From: an uncultured Caulobacterales bacterium
GTDB lineage: Bacteria; Pseudomonadota; Alphaproteobacteria; Caulobacterales; Caulobacteraceae
Direction of reading: 5' to 3'
DNA length: 43,577 nt
Assembly: GCA_903858685.1 (NCBI GenBank)
Contig: CAIOJR010000252.1
Span: 1-43,577 of the forward strand
The position numbers and the translations under genes are program-made. Of the stretch, positions 1-43,577 are shown piece by piece. Below the pieces are notes generated by a model. The model ran no database searches and was not told the origin of the DNA. It was given only the letters and a program-made list of their open reading frames with translations. The first letter of the stretch is position 1, and each line of letters opens with the position of its first letter.

Positions 1-505
1 CCGGATCATTTCGCCGGGGCGCACCTATCGCTGCGATTCAGACCAGACCCACACGCCGATGTTCCACCAGATCGAAGGTCTGGTGATCGATCGCGACATC
101 CATATGGGCCATCTGAAATGGACGCTGGAAACCTTCATTTCCCGCTTCTTCGAGACCAGCAACGTCACCACAAGATTTCGCCCGCACCACTTCCCCTTCA
201 CGGAGCCGTCGGCGGAGATGGACGTGCAGTGCGACCGGTCCGGCGGCGAGGTGAAGATCGGGCAGGGCGACAGCTGGCTCGAAATCCTGGGCTGCGGCAT
301 GGTTCATCCCAATGTGCTGCGAAATTGCGGCATCGACCCGGACGCTTATCAGGGCTTTGCCTTCGGCATGGGTGTGGATCGCCTTGGCAGCCTCAAATAC
401 GGCATGCCGGATTTGCGCGACATGTTCGCGAGCGACGTTCGGTGGCTGGGCCATTATGGCTTCTCCGCGTTCGCCGCGCCCAACCCAGCCAGCGGATTGA
501 GCTAG
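1..505 (+). CDS. pheS: Phenylalanine--tRNA ligase alpha subunit, C-terminal part (partial)
   Basis: The reading frame is open from the left edge (first full codon at base 2), so the 5' part of the gene lies outside the window. PheS carries the class II catalytic core of the alpha2-beta2 phenylalanyl-tRNA synthetase in the cytoplasm and attaches Phe to tRNA-Phe. About 167 residues are visible. Class II motif 2 is seen as [20 protein letters not shown] followed by EGLVID. The C-terminal motif 3 is [18 protein letters not shown], with the usual Phe/Trp-rich end. The stop is TAG at 503-505 and pheT begins 4 nt later, the standard pheST operon order. Identity is secure; only the upstream part is missing. 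Confidence 0.97.
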
Positions 506-509
506 ACCC

Positions 510-2900
510 ATGAAGTTCACCCTTTCCTGGCTGAAGGACCACCTGGAAACCGACGCCTCGGTCGAGGCCATCACCGACGCCATGACCATGGCCGGGCTGG
601 AGGTGGAGGATGTTCACAATCCCGCCGCCAGGCTTGCGCCCTTTTCAGTGGCCAGGATCGTGGAGGCTGTGCAGCACCCCAATGCTGACCGGTTGCGCGT
701 CTGTCAGGTGGATACGGTCGATGGACGCAAGGAAATTGTCTGTGGCGCGCCCAATGCGCGTGCAGGTCTGGTGACCATCTACGCCCCCATCGGCGCCTTT
801 GTGCCGGGTCTGGGCGTGACGCTGGTGGAAAAGCCGGTACGTGGCGTCATCTCCAACGGCATGCTCTGCTCAGCTGCGGAGCTTGAACTGTCCAGCGAGC
901 ATGAGGGCATTCTTGACCTGGCCGACAGCTGGGCCGTGGGCGCGCCCGCCGCAATGGTCTTTTCGCTGGAGCCGGTGATTGATTTTGAAGTCACGCCGAA
1001 CCGGCCCGACTGGCTGGGCGTTCAGGGTATTGCCCGCGATCTGGCGGCGACCGGCCTTGGCCGTTTCAAGCCCAACCCGGTCACGCCGGTGGCGGGCGCC
1101 TTTTCATCCCCGGTCGATATCCGCATATCCGCGCCGGACGCCTGTCCAGTCTTTGCCGGTCGTCTGGTGCGCGGCGTGAAGAACGGCCCTTCGCCCGCCT
1201 GGCTGCAGGACAGGTTGAAGGCCATCGGCCTGCGCCCGATCAGCGCGCTGGTCGATATCACCAATTTCCTGTCCTATGACCGCGATCGTCCTCTGCACGT
1301 CTATGATGCGGCCCGGCTGAGCGGCGGCTATGTCGAGGCGCGTCTGGGGCGTGAGGGCGAGACCTTCCGCGCTCTGGACGGCAAGGACTATGCGGTGACG
1401 CCGGACCAGTGCGTCATTGCCGACGATTCCGGCGTGCTGGGCTTTGGCGGCGTCATGGGTGGCGAGAGCACGGGCTGTTCGGACCAGACGACGGACGTCT
1501 TCATCGAAGCCGCCCTGTTCGATCCGATCCGCACCGCCCAGACCGGGCGCGATACGGGCATTACATCCGACGCCCAATATCGCTTTGCGCGTGGGGTTGA
1601 TACGGGCTTTGTCGTGTCAGGCCTCGAACTGGCGACGCAACTGGTGCTGGACCTGTGCGGGGGAGAGCCATCAGAGATCAGGTTGGCGGGCGCCATCCCG
1701 GCCGCGCCTCAGGCCTTCGATTTTGATCCGGCCTATGTCCACAAGCTTTCCGGCCTGTCCATCGGGCGTGAAGGCGTGGTCGAAATTCTGACCCGACTTG
1801 GCTTCAAGGTCGAGTTGCACGGCGCGCGCCTGTCCGTCACACCGCCGACCTGGCGTCGCGACGTACAGGGCAAGGCGGATCTGGTCGAAGAGGTGGCGCG
1901 CATAGCGGGCTATGGCGCCTTGCCGTCCACGCCCCTGCCGCTGGTCGAGCCCAAGCCCGGCGGCGTCCTGTCGCCCCGTCAGGCGCGCGTCCGCGCTGCC
2001 CGTCGCGCACTGGCGGCGGCGGGCTTTGCGGAGACAATCGGCTGGTCGTTCACCTCCCAGGCCAATGCCCGGCTGTTTGGCGGCGGCGATGCAAGGCTTG
2101 TTCTGGCCAATCCGATGGCGTCCGATCTGGACTGCATGAGGCCCTCCGCGCTTCCCGGGCTGGTGGAGGCGTTGGGCCGCAATGCTGCGCGCGGCTTTGC
2201 CGACGCCGCCCTGTTCGAGATCGGTCCGGTCTTTTTTGGCGATCAGCCAGGGGATCAACGCACGGCGATCTCTGCGGTGATCGCGCCCCACGCCGCCCGT
2301 CGCTGGGATGGCGCAGCCGACGCCGATGTCTATTGGATCAAGGGCGCATTGTTTGGCTTGCTGGAAGAGATCGGCGCGCCGGTCTCCTCCCTGCAACTCG
2401 CGCAGGGCGCCGCCGCCGGCTGGTGGCATCCGGGTCAGTCGGCGCGGCTGCAACTCGGTCCAAAGACCGTGATCGCAGAGTTTGGCGCGTTGCACCCTTC
2501 CGTCCTGAAGTCGCTGGATGTCGCCGGTCCGGTCTTTGGGTTTGAAGTGTGGCTGGAAGCGGTGCCGGAACCCAAGCGCAAGGCGACGAAGACAAAGCCG
2601 GCTCTGCCCCTGTCGTCGCTGATGCCGCTGTCGCGCGACTTCGCCTTTGTGGTCGATGAGGCCAGGACGGCGGGCGATGTGGCGCGTGCGGCTCTGGGGG
2701 CGGATAAGGCCCTGATCTCGGGGGTGCATGTGTTCGACGTGTATCGCGGCGCCGGCGTGGCCGAAGGCGCCAAGTCCGTCGCGATCGAGGTCACGTTGCA
2801 ACCGACGGACAAGACCCTGACGGATGCCGATATTGATGCGGTGTCGGCCCGGATCGTGGCGGCGGTGGCCAAGGGCTGTGGCGGCGTGCTGCGCGCCTGA
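510..2900 (+). CDS. pheT: Phenylalanine--tRNA ligase beta subunit
   Basis: This is the structural and editing partner of PheS, 796 residues long and typical for bacterial PheT. It starts [12 protein letters not shown]. The EMAP-II-like tRNA-binding domain lies at about 39-150 and the B3/4 editing domain at about 215-385 ([19 protein letters not shown] near its end). The B5 domain lies at about 410-480 ([20 protein letters not shown]), followed by the core-like domain and a C-terminal ferredoxin-fold anticodon-binding domain at about 700-796 ([10 protein letters not shown], then [14 protein letters not shown]). It lies 4 nt after pheS, so the two are co-transcribed. The stop codon TGA shares its last A with the ATG of the following hydrolase gene, which implies translational coupling. 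No unusual features were seen. Confidence 0.97.
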
Positions 2901-3688
2901 TGATGACGCAGGCTTCCGATACCGAAGGCCGTCTTGTGCGCGAGGACGGTCAGACGATCGCCTGGAAGCGGGTCGACGGTTCGGGGCCAACCCTTGTCTG
3001 GCTCGGCGGGTTTCATTCGGACATGAGCGGGACCAAGGCGCAGTTTCTGGCGGATTGGGCCAGGGCCAATGGCAGGGCCTGTCTGCGGTTTGACTATTTC
3101 GGCCACGGCCAGTCGTCAGGCGCCTTTGTGGACGGCACGATTGGCCGCTGGCGCGCCGATGTACTGGCCGTGATTGATCAGTTGACCCAGGGCCCGCTGG
3201 TGCTGGTGGGGTCGTCCATGGGCGGATGGCTGGCGGTTCTGGCGGCCCTGGCCCGAGCGGAGCGGATACAAGCTCTGGTGCTGGTGGCGCCCGCTGCAGA
3301 CTTTACCGAAGCCCTGATGAAGCCCGGCCTGCCGCCGGAAGCTTTTGCGGCTCTGGCGCGGGACGGAGTGTGGCGTCGCCCTTCGCCCTATGAAGACGGC
3401 GCCTACCCCATTTCGCAGCAATTGCTGGAGGAGGGGGCGAACTGGTGCGTTCTGCCCGGTCCCATCGCGATGGCTGCGCGGGTGCGGATCCTTCAGGGCG
3501 GAGATGATCCAGACGTGCCATGGCGCCACGCCCTGGCCCTGGCTGAGGCGCTGGACAGTCGTGATCTGGTTTTCAGTCTGATCCGTGACGGGGACCACCG
3601 TCTGTCTCGCGACGTCGATCTGGCCCGGCTCTTGTCGGCGGTGGAAGAGGTCTGCTCTGAGCGTTCGGAAGTGGGCGCGGAGCGTTAA
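2900..3688 (+). CDS. Alpha/beta hydrolase family protein
   Basis: A 262-residue cytoplasmic serine hydrolase without a signal peptide. The nucleophile elbow is GSSMGG, preceded by the strand PLVLVGS. The likely acid is an Asp in LQGGDDPDVPW and the likely base is the His in RDGDHRLSR, in normal alpha/beta-hydrolase order. An oxyanion-hole region follows LVWLGGFHSDMSG. The overall pattern resembles the small esterase/ABHD10-like or S33-type hydrolases common beside alphaproteobacterial pheT; the substrate cannot be read from the sequence. The ATG overlaps the pheT stop by one base (TGATG). The gene converges on rnr with only 3 nt between the stops. Possible activities include a carboxylesterase or thioesterase. 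Confidence 0.85.
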   Translation: MMTQASDTEGRLVREDGQTIAWKRVDGSGPTLVWLGGFHSDMSGTKAQFLADWARANGRACLRFDYFGHGQSSGAFVDGTIGRWRADVLAVIDQLTQGPLVLVGSSMGGWLAVLAALARAERIQALVLVAPAADFTEALMKPGLPPEAFAALARDGVWRRPSPYEDGAYPISQQLLEEGANWCVLPGPIAMAARVRILQGGDDPDVPWRHALALAEALDSRDLVFSLIRDGDHRLSRDVDLARLLSAVEEVCSERSEVGAER

Positions 3689-3691
3689 AGT

Positions 3692-6004
3692 CTAGCGTCG
3701 TTTGCCGCGCTTGACGCCGACCGGCGGGTTTCGTCGTCGCACGCTCAGCTTGGGTCGCGGCGCCTTGGGGTCGCGGGGGTCTGGCTCACTGAGCATTTCG
3801 AACAGCAGGCCGCCGGTCAGGGGCGTGGCCTCCTTCAACCGCACCTCGACCACAGCCCCAAGCCGCCAGCGCGCGCCCGAGCGTTCGCCGACCAGCGAAT
3901 GGGTGCGGTCATCATGGACAAAATACTCGTCTCCCAGATTGGAGACCGGGACGAGGCCGTCTGCACCGGTTTCGGCAAGGCGGATGAACAGGCCAAACCG
4001 GGTGACGCCGGTCACGCGGCCCGCAAAGCTTGCGCCCACCCGATCAGCGAGGAAGGCTGCAACATAGCGGTCTGTCGCGTCGCGCTCGGCGGACATGGCG
4101 CGTCGTTCCGCCGCCGTAATATGTTCAGCCGTTTCCTGTAGCCGCACCATTTCCTGATCGCTCAGTCCGTCCAGACCCAGTTTCAGCGCTCGGATCAACG
4201 CCCGGTGGACCACAAGGTCAGCATAGCGCCGGATGGGAGAGGTGAAGTGGGCGTAGCGCGACAGGTGCAGGCCGAAATGTCCCAGATTGTCCGGCGAGTA
4301 ATGGGCCTGCATCTGGGTGCGCAACACCACCTCATTGACGATATCGGCATGAGGGCCGCCGCGCGTCTCGGTCAAAAGGCGGTTGAAGCGGTGAGTCTGG
4401 GCCGGTTCGCCCTTGGTCCACGCGATGTCGATGGTGGAGAGAAAGTCCGCCAGATTGAACAGTTTTTCCTGACTGGGCTCCTCGTGCACGCGATAGATCA
4501 GCGGCGACTTCTTCTGCTCCAGCGCTTCTGCCGCGCAGACATTGGCCTGGATCATCATCTCTTCGATCAGACGGTGCGCATCCAGTCGCGCCCGCGGCTC
4601 GATGGAGCCGATCACGCCGTCGCGGGTGATGTGGACGCGTCGTTCCGTGCTTTCAATGTCGAGCGGGGAGCGCGCATCGCGGCCCTTGCCCATGCAGGCA
4701 TAGGCGGCCCAGAGCGGCAGCAGGACCGGCTCCAGAAGGACGCCGGTCAGATCATCCGTTTCGCCGTCGATCGCCGCCTGGGCCGCCTCATAGGATAGCT
4801 TGGCGGCGGAGCGCATAAGGCCGCGTGTGAAGCGGTGGCTGGTCTTGCGTCCTGTCTTGTCAAAGACCATCCGCACGGCCATGCAGGCCCGGTCGACATT
4901 CGGCAGTAGCGAGCACAATCCCGCCGACAGCTTTTCCGGCAACATGGGCTCGACCCGGTCCGGGAAATAGACCGAATTGGCCTTGTTCCAGGCCTGTCGG
5001 TCCAGAGCCGAACCGGTGCGCACATAGGCCGAGACGTCCGCTATGGCGACCCACACGATCCAGCCGCCAATATTGTTGGGGTCTTCGTCAGCATGGGCGA
5101 AGACAGCGTCGTCATGGTCGCGTGCATCCGCAGGGTCGATGGTGACCAGCGCCAGACTGCGCAGGTCTTCGCGACCCTCAAGCGTCGGCGCCTTGGCGGC
5201 GGCGGCTTCCTGCTCGGCCTCCTCCGGAAAGCCCGTCGGGATGCCGTGGGCGTGGATGGCCAGAAGCGAGAAGGCCCGCGGATCATCCTCGCGTCCGATC
5301 ACTTCCAGGAGTTTGGCCCGCTTCATCCCGTAGCGGTGGTCGGGATTGGGCGTCAGGCTGACCTGCACCAGATCGCCGTCGCGCACGTCCGGCGCCTCTG
5401 ACGGGATGAGTTGCAATATGTCGCGAGACTTGCGGTCGACAGGCTCGACCCTGATTTCGCCCTTGCTCTTGCGGACGACGCCCAGAACCTTATGAGCGCT
5501 CTGGCCAAGCTTCTTGACCAGCCGCGCTTCGATCTCGCCATTTTCCAGACGGGTGAAGCGCACCAGCAGGCGGTCGCCCAGCGCGGGCGCGCCGGTCGCC
5601 TTTTCAGCGCGGTCCGGCGCCAGTCGCACCGGCTTCAGGTCCTCGCCTCCACGGACGAGCTGGACATAAAGATCCCCGTCTGTGTCGCGCTCGGTGACGT
5701 CGACCACGCCGACCGGGGGCAGTTCGCCCGCAATGGCCAGGCTCTTGCGGCCGCGCTTGCCCAGAGCGCCCGAGGATTTCATGCTTTTCAGCATTTCGCG
5801 CAGCGCGCGGCGTTCGCCGCCCTTCAGCCCGAAATGCTTGGCGATCTCGCCCAGATCGGTCTCGCCCGCCTCGGAGATATACCGGGCCAGAGCCTGATGG
5901 TCAGGAAGACCCGGCGTCGCAGCCCGCCGAGGCATGGCGGACCTGATTGCGCCCGCACCCCTGGGAGCCTTCTTGTCGCTCTGCGGCTTGCGCGGGCGCT
6001 TCAC
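3692..6004 (-). CDS. rnr: Ribonuclease R (3'-5' exoribonuclease)
   Basis: RNase R degrades structured RNA processively from the 3' end and takes part in mRNA turnover and rRNA quality control. The 770-residue product has an N-terminal winged-helix region (about 34-90), cold-shock-like domains (about 95-240), the RNB catalytic domain (about 275-600) and an S1 domain (about 650-735). It ends in a very basic tail (RRRNPPVGVKRGKRR). The catalytic acidic cluster is in TIDPADARDHDDAVF, with D290, D296, D298 and D299 matching the E. coli magnesium-binding aspartates. The start is GTG at 6004, overlapping the topA stop as GTGA; an in-frame ATG 23 codons downstream is an alternative. It is co-transcribed with topA. 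Confidence 0.95.
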   Translation of the reverse strand: MKRPRKPQSDKKAPRGAGAIRSAMPRRAATPGLPDHQALARYISEAGETDLGEIAKHFGLKGGERRALREMLKSMKSSGALGKRGRKSLAIAGELPPVGVVDVTERDTDGDLYVQLVRGGEDLKPVRLAPDRAEKATGAPALGDRLLVRFTRLENGEIEARLVKKLGQSAHKVLGVVRKSKGEIRVEPVDRKSRDILQLIPSEAPDVRDGDLVQVSLTPNPDHRYGMKRAKLLEVIGREDDPRAFSLLAIHAHGIPTGFPEEAEQEAAAAKAPTLEGREDLRSLALVTIDPADARDHDDAVFAHADEDPNNIGGWIVWVAIADVSAYVRTGSALDRQAWNKANSVYFPDRVEPMLPEKLSAGLCSLLPNVDRACMAVRMVFDKTGRKTSHRFTRGLMRSAAKLSYEAAQAAIDGETDDLTGVLLEPVLLPLWAAYACMGKGRDARSPLDIESTERRVHITRDGVIGSIEPRARLDAHRLIEEMMIQANVCAAEALEQKKSPLIYRVHEEPSQEKLFNLADFLSTIDIAWTKGEPAQTHRFNRLLTETRGGPHADIVNEVVLRTQMQAHYSPDNLGHFGLHLSRYAHFTSPIRRYADLVVHRALIRALKLGLDGLSDQEMVRLQETAEHITAAERRAMSAERDATDRYVAAFLADRVGASFAGRVTGVTRFGLFIRLAETGADGLVPVSNLGDEYFVHDDRTHSLVGERSGARWRLGAVVEVRLKEATPLTGGLLFEMLSEPDPRDPKAPRPKLSVRRRNPPVGVKRGKRR

Positions 6005-8649
6005 GATTTCGCCGCAGCTTTTTTGGCTGCTGGTTTTTTGGCGGCGGCCTTCTTCGCTGCGGCCGTCTTGGCGGTGGCGGGCTTTGCGCCTTGAGCCTTT
6101 TTCGCTGACGTCGCCGTCTTGGCGGGCGCCGCCTTACGCGCTGGCTTCTTTGTTCCGCCCTTGGCTTCGCGTTCGGCCAGCAGGGCCACGGCTTCCTCCA
6201 GCGTCACTTCCGCAGGGTCCTTGGACTTGGGCACATTGGCGTTGACCCCGCCGCTGGCGATATAGGGGCCGTAGCGGCCCGCCAGCACCTTGACCGGCTC
6301 GCCGGTTGTGGGGTGGGCGCCCAGGTCCTTGAGCGCCGCCGCCTGACCGCGCTGTGGACGTCCGCCGCCTGCGCGCTTTTCCGCCAACAGGGTCATGGCG
6401 CGGTTCAGGCCGACCTCGAACGCCTCGTCGATGTTTTCCAGACTGGCGAAAGCGCCGGAGTGCGCCACATAGGGACCAAAGCGGCCAAGACCGGCTGTGA
6501 CCATCTTGCCGTCATCAGGGTGGACGCCGATCTCACGCGGCAGGGACAGCAGCTTGACTGCGGCGGGGAGGTCGATGGTCGCAGGCGTCCAGCCCTTGGG
6601 CAGGCTGGAGCGGCGGGGTTTGTCGCCTTGCGTGGCCGCAGCGGTCTCCACATAGGGACCGAACCGGCCGACCTTGAGCCAGACGGCGGCCCCCGTCACC
6701 GGGTCGACGCCCAATTCGCGCTCGCTGGCTTCGGCTTGCGCATCGCCATTTTCGGAGGTGGCGAGCTGGCGCGTGAAGCGGCATTCGGGATAGTTCGAAC
6801 AGCCGACAAAGGCGCCGAACTTGCCCAGCTTCAGGCTGAGCTGACCATTGCCGCAGGTGGGGCAGATGCGCGGATCGGAGCCGTCCGGCTTGACGGGAAA
6901 GATATGTGGACCGAGCGAGGTGTTCAGCGCATCGAGAACCTGAGTGACCCGCAGATCGCCCACACCTGCAATGGCCTCCTGAAAGTCCTTCCAGAAGTCG
7001 CGCAGCAGCGCCTTGTATTCCAGATCGCCGGATGAGACGAGGTCGAGCTTTTCTTCCAGCCCCGCCGTAAAGTCGTACTCGACATAGCGCAGGAAGAACT
7101 GCTCGAGGAAGGCGGTCAACAGCCGTCCCTTGTCCTCTGGCACAAAGCGGTTCTTGTCCATGACCACATAGGCCCGGTCGCGCAGCACGGTCAGGATGGA
7201 GGCGTAGGTCGATGGGCGCCCGATTCCCAGCTCTTCCATCTTCTTGACTAGGCTGGCTTCGGAATAGCGCGGCGGCGGTTCGGTATGGTGCTGGTCGGCG
7301 CGAGCCTCGATTACCCTGGCCGAGGCCCCCTGGGCGACCAGAGGCAGGCGTCCGCCGTCCTCGTCGTCGGCGTCGTCGCGGCCTTCTTCATAGACCGCCA
7401 GATAGCCGTCAAACAGGATGACCTGACCACTGGCTCTCAGGCCCGTGCGGCCATCAGCGCTGTCCAGATCTATGGTCGTGCGCTCTATCCTCGCCGCTTC
7501 CATCTGGCTGGCGGCCATGCGCTTCCAGATCAGTTCGTAAAGGCGGCCAAGATCGCCGTCGAGGCGCACATGCTCGGGGCGACGCGCAAGACTCGTCGGG
7601 CGAATAGCTTCGTGCGCCTCCTGGGCGTTCTTGGCCTTGGTCTTGTAGAAGCGCGGCTGGTCAGGGACATAGTCCTTGCCGAACCGGTCAGCGATGACGC
7701 TGCGCGCTTCCTGAATGGCTTCCGGCGCGGTCTGGACGCCGTCGGTCCGCATATAGGTGATCAGACCGCCCTGATCGTCGACGCCCTCATAGAGCTTCTG
7801 CGCCGCCTGCATGGTGCGCTGGGCGTTGAAGCCGAGCTTTCGGGAGGCTTCCTGTTGCAGGGTGGAGGTGGTGAAGGGCGGGGGCGGGGTGCGCTTGCCG
7901 GGCTTCTTTTCAACGGCGGTGATAGTGAGGGCAGCCTCCAGCACGGCCTTGCGCGCCGCATTGGCCGACGCGTCGTCCGGCAGATCGAACTTGCCGAGCT
8001 TTTTGCCCTCATGCTTGACCAGGCGGGCGAGGAAGGGGTCGGAACCGGCGGAGACGTCGGCGTCCACCGTCCAGTATTCCTGGCTGCGAAACGCGTCGAT
8101 TTCGCGTTCGCGCTCGACGATCAGGCGCAGGGCCACAGACTGCACCCGTCCTGCGGACCTTGCGCCGGGCAGCTTGCGCCAGAGGACCGGCGAGAGGGTG
8201 AAGCCCACCAGATAGTCCAGGGCACGGCGCGCCAGATAGGCGTCGACCAGTTCCTGATCGATCTTGCGCGGGTGTTTCATCGCCTCGGTCACGGCGGACT
8301 TGGTGATGGCGTTGAATACGACGCGCTGCACCTCGGCGCCCTTGATGGCCTTTTTGCGGTTCAGTTCGTCCAGCACGTGCCAGGAAATCGCTTCGCCCTC
8401 ACGATCCGGGTCGGTGGCCAGAATCAGGCAGTCTGCGCCCTTCATGGCGGCGGCGATGTCTGCGATGCGCTTCTTCGCCTTGGGATCAGCATCCCAGATC
8501 ATGGCGAAGTCCTCATCAGGCTTCACCGATCCGTCCTTGGACGGGAGATCACGCACGTGACCATAGGACGCCAGCACCGTGTAGTTGGAGCCGAGGTACT
8601 TGTTGATGGTCTTTGCCTTGGCCGGGCTTTCGACGACGACGACGTTCAT
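6001..8649 (-). CDS. topA: DNA topoisomerase I (type IA)
   Basis: This enzyme relaxes negative supercoils by cutting one strand through a 5'-phosphotyrosine link. The start is taken at ATG 8649 (MNVVVVESPAKAKTINKYLG), because the family begins there; the frame is open for 27 more codons upstream. That gives 882 residues. The Toprim domain is at 1-115 with E8 and DPDREGE (80-86). The catalytic Tyr299 is in ITYMRTD. One zinc ribbon has C596, C599, C617 and C623. Several topo-C repeats of the form GRFGPYV follow. The last 50 or so residues are a Lys/Ala-rich, histone-H1-like tail (PAKTATSAKKAQGAKPAT and similar), probably binding DNA non-specifically. It is coupled to rnr by a 4-nt overlap. Confidence 0.96.
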   Translation of the reverse strand: MNVVVVESPAKAKTINKYLGSNYTVLASYGHVRDLPSKDGSVKPDEDFAMIWDADPKAKKRIADIAAAMKGADCLILATDPDREGEAISWHVLDELNRKKAIKGAEVQRVVFNAITKSAVTEAMKHPRKIDQELVDAYLARRALDYLVGFTLSPVLWRKLPGARSAGRVQSVALRLIVEREREIDAFRSQEYWTVDADVSAGSDPFLARLVKHEGKKLGKFDLPDDASANAARKAVLEAALTITAVEKKPGKRTPPPPFTTSTLQQEASRKLGFNAQRTMQAAQKLYEGVDDQGGLITYMRTDGVQTAPEAIQEARSVIADRFGKDYVPDQPRFYKTKAKNAQEAHEAIRPTSLARRPEHVRLDGDLGRLYELIWKRMAASQMEAARIERTTIDLDSADGRTGLRASGQVILFDGYLAVYEEGRDDADDEDGGRLPLVAQGASARVIEARADQHHTEPPPRYSEASLVKKMEELGIGRPSTYASILTVLRDRAYVVMDKNRFVPEDKGRLLTAFLEQFFLRYVEYDFTAGLEEKLDLVSSGDLEYKALLRDFWKDFQEAIAGVGDLRVTQVLDALNTSLGPHIFPVKPDGSDPRICPTCGNGQLSLKLGKFGAFVGCSNYPECRFTRQLATSENGDAQAEASERELGVDPVTGAAVWLKVGRFGPYVETAAATQGDKPRRSSLPKGWTPATIDLPAAVKLLSLPREIGVHPDDGKMVTAGLGRFGPYVAHSGAFASLENIDEAFEVGLNRAMTLLAEKRAGGGRPQRGQAAALKDLGAHPTTGEPVKVLAGRYGPYIASGGVNANVPKSKDPAEVTLEEAVALLAEREAKGGTKKPARKAAPAKTATSAKKAQGAKPATAKTAAAKKAAAKKPAAKKAAAKS

Positions 8650-8795
8650 TCGACCTGCAGAGTGAGTTGCTGACGCCGACGCGGTAGGACGTCGGACGGG
8701 CTGCAAAAGTGGGGACCGCAAGAGGTCCATGTCAACGCCCGGCGTGCATAGGCTTTGCTGACGCGCCCTGCAACAGGCAGGATTGCACGCTAGGC

Positions 8796-8816
8796 GTGAA
8801 TTGTGTATCTATTCAC
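8796..8816. repeat. 21-bp dyad in the topA / small-ORF divergent region
   Basis: The sequence GTGAAT-N9-ATTCAC forms a perfect 6-bp dyad. It is followed immediately by an AT-rich stretch (TTTATAGGGG) that could be a promoter -10 region for the small gene at 8870. A transcription-factor operator is possible, but no factor can be named. The rest of the 220-bp gap between the topA start and that gene shows nothing else that I recognise. Confidence 0.3.
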
Positions 8817-8869
8817 TTTATAGGGGAATTCGCGGCGTTTTGACCGCCCCTCTTTTGGAGATTGTCGCC

Positions 8870-9052
8870 ATGTCGCCTTCCGCAAAAACCGCCTTTCCCA
8901 TTGAAGGCGCAGCATCAGACATCATCGACTATGTCTATGACATGCTGAAGGCCCTGGCCGACCTCGCGTCGCGCGCGGATGACGAGGAACTGGCCCGTGC
9001 GATTCGCATTGCAGGGATGCGCAGCGATCTGTCTGGAAAGAGCGCGAACTAG
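8870..9052 (+). CDS. Small hypothetical protein (60 aa)
   Basis: I do not recognise this family. A GGAG ribosome-binding site at 8857-8860 sits 9 nt before ATG 8870, which favours this start over one 29 codons upstream. The product is 60 residues, soluble and probably helical. A variable N-terminal segment (MSPSAKTAFP) is followed by an amphipathic acidic helix (SDIIDYVYDMLKALADLASR) and a second helix (DDEELARAIRIAGMRSDL). There is no Cys, no membrane segment and no signal peptide. It is transcribed divergently from topA and converges on dprA so tightly that the two stop codons share the palindrome CTAG (9049-9052). The ribosome-binding site and frame make it a likely real gene; a small protein-interaction role is only a guess. 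Confidence 0.65.
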   Translation: MSPSAKTAFPIEGAASDIIDYVYDMLKALADLASRADDEELARAIRIAGMRSDLSGKSAN

Positions 9053-10161
9053 GGCGCGCTTTGGCACACCAGTCCCCCCGGGGACAGATCGGCGCGACCC
9101 GCCAGGGCCAGTTCGACCAATGCGGCCAGGACGGCAGGCGCAGGCGCGTTCAGGGCCCGCACAATCTCGTCACGGGGAACCGGGGTTGGGGACAGGAGCG
9201 CCTCAACCTGATCGCGCAAAGCGTCGGCGGCGGCGTTGAGCGCGGCATCGTCCAGGGCGCCGGAATTGAACAGGTCTCGCGTCGGCTCCGTGATCCGATG
9301 CGGTCGCGCAAGGGCGCGCAGCACATCCTCCACCCCTTCGCACAGGGTCGCGCCTTGCCGGATCAGATCGTTTACGCCTCTGGCGCGGGGGTCGAGGGGC
9401 GAACCCGGCACGGCGAACACGTCGCGTCCCTGTTCGGCAGCCAGTCGGGCCGTGATCAGCGAGCCGGAGCGCAGTTCGGCCTCGACCACGACGACGCCCA
9501 GAGACAGTCCCGAAATAATGCGGTTGCGGCGCGGAAAGTCCCGCGCCTGCGCGCGGCGGCCGATCAGGTTTTCTGAAACGATGCAGCCCTGGGCGGCGAT
9601 TTTTTCGTAGAGCGCGGTGTGTTCCGGCGGGTAGATGTCATCGACGCCGCCCGCCAGGACGGCGGCCGTTCCCGTGGCCATGGCCCCTTCATGGGCGGCG
9701 CCGTCGATCCCGCGCGCCAAACCCGAAACCACCAGATAGCCGTGCGCCCCAAGATCCTGAGCCAATGACCGGGCGAATCTCTGCCCCGAGGCGGAGGCGA
9801 TTCGCGCCCCCACTATGCCCACCGCCGGTCGGTCCAGGAGGTTTTCACAGCCGAGGGTCCACAGGACCGGCGGCGGTGGGTCGACGGCGGCCAGTTGAGG
9901 CGGATATTCCGCCTCCCCCACGACCAGCAGTCTGGCGCCCAGCTTTTCGCCCGCCTCAAGCTCGCGCTCAGCCTCGGCAATGCTGACAGCGCGCAAGGGC
10001 AGGGCGCGACCCCCTCGCCTTGAAAGCTCCGGCAGGGCCTCGATCGCTCGCGTGGCGGAGCCGAAGCGGGATATCAGGGCGGCGAAAGTGACGGGCCCAA
10101 CCTGATCCGTGCGCGCCAGCCTCAAACGGTCGCGGCGCTCCAGGACAGTCAATCCACTCAA
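9049..10161 (-). CDS. dprA: DNA-processing protein DprA/Smf
   Basis: DprA binds incoming single-stranded DNA and loads RecA during natural transformation; it is also kept in many species not known to be competent. The product is 370 residues. An N-terminal helix-hairpin/SAM-like part (DRLRLARTDQVGPVTFAALISRFG) leads to the extended Rossmann fold. That fold shows GIVGARIASASGQRFARSLA, then SGLARGIDGAAHEGA, AGGVDDIYPPEH, FPRRNRIISGLS, and EAELRSGSLITARLA. A C-terminal winged-helix domain lies at about 305-370. The start is an unusual TTG at 10161 that overlaps the plsY stop as TTGA; another TTG three codons later is possible. It forms an operon with plsY. Confidence 0.93.
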   Translation of the reverse strand: MSGLTVLERRDRLRLARTDQVGPVTFAALISRFGSATRAIEALPELSRRGGRALPLRAVSIAEAERELEAGEKLGARLLVVGEAEYPPQLAAVDPPPPVLWTLGCENLLDRPAVGIVGARIASASGQRFARSLAQDLGAHGYLVVSGLARGIDGAAHEGAMATGTAAVLAGGVDDIYPPEHTALYEKIAAQGCIVSENLIGRRAQARDFPRRNRIISGLSLGVVVVEAELRSGSLITARLAAEQGRDVFAVPGSPLDPRARGVNDLIRQGATLCEGVEDVLRALARPHRITEPTRDLFNSGALDDAALNAAADALRDQVEALLSPTPVPRDEIVRALNAPAPAVLAALVELALAGRADLSPGGLVCQSAP

Positions 10162-10799
10162 TTGGCGGAAGCCGGGTCGGCGGCTGCGGTCTTGGCGCCC
10201 CCGATTCGCGGTTCCTCATGCTTCAGCAGGCGCTGAATATTGGGGATGTGGCGATAATAGATCAGCACGCCCATGAACAGCGCGGCGACGAGGAAGGCTT
10301 TCGGCTGTGAAAGCGCTAAAAGATAGAGCGGCGTCAGCGCGACCGCTGTCAAAGCCGCCTGAGAGGAAATGCGCCAGATGGCGGCGCTGGCAATCCAGGT
10401 CGCGCCCGCCATCAGACCGATCGGCCAGTCGATGACGAGAAAGACGCCGAAAAAGGTCGCCACGCCCTTACCGCCCTTGAAGCCGAGCCAGACCGGGAAG
10501 AGGTGGCCCATGAAGGCGGCGGCGCCGGCCACTGCGCCCGCATCTTCGCCATAGACCGCGCGCAGCACAGCGACAGCGACCATGGCCTTGCCCGCGTCAC
10601 AGACCAGAGTGGCCAGGGCAAGGTCCTTTCGACCCGTGCGCAACACATTGGTCGCCCCGATATTGCCAGACCCGATGGCGCGCACGTCGCCAACGCCGGC
10701 AAAGCGGGTGATCAGCACGCCAAATGGAATGGAGCCGAGAAGATAACCGCCGACCAGCGCCGCCGCGAGCGCCACAACCGGCATTCCAAACATAAACAT
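10158..10799 (-). CDS. plsY: Glycerol-3-phosphate acyltransferase (acyl-phosphate dependent)
   Basis: This inner-membrane enzyme transfers an acyl group from acyl-phosphate to glycerol-3-phosphate, the first step of phospholipid synthesis in the PlsX/PlsY route. At 213 residues it has the family's length and about five to six hydrophobic segments. All three signature motifs are present: LLGSIPFGVLITR near residue 20, IGSGNIGATNVLRTGRK near 45 and GFKGGKGVATFFG near 105. ATG 10799 is used; a second ATG lies two codons later. It is the first gene of a plsY-dprA pair coupled by a 4-nt overlap, a pairing common in bacteria. Confidence 0.95.
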   Translation of the reverse strand: MFMFGMPVVALAAALVGGYLLGSIPFGVLITRFAGVGDVRAIGSGNIGATNVLRTGRKDLALATLVCDAGKAMVAVAVLRAVYGEDAGAVAGAAAFMGHLFPVWLGFKGGKGVATFFGVFLVIDWPIGLMAGATWIASAAIWRISSQAALTAVALTPLYLLALSQPKAFLVAALFMGVLIYYRHIPNIQRLLKHEEPRIGGAKTAAADPASAN

Positions 10800-10943
10800 G
10801 CGCCTTGGCCCCTATGTCCGCGCAGTCGCGCCCATGAGCGTCGCTGCAACTTCCCGCGCTAGCTTCACCAGCCTGCGCCTTGTTGCAAGGCGGCGAATTG
10901 CGCACTTGCAATTTATCGGGTGATGACGACGGGGGGTAGAGGG

Positions 10944-11597
10944 TCAGTGCGAAGTGCGCAGGGCCGCGTCCATGGCGGGGGCGATCTTGTCGATCGACCA
11001 TTCGCCCAGACCGGGATCAACCTTCTTGCCGTTCACCAGGATCGTAGGCGTCGAGTCGATCTTTTCCTGATTGATGGCGTGGTCCATGCGCGCATTAAGC
11101 GTGTCGACGGCCTTGGAATCGGTCAGACAGGCGTGGAACCGTTCATCCGTAACGCCATTGGCGCGCGCGATCTGGCCCAGAACGACCGCAGGCTCGCTGC
11201 CCGCCTTGCCGGAGAACATTTCCGGCTGAGCGCGGAAGATCGCTTCCACGACCTTGAAGTAATTATCTTTTCCAGCGCACCGTGCGACGACAAATCCCGA
11301 CGCGGCTATGCCTTCGGGCGGGGTCAGAAACTCTCGGAACTCGTAACGCGCCTTGCCTGTGTCGACATATCTGGCCTTGATTTCCGGATAGATCGCGGCG
11401 TCGAACCGGGCGCAGTGGGGGCAGGTGACAGAGGCGTATTCCGTGATCGTCACCTTGGCCTTTGGCGATCCGATAACATAGACCTCGTCATAGAAGACGC
11501 CGTCCAGGCCCTTGGCGGCGGAGTCTGCGGCGCTGACGGCGATGGGCGCGGCGAGATACAGGGCGACCGCGGCGATCAGGCTAAGGGACTTCAACAT
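10944..11597 (-). CDS. DsbA-family periplasmic thiol:disulfide protein
   Basis: A 217-residue exported thioredoxin-fold protein. The signal peptide MLKSLSLIAAVALYLAAPIA is followed by a likely cleavage after VSA (about residue 23). The active site is C59-P-H-C62, the DsbA-type dipeptide. It lies in ITEYASVTCPHC, with a helical insertion and a cis-Pro loop (STPTILVNGKKVDPG). The pattern fits DsbA/DsbG-like Thioredoxin_4 proteins of alphaproteobacteria that oxidise or isomerise disulfides in the periplasm. It follows pyrC on the same strand with a 57-nt gap and may be read from the same transcript. Oxidase and reductase roles cannot be separated from the sequence. Confidence 0.88.
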   Translation of the reverse strand: MLKSLSLIAAVALYLAAPIAVSAADSAAKGLDGVFYDEVYVIGSPKAKVTITEYASVTCPHCARFDAAIYPEIKARYVDTGKARYEFREFLTPPEGIAASGFVVARCAGKDNYFKVVEAIFRAQPEMFSGKAGSEPAVVLGQIARANGVTDERFHACLTDSKAVDTLNARMDHAINQEKIDSTPTILVNGKKVDPGLGEWSIDKIAPAMDAALRTSH

Positions 11598-11654
11598 GAG
11601 GCTTGGCTCTCACTGGATGTTGGCGAGCTTGATGAAAGGCGGTCGAGACGAGGT

Positions 11655-12956
11655 TCACCCGCTGACCTGATGCACGATCTTGCCGTCGACAAGGGTCATC
11701 AGAACCTGGCCCTGAAGTCTGCGGCCGTCAAAGGGCGAGTTCTTGGATTTGGAGATCAGCCGGTCGGCGTCCACGATCAGGGGCGCATCCACGTCGCACA
11801 GCACCAGGTCGGCCGGCGCGCCTGCCGATAGCCGCCCTGTCTGCAGTCCCAGCAGTTCCGCAGGCGCCAGGGTCACTGCGCGGATCAGGTCGATCAGCGG
11901 GACACGGCCGTCGTGGTGCAGGCTGAGCAGCGACGGGAGCAGGGTTTCAAGGCCCATGGCGCCGGGCAGGGATTCGGAAAACGGCAGGCGCTTGTCCTCG
12001 GCGGGCAGGGGCGTGTGCGCCGACACGATGATGGGCACAAGGCCCGAACTGACCGCGTCAATCAGGGCCTGACGGTCGCTTTCGGGCCGAAGCGGCGGGT
12101 CCAGGTGATAGAAGGTGCGATAGTCGCCCGTGTCGATCTCATTGAAGCTCAGATGATTGATCGAGGCGGTGGCGCTGACACGCACGCCCTTGGCCGTGGC
12201 GCGTTCCAGACAGGTCAGGGCGTCCGCTGTCGTGATCTGGTCCACCAGCAAACGACCGCCGGTCACTTCGGCAATCGCCAGGTCGCGCTCCAGCATGATG
12301 CGTTCTGCAATGGCGGGGGCGGACGGCAGGCCCAGCCGTGCGGCGAACTCGCCCTCTGTCGCGCAGGCGCCCGCGCTCAGCCAGGGATCGGCCGGCCTGT
12401 GCGACACAAGGGCGTCATAGGCGCGGGCATAGGACAGGATACGCCGGAAGACCTTGGAATTGACGATGGAGTGGTCGCCGTCGGTAAAATAGACCGCGCC
12501 CGCTTCCGACATCAGGCCGATCTCGGTCATCCGATCGCCCTTGCACTCGCGCGTGGCGGCCCCGGCGGGATAGACATGAACCAGCTCGATATCGCGCGCT
12601 CTGCGCAGGATGAAGTCGACCATGGCCGGATCATCCACCGCCGGGTCGGTGTCTGGCTGCACCACAATGGATGTGACGCCGCCCGCCGCCGCCGCGCGAC
12701 TGGCGGACTTCAGGGTCTCTTTCGGCTCGGCGCCTGGCTCGCCGGTCTTGACGCGCAGGTCGATCAGGCCGGGCGCCAGCATGGCGCCGTTGCAGTCAAT
12801 CACCCGCACGTCGCTGGACAGGTTCGCGAATGTGGCGCGGCGCGATACGTCGCAGATGACGCCCTCTGACACGACCAGAGATCCCAGGCCGTCGAAGCGG
12901 CTTTCCGGGTCGATCAGGCGGGCGTTGATGAAGGCGATGGGCTGGGAATTGGGCAT
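11655..12956 (-). CDS. pyrC: Dihydroorotase-like protein, probably catalytically inactive
   Basis: A 433-residue amidohydrolase-fold protein encoded 2 nt downstream of pyrB. The fold markers of class I dihydroorotases are kept: an N-terminal strand ending in GAMLAPGLIDLRV, then RAAAAGGVTSIVVQPDT, DPPLRPESDRQALI and MGLETLLPSLL. The catalytic residues are not. The metal-binding HxH is R68-x-K70 in LRVKTGEPG. The usual Asp-His of the TDHAP motif is A313-H314 in IVSAHTPLPAEDK. The His of the HxxST-type segment is also lost (LVDQITTADAL). In Pseudomonas and several other bacteria such PyrC' proteins serve as structural partners of aspartate transcarbamoylase. I infer the same here, with an active dihydroorotase encoded elsewhere. 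Confidence 0.88.
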   Translation of the reverse strand: MPNSQPIAFINARLIDPESRFDGLGSLVVSEGVICDVSRRATFANLSSDVRVIDCNGAMLAPGLIDLRVKTGEPGAEPKETLKSASRAAAAGGVTSIVVQPDTDPAVDDPAMVDFILRRARDIELVHVYPAGAATRECKGDRMTEIGLMSEAGAVYFTDGDHSIVNSKVFRRILSYARAYDALVSHRPADPWLSAGACATEGEFAARLGLPSAPAIAERIMLERDLAIAEVTGGRLLVDQITTADALTCLERATAKGVRVSATASINHLSFNEIDTGDYRTFYHLDPPLRPESDRQALIDAVSSGLVPIIVSAHTPLPAEDKRLPFSESLPGAMGLETLLPSLLSLHHDGRVPLIDLIRAVTLAPAELLGLQTGRLSAGAPADLVLCDVDAPLIVDADRLISKSKNSPFDGRRLQGQVLMTLVDGKIVHQVSG

Positions 12957-12958
12957 GG

Positions 12959-13939
12959 TCAGTTCCCTGCGCCAAGACGAGCGGCCAGAGAAGCCAGAAC
13001 CGCCATGCGGGCGGCCACGCCCATCTCCACCTGATCTCGGATCAGGCTGACGCCAGGATCGTCCGCCACGTCGGAATCGATCTCCACGCCCCTGTTCATC
13101 GGCCCCGGATGCATGACGCGCACATTGGGTTTGGCCAGGGCCAGCTTTTCAGCGTCCAGACCATAGAACCGGAAATACTCACGGGTCGAGGGCACAAACG
13201 CGCCGTCCATCCGCTCCAGCTGCAGGCGCAACATCATCACCACGTCGACGCCGGCCACGCCCTTGCGCATATCGTGAAAGACGTCAGCGCCCCATTGATC
13301 GACGCCCGCCGGCATCAGGGTTGGCGGGCCCACCAGACGCACGCGCGCGCCCAGCGTCTGCAACAGCGACACATTGGACCGGGCCACGCGGCTGTGGAGC
13401 ACGTCGCCGCAGATGGCGACGGTCAGGCCTTCGATCCTGGGAAAGGCGCGCTTCAAAGTCAGGGCGTCGAGCAGGGCCTGGGTGGGATGTTCGTGCCAGC
13501 CGTCGCCCGCATTGATCACATTGCAGCCGACCTTCTGGGCCAGCAGGTCCGCCGCGCCGCTGGCGGCGTGACGCACCACCAGGAGATCAGGCTTCATGGC
13601 GTTGATGGTGACGGCAGTGTCGATCAGCGTCTCGCCCTTGGCCATGGAAGAGTTGCGCGGCGCCATGTTCATGGTGTCTGCGCCCAGCCGCTTGCCCGCC
13701 AGCTCGAAGCTCATCTGGGTGCGTGTGGAGTTTTCAAAGAAGAGATTGACCAGCGTTCGGCCGCGCAGGATGCCAAGTTTTTTCTCGTCGCGCCGGTTCA
13801 CCGCCACAAAGGCGTCCGCAAGATCAAGCAGGCGTTCGGCGTCAGGGCGGTTCAGGCTGCTGGCGCTGAGGAAATGGGGGGTTGGGAACGGAAATATCCG
13901 CTCTCGGATCGGGGCTTCGAGGTCTGCGGCGCTGGTCAT
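12959..13939 (-). CDS. pyrB: Aspartate carbamoyltransferase catalytic chain
   Basis: ATCase joins carbamoyl phosphate and aspartate in the first committed step of pyrimidine synthesis. The product is 326 residues from ATG 13939; a TTG start 13 codons upstream would give 339. The carbamoyl-phosphate loop is [13 protein letters not shown] with S71-T-R-T74. Further signatures are [25 protein letters not shown] (substrate contact) and [13 protein letters not shown] near the C-terminus. No pyrI regulatory gene is visible. The degenerate dihydroorotase gene follows 2 nt later, so the holoenzyme is probably a PyrB-PyrC' dodecamer of the Pseudomonas kind. The two genes are clearly co-transcribed. Confidence 0.96.
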
Positions 13940-14001
13940 GAAAGCCGAGGCTATAGGCGCGGTCGCGTTCGTGCGCAACCGCGCTTCATCTCATCCACTG
14001 A

Positions 14002-14940
14002 TCATTGCACGGACGGGGCGCCGGGAAGGCTGGAAATCCAGTTCAGCAGGTGAGTTTCCAGGGCGATCCGGTGATCGTTGAAGCCATGGTCAGTGTTGAA
14101 TTTCAGGATCTGCAGCGAGACGGGATGGCTGGCCTCGACCGCTGGCAACAGGCGCGGAACCTTGCAGCTTTCGCTGTCGCGCTCGGCGACCGCGATGAAC
14201 AGAGGACGGGTGGCGAGGGCCTGCGCATTGTCGCTCAGCTTCCAGCCCGCGCCGCGCACGGCCAGGGCCGCGACGATATCCTTGCCAGTGGCGCCGGTCA
14301 GACGGCCGTCAATATCGTCGAACTGTGTCTCGGCCACCTTGTCCTGGGTGGCCTTGTCGAGCCTGGAGAGGGCGGCGGCGTCAATACTGGGATCCCAGGG
14401 GGCGATCAGGGCTGTGCCGAGCACGTCCTTGGCCGTGGCGCCTGCGTGGGCCGCTGCGAATCCGCCAAGGCTGTGGCCGATCACGACGATGCGCTTGGGG
14501 TCAATGTTCCAGCGCTTGATGATCTCGGGCCTGTGCAGTTCGGCGACCACGGCGTCGGCGTCGTCGAGCACGCCGTCAATGCTGAACCGCCCCTGCGAGC
14601 CCCATGAGCCGCGATAGTGATAGGAAACCACCGCCCAGCCCGCGCGCCGAAGCACCTGGGCCAGATCGAGGTTCTGCTCATTGCCAGGCAGGCCGTGAAT
14701 CAGGACCACGACAGGGTGGGGGCCGGCGCCGGACGGGGCGTAGAACATGCCGTTCATCACCTCGCCATGATTGGTGATCTGCACGCCCAGTCCATAGGCG
14801 GGATGGGCCGGATCAACCGGCGGATCCATATAGATTGCAGCGGGCACATTGGCGGGCGAGGCGGCAAGAGCCGAAAGCCCGATGCTCGACCCGGCGGTCA
14901 GAACGGTGAGGGCGGCCAAGGCCCAGCTGGCGAATCTCAT
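14002..14940 (-). CDS. Secreted alpha/beta hydrolase (dienelactone hydrolase-like)
   Basis: A 312-residue exported serine hydrolase. A signal peptide covers about residues 1-27, ending near LSALAAS. The oxyanion region is VVVLIHGLPGNEQN, and a YHYRGSWGSQG segment follows. The nucleophile elbow is VIGHSLGGFAAAH. The likely acid and base are in the C-terminal part, where NTDHGFNDHR supplies His. It resembles X-Pro dipeptidyl-peptidase/dienelactone-hydrolase-type esterases; the substrate is unknown. It lies on the same strand just upstream of pyrB, with about 60 nt between. A shared transcript is possible, but no functional link to pyrimidine synthesis is evident. Confidence 0.8.
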   Translation of the reverse strand: MRFASWALAALTVLTAGSSIGLSALAASPANVPAAIYMDPPVDPAHPAYGLGVQITNHGEVMNGMFYAPSGAGPHPVVVLIHGLPGNEQNLDLAQVLRRAGWAVVSYHYRGSWGSQGRFSIDGVLDDADAVVAELHRPEIIKRWNIDPKRIVVIGHSLGGFAAAHAGATAKDVLGTALIAPWDPSIDAAALSRLDKATQDKVAETQFDDIDGRLTGATGKDIVAALAVRGAGWKLSDNAQALATRPLFIAVAERDSESCKVPRLLPAVEASHPVSLQILKFNTDHGFNDHRIALETHLLNWISSLPGAPSVQ

Positions 14941-14976
14941 CCCACGACACTCCCGCGATTTACCGCCTGGATCTGC

Positions 14977-15444
14977 TCACGAGGTCCGAAGCCTGTCCAG
15001 CGCGCCTTGCAGGATATAGGCGGCTGCCGTCTGGTCGACCACCTCGGCGCGGCGGGCGCGGGTCATGTCGGCCTCGCCGATCAGAATGCGTTCCACCGCG
15101 GCGGTGGACAGGCGCTCGTCCCAGAAAGCGATGGGCAGGTCTCTCAGGCGCAGAATGTTGCGCGCCAGAGCGCGGTTGGACTGGCATCTCGCGCCTTCGC
15201 TGCCGTCCATATTGCGCGGCAGGCCGATGACAACGCCGCCCGCGCCGCGCGTCTCCATCAGCCTGAAGAGTTCAGCCGCCTCCACCGTGAACTTGGTGCG
15301 GCGGATCAGGGCGAGCGACGAGGCGATGGTCAGGGTCAGGTCCGATACCGCCACGCCAATCGTCTTCTCGCCCGGATCCAGTCCGACGACCGGCGTGCGG
15401 GGTGGAAGGGCGGCTTTCAGTTCAAGGATATCGACAATGGCCAT
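14977..15444 (-). CDS. ruvX: Putative pre-16S rRNA nuclease YqgF/RuvX
   Basis: A 155-residue RNase H-like fold protein of the YqgF family, implicated in 5' maturation of 16S rRNA and earlier proposed as a Holliday junction resolvase. Family motifs are VGLDPGEKTIGVAVSD (first catalytic Asp), VVIGLPRNMDGSEG, FWDERLSTAAVERIL (with the conserved Glu) and VVDQTAAAYILQGAL (last catalytic Asp). The gene is divergent from gatC, separated by 115 bp that carries a promoter-like element for gatC. The length is normal. Confidence 0.93.
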   Translation of the reverse strand: MAIVDILELKAALPPRTPVVGLDPGEKTIGVAVSDLTLTIASSLALIRRTKFTVEAAELFRLMETRGAGGVVIGLPRNMDGSEGARCQSNRALARNILRLRDLPIAFWDERLSTAAVERILIGEADMTRARRAEVVDQTAAAYILQGALDRLRTS

Positions 15445-15474
15445 GTTAAAGGGGGTGCAGCATCACAGGCGCCC

Positions 15475-15502
15475 TTGTCAAACGCCGCCTGTCGCGTCTA
15501 AC
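15475..15502 (+). promoter_or_regulatory. Putative housekeeping promoter of gatCA
   Basis: TTGTCA (15475-15480) and TCTAAC (15497-15502) are separated by 16 nt and lie 57 nt upstream of the gatC ATG. They resemble the Caulobacter sigma-73 pattern (TTGaCg, then gcTAnAwC). This is an inference from spacing and similarity only. Confidence 0.4.
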
Positions 15503-15559
15503 CCACGCGCAACGGACATTTTCGTTCGAACCTCATCCGCCCCAGACCGGGAGGGCCTC

Positions 15560-15847
15560 ATGGCCATCGACGCAGCGACTGTCAGAAAGGTCGCCAAGCT
15601 TGCCCGCATCGCAGAGCCGGACGACCGGCTGGAGCCATTGGCTCTTGAACTGAACGGCATCATGAACTGGATCGAACAGTTGGGTGAAGTGGACACCAAC
15701 GGGGTTGAGCCCATGACGTCCGCCGTGCATCAGGCCTTGCCCATGCGCGAGGATATTGTGACCGACGGCGGCAAGCCCGATCAGGTTCTGGCCAATGCGC
15801 CAAAGTCCGCGCACGGCTTCTTTGTTGTGCCCAAGGTGGTGGAATAG
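15560..15847 (+). CDS. gatC: Glutamyl-tRNA(Gln)/aspartyl-tRNA(Asn) amidotransferase subunit C
   Basis: GatC is a 95-residue wrapping subunit that stabilises GatA against GatB in the transamidosome-type amidotransferase, which turns Glu-tRNA(Gln) and/or Asp-tRNA(Asn) into the cognate amides. The start is ATG 15560, preceded by GGGAGG at 15550-15555. The sequence begins [20 protein letters not shown] and has the family segments [24 protein letters not shown] and [11 protein letters not shown]. It ends [16 protein letters not shown] much longer in-frame ORF upstream is not family-like. gatA starts 1 nt after its stop. Confidence 0.95.
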
Positions 15848-15848
15848 C

Positions 15849-17324
15849 ATGTCCGAACTGACCAAGCTGACCCTGAAAGGCGCGCTCGACGGTCTGGCCG
15901 CCGGAAGCTTTTCGGCCGAGGAGCTGGCTCGCGCCCATCTGGACGCGATCGACGCCGCCAACCCTGCCCTGAACGCCTATGTGCTGACCACGCCGGAGCG
16001 CGCCATTTCCGACGCGAAAGCCTCTGACGCCCGGCGCGCCAGCGGCGCGGCGGGGCCGCTGGACGGGGCCGTGATCGGGGTCAAGGACCTGTTCTGCACC
16101 GACGGCGTGAGAACGACCGCGGGCTCGAAGATTCTCGGCAATTTCATACCGCCCTACGAATCAACCGTCACCGCCCACCTCTGGCGCGACGGCGCGGTGA
16201 TGCTGGGCAAGCTGAACATGGACGAGTTCGCCATGGGCTCCTCCAACGAGACCTCGGCGTTCGGACCCGTGACCAGTCCCTGGCGCGCGAACGGCTCTGA
16301 CCGCGCCCTGACGCCGGGCGGATCGTCGGGCGGATCGGCCTGCGCCGTGTCGGCCGACCTGTGCCTGGCGGCGACGGCGTCTGACACCGGCGGCTCCATC
16401 CGCCAGCCGGCGGCCTTCACCGGCACCGTGGGGATCAAGCCGACCTATGGCCGCTGTTCGCGGTTTGGCATGGTGGCGTTCGCTTCGTCGCTCGATCAGG
16501 CCGGACCGATCACCAAGACCGTGGAGGATTCGGCCCTGATGCTGACCTCCATGTGCGGTCATGACGCCCGGGACTCGACCAGCCTGGACATTTCCGTTCC
16601 CGATTTCACCAGCTTTCTGGGCAAATCGATCAAGGGACTGCGGATCGGCGTGCCTGAAGAATACCGGATCGACGGCATGCCCGAAGAGATCGGCAGGCTT
16701 TGGGACGAAGGCGTGGAATGGCTCAAGGCGGCAGGATGCGAGATCAAGTCCGTCAGCCTGCCGCACACCAAATATGCGTTGCCCGCCTATTATATCGTAG
16801 CGCCGGCGGAGGCCTCCTCCAATCTCGCGCGCTATGACGGGATGCGGTTCGGTTATCGCGGGCAGGGCGGGTCCTTGACCGAGGTCTATGAAAACACGCG
16901 CGCCGAAGGCTTTGGTCCGGAGGTGAAGCGTCGCATCCTGATCGGCACCTATGTGCTCTCGGCGGGCTATTATGACGCCTATTATCTGAAGGCGCTGAAG
17001 GTGCGCACACGCATTGCGGAAGACTTCGCCAACGCCTTTGGCGAGGTGGACGCCATCCTGACGCCCACAGCGCCGTCCGCCGCCTTTCCGATCGGGGAGA
17101 AGCAGGACGATCCTGTAGCCATGTATCTGAATGACGTGTTCACCGTGACGACCAATCTGGCCGGCCTGCCGGGCCTGTCCCTGCCCGCGGGGTTGGACAA
17201 GACCGGGCTGCCTCTGGGCCTGCAACTGATCGGCAAGGCGCTGGACGAGGGAACCCTGTTCTCCATCGCCAGCGTCATGGAACAGGCTGCGGGCTTCACC
17301 GCCAGGCCAGCGCGGTGGTGGTGA
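15849..17324 (+). CDS. gatA: Glutamyl-tRNA(Gln) amidotransferase subunit A
   Basis: GatA is the glutaminase subunit that releases ammonia for GatB. The product is 491 residues from ATG 15849. The amidase-signature Ser-cisSer-Lys triad is intact: K79 in [11 protein letters not shown]159 in [10 protein letters not shown] and S183 in [13 protein letters not shown]. Further family segments are [18 protein letters not shown] and the C-terminal [14 protein letters not shown]. It lies 1 nt after gatC. A strong hairpin follows 7 nt after the stop, so gatB, about 600 bp away, is probably transcribed separately rather than as gatCAB. Confidence 0.97.
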
Positions 17325-17331
17325 CATGAAA

Positions 17332-17359
17332 AACCCCTCTCCCGCAGGGGAGAGGGGTT
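17332..17359. terminator. Hairpin terminator between gatA and the convergent gene
   Basis: AACCCCTCTCCC and its perfect complement GGGAGAGGGGTT form a 12-bp stem around a 4-nt GCAG loop. It lies 7 nt past the gatA stop and 28 nt before the end of the convergent secreted-protein gene. There is an A-run before the stem (AAAAA) but only TT after it, so it is best placed to stop the minus-strand transcript. It may act on both. Confidence 0.65.
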
Positions 17360-17387
17360 GATCGCGTCAACCTCAAGAGGACCGGAT

Positions 17388-17783
17388 TCAGCTCTTGACG
17401 GCGGCCAGGGCGGCCTTGGCGGCTTTCAGCACGTCTTCGGTGATCTTGCCTTCCGAATAGGGGGCGAGCTGGGTCAGGCTGAGGCCTTTGAAGGCTTCGT
17501 ATTGAGGATGGCTGGTCAGGCCTGGCACGACCTTGTCGAGCACGGCCTTGGCGTCAGTATTGGCCACAATCGTCTCAATCGGCGTGTCGATGTTGTATTT
17601 GGCGGGAACATCTGCGGCAGCAGCGGCAGGCGGGGTGGCGGCGGTCGCCGTAGTGGTAGACGCGGAGGGAGCGGTCGCAGCGGGAGCCTTGGCAGCGGGA
17701 GCGGCGGTTTGCGCGGAGACGACCGAAACGGTCGCGAGGCTGAGCGCGGCGCCGGCCAGAACGGCGGCAAACAATTTGGACAT
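17388..17783 (-). CDS. Small secreted Ala-rich protein of unknown function
   Basis: A 131-residue exported protein. ATG 17783 is chosen because GAGGAA lies 6-11 nt upstream and the sequence then opens with a signal peptide (MSKLFAAVLAGAALSLATVS) cleaved near VSA-Q. A low-complexity Ala/Pro/Thr linker (about 24-58) leads to a compact C-terminal domain (KYNIDTPIETIVANTDAKAV, then LDKVVPGLTSHPQYEAFKG and SLTQLAPYSEGKITEDVLKA). This resembles the small 'TPIxxLLxxPxxxAVLDKxxPGL' domain found alone or at the ends of secreted alphaproteobacterial enzymes. The resemblance is from memory and the function is unknown. The gene is placed antiparallel between gatA and gatB. Confidence 0.75.
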   Translation of the reverse strand: MSKLFAAVLAGAALSLATVSVVSAQTAAPAAKAPAATAPSASTTTATAATPPAAAAADVPAKYNIDTPIETIVANTDAKAVLDKVVPGLTSHPQYEAFKGLSLTQLAPYSEGKITEDVLKAAKAALAAVKS

Positions 17784-17876
17784 GGATGTTTCCTCGAGGA
17801 ATCCGGGTCTTTGACCCGTGAATGCGCGAATAGAACCCCGAAAACAGCGCCGCGACAAGGCGGATGGTTGCGCGAA

Positions 17877-17907
17877 TTGAAGCGGATGCGTAACCAGACC
17901 CTATATT
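17877..17907 (+). promoter_or_regulatory. Putative promoter of gatB
   Basis: TTGAAG (17877-17882) and TATATT (17902-17907) are separated by 19 nt, 40 nt before the gatB ATG. The -10 hexamer matches 5 of 6 consensus positions. The spacing is long, so confidence is limited. The position supports independent transcription of gatB. Confidence 0.35.
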
Positions 17908-17946
17908 CCGATATGGACCGCTTTGATGACGAGACGGGATTGAGAC

Positions 17947-19410
17947 ATGACTGAGCGCGCGCCTTACCGCATCACCGGACGGACCGGCGAATGGGAAGTT
18001 GTGCTGGGCCTGGAGGTTCATGCGCAGGTGGCCTCTCACGCCAAACTGTTCTCCGGTGCGGGGGTCGGCTTTGGGGCGGAGCCGAATCACCAGGTCAGCC
18101 TGGTCGATGCGGGCTTCCCCGGCATGTTGCCTGTGATCAATCGTCACTGTGTGGAGCAGGCGATCCGCACCGGTCTTGGCCTGCGGGCCCAGATCCATCT
18201 GGTGTCGCGGTTTGACCGCAAGAACTATTTCTACCCCGACCTGCCGCAGGGCTATCAGATCAGCCAGTTCAAGGACCCGGTGGTGGGCGAAGGCGTTCTG
18301 ACCGTCGAGCGCAATGATGGCTCCACCTTCGAGGTCGGAATCGAGCGGCTTCATCTGGAGCAGGACGCGGGCAAGTCCCTGCATGATCAGGACCCCAACC
18401 TGACCTATGTCGACCTGAACCGGTCCGGCGTGGCCCTGATGGAGATCGTCTCCAAGCCGGATATGCGAAGCCCCGAAGACGCCGCCGCCTATGTGAAGAC
18501 GCTGCGCCAGATGGTGCGCTATCTTGGCACCTGCGACGGCGATATGGAAAAGGGCAATCTGCGCGCCGATGTGAACGTGTCCGTGCGCCGTCCGGGGGCG
18601 GAGCTTGGCACGCGTTGCGAGATCAAGAACGTCAACTCCTTGCGCTTCATCCAGCAGGCCATCGTCTATGAGGCGAAACGCCAGGTGGAGATCATCGAAG
18701 AGGGCGGCTCGATCCATCAGGAAACGCGGCTCTTCGATTCGGCGAAGGGCGAGACCCGCTCCATGCGATCCAAGGAAGACGCGCACGATTACCGCTATTT
18801 TCCCGATCCGGACCTGTTGCCCCTGGTGCTTGACCCCGCCTGGGTCAAGGAGATCGAGGACAGCCTGCCCGAACTGCCCGACGCCAAGCGCGCGCGTTTC
18901 CAGACCCAGTACGGCCTGTCGAACTATGACGCGGGCGTTCTGGTGACGGACGCCGCCCGTGCAGCCTTCTTCGAAACCGCCGCCCAGGGGCGCGACGCCA
19001 AGCTTGTCTCCAATTTCACGACCAATGAGCTCTTGTCGCGGCTGTCGGCGGACGGCAAGGAGTTCGACGAGAGCCCGATCCCGCCGCAGGACATTGCCGG
19101 CCTGGTCGAACTGATCGAAACAGACGTCATCTCTTCCAAGATCGCCAAGGATGTCTTTGAGCGAATGTGGGCGGGCGAGGGCAAGCCTGCCGATATCGTC
19201 GAGAAGCAGGGCCTGCGTCAGGTGACCGATACCGGCGCCATCGAAGCCGCGATTGACGAAATCATCTCCGCCAACCCCGACAAGGCGGCGGCGGTGAAGG
19301 ACAAGCCTCAGGCGATCGGCTGGTTCGTCGGGCAGGTCATGAAGGCGACCGGCGGCAAGGCCAATCCGGCGTCGGTCAATGAAATCCTGAAGGCCAGGCT
19401 CGGCCTCTGA
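17947..19410 (+). CDS. gatB: Aspartyl/glutamyl-tRNA amidotransferase subunit B
   Basis: GatB is the kinase/transamidase subunit that activates the misacylated Glu or Asp with ATP and receives ammonia from GatA. The product is 487 residues. The core begins [20 protein letters not shown], followed by [50 protein letters not shown] and [12 protein letters not shown]. The helical and YqeY-like tRNA-binding tail ends [20 protein letters not shown] and is complete. It is on the same strand as gatCA but separated by the antiparallel gene at 17388-17783. Confidence 0.97.
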
Positions 19411-19419
19411 CAATCATCA

Positions 19420-19455
19420 AGATCGAGGGCGGTCAGAAACGGCCGCCCTCGATCT
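19420..19455. terminator. Inverted repeat at the gatB / RcnB-like convergent junction
   Basis: AGATCGAGGGCGG (19420-19432) and CCGCCCTCGATCT (19443-19455) form a perfect 13-bp stem with a 10-nt loop, starting 10 nt after the gatB stop. The right arm lies inside the last codons of the convergent RcnB-like gene. There is no clear T-run, so it is a possible bidirectional terminator, not a certain one. Confidence 0.45.
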
Positions 19456-19909
19456 GGTCGACAATCATGCCCGTGGTGTTTTGCACCAGGTAGATGTCTC
19501 GCCCCACATAGACCCAGTGGTAGCCTGGCGGCGGCCGGCGCAGGCGGTAGCGGGACGGGTCCGCCACCACATTGCCCATATGTTGTTGCTGTAGAATGCG
19601 TCCGCGCACGGGATGAGCATTGGGGTCCGTGGGAGGGAGGTCCCGCCGCGGCTCATAAAGATCGTCTCGCCCATTTGGGTTGGGCGCGGCATAGGGCGCC
19701 GCATAGCGCTCAGGCGCATAGGGCGGCGTCGGGTAGCGCTGGACGGGCGGCGCGTCGTTTCGCGGCGTCTGTCTGGGTACGATCGTGCGACTGCCGCGAT
19801 GAGGCTGGCCATAGTCCTGCTCATGCCTGTCCCGGGCCACGCTGGGGCTGGCCGGAGCCAGCGCCAGGGCGGCGAACAACAGTGAAAGAAGAGCCTTGGC
19901 CAACCTCAT
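19433..19909 (-). CDS. RcnB-like periplasmic protein
   Basis: A 158-residue exported protein from ATG 19909 (an in-frame TTG precedes it). The signal peptide runs to about residue 26 (ALAPASPSVA). It is followed by a Pro/Tyr/Arg-rich low-complexity segment, then the conserved C-terminal domain RYRLRRPPPGYHWVYVGRDI, YLVQNTTGMIVDQIEGGRF. This is the pattern of the RcnB family, named for an E. coli periplasmic protein linked to nickel/cobalt homeostasis. The domain alone does not prove metal binding. It lies 21 nt downstream of a second RcnB-like gene, so the two form a tandem operon. Confidence 0.8.
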   Translation of the reverse strand: MRLAKALLSLLFAALALAPASPSVARDRHEQDYGQPHRGSRTIVPRQTPRNDAPPVQRYPTPPYAPERYAAPYAAPNPNGRDDLYEPRRDLPPTDPNAHPVRGRILQQQHMGNVVADPSRYRLRRPPPGYHWVYVGRDIYLVQNTTGMIVDQIEGGRF

Positions 19910-19930
19910 CAAACTCGCTCTGCGCTGTCG

Positions 19931-20725
19931 TCACCAGTAGAAGATGCCATAGATCTCGTCGATGATTTCGCCCGTATAGCTGTTGACCAGCAAGGCGTCA
20001 GGCCCATAGCGCACCCAAACACAGCCATAGGGCGGCGGGGGAAGTTGGTAATCATAATAATCGGTCAAAATGTATGAACCGGACAGGAAGAACATCGGCA
20101 GACGCTCTCCCAGACCCCATTCGCGATAGCCAAACCCTCTGGGATAGATGAAGGGTCTCACGCGATAGCTCTCGAAATCACGGCCGCGATAGTTCCAGGT
20201 GCGGCGATCCTCAGGTCGCCATCCGCGGTGATCATCCTGCCGATCCCCATGTCGGTCGTCGGATCGCCATGCGCGATGATCGTCCGGCCGCCATTCACGG
20301 CGGTCGTCATTGCCTGCGCCCCTGTGCTCCTCGGGGCGCCAGCCATAGGCCTGGCCGGGACCTGGGCCGGGGCCGGTGCCGGGATGGGAGCCGGGACCGG
20401 GGTTGGTCGTCGGAGCGGAGCCGGGACGCGGCGAGCCTTGTTGATAATGTCCCTGGGGAGGCGCTGCGGCGCCGCCCGCTTGCTGCGTTGCTGCGGCGCC
20501 CGCCGCTGGCGGGCTTCCCGCTGTGCGCGCCGGGCCAGGGGCTGGTCCATGAGGTCCTGACGCAGGCGCCGCGCCGCGATTCTGGGCGGGCGCCTGGGCT
20601 GGAGGCTTGTCCTGACGTTGGGGACGCCCCTCGCCGTCGTGGTGATCCTGTTCCTGCGCCGACGCCGCGCCAGCGGTCAGGGCGAGCACGGCGACAGCCA
20701 GGATGGGCGTTAGTCTGGACTTCAT
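19931..20725 (-). CDS. RcnB-like periplasmic protein with His/Asp/Arg-rich repeats
   Basis: A 264-residue exported protein. ATG 20725 is supported by GGAGG about 8 nt upstream and a following signal peptide (MKSRLTPILAVAVLALTAGA). The mature part has a Gly/Pro/Ala/Gln-rich region (about 25-125). About five degenerate repeats of the form W-R-x-[DE]-[DE]-[HR]-R follow (for example WRPEEHR, WRPDDHR, WRSDDR, WRPEDR). It ends with an RcnB domain (LPPPPYGCVWVRYGPDALLV, NSYTGEIIDEI). The His/Asp-rich repeats suggest metal or polyanion binding in the periplasm, as an inference. It is first of a two-gene tandem. Confidence 0.8.
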   Translation of the reverse strand: MKSRLTPILAVAVLALTAGAASAQEQDHHDGEGRPQRQDKPPAQAPAQNRGAAPASGPHGPAPGPARTAGSPPAAGAAATQQAGGAAAPPQGHYQQGSPRPGSAPTTNPGPGSHPGTGPGPGPGQAYGWRPEEHRGAGNDDRREWRPDDHRAWRSDDRHGDRQDDHRGWRPEDRRTWNYRGRDFESYRVRPFIYPRGFGYREWGLGERLPMFFLSGSYILTDYYDYQLPPPPYGCVWVRYGPDALLVNSYTGEIIDEIYGIFYW

Positions 20726-20865
20726 GATGATGCCTCCAAGAGGGACATGCAGGCCTCGCCTGCCGTGTTGATGGATCACCTATCGATGATCGTGTCTGAA
20801 CTGATCCTGAACGAGAGGTTCAGCCAATGCCAGGTCAGGCGTCCTTGCGGTTTGTGTTTCGCGTC

Positions 20866-20890
20866 GCTCTGGAATTCGTCAATCCAGAGC
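20866..20890. repeat. 8-bp perfect inverted repeat, 9-nt spacer
   Basis: GCTCTGGA (20866-20873) and TCCAGAGC (20883-20890) flank ATTCGTCAA. The dyad lies about 140 bp upstream of the RcnB-like operon and about 230 bp upstream of the Sel1-like gene. It could be an operator or a small hairpin; nothing identifies a binding protein. Confidence 0.35.
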
Positions 20891-21022
20891 CTGGCTGTGA
20901 ATGTGTTCTTGAGCCAGACCGGGAAAATTATTGAATTGTTATTTGTCATTTTCAGACGGTTAACGCGTTTCTTGTGTATACCTTATGTTTATATTTGAAG
21001 AAAAATAGAGTATTCGATGCTG

Positions 21023-21037
21023 TTAACTTCATTTTTA
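21023..21037 (+). promoter_or_regulatory. CtrA-like site upstream of the Sel1-like gene
   Basis: TTAA-CTTCATT-TTTA differs from the CtrA consensus TTAA-N7-TTAA at one position. It lies about 90 bp upstream of the ATG at 21124. In an AT-rich region such a match can occur by chance, so it is a candidate only. Confidence 0.25.
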
Positions 21038-21123
21038 GTCAGGGCGTCGTTTTCTCCATTTGCAGGTCGTTTGAAGCACCTGACCGGTCGCCGAATGCGG
21101 CCTGGTATGGAGAGAAACATAAG

Positions 21124-21402
21124 ATGCAACATTCGTTCGAAAACCTGACCGAGTCCCTGATCCCACTGCCGCAAATTGACTCGACCGGCGAGGAGCTTCT
21201 GCGGATCGGACTGCTCTATTCCACGGGTCAGGGCGGCGCGCCTCTGGATCTGGTGTCGGCGCACATGATGTTCAATCTGGCGGCCATGCGCGGCTCGGAA
21301 GAGGCCAAACGCTACAGGCGCGAACTGAGCGCGGAAATGGATCGCGACATGGTGGCGGAAGCTCAGCGCTCCGCTCGGGAATGGCTGTCCCAGACGGTCT
21401 GA
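21124..21402 (+). CDS. Small Sel1-repeat-like protein
   Basis: A 92-residue protein. ATG 21124 is preferred over an upstream in-frame start because GGAGAG lies about 9 nt before it. A single Sel1/TPR-like helical pair is visible: EELLRIGLLYSTGQGGAPLD, then LVSAHMMFNLAAMRGSEEAK, followed by an Arg/Glu-rich helix. Sel1 repeats usually mediate protein-protein contacts, and isolated single-repeat proteins of this kind occur in Caulobacterales. There is no signal peptide or membrane segment. It ends 9 nt before the convergent hfsD stop, so it directly abuts the holdfast cluster. Any role there is unproven. Confidence 0.75.
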   Translation: MQHSFENLTESLIPLPQIDSTGEELLRIGLLYSTGQGGAPLDLVSAHMMFNLAAMRGSEEAKRYRRELSAEMDRDMVAEAQRSAREWLSQTV

Positions 21403-21411
21403 CCGACGAGG

Positions 21412-22137
21412 TCAGCGTGTCGTCAGATAGGTCTTCTGATTGACCGCATAGCTGAACTGCACGGGCACAAGGTCGCGGATGTACTGTTGCATGAACAGGC
21501 CCGCCTTGCTGATCCCCGAACGCGGCACGAAGATGATATCGAAACGGCGAAGAGGTATGGCGTCCGTATGGACGGGATCTCGCATCGCCCGACTGAGATC
21601 GAGCGTTCGCATCATGGCCGAGCCGTCGGGGCCGCGTCGAAGGATGACGACCCTGTCGGCATTGGCGCTGATCCGCAGGCCGCCCGCCATGAGCACCGCC
21701 TGAAGGGCGTTGATGTCGCCGGGCATGTCATAGACGCCCGGCTTGTCCACCTCGCCCCCGACAAAGACTTTCAAAGGCGTGGCTGAATGGATCGTCACCT
21801 CCACATCGGGGTGGACGAGAACCGCGCCATAGGCCGACGACACCGCCAGCTGAGCTTCCTGCGCCGTGCGGTCTGCGACCATGACCGGCGCCACCAGCGG
21901 AAGAGATATGCGGCCGTCCGGCTGCACTGTCACAGTTCGGTTCAGTTCGGGTGCGGACGCAGCGCTGATGTCGAGCGTGTCGCCCGGATAGAGCCGGTAG
22001 GCGGGCTCCATGTCCGTCCAGTTGGCGTAACCAATATTGGCGAAGCCGCCTTCCGTGGGACGCGGTTGGCTGGCGCAGCCGCTCAGGGCCAGCAGGGGAA
22101 CAGAGGCCAAGATCAGAAGATGTTGACGCCAGTTCAT
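21412..22137 (-). CDS. hfsD: Holdfast polysaccharide export lipoprotein HfsD (Wza/OPX family)
   Basis: HfsD is the outer-membrane polysaccharide export protein through which holdfast glycan leaves the cell. From ATG 22137 it has 241 residues; ATG 22152 (5 codons upstream) is also possible. A lipoprotein signal with lipobox LSGC (Cys21) is present. The Poly_export domain follows: YRLYPGDTLDISAASAPEL, then TVTVQPDGRISLPLVAPVMV. A SLBB-type domain comes next (KVFVGGEVDKPGVYDMPGD, then ALQAVLMAGGLR). The identification rests on this family plus the adjacent hfsABC genes. It is transcribed divergently from hfsA across about 125 bp. Confidence 0.88.
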   Translation of the reverse strand: MNWRQHLLILASVPLLALSGCASQPRPTEGGFANIGYANWTDMEPAYRLYPGDTLDISAASAPELNRTVTVQPDGRISLPLVAPVMVADRTAQEAQLAVSSAYGAVLVHPDVEVTIHSATPLKVFVGGEVDKPGVYDMPGDINALQAVLMAGGLRISANADRVVILRRGPDGSAMMRTLDLSRAMRDPVHTDAIPLRRFDIIFVPRSGISKAGLFMQQYIRDLVPVQFSYAVNQKTYLTTR

Positions 22138-22196
22138 GTGAAACACGCCCATCAGGTCGAAATGGTGAACAGTTGGTTTATTTTCACTGACAACGC

Positions 22197-22212
22197 GTAA
22201 CGATCGGTTAAC
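22197..22212 (+). promoter_or_regulatory. CtrA-like site between hfsD and hfsA
   Basis: GTAA-CGATCGG-TTAAC differs by one base from TTAA-N7-TTAAC. Its reverse complement, TTAA-CCGATCG-TTAC, also differs by one base. It is centred in the hfsD/hfsA divergent promoter region, where CtrA control of cell-cycle-timed surface genes would be plausible. This is a sequence match only. Confidence 0.4.
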
Positions 22213-22261
22213 GAGGGCCTGTGAGTTTGCCTGATCAGACCTAAGGAGATTCGGCCCCGTC

Positions 22262-23755
22262 ATGGCCAGCGGCGAGTGGAGTTCAGCAGTTCCTGCGTCG
22301 GGTCAATCCCAGACCTCGCGTCTGTCTCTGCTTGGCCCGGGCGAGGTGCTGGCCCATCTGCGCCGTCAGGCGCTGTTGATGGGCGCCATATTCGGGGCGT
22401 TTGTGCTGATCGGCCTGTTCGCTGCCCTCATGATCAAGCCGACCTATCAGGCCCATTCCAGTCTTCTGGTTCGCCTGGGTCAGGAATATGTCTATCAGCC
22501 GGGCGTGGGAGACGCCGCGCGCGGCGCGACGCCGGACAATGACCAGATCGTGCAGTCTGAACTGGAGATTCTGTCGAGTTCCGTGCTCAAGGATCGCGTG
22601 ATCCATGACATCGGCTACGGACGGATGTTTCCCAAGCAGGCTGGCGCCTATGCGCGGGCTGGCGAGCCGCAACGCCACAGGATGGAGGCCGCCGCCATCA
22701 AGAGCATCGAGTCTGGCTTGAAATTCGCCAGCGCCCCGGACACCTCGGTCGTGCGCCTGACCTATGTGAACTCAGACCCTGAAATGTCCGCCCTGGTGCT
22801 GAATACGCTGGTGGATGAATATCTGGTCTATCGCAGAAGCGTTCTGGCGGGCGGGCAGGGCGCGGCGGTTTTGGACCAGAAGCGGGCGCTGGAGCAGCGC
22901 CTGCACGCCGCAGATCAGGCCTATGACCAGTTTCTGGCGGACAACCATATCGGCGATATGGAGACGGAAAAGGCCTCCGTTGCGGCCAGCTATGGTCAGC
23001 TTGTGTCTGAAAGCTATGCGGTGCAGGCCCAGTTGGCGGAGGCCGTGGGCGGCGCCTCTGCTTCGGAGCGGCTTGCACGCGCTGCTCCGCCTGAAATCGG
23101 CCTCTATCACGATCTTGACCACACCGCGGCGGATCGCCTCAGCCAGTTGAAGCTGGAGCGCCAGGAAATGGCGTCGCGCTACCAACCCGGGGCCCAGCCC
23201 CTGCGCGACAAGGATGCGCAGATCGCTGCGCTGGAGGGACTGGCCGCGTCCGCCGGCAATGGCGCGGGCGGCAGTCGGCGCGTCGGCGTCAATCCGATCT
23301 GGCAGACCCTGCAAACGGAGCGGTTTCAGAATGAAGCGCGCGCGGCCTCGCTGCGCAGTCGCGCTGTCGCCATCACACGGGATCTGGAGGCGTTGACGGC
23401 CCGCCGTCAGAAACTGGCCGCTCTGGAGCCTCAATATCAGGCCCTGAGCCGCGACCGCGACATTCTCAGTAACAATGTTCGGGCTCTGGCGGCGCGGGCT
23501 GAGGAAATGTCATCCCAGCAGGCCCTGTCTGCGCGCGGCGCCGACAATATCCGGGTGGCGGAGCGCGCCTATGTTCCCGCCAGAGGCGTCAGTTTGAAGG
23601 CGCCTGTGCTGGCCCTGTGCATCTTCCTCGGCGGTGTCAGTGCAATCTCGGTCGGCCTGATCAGCCTTGTGCGCGGAAAGGCCTATCCGAGTCGGGAGGC
23701 TGTGGAGCGCGCTCTGGGTTTGCCGGTTCTGGCGGCTACGCCGGTTCAGGCCTGA
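22262..23755 (+). CDS. hfsA: Holdfast polysaccharide co-polymerase HfsA (Wzz/GumC family)
   Basis: HfsA spans the inner membrane with a large periplasmic coiled-coil region and sets glycan chain length while linking the polymerase to the HfsD exporter. The product is 497 residues. The first membrane segment is at about 36-57 (LLMGAIFGAFVLIGLFAALM). It is followed by the Wzz domain (KPTYQAHSSLLVRLGQEYVY), long helices (about 190-440) and a second membrane segment near 445-475 (APVLALCIFLGGVSAISVGL). A short cytoplasmic tail ends EAVERALGLPVLAATPVQA. AGGAG lies 13 nt upstream of ATG 22262. Its stop is in the same frame as hfsB. Confidence 0.92.
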   Translation: MASGEWSSAVPASGQSQTSRLSLLGPGEVLAHLRRQALLMGAIFGAFVLIGLFAALMIKPTYQAHSSLLVRLGQEYVYQPGVGDAARGATPDNDQIVQSELEILSSSVLKDRVIHDIGYGRMFPKQAGAYARAGEPQRHRMEAAAIKSIESGLKFASAPDTSVVRLTYVNSDPEMSALVLNTLVDEYLVYRRSVLAGGQGAAVLDQKRALEQRLHAADQAYDQFLADNHIGDMETEKASVAASYGQLVSESYAVQAQLAEAVGGASASERLARAAPPEIGLYHDLDHTAADRLSQLKLERQEMASRYQPGAQPLRDKDAQIAALEGLAASAGNGAGGSRRVGVNPIWQTLQTERFQNEARAASLRSRAVAITRDLEALTARRQKLAALEPQYQALSRDRDILSNNVRALAARAEEMSSQQALSARGADNIRVAERAYVPARGVSLKAPVLALCIFLGGVSAISVGLISLVRGKAYPSREAVERALGLPVLAATPVQA

Positions 23756-23821
23756 CGCCTCAGCGTTAAACGTGCGATCCTGAGCCCTGCATATGTGCGA
23801 GCGCGGATTGATTCGTTCCAG

Positions 23822-24511
23822 ATGGCTGACCTGTTGACCGAAATGGCTGAACTGGCGACACGGCTTGGCCCGCGTCCCGGAAGGCTGGGTCGCGCCGTAC
23901 AGTTTGTGGGCCTGCGCAACGGCGACGGCGTTTCGACGCTTGCGCGCGCCTTCGCCTGTGCGGTGGCGGAGACGTCGCGGCGTGGCGTTTGGCTGGTCGA
24001 GCTCGATCTGGCGGCCAATGCCCAATATGACGTGATCGACTCTGATCCCGAAATATATGGACGTCTCGGCGCCGCCGTGCGCGGAAGTCCTGACGGCTCC
24101 ACATTCTACCGTCTCGACCCTGCGCAACCGGAAGGCGCGCCGCCAGCCGCCGCCCTGTTGGCGGCCTATGGGGCGCAGGACCGCAATCTTTGGGTGACGC
24201 GCTTCATTGGCGAAGCGCTCAGGCCGGGCCAGACCGTGCAGGTGGTGGATGCAGAGCCCTATTGGCGGCAGATGAGGTCGCGTTTCGACTGGATCGTGGT
24301 GGATGCCCCGGCGGTGGAGCGCTCTGACGCTGCGCTTGTGACGGCGCGACGAATGGACGCCAATATTCTGGTGCTTGACGCCTCGCGCGGCGATATTGAC
24401 GCGGACGCCACCCTGCGCGACCTCGTGCGCAAGGTGGGCGGGCCGGTGACCGGCGCGGTCCTGAACCGCGCATCGCGCGCCTTGTGCGAACCCGTCAGGA
24501 AGCGGCGGTGA
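23822..24511 (+). CDS. hfsB: HfsB, CpsD/tyrosine-kinase-like ATPase domain protein with degenerate P-loop
   Basis: HfsB is the cytoplasmic partner of HfsA and resembles the bacterial tyrosine kinase (CpsD/ParA-type) fold. From ATG 23822 it has 229 residues; GTG 23795, nine codons upstream, is an alternative, and neither has a strong ribosome-binding site. The Walker A region reads GLRNGDGVSTLARAFA (30-45), with Val37 where kinases have Lys. The Walker A' strand is VWLVELDLAANAQYD and Walker B is DWIVVDAPAV (156-165). No C-terminal tyrosine cluster is present, the tail being RASRALCEPVRKRR. It is therefore probably a non-catalytic or atypical regulator. It follows hfsA in the same frame and overlaps hfsC. 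Confidence 0.85.
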   Translation: MADLLTEMAELATRLGPRPGRLGRAVQFVGLRNGDGVSTLARAFACAVAETSRRGVWLVELDLAANAQYDVIDSDPEIYGRLGAAVRGSPDGSTFYRLDPAQPEGAPPAAALLAAYGAQDRNLWVTRFIGEALRPGQTVQVVDAEPYWRQMRSRFDWIVVDAPAVERSDAALVTARRMDANILVLDASRGDIDADATLRDLVRKVGGPVTGAVLNRASRALCEPVRKRR

Positions 24512-25776
24512 GCTGGGGTCTGGCGGCCGGGGTTCGGCCACGGCCCGGCGTTTCCAGCACGGGCGCAGAGATTTCGGGCTTTGTCGCCTGCCTTCTGATC
24601 ACCCTGACCTTCACCCAGATGTGGCTCATGCCGCTGACGGGCCCCGAGGGAGACGCCGAGGCGTCGGCGATCATCCGCAGCCTCTATTTTCCGGCCTATG
24701 GCGTGACGCTGGGCCTGATCGTGCTGCACCTTAGGGAGGCGGCGAACGGCTTTGTCAGGACGCCGCTGATCTGGACGCTGATGGCATATATCTTTCTGTC
24801 CGTGCTGTGGTCGACCGATCCGTCCACCACGCAAAGGCGGGCCGTGGCGGTGCTCTTCACAACCCTTGGCGGGCTGGTGATTGGCGCGCGTTACGACTGG
24901 CTGGGAATTGCTCGGATTTTGGCGGCCACATCCGCGGTCACCGCCTTTTGCAGCCTTGTCCTGGCCGTTGCGGTCCCCAGCTACGGCGTCATGCACACCC
25001 TGTTTCCGGGCGCCTGGCGCGGCGTCTGGTATGAGAAAAATCTCCTGGGCGACCATATGGCTCAGGCGGTGATCTTCGCCCTTGCCGCGATGGCGCTGGA
25101 TGCGCGCTGGCGCAGGATCTGGGCCGGAGTCGCGCTCGTCTGCCTTGGGCTGGTGGTGATGTCGACGTCCAAGACCTCGCTCGTGACCCTGATCATGGGG
25201 CTGGGCGCCATGGGCTTTGTCTGGGTCGTTCGTCGCGGACCGGTGGCGGCCATTGCCGGAAGCTGGGCGGCGCTATGCGGCCTGGCCTTGCTGGGCGGGA
25301 CAGTGTGGTTCGCGTCAGACGCCCTTTTCGCCTTGTTGGGCAAGGACGCCACCCTGACCGGCCGCACCCAGATCTGGACGGCCCTGACGCGACAGGTCCA
25401 GACACGGCCCTGGACTGGCTTTGGCTATGCGGCGGTGTGGGACGACAAATCAGTCTGGTCGCCCATGGCCTGGATTTCCAAGGATGCGGGCTTTGTCGCA
25501 CACCATGCCCATAATAGCTGGCTGGAGGCGTGGCTGGGACTGGGCTATGGCGGGCTGGCGCTCTGGGCGGCTATTTTCGCCTTCACCTGGATGCGCGGCG
25601 TCCATAGCGCCTATGTCGGCCGAGGCGGCATTCTGGTCCTGCCATTCCTGATGGTCTTCGGCCTCACGACCCTGACCGAGAGCGTGGCTTTTGTGTACAA
25701 TGATTATGTGTGGGTGGTCTTTACCATGATCGCCGTGCGGTTGGCCTTGGGAGAGAGGCCCGCCGCCACGGCTTAG
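24508..25776 (+). CDS. hfsC: Holdfast polysaccharide polymerase HfsC (Wzy/O-antigen ligase family)
   Basis: A 422-residue multi-pass inner-membrane protein that joins lipid-linked repeat units in the periplasm. Start GTG 24508 overlaps the hfsB stop as GTGA, with AGGA 7 nt upstream; an in-frame GTG at 24484 is less likely. About ten hydrophobic segments are visible. The Wzy_C hallmark is the large periplasmic loop with LGKDATLTGRTQIWTALTRQ, then TGFGYAAVWDD and HHAHNSWLEAWLGLGYGGLA. In Caulobacter HfsC and HfsI are two polymerases, so a second copy may exist elsewhere. It converges on the glycosyltransferase gene, with overlapping stop codons. Confidence 0.88.
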   Translation: MSWGLAAGVRPRPGVSSTGAEISGFVACLLITLTFTQMWLMPLTGPEGDAEASAIIRSLYFPAYGVTLGLIVLHLREAANGFVRTPLIWTLMAYIFLSVLWSTDPSTTQRRAVAVLFTTLGGLVIGARYDWLGIARILAATSAVTAFCSLVLAVAVPSYGVMHTLFPGAWRGVWYEKNLLGDHMAQAVIFALAAMALDARWRRIWAGVALVCLGLVVMSTSKTSLVTLIMGLGAMGFVWVVRRGPVAAIAGSWAALCGLALLGGTVWFASDALFALLGKDATLTGRTQIWTALTRQVQTRPWTGFGYAAVWDDKSVWSPMAWISKDAGFVAHHAHNSWLEAWLGLGYGGLALWAAIFAFTWMRGVHSAYVGRGGILVLPFLMVFGLTTLTESVAFVYNDYVWVVFTMIAVRLALGERPAATA

Positions 25777-26693
25777 TCGGGCGAGGCGGTTCCATAGAAC
25801 TCAAGCGGCCGCATCCAGATGATCTTGCCCAGTCCACGCGCCGCCCGATCCGCCATCGGCCAGGCGCCGGGACGCTGCAATAGCCACAGAATGAGAAAAG
25901 CGGGCGCAAACAGCGCGGCTTGCGCCGCTCCAATCAGCATCCATCGCCCCACGCCCAGCCAGTCGCAGGGGTTGGCGCGTGCGCAGGCCTTGGCGGGACC
26001 CTGGCCATAGGCCACGGCGCGCGTGAGGGCGTAGGCCGGAGTGGCCCGACGTGGCGGCGCATATTCCTTGACCCACGCATCACAGGCCCAGCCAAATCGA
26101 CCGCCAGACTGGGACAACGCCTGAAACAGACGGTCATCCTCTCCGCCGCCCCTATTGGATGCGGGGTCGAAGGGGGCGTGACCGGGCAGGGCGGTCGCAC
26201 GGGTCATGATCGAATTGCCACAGCCGAACGATTGGCTGATGAGGCCGGTTTCCTTCGGCCCATGGCGGGAAAAGAAAGAGTCGAGCCAGGCGCGGGCCTT
26301 TGGCGGCGCGCCGTCCGCTACGCCGTCAATCGGCCCGAAGGTCACATCGCAGCCCAGCCCGACATGGGCGGCGTAGAGGCGCGACAGCCAGTCAGGCGCG
26401 GCCATCTCGTCATCGTCCAGAAACGCGATGAAGCGGGCCTGGGTCGCGCAGACGCCGGCGTTGCGGGCATTGGCCACGCCTGGCTGCGGCATGTGAACAT
26501 AGACCAGCGGCCAAGGGCTTTCATGGCGCAGTGTTTCGATGACCGACCATGCGGAGCCTTCTGGCGCATTGTCCACCACCACGATCTCGGCCAGCAGATC
26601 CACCGCGCCGGTCTGGCGAAACAGAGATTGCAGCGCCCGGGTCAGGCCCGCCGGGCGGCGCAGGGTCGGGATCATGACCGCCACAGGCTTCAT
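25773..26693 (-). CDS. Family 2 glycosyltransferase, last gene of the holdfast operon
   Basis: A 306-residue GT-A fold enzyme that probably adds one sugar of the holdfast repeat unit on the inner face of the inner membrane. Seen are VAVMIPTLRRPAGLTRALQS, EIVVVDNAPEG, a PGVANARNAG segment and the DxD-type FLDDDEM. A catalytic ED motif is in RGGGEDDRLF. A C-terminal hydrophobic segment (WMLIGAAQAALFAPAFLILW) anchors it to the membrane. Its ATG overlaps the hfsH stop as ATGA, so it is translationally coupled. It is a candidate for HfsL- or HfsJ-type function, genes that lie outside the main hfs cluster in Caulobacter crescentus, but orthology cannot be settled here. Confidence 0.85.
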   Translation of the reverse strand: MKPVAVMIPTLRRPAGLTRALQSLFRQTGAVDLLAEIVVVDNAPEGSAWSVIETLRHESPWPLVYVHMPQPGVANARNAGVCATQARFIAFLDDDEMAAPDWLSRLYAAHVGLGCDVTFGPIDGVADGAPPKARAWLDSFFSRHGPKETGLISQSFGCGNSIMTRATALPGHAPFDPASNRGGGEDDRLFQALSQSGGRFGWACDAWVKEYAPPRRATPAYALTRAVAYGQGPAKACARANPCDWLGVGRWMLIGAAQAALFAPAFLILWLLQRPGAWPMADRAARGLGKIIWMRPLEFYGTASPD

Positions 26694-27457
26694 GCCGACA
26701 GTCCCATCATGCGTTGCGCGCCCTGGCCGACCGTGACCATGTCGAAACCGCAGACATCTGCTGTCGAGACCAGCATCTGAAATGCGGCGGCGTGGCAGTC
26801 ATACCGTCCCGGCCTGTCGCTGACCCCGTGGGTGAACAGGATCAGCCAGCCGCCTTCTCCCATCGCCCGGTCCATCCATTTCAGCGCGTTCTCCAAGCCC
26901 TTTTCGCCCTCTACGGCGATGGCGGGCGCTTGATTGAGATCATCGCCACAGTGCATCACGCCGGGATGCAGGCCGCGCGCAATGGCGAAGCGGCGATCGA
27001 CCACGCGCTTGGCCGCCGGCGACACATCCCCATAGGGATAGGCGAAGCTGGTCGGTCTTGGCAGGCCCCAACTGGCCAGGGTTGCGCAGTTGTCGTCAAT
27101 CGCGCGGGCTATGGTCTCAGCATCCGACCGACCGCAGTCCAGGTGTCGCATCGTATGGCAGCCGATCTCATGTCCTCGCGCGGACAGATCCAACAGGCCT
27201 TCGCGGGAGGTCATCAGACCCGTCGTATAGACCTCGCCCGCCAGTCCGGCGCAGGTGAAATAGGAACCTCGCGCGCCATGAGCTTCGAGGATGGCGGCGG
27301 CGGTCGTCGACGCGCTGACCGGCGCATCGTCAAAGGCGAAGCTGATCATGGGGCGCGCGGGGCCCGACCTTGCCGGTCTGCGGATCACGAGACGCGACAG
27401 ACGCCGGCGAAGCTTGCCGTATAGGGACGGGTCAGCGTGGTAATCTCCCTCGCTCAT
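26690..27457 (-). CDS. hfsH: Holdfast polysaccharide deacetylase HfsH
   Basis: HfsH removes acetyl groups from GlcNAc units of the holdfast polymer, which is needed for cohesion and surface anchoring. The product is 255 residues from ATG 27457. That ATG overlaps the hfsG stop as ATGA; the longer open frame upstream is antisense-like sequence within hfsG. NodB-homology motif 1 is MISFAFDDAP (D43, D44). Motif 2 is HEIGCHTMRH with metal ligands H101 and H105. Motif 3 is SFAYPYGDVSP. A C-terminal ILFTHGVSD supplies the catalytic His. No signal peptide is evident, fitting a cytoplasmic deacetylase. Confidence 0.9.
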   Translation of the reverse strand: MSEGDYHADPSLYGKLRRRLSRLVIRRPARSGPARPMISFAFDDAPVSASTTAAAILEAHGARGSYFTCAGLAGEVYTTGLMTSREGLLDLSARGHEIGCHTMRHLDCGRSDAETIARAIDDNCATLASWGLPRPTSFAYPYGDVSPAAKRVVDRRFAIARGLHPGVMHCGDDLNQAPAIAVEGEKGLENALKWMDRAMGEGGWLILFTHGVSDRPGRYDCHAAAFQMLVSTADVCGFDMVTVGQGAQRMMGLSA

Positions 27458-28392
27458 CCTCTGGCCTCGGCATAGAGGGCGGCGCGGTAGAGCTTGGCGC
27501 ACAGCACGCGCAACGATAGGGGCGCAGCGGACAGGGCCACGGCCTTGAGCCAGGGACGCCAGATCGCGCGCGCCGGCAGGCGGCGAAACAGCCGTGACAC
27601 CCGATAGCTGGGATAGTCTCGCACGACCTGCGGATGCTTTTGAAGAATCCGGGCGAAGTTGACGCCGGACTGCTCGTATTTGGCCAGAAGCGCGGGCGCA
27701 GCGTCCAGCCCCATATGGGTGGCGGTGTTGTCCAGATGGGTGACCCCCCACCTTTGGGCGACCCGCATGCCCCATTCCACATCTTCCCAACCCCAGCCCG
27801 TGAAACCTTCGTCGAAGGGCTCGCCCGCCAGCGCGGACCTGTGGACGAGGAGATTGGACGTGTAGACATATTTTTCGGGCGCCCGTCGCCGCATCTGCGC
27901 ATTGATGCATTCGCCCCGGATTTGCAGCGCGTAATGCAGTTGTTGATCGTCTTTGGGCCTGATCTGGTTGAGCGAAAAGCCGCCAAAGGCCGCGACGGGA
28001 CGCTCGGCTTCAAGCAGATCAAGCCAGATGCGCAGGAAGTCCGGGCTGTCCGGCGCCATGTCGCAATCCAGAAACAGGCCGTAGTCGCATCGCGCATGAG
28101 AAAACAGGAGGTTGCGCCCACGCGCCCGTCCCTGATTGGCGCTCAGGACCACCAGGCGGGCCGGCATGGCGCTTTGTGCAAGACAAGCCTGCACGCGGGC
28201 GTTCAGCGCGGCGTCGCCGCCGCCGTCATCCAGCAGAACCAGCTCCACCGCGCCGTTCAGATCTGCGGCCTCTCTGGCCAGAAGCTCGATCAGCGGACAG
28301 GGGTCATAATGGTAGTAGGGCGTCAGCACCGACAGGCGTGGCCTGGCGCCCGGGTGCGCCAGATTGTCAAAGACGCTTTCAGTTGTGGTCAA
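27454..28392 (-). CDS. hfsG: Holdfast glycosyltransferase HfsG (family 2)
   Basis: A 312-residue GT-A glycosyltransferase that extends the lipid-linked holdfast oligosaccharide. The start chosen is TTG 28392, because it overlaps the hfsF stop as TTGA and GGAG lies about 10 nt upstream; the open frame continues into hfsF but is not family-like. Seen are RLSVLTPYYHYDPCPLIELL, VELVLLDDGGGD, NQGRARGRNLLFSHARCDYG and DCDM. A GT27-type WGWEDVEWGMRVAQ motif is present. The C-terminus is basic and partly hydrophobic. It sits between flippase and deacetylase genes as in the Caulobacter hfsEFGH order. Confidence 0.88.
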   Translation of the reverse strand: MTTTESVFDNLAHPGARPRLSVLTPYYHYDPCPLIELLAREAADLNGAVELVLLDDGGGDAALNARVQACLAQSAMPARLVVLSANQGRARGRNLLFSHARCDYGLFLDCDMAPDSPDFLRIWLDLLEAERPVAAFGGFSLNQIRPKDDQQLHYALQIRGECINAQMRRRAPEKYVYTSNLLVHRSALAGEPFDEGFTGWGWEDVEWGMRVAQRWGVTHLDNTATHMGLDAAPALLAKYEQSGVNFARILQKHPQVVRDYPSYRVSRLFRRLPARAIWRPWLKAVALSAAPLSLRVLCAKLYRAALYAEARG

Positions 28393-29837
28393 AGGCCAAA
28401 CTCCAGTCGCTCGCGCCGGATCAGTCGGCCCAGTTGAAGGCGCAGGCCGCCCGTGTTCATGGCAAGGCTGACGCCGCCATAGACGAGTGCGCCGATGAGG
28501 CTCTTTGCGCCCAGTTCGACAATGCCGCCGATCGCTGGAACCCGCGACACGGCCAGCCCCATCAGCACCGTCGCGGCTCCCGCTCTCGCCAGCGTGCCCC
28601 AGGGTATCGGCAGGGCGATGCAGGTCCTGCCCAGAATGATCGAGGTGCACATGCCGATGAAATAGGCCGCTGTTGTCGCCCACATTGCGCCCGGCAATCC
28701 AAAGCGCGGGACGAGCGTCAGGACCAGGGCCAGATTGAGCAGGGCCGGGATCGCCATCGCCGCCAGCAGACGCGTTGTACGCCGCGACAGGGTGAAGGCA
28801 GAGTGGAAGTAGTAGGTGGTCAGGCCTGAAAAGACGGCGCTGGCGGCGATCCAGACCGTGACGGCGGCGGCCTCTTTAGATAGCGACGGTCCCACCATCA
28901 CCTGGGCCAGTGGCTTGGCCACCAGCGCCAGTCCAGCGGCCGCGGGCAGGGCGAGGGCCACCATGAAGGCGCTTTGTGCAGCGGCCACGCGCTTGAGCTC
29001 CGCCTCGCCGCCGCGCTCAAAGGCCGCGATGGCGGCAGGACCGCCCGCCATGCCCAGCCAGATGAACATGACGTCCAGCGTGCGATTGGCCAGACTATAG
29101 CCCGCATGATAGGCGCCCACGGCGCCTTCGCCCATGACGGCTGCGATGACGAAGCGGTCGGTGGTGGCGATGGCCAGGCTCATCACCAGGGACAGGGTGA
29201 CGGGCAGGCCATAGGCGGCGTACCGCCTGAGGCGCGCCTTGTCGAAACGTCCACTGGCGGCGGTGCGAAGTTCGCCGGGCAGGGCGTAGATCAGGCATAG
29301 CGCGCTCGCGGCGCCTGCGCCCGCCAGGGGCGCTGCTCCGCCCAGCCCGACCAGGATCAGCACGATCCCGATGAGAAACGCGCCTCCGGTCTGGGCCATG
29401 TCGAAAACCGCGAAACCCGCCACCTGACCTGCTGCACGTCTGCGCTCCTGGGCCATGCGCAACAGGCTGCGCACCACCGTGGATGCAAGACCAGCGCCGA
29501 TGGCGAGCTTGAGCCCCGGGGACACGTTCAGCGACATCACCACAATGGCGGTGATGAGCGGCGCCAGCACAGCCATGGTGGCGAAGGCGCCATAGAGGGT
29601 GGCAAACAGAGACTTGCGCGCCTCGTCTCCCTGTTCCGCAGCATAGAAGCGCGCCATGGCGGCTTCGATCCAGGTGAACAGACAGGTCGAGGCCAGACTG
29701 GCGACGGAAAAGCCCAGCGCATAGTCGCCATACTGGGCAGGCGTCAGAAGCCGGGTGAATACGATAATGGTTCCAAAGCCAGCCAGGGCCTGGACGATGT
29801 TGACCGGCAGATAGCCCAGGACCCCGCGCCAGAACAT
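28389..29837 (-). CDS. hfsF: Holdfast polysaccharide flippase HfsF (Wzx family)
   Basis: A 482-residue MOP-superfamily membrane protein that moves the undecaprenyl-linked repeat unit across the inner membrane. Start ATG 29837 lies 1 nt after the hfsE stop. The N-terminus MFWRGVLGYLPVNIVQALAG is typical for Wzx-type proteins. About 12-14 hydrophobic segments follow in regular spacing, with short charged loops (for example LLTPAQYGDYALGF and SGRFDKARLRRYAAYGLPVT). There is no catalytic motif to check. Identity rests on the topology and the position between the initiating transferase and HfsG. Confidence 0.88.
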   Translation of the reverse strand: MFWRGVLGYLPVNIVQALAGFGTIIVFTRLLTPAQYGDYALGFSVASLASTCLFTWIEAAMARFYAAEQGDEARKSLFATLYGAFATMAVLAPLITAIVVMSLNVSPGLKLAIGAGLASTVVRSLLRMAQERRRAAGQVAGFAVFDMAQTGGAFLIGIVLILVGLGGAAPLAGAGAASALCLIYALPGELRTAASGRFDKARLRRYAAYGLPVTLSLVMSLAIATTDRFVIAAVMGEGAVGAYHAGYSLANRTLDVMFIWLGMAGGPAAIAAFERGGEAELKRVAAAQSAFMVALALPAAAGLALVAKPLAQVMVGPSLSKEAAAVTVWIAASAVFSGLTTYYFHSAFTLSRRTTRLLAAMAIPALLNLALVLTLVPRFGLPGAMWATTAAYFIGMCTSIILGRTCIALPIPWGTLARAGAATVLMGLAVSRVPAIGGIVELGAKSLIGALVYGGVSLAMNTGGLRLQLGRLIRRERLEFGL

Positions 29838-29838
29838 C

Positions 29839-31362
29839 TCAGCGCACCGCGGCTTTGTCGCCCAGCAGACGGGGCAGGGTGATCGCCAGGATGTAGACAT
29901 CAAACCAGAGCGACTGGCGCTCGATATATTCCACGTCCAACCTCACGCGTTCCCGCACCTGTTCGGGCGTATCGACCGGCCCGCGGCTGCCATTGACCTG
30001 AGCCCAGCCGGTGATGCCGGGCTTCATGCGATGGCGCCACGCATATTCGTCGACCAGTCGTGCGCTTTCGCGGTCGCCGGAGCGCATGCCGATGGCGTGG
30101 GGTCTTGGACCGACCAGCGACATTTCGCCCGTCAGAACGTTGAACAACTGTGGCAACTCATCAAGGCTGGTCCTGCGGATGAAGCGGCCGACGCGCGTGA
30201 CGCGGTTGTCATTGGCCTGCACCTGCTGGCGCGCCTGGGCGTCTGCGGTTTCATGGCGCATGGAGCGAAACTTCAGAACCATGATCTGCTCATTGTTAAA
30301 GCCGTGGCGACGCTGGCGAAACAGGATCGGACCGGGGCTGTCCAGTCGGATGGCGACCGCGATGGCGAGCAGGATGGGCGCCGCCGCCACCAGTCCGAGG
30401 GCTGACAAGACAAGGTCGGCAAGCCGCTTCACGACGGCGCCGGGCGCATCCAGGTCTGGCCCGACCTGTTCCGTCAACGGGGTGTCGGACAGGCGCTGAA
30501 TCGTCGACTGGGTCGTCGCCTCTCCATCATCGACAAACAGGGTGACGGGATTGGGCAGAAGGCGAAGCTCTTCCAGCAATTGACCGATCCGCACCTTGGC
30601 GTGTGGCGGAACCGCCAGCACAATCCGGTCGACAAAGGGCAGTATGGGATGATGTGACAGATCGCGCGGCGCGCCAAGAACGGGAACGCCTTCGATCCGG
30701 TCCGGAATGCGCGCCGCCCGGTCGTCGAAAATCCCCAGAATATTGACGTGGCGTGCGGCCAGAGCCTGCTGGATCAAGGACGCAGCGCTTGGAGTCGCCC
30801 CCACAATGACAAGGTTGGGCGTCATTCTGCCATCCGCCCGTGCGCGCGAGATCCAGTTCAGAGCGCCGAGATGGGTTGCAAACAGGGCCAGGGACGCGCC
30901 TGCAACCCACATGCCGAAGGAGGACGGCAGGTCGCCGTTGAGAAACAGGCTGACGGCGCCGCTCGCGATTGCGCCTATGCCCGCCGCCGCTGCAATACGG
31001 CCCAGATGCATGACGACCTGTTCGCGGAGGCGAAAGCCATAGGCGTGGACATGCTCCAGCGCCCAGATTGTTCCTGCTGCACCGGCCAGCGCCGGCGCCG
31101 TGACGGTGGCTGCGTCCGCATCATGGACCAGCTGGTGGTGCAAGAACATCATCACCATGGCCGCGATCAACAGCGCCGCCCGATCAATAGAGCGCAGCGT
31201 TCTGACGATCGTGGCGCCTGACAGCCTATCCCGACTTGGGCTCAACAGGTCAGGTCGTAGCGGGCCGCGCTGGACCACGCCCTCGGACCTGCCCGCACAG
31301 CACGCGGCGCCATCCGGGACCCGGGAGGCTCTTTTGTCGAAATGGGAGGGCAATTGAACCAT
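29839..31362 (-). CDS. hfsE: Holdfast initiating sugar-phosphate transferase HfsE (PHPT/WbaP family)
   Basis: HfsE transfers a sugar-1-phosphate to undecaprenyl phosphate, starting repeat-unit synthesis at the inner membrane. From ATG 31362 it has 507 residues, with GAGAG just upstream; a TTG four codons earlier is ignored. It has four N-terminal membrane segments (about 60-170). A soluble CoA-binding-like domain follows (NLVIVGATPSAASLIQQALA, then GIFDDRAARIPDRIEGVPV). The C-terminal transferase domain is entered by a re-entrant helix (ADLVLSALGLVAAAPILLAI) and has RLDSPGPILFRQRRHG, MVLKFRSMR, TSLDELPQLFNVLTGEMSLV and PGITGWAQVNGSRG. It is the first gene of hfsEFGH-GT. Confidence 0.92.
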   Translation of the reverse strand: MVQLPSHFDKRASRVPDGAACCAGRSEGVVQRGPLRPDLLSPSRDRLSGATIVRTLRSIDRAALLIAAMVMMFLHHQLVHDADAATVTAPALAGAAGTIWALEHVHAYGFRLREQVVMHLGRIAAAAGIGAIASGAVSLFLNGDLPSSFGMWVAGASLALFATHLGALNWISRARADGRMTPNLVIVGATPSAASLIQQALAARHVNILGIFDDRAARIPDRIEGVPVLGAPRDLSHHPILPFVDRIVLAVPPHAKVRIGQLLEELRLLPNPVTLFVDDGEATTQSTIQRLSDTPLTEQVGPDLDAPGAVVKRLADLVLSALGLVAAAPILLAIAVAIRLDSPGPILFRQRRHGFNNEQIMVLKFRSMRHETADAQARQQVQANDNRVTRVGRFIRRTSLDELPQLFNVLTGEMSLVGPRPHAIGMRSGDRESARLVDEYAWRHRMKPGITGWAQVNGSRGPVDTPEQVRERVRLDVEYIERQSLWFDVYILAITLPRLLGDKAAVR

Positions 31363-31455
31363 CAACTCTCTCAACTTGGCCCGATGTCTAGTTCATCACG
31401 CCTGAAATCGCGTTAACGTATCGCGTGGCTTGAATGTCTTTGGGGAAAACCGCCC

Positions 31456-31917
31456 ATGCCGAACAGCGCCCTGAAGCTCGACAACTATCTGCCTTACCGC
31501 CTGTCGGTCGCGTCCAATGAGGTGTCGCGTCTCATCAGCCGGGCCTATGAGGATCGCTTCGGGTTGACGGTGCCGCAGTGGCGGCTGATCTGCGTGCTGG
31601 CGGAGGACGGGTCGGCGACGCCGCAGGCGATGGTCAAGCGCACCGCCATGGACAAGGTGATGGTCAGCCGGGCGGCTCAGGCCCTGTCGCTTCGCCACCT
31701 GATCCAGCGAAGGCCAAACGCCGCAGATGGACGCTCCCATCATCTGGAGCTGACCGAGATTGGTCGGCAATTGCATGTCGATGTCGCGCCCCTGGCGCTC
31801 GACTATGAGCAACGGGTTCTGGACGGCCTGTCCCGCGCCGAGATCGAGGCCCTGAAATCAGTGCTGATCAGGCTGGAGCAAAAGGCGGCCCAGCTTGCCG
31901 AAGATAGTTTCAAATGA
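31456..31917 (+). CDS. MarR-family transcriptional regulator
   Basis: A 153-residue winged-helix repressor-type protein. The DNA-binding part is at about 45-110 (RFGLTVPQWRLICVLAEDG, then MDKVMVSRAAQALSLRHLIQ and a wing with DGRSHHLELTEIGRQL). Dimerisation helices lie at both ends. It stands 49 nt upstream of hppD on the same strand, so tyrosine/homogentisate-pathway control is likely. Alphaproteobacterial hpd and hmg genes are often regulated by MarR proteins. A dyad that could be its operator overlaps its own stop codon. The ligand is unknown. Confidence 0.88.
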   Translation: MPNSALKLDNYLPYRLSVASNEVSRLISRAYEDRFGLTVPQWRLICVLAEDGSATPQAMVKRTAMDKVMVSRAAQALSLRHLIQRRPNAADGRSHHLELTEIGRQLHVDVAPLALDYEQRVLDGLSRAEIEALKSVLIRLEQKAAQLAEDSFK

Positions 31918-31921
31918 TACT
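31906..31921. promoter_or_regulatory. Dyad-symmetric candidate MarR operator upstream of hppD
   Basis: AGTtTCA-AA-TGAtACT is a 16-bp near-perfect dyad spanning the MarR gene's TGA stop (31915-31917). It lies 45 nt before the hppD ATG, with an AT-rich TTATAA just after it. Size and symmetry fit a MarR-family operator that would control hppD-hmgA. No second copy was found upstream of the regulator gene. Confidence 0.45.
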
Positions 31922-31966
31922 TATAAGCGCCTGGGGCGCTGACAGCCCTTCCGGAGGACGCCCGCC

Positions 31967-33046
31967 ATGACCGATCTGTTTGAGAACCCGCTGGGGACGG
32001 ATGGATTTGAGTTTGTGGAGTTCACCAGCCCCGATCCAGCGGCCATGGCCAGGCAGTTTGAGCGAATGGGTTTTTCAGCTGTGGCGCGGCATCGGTCGAA
32101 GGACGTGACGCGCTACAAGCAGGGCGATATCAATTTCCTGCTGAACAACGAGCCTGTCGGACAGGTGTCGGACTTTCGCGCCCAGCGCGGTCCGTCTGCG
32201 AACGCCATGGCGTTTCGCGTCAAGGACGCGGCCAGCGCCATAGCCGAGGCCGTTGCACGCGGCGCCACGCCCATCGAGACCCGTGCGGGTCCGATGGAGC
32301 TGAACATACCCGGCATTGTGGGTATTGGCGGGGCGCACATCTATCTGGTTGACCGTTATGGGGCGCAGGAAATCTACGATGTGGACTTTCTGCCGTTTGA
32401 AAACTCCGCCGGGATCGAGGCCGCCAATAGTTGCGGCCTGACCTATCTGGACCATCTGACTCACAATGTTTTCCGTGGAAACATGAAGACCTGGGCCGAC
32501 TTCTACGAGCAGATCTTCAATTTCCGCGAAATCCGCTATTTCGACATCGAGGGCAAGCAGTCCGGTCTTTTCTCCAAGGCCATGACCAGTCCCTGTGGAA
32601 AGATCCGCATTCCGCTCAACGAAAGCCAGGACGATCACAGCCAGATCGAGGAATTCCTCAAGCTCTATAATGGCGAAGGAATCCAGCATATCGCTCTGGG
32701 CGCCCGGAATATTTTCACCTCTGTGGAAGCGATGCGCGAACGTGGCGTGACCTTCCAGGATACGCTGGACGCCTATTTTGACGGCGTGGACGCCCGGGTG
32801 CCGGGCCACGGAGAGGATCTGGCGCGACTTAGGGCCAATCGCATCCTTGTTGATGGCGCGCCGACAGAAGGGCAGGGTCTGCTGTTGCAGATCTTCACCG
32901 AAAACGCGGTCGGCCCGATCTTTTTCGAGATCATCGAGCGCAAGGGCAATGAGGGCTTTGGCGAGGGTAATTTCAAGGCCCTGTTCGAGAGTCTGGAGCT
33001 GGACCAGATCCGGCGCGGGGTGCTCAAGCCCGCCGTTGGAGCCTGA
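31967..33046 (+). CDS. hppD: 4-hydroxyphenylpyruvate dioxygenase
   Basis: This Fe(II) enzyme turns 4-hydroxyphenylpyruvate into homogentisate in tyrosine breakdown. The product is 359 residues, the usual bacterial length. It has two vicinal-oxygen-chelate domains. The metal ligands are H163 (YLDHLTHNV), H241 (EGIQHIAL) and E321 (GPIFFEIIER), in the same spacing as the Pseudomonas enzyme. The C-terminal signature GNEGFGEGNFKALFESLE is complete. GGAGG lies 10 nt before ATG 31967. hmgA begins 4 nt after the stop, and the MarR gene precedes it, so the three form one catabolic unit. Confidence 0.96.
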   Translation: MTDLFENPLGTDGFEFVEFTSPDPAAMARQFERMGFSAVARHRSKDVTRYKQGDINFLLNNEPVGQVSDFRAQRGPSANAMAFRVKDAASAIAEAVARGATPIETRAGPMELNIPGIVGIGGAHIYLVDRYGAQEIYDVDFLPFENSAGIEAANSCGLTYLDHLTHNVFRGNMKTWADFYEQIFNFREIRYFDIEGKQSGLFSKAMTSPCGKIRIPLNESQDDHSQIEEFLKLYNGEGIQHIALGARNIFTSVEAMRERGVTFQDTLDAYFDGVDARVPGHGEDLARLRANRILVDGAPTEGQGLLLQIFTENAVGPIFFEIIERKGNEGFGEGNFKALFESLELDQIRRGVLKPAVGA

Positions 33047-33050
33047 GGTC

Positions 33051-34184
33051 GTGGCGCCGAAAAACTGGTTGCCTGTCAGGGGCGCACAGGGGCTTCACAG
33101 CCGACAGGCTCATGCCGACCTGCCAGAGGGAACCTTTGAGCGGGAAATGTCGAAGGAGGGTTTTTTCGGCCCCGCCGCCTTTCTCTATCACAAGCGGCCG
33201 CCGACGGGTTGGAGCCGCTTTGAAGGGCCGCTGCGTCCGCGCGCCTTTGACCTGAACCGGTTGGCGCCGGGGACGGACAGCCCCTGGGCGGCGCCGGTCG
33301 TGCTGCGCAACGCTGCGACCGAGATCCGGTTCTGGACGCTGCCACAGGCCATGACGGGGCTGGCGCGCAACGCCGACGGCGACCAGCTTCTGTTTGTGCA
33401 TGAGGGCGCGGGCGATCTGTTCTGTGACTTTGGCCGGATCGGTTTCGAGGCTGGCGACTATCTGTACCTGCCGCGTGGGACCATGTGGCGACTGCATCCG
33501 AACGGTGCAGCGCGGCTTTTGATGATCGAGGCGACCAACGCCCACTACTCCCTGCCGGACAAGGGACTGCTGGGTCCTCACGCCGTGTTCGATCCTGCGC
33601 TTCTGGATACGCCCCAAATGGATGAAGCTTTTCGGACGCATCAGGACATGGCGGGCGAGGTTGCGGTTCAGATCAAGAAGCGCGGACAGGTCTCTGTGGC
33701 GACCTATGACTATAATCCCCTGGACGCTGTGGGCTGGCATGGGGAACTGGCGCCGGCGCGGCTGAATGTGCGCCATATCCGGCCCATCATGAGCCATCGC
33801 TATCATGTGCCGCCTTCGGCCCACACGACGTTTCTGTCAGACCGCTTTGTGGTCTGCACCTTTGCGCCGCGTCCGTTCGAGACCGATCCCGGCGCGATCA
33901 AGATCCCGTTCTTCCACAATAACGACGATTTCGACGAGGTGCTGTTCTACCACGCAGGCGACTTTTTCAGCCGCGACAATATCGATGCGGGGATGATGAC
34001 CTTCCACCCGTCAGGTTTCACCCACGGCCCCCATCCCAAGGCCTTGCAGAACATGCTGGTGCAGAAAAAGCCGGCGACAGACGAATATGCCGTGATGATC
34101 GATACGCGCGATCCTCTCGAAGTCGGCGAGGGCGCGCAGGCCGTGGAAAATCCGGACTACGTCAATAGCTGGAAAGGGACATAG
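33051..34184 (+). CDS. hmgA: Homogentisate 1,2-dioxygenase (short bacterial form)
   Basis: This enzyme opens the homogentisate ring to maleylacetoacetate. The start is GTG 33051, 4 nt after hppD, with GGAG 9 nt upstream; the open frame extends further upstream inside hppD but is not family-like. That gives 377 residues, shorter than the 430-440 of the Pseudomonas and eukaryotic enzymes. This matches the shorter alphaproteobacterial-type homologues. Likely iron ligands are H289 and E296 in FFHNNDDFDEVLFYH and H325 in HPSGFTHGPHP. Other cupin-type segments are QLLFVHEGAGDLFCDFG and FEAGDYLYLPRGT. No maleylacetoacetate isomerase or fumarylacetoacetase gene is in the window. Confidence 0.92.
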   Translation: MAPKNWLPVRGAQGLHSRQAHADLPEGTFEREMSKEGFFGPAAFLYHKRPPTGWSRFEGPLRPRAFDLNRLAPGTDSPWAAPVVLRNAATEIRFWTLPQAMTGLARNADGDQLLFVHEGAGDLFCDFGRIGFEAGDYLYLPRGTMWRLHPNGAARLLMIEATNAHYSLPDKGLLGPHAVFDPALLDTPQMDEAFRTHQDMAGEVAVQIKKRGQVSVATYDYNPLDAVGWHGELAPARLNVRHIRPIMSHRYHVPPSAHTTFLSDRFVVCTFAPRPFETDPGAIKIPFFHNNDDFDEVLFYHAGDFFSRDNIDAGMMTFHPSGFTHGPHPKALQNMLVQKKPATDEYAVMIDTRDPLEVGEGAQAVENPDYVNSWKGT

Positions 34185-34229
34185 CGCTCAATTCTCCAGC
34201 CGGTCGGCCAGTCGGATCAGCCGATATGG

Positions 34230-34856
34230 CTATCGCTTGAGCGCGGCGGCTTCCGCCGCCAGTTCCGTTACGCGCGCCCAGTCGCCCGCCTTTACCGCGT
34301 CCTTCGGCACGACCCAGCTGCCGCCGACGCAGCGGACGCTGTCCAGCGCCAGATAGCTGGGCGCATTGGCCAGCGTCACCCCGCCTGTGGGGCAGATGTT
34401 GAGACCCGCAAACGGTCCTTCCAGCGCCTTGATCGCCGGCGCCCCGCCGCTGGTTTCAGCGGGAAAGAACTTGAAGGCGGTCAGGCCCAGATCCAGTCCC
34501 CGCATGATGTCGCCCGCGCTGGACACGCCCGGCAGCAGGGGCAGATCATGCGCCCTGGCTGCATTCGCCAGAGACTCCGTCAGGCCCGGCGCCACGATGA
34601 ACTCCGCTCCAGCCTTGGCGGCGTCGGCCAGAAGGGCTGCGTTGTTGACCGTGCCCGCGCCCACAATCGCTTCCGGCGCAGCTTCCTTCATGGCGGCGAT
34701 GGCGGCCAGCGCGACCGGCGTCCGCAGCGTCACTTCCAGCACGGTCAGGCCGCCCGCCACCAGAGCCCGGGCCATGGGGGCTGCGTCTTCCAGACGGTCG
34801 ATCACCAGAACGGGAATCACCGGGCAGAGTTTCATGACCTCGACGATGGGGCGCAT
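34230..34856 (-). CDS. eda: 2-dehydro-3-deoxy-phosphogluconate aldolase
   Basis: KDPG aldolase cleaves KDPG to pyruvate and glyceraldehyde-3-phosphate, the last step specific to the Entner-Doudoroff pathway. The product is 208 residues. The catalytic Glu41 and Arg45 are in VLEVTLRTP, and the Schiff-base Lys129 is in LTAFKFFPAE. The phosphate-binding loops are CPTGGV and VGGSWV. It lies 11 nt downstream of edd and is last in zwf-pgl-edd-eda. It converges on hmgA with about 45 nt between. Confidence 0.96.
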   Translation of the reverse strand: MRPIVEVMKLCPVIPVLVIDRLEDAAPMARALVAGGLTVLEVTLRTPVALAAIAAMKEAAPEAIVGAGTVNNAALLADAAKAGAEFIVAPGLTESLANAARAHDLPLLPGVSSAGDIMRGLDLGLTAFKFFPAETSGGAPAIKALEGPFAGLNICPTGGVTLANAPSYLALDSVRCVGGSWVVPKDAVKAGDWARVTELAAEAAALKR

Positions 34857-34867
34857 GGATTGATCCT

Positions 34868-36652
<1,785 letters not shown>

Positions 36653-36695
36653 CTTCGGGTCTCCTCTAGCCGGACGTAGCAGTGACAGCAGGCGT

Positions 36696-37412
36696 TCAAG
36701 GCGCCCACCAGACTTCAACTGGGGTTTGCGACTGGTGAATCAAAGCACGAACCGGGGCCTCATGGACATTGGCGCCAGCGAGCGCGGCGCGATAGACGGC
36801 CAGCTTTTCTTCACCGCGAAACAGGATGATGATGATGCGGCTGTCCAAAAGGGCGCGAAGGGAAAGGGACAGCCGCTGGTTCGAGCCGACAGCTTCCACC
36901 GGATTGACGGCGGCGGTCATGTTCGGACGGCTGGTGTCGAGCGCTTCGGCCAGACCCGACGCCAGCGGATAGAGCGAGGCGGTGTGGCTGTCCGGGCCCA
37001 TGCCCACCAGGGTCACGTCAAACGGTCGGGGCAGGGCGGCGATCCGCTCTTCCGCCGCCTGGGCGCCCAGAGCGGGTGTGTCGTGATCTGTGCGCAGACC
37101 GACATAGCTCGCGGCGGCGGCCTTGTTTTGCAAAAGCCGGTCGCGGAGGCGTTTTTCGTTGGAGCCCTCGGCCCCTCGCGACACCCAACGTTCGTCTGAT
37201 ACGGTCACCACCACCCTGTCCCAGGCGATGTCGGCGCGGCTCAGCACATCATACATATCCCCAGGCGTGGATCCGCCTGACGTGACAAACGATGCGACGC
37301 CGCGCGCCTGAATCGCGGTGTCAAGCCGGGCGGCGATGGCTTCCGCAAGACCTTGCGCCATTTCGACGGCATTGGGGAACAGGCGCAGTGTCGGGGGCGC
37401 AGTGTCAGTCAT
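36696..37412 (-). CDS. pgl: 6-phosphogluconolactonase
   Basis: Pgl hydrolyses 6-phosphogluconolactone to 6-phosphogluconate. The product is 238 residues of the DevB/NagB-like family. Seen are [19 protein letters not shown] (phosphate-binding), [39 protein letters not shown] and, near the C-terminus, REEKL-like [11 protein letters not shown]. Its ATG lies inside the end of zwf (8-nt overlap), so it is translationally coupled. edd begins 43 nt downstream of its stop. Confidence 0.95.
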
Positions 37413-38871
37413 ACCAGCGATGTCCGTTCATGCCGATCAGGGTGAAGGCGTCAGACGGCCCCCAACTGCCCGCCGGATAGGGCTTTGGCTGCATGGACTG
37501 CGTCTTCCAGCCGTCAATGATGGAGTCAATCCAGGTCCAGGCCGCCTCCGCTTCGTCGCGGCGTACAAACAGGGTCTGGTTGTTGTTCAGCGCTTCGAGC
37601 AGGAGACGCTCATAGGCGATTCTGCGCCGGGTCTCCTTGAACGCGTTGTCCAGACTGAGATTGAGGGCCAGAGGCTTGAGCTGCATCCCTCCGTCGGCCA
37701 GGCTGGGGGTCTTGTTCATCAGGGTCATGGAAATGTTTTCATCGGGCTGAAGCCGGATGGTCAGTCGGTTGGCCAACAGCTCCGTTCCCGGGAAGATGGA
37801 GTGGGGGACCGGTCGGAACTGGATCACGATCTGGGATGAGCGGACCGGCAAACGCTTGCCCGTGCGCAGATAGAAGGGCACGCCGGCCCAGCGCCAGTTC
37901 TCCACATGGGCATTGATGGCGACAAAGGTCTCCGTCGACGATGGGCCGCCGCCGGATTCATCAAGATAGCCCGGCGCCGTTCTGCCTTCCGCCACGCCTT
38001 CGCTATACTGGCCGCGAACGGTCAGGCGCTTGACGTCCACGCCCTTGATCGGCCTCAGCGAGCGCAGGACCTTGACCTTTTCGTCGCGCACCGAATCCGG
38101 ATCCAGGCTGGTCGGCGGCTCCATCGCGACCAGACAGAGAAGCTGGATCAGATGGTTCTGCACCATGTCGCGGATCGCGCCATAGTCGTTGTAATAGGAC
38201 CAACGCCCTTCCACGCCGACGGTCTCTGAAACCGTGATCTGGACCTGTTCGATGGTCACCTTGTTCCAGAGCGGTTCAAAGAGGGTGTTGGCGAAGCGCA
38301 GCACAAGCAGGTTCTGCACCGCTTCCTTGCCCAGATAATGGTCGATGCGGAACGTGCGATCTTCAGAGAAGGTGGCCGCAAGGGCGTCGTTGATCTCGTT
38401 GCAACTCGCCAGGTCCTTCCCGATCGGCTTTTCCACGACGATGCGGCTGTGAGCGTGCGCCAGTCCGGCTTTTTTCAGGTTGTCGCAAAGGGCCCCATAG
38501 AGGCTGGGCGAGGTCGACAGATAGTAGACAATTTCCTTGCGGCCATCGAGCACGTTGGCGAGATGGTCGAAGCCCGCGCCTTGCGCCGCATCGACACAGG
38601 AATAGTACAAGCGGTCGTGCAGGCGCTCCCAGACAGCGGCGTCGAAATCGCCTCCGGCGCGCAGCTTTACCGCCTCCTTGATGCGCAGGGCGAAGGCCTC
38701 ATCAGTGAGTTCGGTGCGGGCTGAGCCGACGACCATCAGGTCCGGCGTCAACAGACCATCCAGCTCCAGAAAATAGAGAGATGGAAACAGCATGCGCAGG
38801 GCGAGGTCGCCCGTTGCGCCAAAGATAACGATTGCACGACGTGTCGCGCCGGTCATTTCGTGGTTTTCCAT
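37405..38871 (-). CDS. zwf: Glucose-6-phosphate 1-dehydrogenase
   Basis: Zwf oxidises glucose-6-phosphate with NAD(P)+ and commits glucose to the Entner-Doudoroff or pentose phosphate route. ATG 38871 gives 488 residues; an ATG 8 codons upstream is possible. The dinucleotide fold starts AIVIFGATGDLALRMLFPSL (the family usually has Lys near the Met position). The active site is RIDHYLGKE with H178. Also present are the EKPIGKDLASCNEIN loop and substrate-binding VPFYLRTGKRLPVRSSQIVI. It is the first gene of zwf-pgl-edd-eda; the promoter must lie in the long gap upstream. Confidence 0.96.
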   Translation of the reverse strand: MENHEMTGATRRAIVIFGATGDLALRMLFPSLYFLELDGLLTPDLMVVGSARTELTDEAFALRIKEAVKLRAGGDFDAAVWERLHDRLYYSCVDAAQGAGFDHLANVLDGRKEIVYYLSTSPSLYGALCDNLKKAGLAHAHSRIVVEKPIGKDLASCNEINDALAATFSEDRTFRIDHYLGKEAVQNLLVLRFANTLFEPLWNKVTIEQVQITVSETVGVEGRWSYYNDYGAIRDMVQNHLIQLLCLVAMEPPTSLDPDSVRDEKVKVLRSLRPIKGVDVKRLTVRGQYSEGVAEGRTAPGYLDESGGGPSSTETFVAINAHVENWRWAGVPFYLRTGKRLPVRSSQIVIQFRPVPHSIFPGTELLANRLTIRLQPDENISMTLMNKTPSLADGGMQLKPLALNLSLDNAFKETRRRIAYERLLLEALNNNQTLFVRRDEAEAAWTWIDSIIDGWKTQSMQPKPYPAGSWGPSDAFTLIGMNGHRWYD

Positions 38872-39555
38872 CTCAGTTCCGGGTCGGCGCGCCATCGCGC
38901 ATATGAAGAGGACACTGGTGAACCTTGCATCGGAGGCATTGCGCTTTGTGGGAGCCGGGACTTCGTCATGCTGTTGTCGTGACCGACCCGGATCCTGAAC
39001 GCCCTGTAACCGAACGCTGACCGGTCCAGCCCGCCCTTCGGCCCTTGTCGAGCCTGCAGCGTGCTGATCGCCATGCGTGCGGCGCCAGACAGCAAGAGTT
39101 CCATCCCTCTTATGGCATTGATGACAGCGTTGGACAAGTCAAGGTTCGCCGGTTGTGTCGCCCATATTCATCCACACAAACTCTGCGATGAAGCGCCAGA
39201 CGATCAGGGCCGGCGGCGGTAAAGGGTCCGGTCAGCCCCTCAGGAGCGGTCAAATCACCCATGATTGACGAGGCGCGGCCATAGATGTGCGGGGCCGAAA
39301 ATCTGACATATTCAAGCGGCCACGCGCTGAAATCGGTGATTGCGCGCCGATATGCATTCAAGACGCAAGATCAGGGTTCACCTGTCGGGTGCATTGATTT
39401 TATGCGCTAATTGGTCCGTTCTGCTGTCGCCCTGGTCGTGTTGCACCCCATCAGTGCAATGCATACTAACATTCTGGTGAATGTAAGTTCTTGCATTCCG
39501 TGCGTTTCAGCCCCCATTATCCCTAGGCGTTTTCAGAGTCGTTTGGGGGTCAATT
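38872..39555. other. Intergenic region of about 680 bp between zwf and the XRE regulator
   Basis: No convincing gene is seen. Open frames at 38853-39137, 39110-39361 and 38792-38998 lack ribosome-binding sites and family features. The right third (39380-39540) is AT-richer and holds the dyad TTGCAC-N7-GTGCAA at 39441-39459. A weak promoter-like pair, TTGCAT (39491) and CATTAT (39515), lies before the regulator gene. A small dyad-like GTCAAATCA/TGATTGAC lies near 39249-39270. The region should contain the zwf operon promoter and could hold a small RNA, though none is recognised. Confidence 0.5.
39441..39459. repeat. Dyad TTGCAC-N7-GTGCAA upstream of the XRE regulator
   Basis: A perfect 6-bp inverted repeat with a 7-nt spacer, 97 bp before the regulator's start. 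The size suits a homodimeric HTH protein, so autoregulation by the adjacent XRE protein is possible but unsupported beyond proximity. Confidence 0.3.
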
Positions 39556-39963
39556 GTGGGACGAGATGCGCCGGAAGGCCCGGATCCGATCGATGTGGCG
39601 GTAGGAAGCCGGGTGCGTCTGCGCCGCAAGGCCCTGGGCATGAGCCAGACGCGACTGGCCGAGACCCTGGGCGTCACATTTCAACAGATTCAAAAATATG
39701 AAAAGGGCGCCAACCGCATCTCCGCTTCGACGCTGGTGCGCACGGCCCAGTCTTTGGGCTGTCCGGTGGCGGCGCTGCTGGGCGAGTCCGAGCAGGCCGC
39801 AGCGTCGGAGCCCCTGTTGCAGCTTCTGATGGTTCCGGGTGCGGAAGACCTGCTGAAGGCCTATGCCTCGGTCGATACGTCCGAGACGCGTCGCGCCATC
39901 CTGACCATCGCCCAGGCTCTGGCGCATGAGCAGGTCCTGGCCAGGGCGTCCGCCGCCGCTTGA
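39556..39963 (+). CDS. XRE (Cro/CI)-family helix-turn-helix regulator
   Basis: A 135-residue DNA-binding protein. It starts at GTG 39556, with a GGGGG stretch about 7 nt upstream. The HTH_3 domain spans about 15-70: VAVGSRVRLRRKALGMSQTR, then LAETLGVTFQQIQKYEKGAN and RISASTLVRTAQSL. The helical tail has a conserved 'VDTSETRRAILTIAQALAHE' segment. This form is common in multiple copies in Caulobacterales and Rhizobiales. The target is unknown. A strong terminator follows 24 nt after the stop. Confidence 0.88.
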   Translation: MGRDAPEGPDPIDVAVGSRVRLRRKALGMSQTRLAETLGVTFQQIQKYEKGANRISASTLVRTAQSLGCPVAALLGESEQAAASEPLLQLLMVPGAEDLLKAYASVDTSETRRAILTIAQALAHEQVLARASAAA

Positions 39964-39987
39964 GCGGAATGGCGCTGATCCAATTGG

Positions 39988-40024
39988 AAAGCCCCGCATG
40001 ATGGCGTCATGCGGGGCTTTTTTT
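39988..40024 (+). terminator. Rho-independent terminator
   Basis: AAAGCCCCGCATGA (39988-40001) and TCATGCGGGGCTTT (40007-40020) form a perfect 14-bp stem with a 5-nt loop. The stem runs into a T7 tract (40018-40024). It ends the XRE gene transcript and, with fewer terminal T's, may also stop the convergent chemoreceptor transcript. Confidence 0.9.
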
Positions 40025-40048
40025 AGAATCCGATCTGTGTCGGGTCGA

Positions 40049-41998
40049 TCAGAACTCTTCCCAGTCCTCAGCCTGCTGCGCCGCTGACGGTTGCGGCTTG
40101 CGCGCCGCGCCGCCGGTTCCAGTCGTCTTCATCGCCACCGCGCGTTGGGGCGGGGGTTGTGAGCGTGAGGTGGGCGCCGCGACGCGATGCGAGGGGCGAG
40201 CGCCGACATTGAAGCGCGTGAACAGCCGCGCCAGTTCCGCAGCCTCGTCACTCAGCGACCGCATGGCGGCGGTGGTTTGCTCCACCATGGCGGCGTTTTG
40301 CTGGGTGACGTGATCCATCTGGCTGACAGTGGAGTTCACCTGATGCAACCCTGTCGCCTGTTCTTGGGCGGAGGCGGCGATCTCGTTCACCAGTTGGGTG
40401 ACTTCGGTCACATTGACGGCGATTCCCGTCAGGGCTTCGCCTGTCTGGCCGACCAGTTCGACGCCGACGTCCACCTGACGGGTCGATGCGGAGATGAGCG
40501 ACTTGATCTCCTTTGCCGCGTCTGCGGAGCGCTGGGCCAGGGCCCGCACTTCCGATGCGACGACCGCAAAGCCACGACCTGCATCTCCCGCCCGCGCCGC
40601 TTCAACGCCCGCATTCAGGGCCAGCAGGTTGGTCTGGAACGCAATTTCGTCGATGACGCCGATGATCTGGCTGATCTGGCGGGCGGATCCAGCAATCTCG
40701 CTCATGGCCTTGACGGCGTCGCGGACGACTTCGCTGGAACGATCAGCCTTGGCCTGGGCGGATTGGACGACAGCCTTGGCGTGGGTCGCGCCTTCGGCGG
40801 TCTTGTTCACTGTGGCGGAGATTTCCTCCACAGCAGCGGCTGTTTCTTCAAGGCTGGCGGCGGTTTGTTCCGTGCGGCGGGACAGATCGTCGGCGGCGCT
40901 GCTGATTTCCACCGTGCCGGACTGAATGGCTTCGGTGTTTGCGATCACGACTTTCAGCGCGTCCTGCAGCTGGGACATGGCGTTGTTGAAATCGGTGCGC
41001 AGTTTTTCGTATTCACCCGAGAAGGCGTCGTTCAGGCGGAAGGTCAGGTCGCCGGACGACAGGTGCTCCAGCCCCTTTGCCAGACTATTGACCACCAGGG
41101 CCTGGTTAGCCGCGGCTTCAGCCCGGGCGGCTTCAGCGCGCCGGCGTTCGTCCTCCGTCATCAGGCTGGCGCGGGCCTGTTCGTCGCGCATCTGGGCGAT
41201 GGCGCGCTGATTGTCGCGGAAGATGTTGAGGGAGCGCACAACCGCGCCCAGTTCGTCACCGCGCTTCAGGCTGTCCAGATCGACATTGTTATCGCCATTG
41301 GCCAGCTTTTCCGTCGCGCCGGCGATGCGGGAAATGTCGCGGCGCAGCGGCATGATCGAGGCCAGACCCGCACCGACGAGCAACAGAAGAAGCACGCCTG
41401 CGCCCAGCGCCATGGCAGCCTGTGCAGCCTGTGCGGCGGCGTAACTGGCGTCAGCGCGCTTGGACGACGCCACTGTCTGTTGATCCACGATCTGGCTCAA
41501 CCGGCCTGACATTTTCTGATAAGTGTCTTCGAATGGCGCCACGAAACCTGCGGCGGTCTTGAAGTCCACCCCGACCATCGCGCCGACGGCGTCCATGGCG
41601 CTGCGGGTTTCGCTCAGATCCTTGCGAAGCGATGCGAGAGCAGGGCGCTCGTCAACATCGGCCACGGCCTCGATGCTCTTGACCTCATCGGAGATCTTGT
41701 CGATCTCAGCCAGCAGGGCCTGCATCTCGTCATTGATCTTGGCGGTGTCGATATCCGCCGCCTGGTGCGTCATGAGCATGTAGAGCTTGCCGTGAACTGC
41801 GGTGATCCGCTCCGACACGCTCTTCAGCCGCAAGCTCACCGGCAGGTCAATCTGGACGACCTGTTTCAGTTCGTTCGCCTGATGAGACTCAATAGAAATC
41901 ATCGCGATTGCCGACACCGCGACCATCAGGGCCGCGCATGCGGGCGCTACTCCCATTTTCACGGCAATAGGAAGATCCGTGAATCGAGCGATTTTCAT
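40049..41998 (-). CDS. Methyl-accepting chemotaxis protein with two HAMP domains
   Basis: A 649-residue transmembrane chemoreceptor. ATG 41998 is preceded by GGGGGAAG. The first membrane segment is at about 15-35. A mostly helical periplasmic sensor domain (about 36-185) follows, resembling the four-helix-bundle type. The second membrane segment is at about 195-215 (MALGAGVLLLLLVGAGLASI). HAMP1 is at about 216-270, then a charged helix (DERRRAEAARAEAAANQA) and HAMP2 at about 305-355 (LEHLSSGDLTFRLND). The signalling domain has the hairpin tip DEIAFQTNLLALNAGVEAAR. The C-terminus is a flexible Pro/Ala linker ending DWEEF, like the CheR/CheB-tethering pentapeptide. The ligand is unknown. Confidence 0.93.
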   Translation of the reverse strand: MKIARFTDLPIAVKMGVAPACAALMVAVSAIAMISIESHQANELKQVVQIDLPVSLRLKSVSERITAVHGKLYMLMTHQAADIDTAKINDEMQALLAEIDKISDEVKSIEAVADVDERPALASLRKDLSETRSAMDAVGAMVGVDFKTAAGFVAPFEDTYQKMSGRLSQIVDQQTVASSKRADASYAAAQAAQAAMALGAGVLLLLLVGAGLASIMPLRRDISRIAGATEKLANGDNNVDLDSLKRGDELGAVVRSLNIFRDNQRAIAQMRDEQARASLMTEDERRRAEAARAEAAANQALVVNSLAKGLEHLSSGDLTFRLNDAFSGEYEKLRTDFNNAMSQLQDALKVVIANTEAIQSGTVEISSAADDLSRRTEQTAASLEETAAAVEEISATVNKTAEGATHAKAVVQSAQAKADRSSEVVRDAVKAMSEIAGSARQISQIIGVIDEIAFQTNLLALNAGVEAARAGDAGRGFAVVASEVRALAQRSADAAKEIKSLISASTRQVDVGVELVGQTGEALTGIAVNVTEVTQLVNEIAASAQEQATGLHQVNSTVSQMDHVTQQNAAMVEQTTAAMRSLSDEAAELARLFTRFNVGARPSHRVAAPTSRSQPPPQRAVAMKTTGTGGAARKPQPSAAQQAEDWEEF

Positions 41999-42063
41999 AC
42001 TTCCCCCTGGGCTCCACACCGCAGAATCAACGCATTGGATAATCGCAGCTTGATCCAAATTGC

Positions 42064-42079
42064 TTAATTATGCCGTAAC
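42064..42079 (+). promoter_or_regulatory. CtrA-like site upstream of the chemoreceptor gene
   Basis: TTAA-TTATGCC-GTAAC differs by one base from TTAA-N7-TTAAC. It lies 66-81 bp upstream of the chemoreceptor ATG, in the 218-bp divergent gap shared with the small periplasmic protein gene. In Caulobacter, chemotaxis receptor genes are under CtrA control, so the position is suggestive. It is a pattern match only. Confidence 0.35.
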
Positions 42080-42216
42080 GGCACACTACATGCTTAGCTG
42101 TTGTGGTCTGAAAACTTTACGTTAACTGTAAATTGCATTTAGACTCGAAAATATATCGAGAAAATTTACGAAGTTACGAGATGGTGCCCTCATCGCAACT
42201 TTGGTGGTGGGTCCAA

Positions 42217-42528
42217 ATGTTTAAGAATATCACGCTGGTTTTCAGCGTTGTCGCCTCGCTTGGCTGTGCCGGCGCCGCGTCTGCAGGTTCCGCTTTTCAG
42301 GAACACGTGGATCAGTGCCTGGAAAAGCACGCGAATACTCATGACGCCGCGAGCGTAACGCTTCAATGCACGGCGCAGGGCGGCAAACTGTCGGATTGCA
42401 AGGTCGTCGACAACACCGCGCCCGGCCGTGGCTTTGACAAGGCCGCTCTATGCGTAGCAGACGCATTGCCGATGGGGTCGAAGGTCGGAGACATCAAGAT
42501 TCCGGTTCGATTCACCGGTACCAACTAA
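42217..42528 (+). CDS. Small periplasmic TonB-C-terminal-like protein
   Basis: A 103-residue exported protein from ATG 42217, whose N-terminus MFKNITLVFSVVASLGCAGA forms a signal peptide cleaved near ASA-G; an ATG 12 codons upstream is less suitable. The mature part has two or three Cys (DQCLEKH, LQCTAQGGKLSDC, ALCVADAL). It shows the TonB-C-like strand pattern: SVTLQCTAQGGKLSDCKVVD, then GRGFDKAALCVADALPMGS and IKIPVRF. It lacks the TonB membrane anchor and Pro-rich spacer, so it is not a normal TonB. Such stand-alone domains are common in Caulobacterales; the role is unknown. Confidence 0.75.
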   Translation: MFKNITLVFSVVASLGCAGAASAGSAFQEHVDQCLEKHANTHDAASVTLQCTAQGGKLSDCKVVDNTAPGRGFDKAALCVADALPMGSKVGDIKIPVRFTGTN

Positions 42529-42567
42529 GGTCTGCCCCAGGCAGATCTGATCTCAATTGCGGTGAGT

Positions 42568-42597
42568 AGGCCGACGTCAGGTCCCTGGCGTCGGCCT
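42568..42597. terminator. Hairpin terminator after the TonB-C-like gene
   Basis: AGGCCGACG-t-CAGG and CCTG-g-CGTCGGCCT form a long stem with one T/G position, about 40 nt after the plus-strand stop. It is followed by CTTC rather than a clean T-run. It lies 21 nt before the end of the convergent gene and may serve both strands. Confidence 0.5.
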
Positions 42598-42618
42598 CTT
42601 CATGTCTGCGCCAGACCG

Positions 42619-42888
42619 TCAGGCCGCGTGGGTGATCCAGATCTGGGGCGGGCCCTCGACTCCGGCCTTCATCATGGTTGTCTTTAGCGCGTCCGACTGA
42701 GCCAGATTGTTCGCCTCGACGACCGTGGCGAAGTCGTGCCAGACGGTGACGTCGTTGGGGTTGTCGTCGGCGCGATAGACGCCGGACGCCACCACGCCCA
42801 TGTCGGCCTGAGTGGGGGCAAAGGCGTCAAAAGCCTGGCGCCATACGCCATAATCCTTGACCAGATGACGAGCGAACAGACGGACCAT
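42619..42888 (-). CDS. Small dimeric alpha/beta-barrel (ABM-like) protein
   Basis: An 89-residue soluble protein from ATG 42888, preceded by AAGGAG about 9 nt upstream. The pattern MVRLFARHLVKDYGVWRQAF, then VVASGVYRADDNPNDVTVWH and ALKTTMMKAGVEGPPQIWIT resembles the ferredoxin-like small proteins related to antibiotic-biosynthesis monooxygenases and cyclases. Enzymatic activity is not evident. The assignment is by fold resemblance only. No partner gene is adjacent on the same strand except the HXXEE-type gene 148 bp upstream. Confidence 0.7.
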   Translation of the reverse strand: MVRLFARHLVKDYGVWRQAFDAFAPTQADMGVVASGVYRADDNPNDVTVWHDFATVVEANNLAQSDALKTTMMKAGVEGPPQIWITHAA

Positions 42889-43035
42889 CGCGGTCTCCTT
42901 GGCGTCTCGACGGAGGGGGAATTGGCGACGCCTTTCACCCGCCCACATTGGGGGCGCCATGGCCTGCTCGTCAACGTCCTCGTATCAGGCGCATGAGCGT
43001 GCGCCGCGAAGGGGGACTGCACGCCGGGGCGGTAT

Positions 43036-43577
43036 CTATGCGGAAAGTCTCAGCGAGCGCCGAACTCGCAACAGCGCATATCCCAAGATCATCATGTGTC
43101 CGCTCACGGCGATGGCCAGCGCGATCAGGTGCGCGGAGAGGCGTTCGGACGAAGCGGTGAGGCAGGCGCCGCCTAACGGGAAGAACAGGACGAGGCTGGA
43201 GACCAGCCCCGGATTATATCCGGACCGAAAACCGCCAAGGGTGTGAACCGCAGCATTTGTGAGCATCAGATAGGCGGCGATGAGGGCGAGGTCGTCCCGT
43301 CCGGCCGCTGCGCTGACGAAGGCCGCAAAATTTACGCCCCAGACGATCGGCGCATTTATCCAGAACACCGCTCCAGACGTCAGCGCCTCAACCCCGCCGA
43401 ACACGCGTCGATTTACAAAGACGCGAAACCGATCTCGCCAATGCTCCTCGATCTGGTGGACCATATAGGCGGGCGAAATGAGGAGCGTGAGCAGCACGAA
43501 CAATGGCATGCGCGGGACAAACAGGGGGAGGATGGCCAGGGTCGGGATCAGGCCGAAGGTGAGCCAAAGCCAGTTCG
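43036..43577 (-). CDS. HXXEE-domain membrane protein (5' end beyond the window)
   Basis: The frame is open from the right edge, reading NWLWLTFGLIPTLAILPLF before an internal ATG at 43509, so the true start is probably outside the window. About 180 residues are visible. The signature MVHQIEEHW contains the H-x-x-E-E motif that names the family, and HTLGGFRSGYNPGL is a second conserved His-containing segment. About five hydrophobic segments make it an inner-membrane protein. The function of the family is unknown; the conserved His and Glu suggest metal binding. Confidence 0.8.
   Translation of the reverse strand, partial: NWLWLTFGLIPTLAILPLFVPRMPLFVLLTLLISPAYMVHQIEEHWRDRFRVFVNRRVFGGVEALTSGAVFWINAPIVWGVNFAAFVSAAAGRDDLALIAAYLMLTNAAVHTLGGFRSGYNPGLVSSLVLFFPLGGACLTASSERLSAHLIALAIAVSGHMMILGYALLRVRRSLRLSA

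Follow-up and report, generated by a model that had tools for sequence, protein, structure and literature searches.

HfsB of an uncultured Caulobacterales bacterium, a probable tyrosine pseudokinase that may act on HfsA without phosphorylation

The hfsA-hfsB pair and its neighbourhood

The DNA analyzed here (the window) is a stretch of 43,577 nucleotides, which constitutes one whole contig of the 3.9 Mb genome of an uncultured Caulobacterales bacterium assembled in 279 contigs. The genes around hfsB are the following:

21412-22263, minus strand: hfsD, outer-membrane polysaccharide export (OPX) protein, divergent from hfsA (Poly_export 3.2e-19, SLBB 3.6e-10).
22262-23755, plus strand: hfsA, PCP-2 (Wzz-like) polysaccharide co-polymerase without BY-kinase domain, 497 amino acids (TIGR03007 9.6e-23 and Wzz 2.8e-5, both matches under the curated cut-offs).
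23822-24511, plus strand: hfsB, stand-alone BY-kinase-like domain and putative BY pseudokinase, 229 amino acids (open reading frame with translation, AlphaFold2 model, structural comparison).
24484-25776, plus strand: Wzy/O-antigen-ligase-like polymerase, hfsC-like (Wzy_C 1.4e-11).
28389-29903, minus strand: Wzx-type flippase, hfsF-like (Polysacc_synt_3 2e-14).
29839-31374, minus strand: initiating sugar transferase, hfsE-like (Bac_transf 8.5e-64).

Further along, the cluster holds two glycosyltransferases and a polysaccharide deacetylase, then the flippase and the initiating sugar transferase, and it is of the Wzx/Wzy type of the holdfast kind. The hfs names are given by analogy with Caulobacter.

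The reading frame of hfsB runs from the ATG at 23822 to the TGA at 24509-24511. An in-frame GTG lies nine codons 5' of this start, at 23795, but homology begins from the ATG and residue 1 is a methionine in 48 of the 60 relatives described below. Upstream, hfsA stops 66 nucleotides before hfsB and is read in the same frame. Downstream, the Wzy_C gene as called starts within the 3' end of hfsB (overlap 24484-24511), and it may begin later. An open frame of 343 codons also passes through hfsB on the opposite strand (23510-24541, minus strand), which in GC-rich DNA is by itself no evidence of a gene.

Matches to HfsB were obtained in 66 of 100 related genomes, from which 60 open reading frames were kept, one per genome; the six genomes dropped (G006, G009, G027, G038, G075 and G085) gave a partial match only, inside a longer frame. 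Among the 60 loci, L037 is truncated at the end of its contig, L002 begins close to a contig end, and the match in the genome of L059 contains one internal TGA. N-terminal extensions in L010, L012, L024 and L030 come from start-codon assignment and leave the motif columns unaffected, but they make the hfsA-hfsB gaps unreliable for these rows. HfsA adjoins HfsB in 58 of the 60 loci, the two others being L002, at the contig end, and L045, where none was found. Long open frames in L009 and L020 were considered as natural HfsA-HfsB fusions and rejected, as the stop of HfsA itself precedes hfsB in both; in L009, the open frame that precedes hfsB does not resemble HfsA.

The P-loop, the tyrosines and the kinases encoded elsewhere

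The original prediction held that the P-loop of HfsB reads GDGVST and lacks the Walker A lysine, that the protein has no C-terminal tyrosine cluster and that a tyrosine kinase mechanism is therefore unlikely. The motifs concerned are located as follows:

23921-23938, plus strand: degenerate Walker A GDGVST, residues 34-39, codons GGC GAC GGC GTT TCG ACG (translation; weak profile-alignment stretch onto CapB K55).
23987-24016, plus strand: Walker A'-like strand VWLVELDLAA with E60 and D62 (alignment of relatives).
24287-24310, plus strand: Walker B-like strand DWIVVDAP with D161 and P163 (alignment of relatives).

Since codons 34-39 read GDGVST, the position of the Walker A lysine is that of V37 (codon GTT, 23930-23932). 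Aligning the 60 HfsB-like proteins showed that this position is occupied by Thr (30), Val (14), Ala (8), Ile (3), Ser (2), Cys (2) or Gly (1), and by Lys in none of them. In a second set, made up of the 80 best among 234 loci, the same residue was V39 T32 A9, counts that carry no independent weight because the search pattern fitting all 80 itself excludes Lys. The original prediction named a conserved lysine at another site (deviant Walker A) as a refuting case; this was looked for and rejected: HfsB has two lysines only, at residues 204 and 227, and no alignment column holds Lys in more than 20 of the 60 rows. Its tyrosines are likewise few (residues 69, 79, 96, 116 and 147), so that none is present in the last 82 of the 229 residues; among the relatives (59 rows, L037 being left out) the last 30 residues contain no Tyr in 47, one in 11 and two in 1. 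All these claims of the original prediction thus stand, the improbability of a tyrosine kinase mechanism being well supported.

As a control, we took the 12 best-scoring BY-kinase places above the TIGR01007 cut-off in the same 100 genomes, 44 of which have a match over this cut-off. The Walker A lysine is present in 12 of 12, a control that leans towards Lys because its members were selected for their score against a model built on active kinases, and 11 of the 12 C-termini present 4 to 9 tyrosines in their last 32 residues, L080 having one. An unrooted tree was built from 24 of the 60 HfsB, the 12 BY-kinases and 5 domains of fused PCP-2a proteins (L176, a candidate fused PCP-2a, gave no match). 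In this tree, HfsB forms one side of a branch with a support of 100/99, L058 and L060 being the most divergent, long-branched rows; the simplest reading, for a tree without a root, would be that loss of the lysine preceded the spread of HfsB through the order. The lysine is kept in L173 and L174, two related proteins of the fused PCP-2a type whose glycines are degenerate (EAEDKSD and DRGAKSA); this may be a different route to a degenerate kinase domain.

The remainder of the P-loop and of the Walker motifs is conserved, with G36 in 59, S38 in 57, D62 in 56 and both D161 and P163 in all 60 of the HfsB-like proteins; position 60 is Asp in 50, Glu in 9 and Ser in 1, the Glu of the HfsB studied here belonging to the minority. 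These residues bear on the proposal that HfsB is a nucleotide-sensing scaffold, whose lysine-free P-loop would bind ATP or ADP and alter its grip on HfsA. In a pure scaffold, G34, G36, S38 and D161 need not have been kept, residue 37 is confined to seven residue types (T, V, A, I, S, C, G) in 60/60, and basic residues are conserved elsewhere (column 54, K/R in 59/60; column 152, K/R in 56/60; R127 in 54/60). However, the kept glycine, serine and aspartate may merely hold the loop and the sheet, and loss of the P-loop lysine usually abolishes nucleotide binding. TadZ may be a case of a lysine-free nucleotide binder. Weighing these points, we consider nucleotide sensing unlikely, and slightly less likely still the more specific idea that the lysine-free P-loop is kept because HfsB binds nucleotide and non-catalytically switches its hold on the HfsA tail, a property that would be conserved across Caulobacterales.

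Another possibility is that an active BY-kinase is encoded at a different place in the genome, with HfsB as its substrate or regulatory subunit. Among the 60 genomes with HfsB, 31 have a BY-kinase over the cut-off, which could act in trans and counts against the scaffold reading, and 7 more have a match of 80-108 bits; moreover, the interplay of inactive and active BY-kinases is discussed for CapB1/CapB2 in the sections of PMC3795738 used here. The 22 other genomes have no match of at least 80 bits, which argues that HfsB-bearing genomes do not generally have an active kinase in trans, and HfsB itself has no tyrosine tail to offer. A profile search of the contigs of its own genome gave no TIGR01007 match over the cut-off; the best match (46.2 bits) is a 734-aa fused PCP-2a on contig C11 (L061:862-3063, minus strand), which reads NPDEGVTT. 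This protein, too, looks like a pseudokinase, with a Val at the position of the Walker A lysine and one Tyr in its last 32 residues. Its relatives L162 and L175 read GVGVTS and GEGVSS, respectively; their tails end in an IPxxxYxxL motif. The other own-genome matches that were judged (L063, L065 and L068) are ParA-like with normal P-loops. It seems, then, from these searches, in which some genomes are drafts, that HfsB generally needs no BY-kinase in trans, and we regard a role as substrate or regulatory subunit as very unlikely.

For comparison, 27 of the 40 genomes without HfsB have a TIGR01007 match of at least 80 bits. Within the genus, four of the five other genomes searched (G001-G004) give no HfsB match and have TIGR01007 matches of 87 to 118 bits; HfsB is present in the genome studied here (G000) and in G005, and neither has a TIGR01007 match of that size.

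Predicted fold of HfsB and the tail of HfsA

At the level of family profiles, HfsB matches TIGR01007 with 29.8 bits, below the curated cut-off of 108.05, and gives weak matches to MinD and ParA families. A profile of 40 HfsB sequences matched CapAB with an E-value of 3.1e-14, which comes from the C-terminal part; the P-loop aligns in a weak segment of its own (i-Evalue 0.05), which sets HfsB residue 37 on CapB K55, a Met in the solved K55M mutant. The AlphaFold2 model calculated from 40 sequences has a pLDDT of 92.7 and a pTM of 0.89. Foldseek lent modest support to a BY-kinase fold for this model: rows 1-6 are CapAB and Wzc chains (best E 6.3e-6, TM 0.61, rmsd 6.0), and the ParA-like McdA appears at rows 7 and 8. 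In a second structural comparison, the first 19 of 50 rows are all BY-kinases, with Z from 15.3 to 19.0 (VpsO 19.0, CapA1B1 18.1, Etk 18.1, Wzc 18.0), and MinD, ParA and others come next, from 13.3 down. The predicted fold of HfsB is that of a BY-kinase domain.

These comparisons also bear on whether HfsB could be a positioning ATPase of the ParA/MinD type, responsible for the polar location of the holdfast machine. Membership of the same superfamily, the weak family matches and the ParA-like chains among the top Foldseek rows are in keeping with this, but BY-kinases rank above in the second comparison (Z of 19.0 versus 13.3) and the signature lysines are absent. The deviant Walker A of ParA and MinD, with its signature lysine, is KGGxxGK[ST]; HfsB, reading LRNGDGVST, does not match it, and the three ParA-like loci of its own genome (L063, L065 and L068) do. 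A positioning ATPase therefore appears extremely improbable.

Turning to the partner, the HfsA stretch of interest is the following:

23693-23737, plus strand: C-terminal tail of HfsA, residues 478-492, a helix then a strand with LPVLA; the domain of HfsB is predicted to be completed by it, like that of CapB by the tail of CapA (read-through model).

For this model, the end of HfsA and HfsB were treated as one covalent chain, the hfsA stop being read as Ser. The chain was predicted with a pLDDT of 90.6, with residues 478-485 of HfsA in a helix and 489-492 in a strand (block mean pLDDT of 90 and 97), and with linker blocks at 65-66. Adding the tail raised the match to CapA1B1 from a Z of 18.1 (180 residues aligned, rmsd 2.9) to 21.6 (214 aligned, rmsd 3.1), the alignment now beginning from CapA residue 197, and the match to Wzc (3la6) from 18.0 to 21.4. 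There was no gain for VpsO (19.0 to 18.7), where the aligned range starts after the tail part. With the tail, the best BY-kinase reaches 21.6, against 13.0 for the best MinD/ParA row. Because contact is favoured in a read-through chain and Z rises with the length of the alignment, docking of the tail is supported rather than proven by these numbers; the gain in Z together with the alignment of the tail to CapA nevertheless indicates that the first helix and strand of the modelled domain most likely come from HfsA, as they do from CapA in the known pair.

An LPVLA-like motif, sought with a fixed pattern, is present in 56 of 58 HfsA tails, and the two misses (L057 and L060) retain VLA. In L054, L056, L059 and L060, the tail stretch is divergent and proline-rich, followed by a PVLA strand near the end. 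The N-terminal helix of HfsB (residues 2-15) reads ADLLTEMAELATRL and does not contain the E-x2-R-x2-R interface motif, as named in the part of PMC3795738 drawn on here, so that a Wzc-like ring is without sequence support for HfsB.

A scaffold for HfsA and its place among known systems

We conclude, with a probability of roughly 0.8, that HfsB is a bacterial tyrosine pseudokinase which serves as a phosphorylation-independent scaffold on HfsA. The losses in sequence, their conservation and the pairing of the two genes are observed, and the fold and the contact with the tail are predicted by modelling. According to this proposal, HfsB would be a BY-kinase domain with a gene of its own, separate from that of the membrane partner, and very probably unable to phosphorylate tyrosine; its role would be that of a structural partner to HfsA, the PCP-2 protein, in a Wzx/Wzy-type pathway for the adhesive holdfast. 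The cytoplasmic C-terminal tail of HfsA, with its helix and LPVLA strand, would dock on HfsB and complete the domain as in CapA-CapB; binding of HfsB would then stabilize HfsA and aid its assembly or opening without phosphorylation cycles. We infer that cycles of assembly may be driven by binding alone and that HfsB may in this manner gate HfsA. The original prediction had offered a scaffold that gates HfsA without phosphorylation, beside a nucleotide sensor; the scaffold is supported by the BY-kinase fold of the model, by the presence of HfsA next to HfsB in 58/60 loci and by the docking of the HfsA tail as modelled.

Models of capsule and exopolysaccharide export by PCP-2 proteins rest on cycles of tyrosine phosphorylation, as described in the excerpted text of PMC12004946. 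A holdfast lineage with Lys in 0/60 fits the published view that a PCP-2 machine can run without phosphorylation chemistry, as do the 22/60 HfsB found in genomes without a BY-kinase match of at least 80 bits. The idea of a pseudokinase scaffold is itself already published, and our counts firm it up for this order; what is added are the order-wide counts, the HfsB of this genome and a genome of its own without a detected BY-kinase over the cut-off. A count of the missing lysine across the order was not found in the literature searched and would be a small addition.

The closest known case is that of C. crescentus. In the portion of PMC12004946 consulted, which cites Javens 2013 and Cuthbertson 2009, its HfsB is classed as a BY pseudokinase that stands alone, and a model shows it together with the 27 C-terminal residues of HfsA; HfsB matters for the stability of HfsA, both proteins are required for the holdfast, and a role as phosphorylation-independent scaffold of HfsA is proposed there for HfsB. 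Among our loci, that of Caulobacter vibrioides T5M6 (L158) encodes a protein 41% identical to the HfsB studied here, which reads GEGTST and is also without the lysine, with an HfsA-like frame upstream that ends LPVLATAGVKRAA; judged by similarity and gene order, not by annotation, it would be the published hfsB. The two proteins differ at residue 37 (Val here, Thr in Caulobacter vibrioides) and in their C-termini (ALCEPVRKRR here versus TPPNFLRAILP).

EcpK from Myxococcus xanthus, which works with EpsV, resembles HfsB in being a BY pseudokinase that stands alone and serves a PCP-2 protein devoid of kinase domain; it too has no tyrosine tail and has the tail of its partner modelled in a groove. 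By its description in the same portion of PMC12004946, however, EcpK has no Walker motifs, whereas HfsB retains G34, G36, S38 and the Walker B aspartate. A Sphingomonas pathway that combines a BY-kinase with another ATPase (PMC11340318) was considered for comparison and set aside. In Staphylococcus aureus, CapB is a separate kinase domain completed by the tail of its partner CapA, as predicted for HfsB and HfsA, and this pair is the top structural match of the model with the HfsA tail (Z of 21.6); CapB has the lysine K55 and a tyrosine cluster, as given in the sections of PMC3795738 used here, whereas HfsB has V37 and no cluster. Finally, Wzc from Escherichia coli shares the fold of the HfsB model (Z of 18.0, and 21.4 with the tail) but, unlike HfsB, it is fused to its membrane part and is an active kinase with a tyrosine-rich tail, as stated in the excerpted text of PMC12004946.
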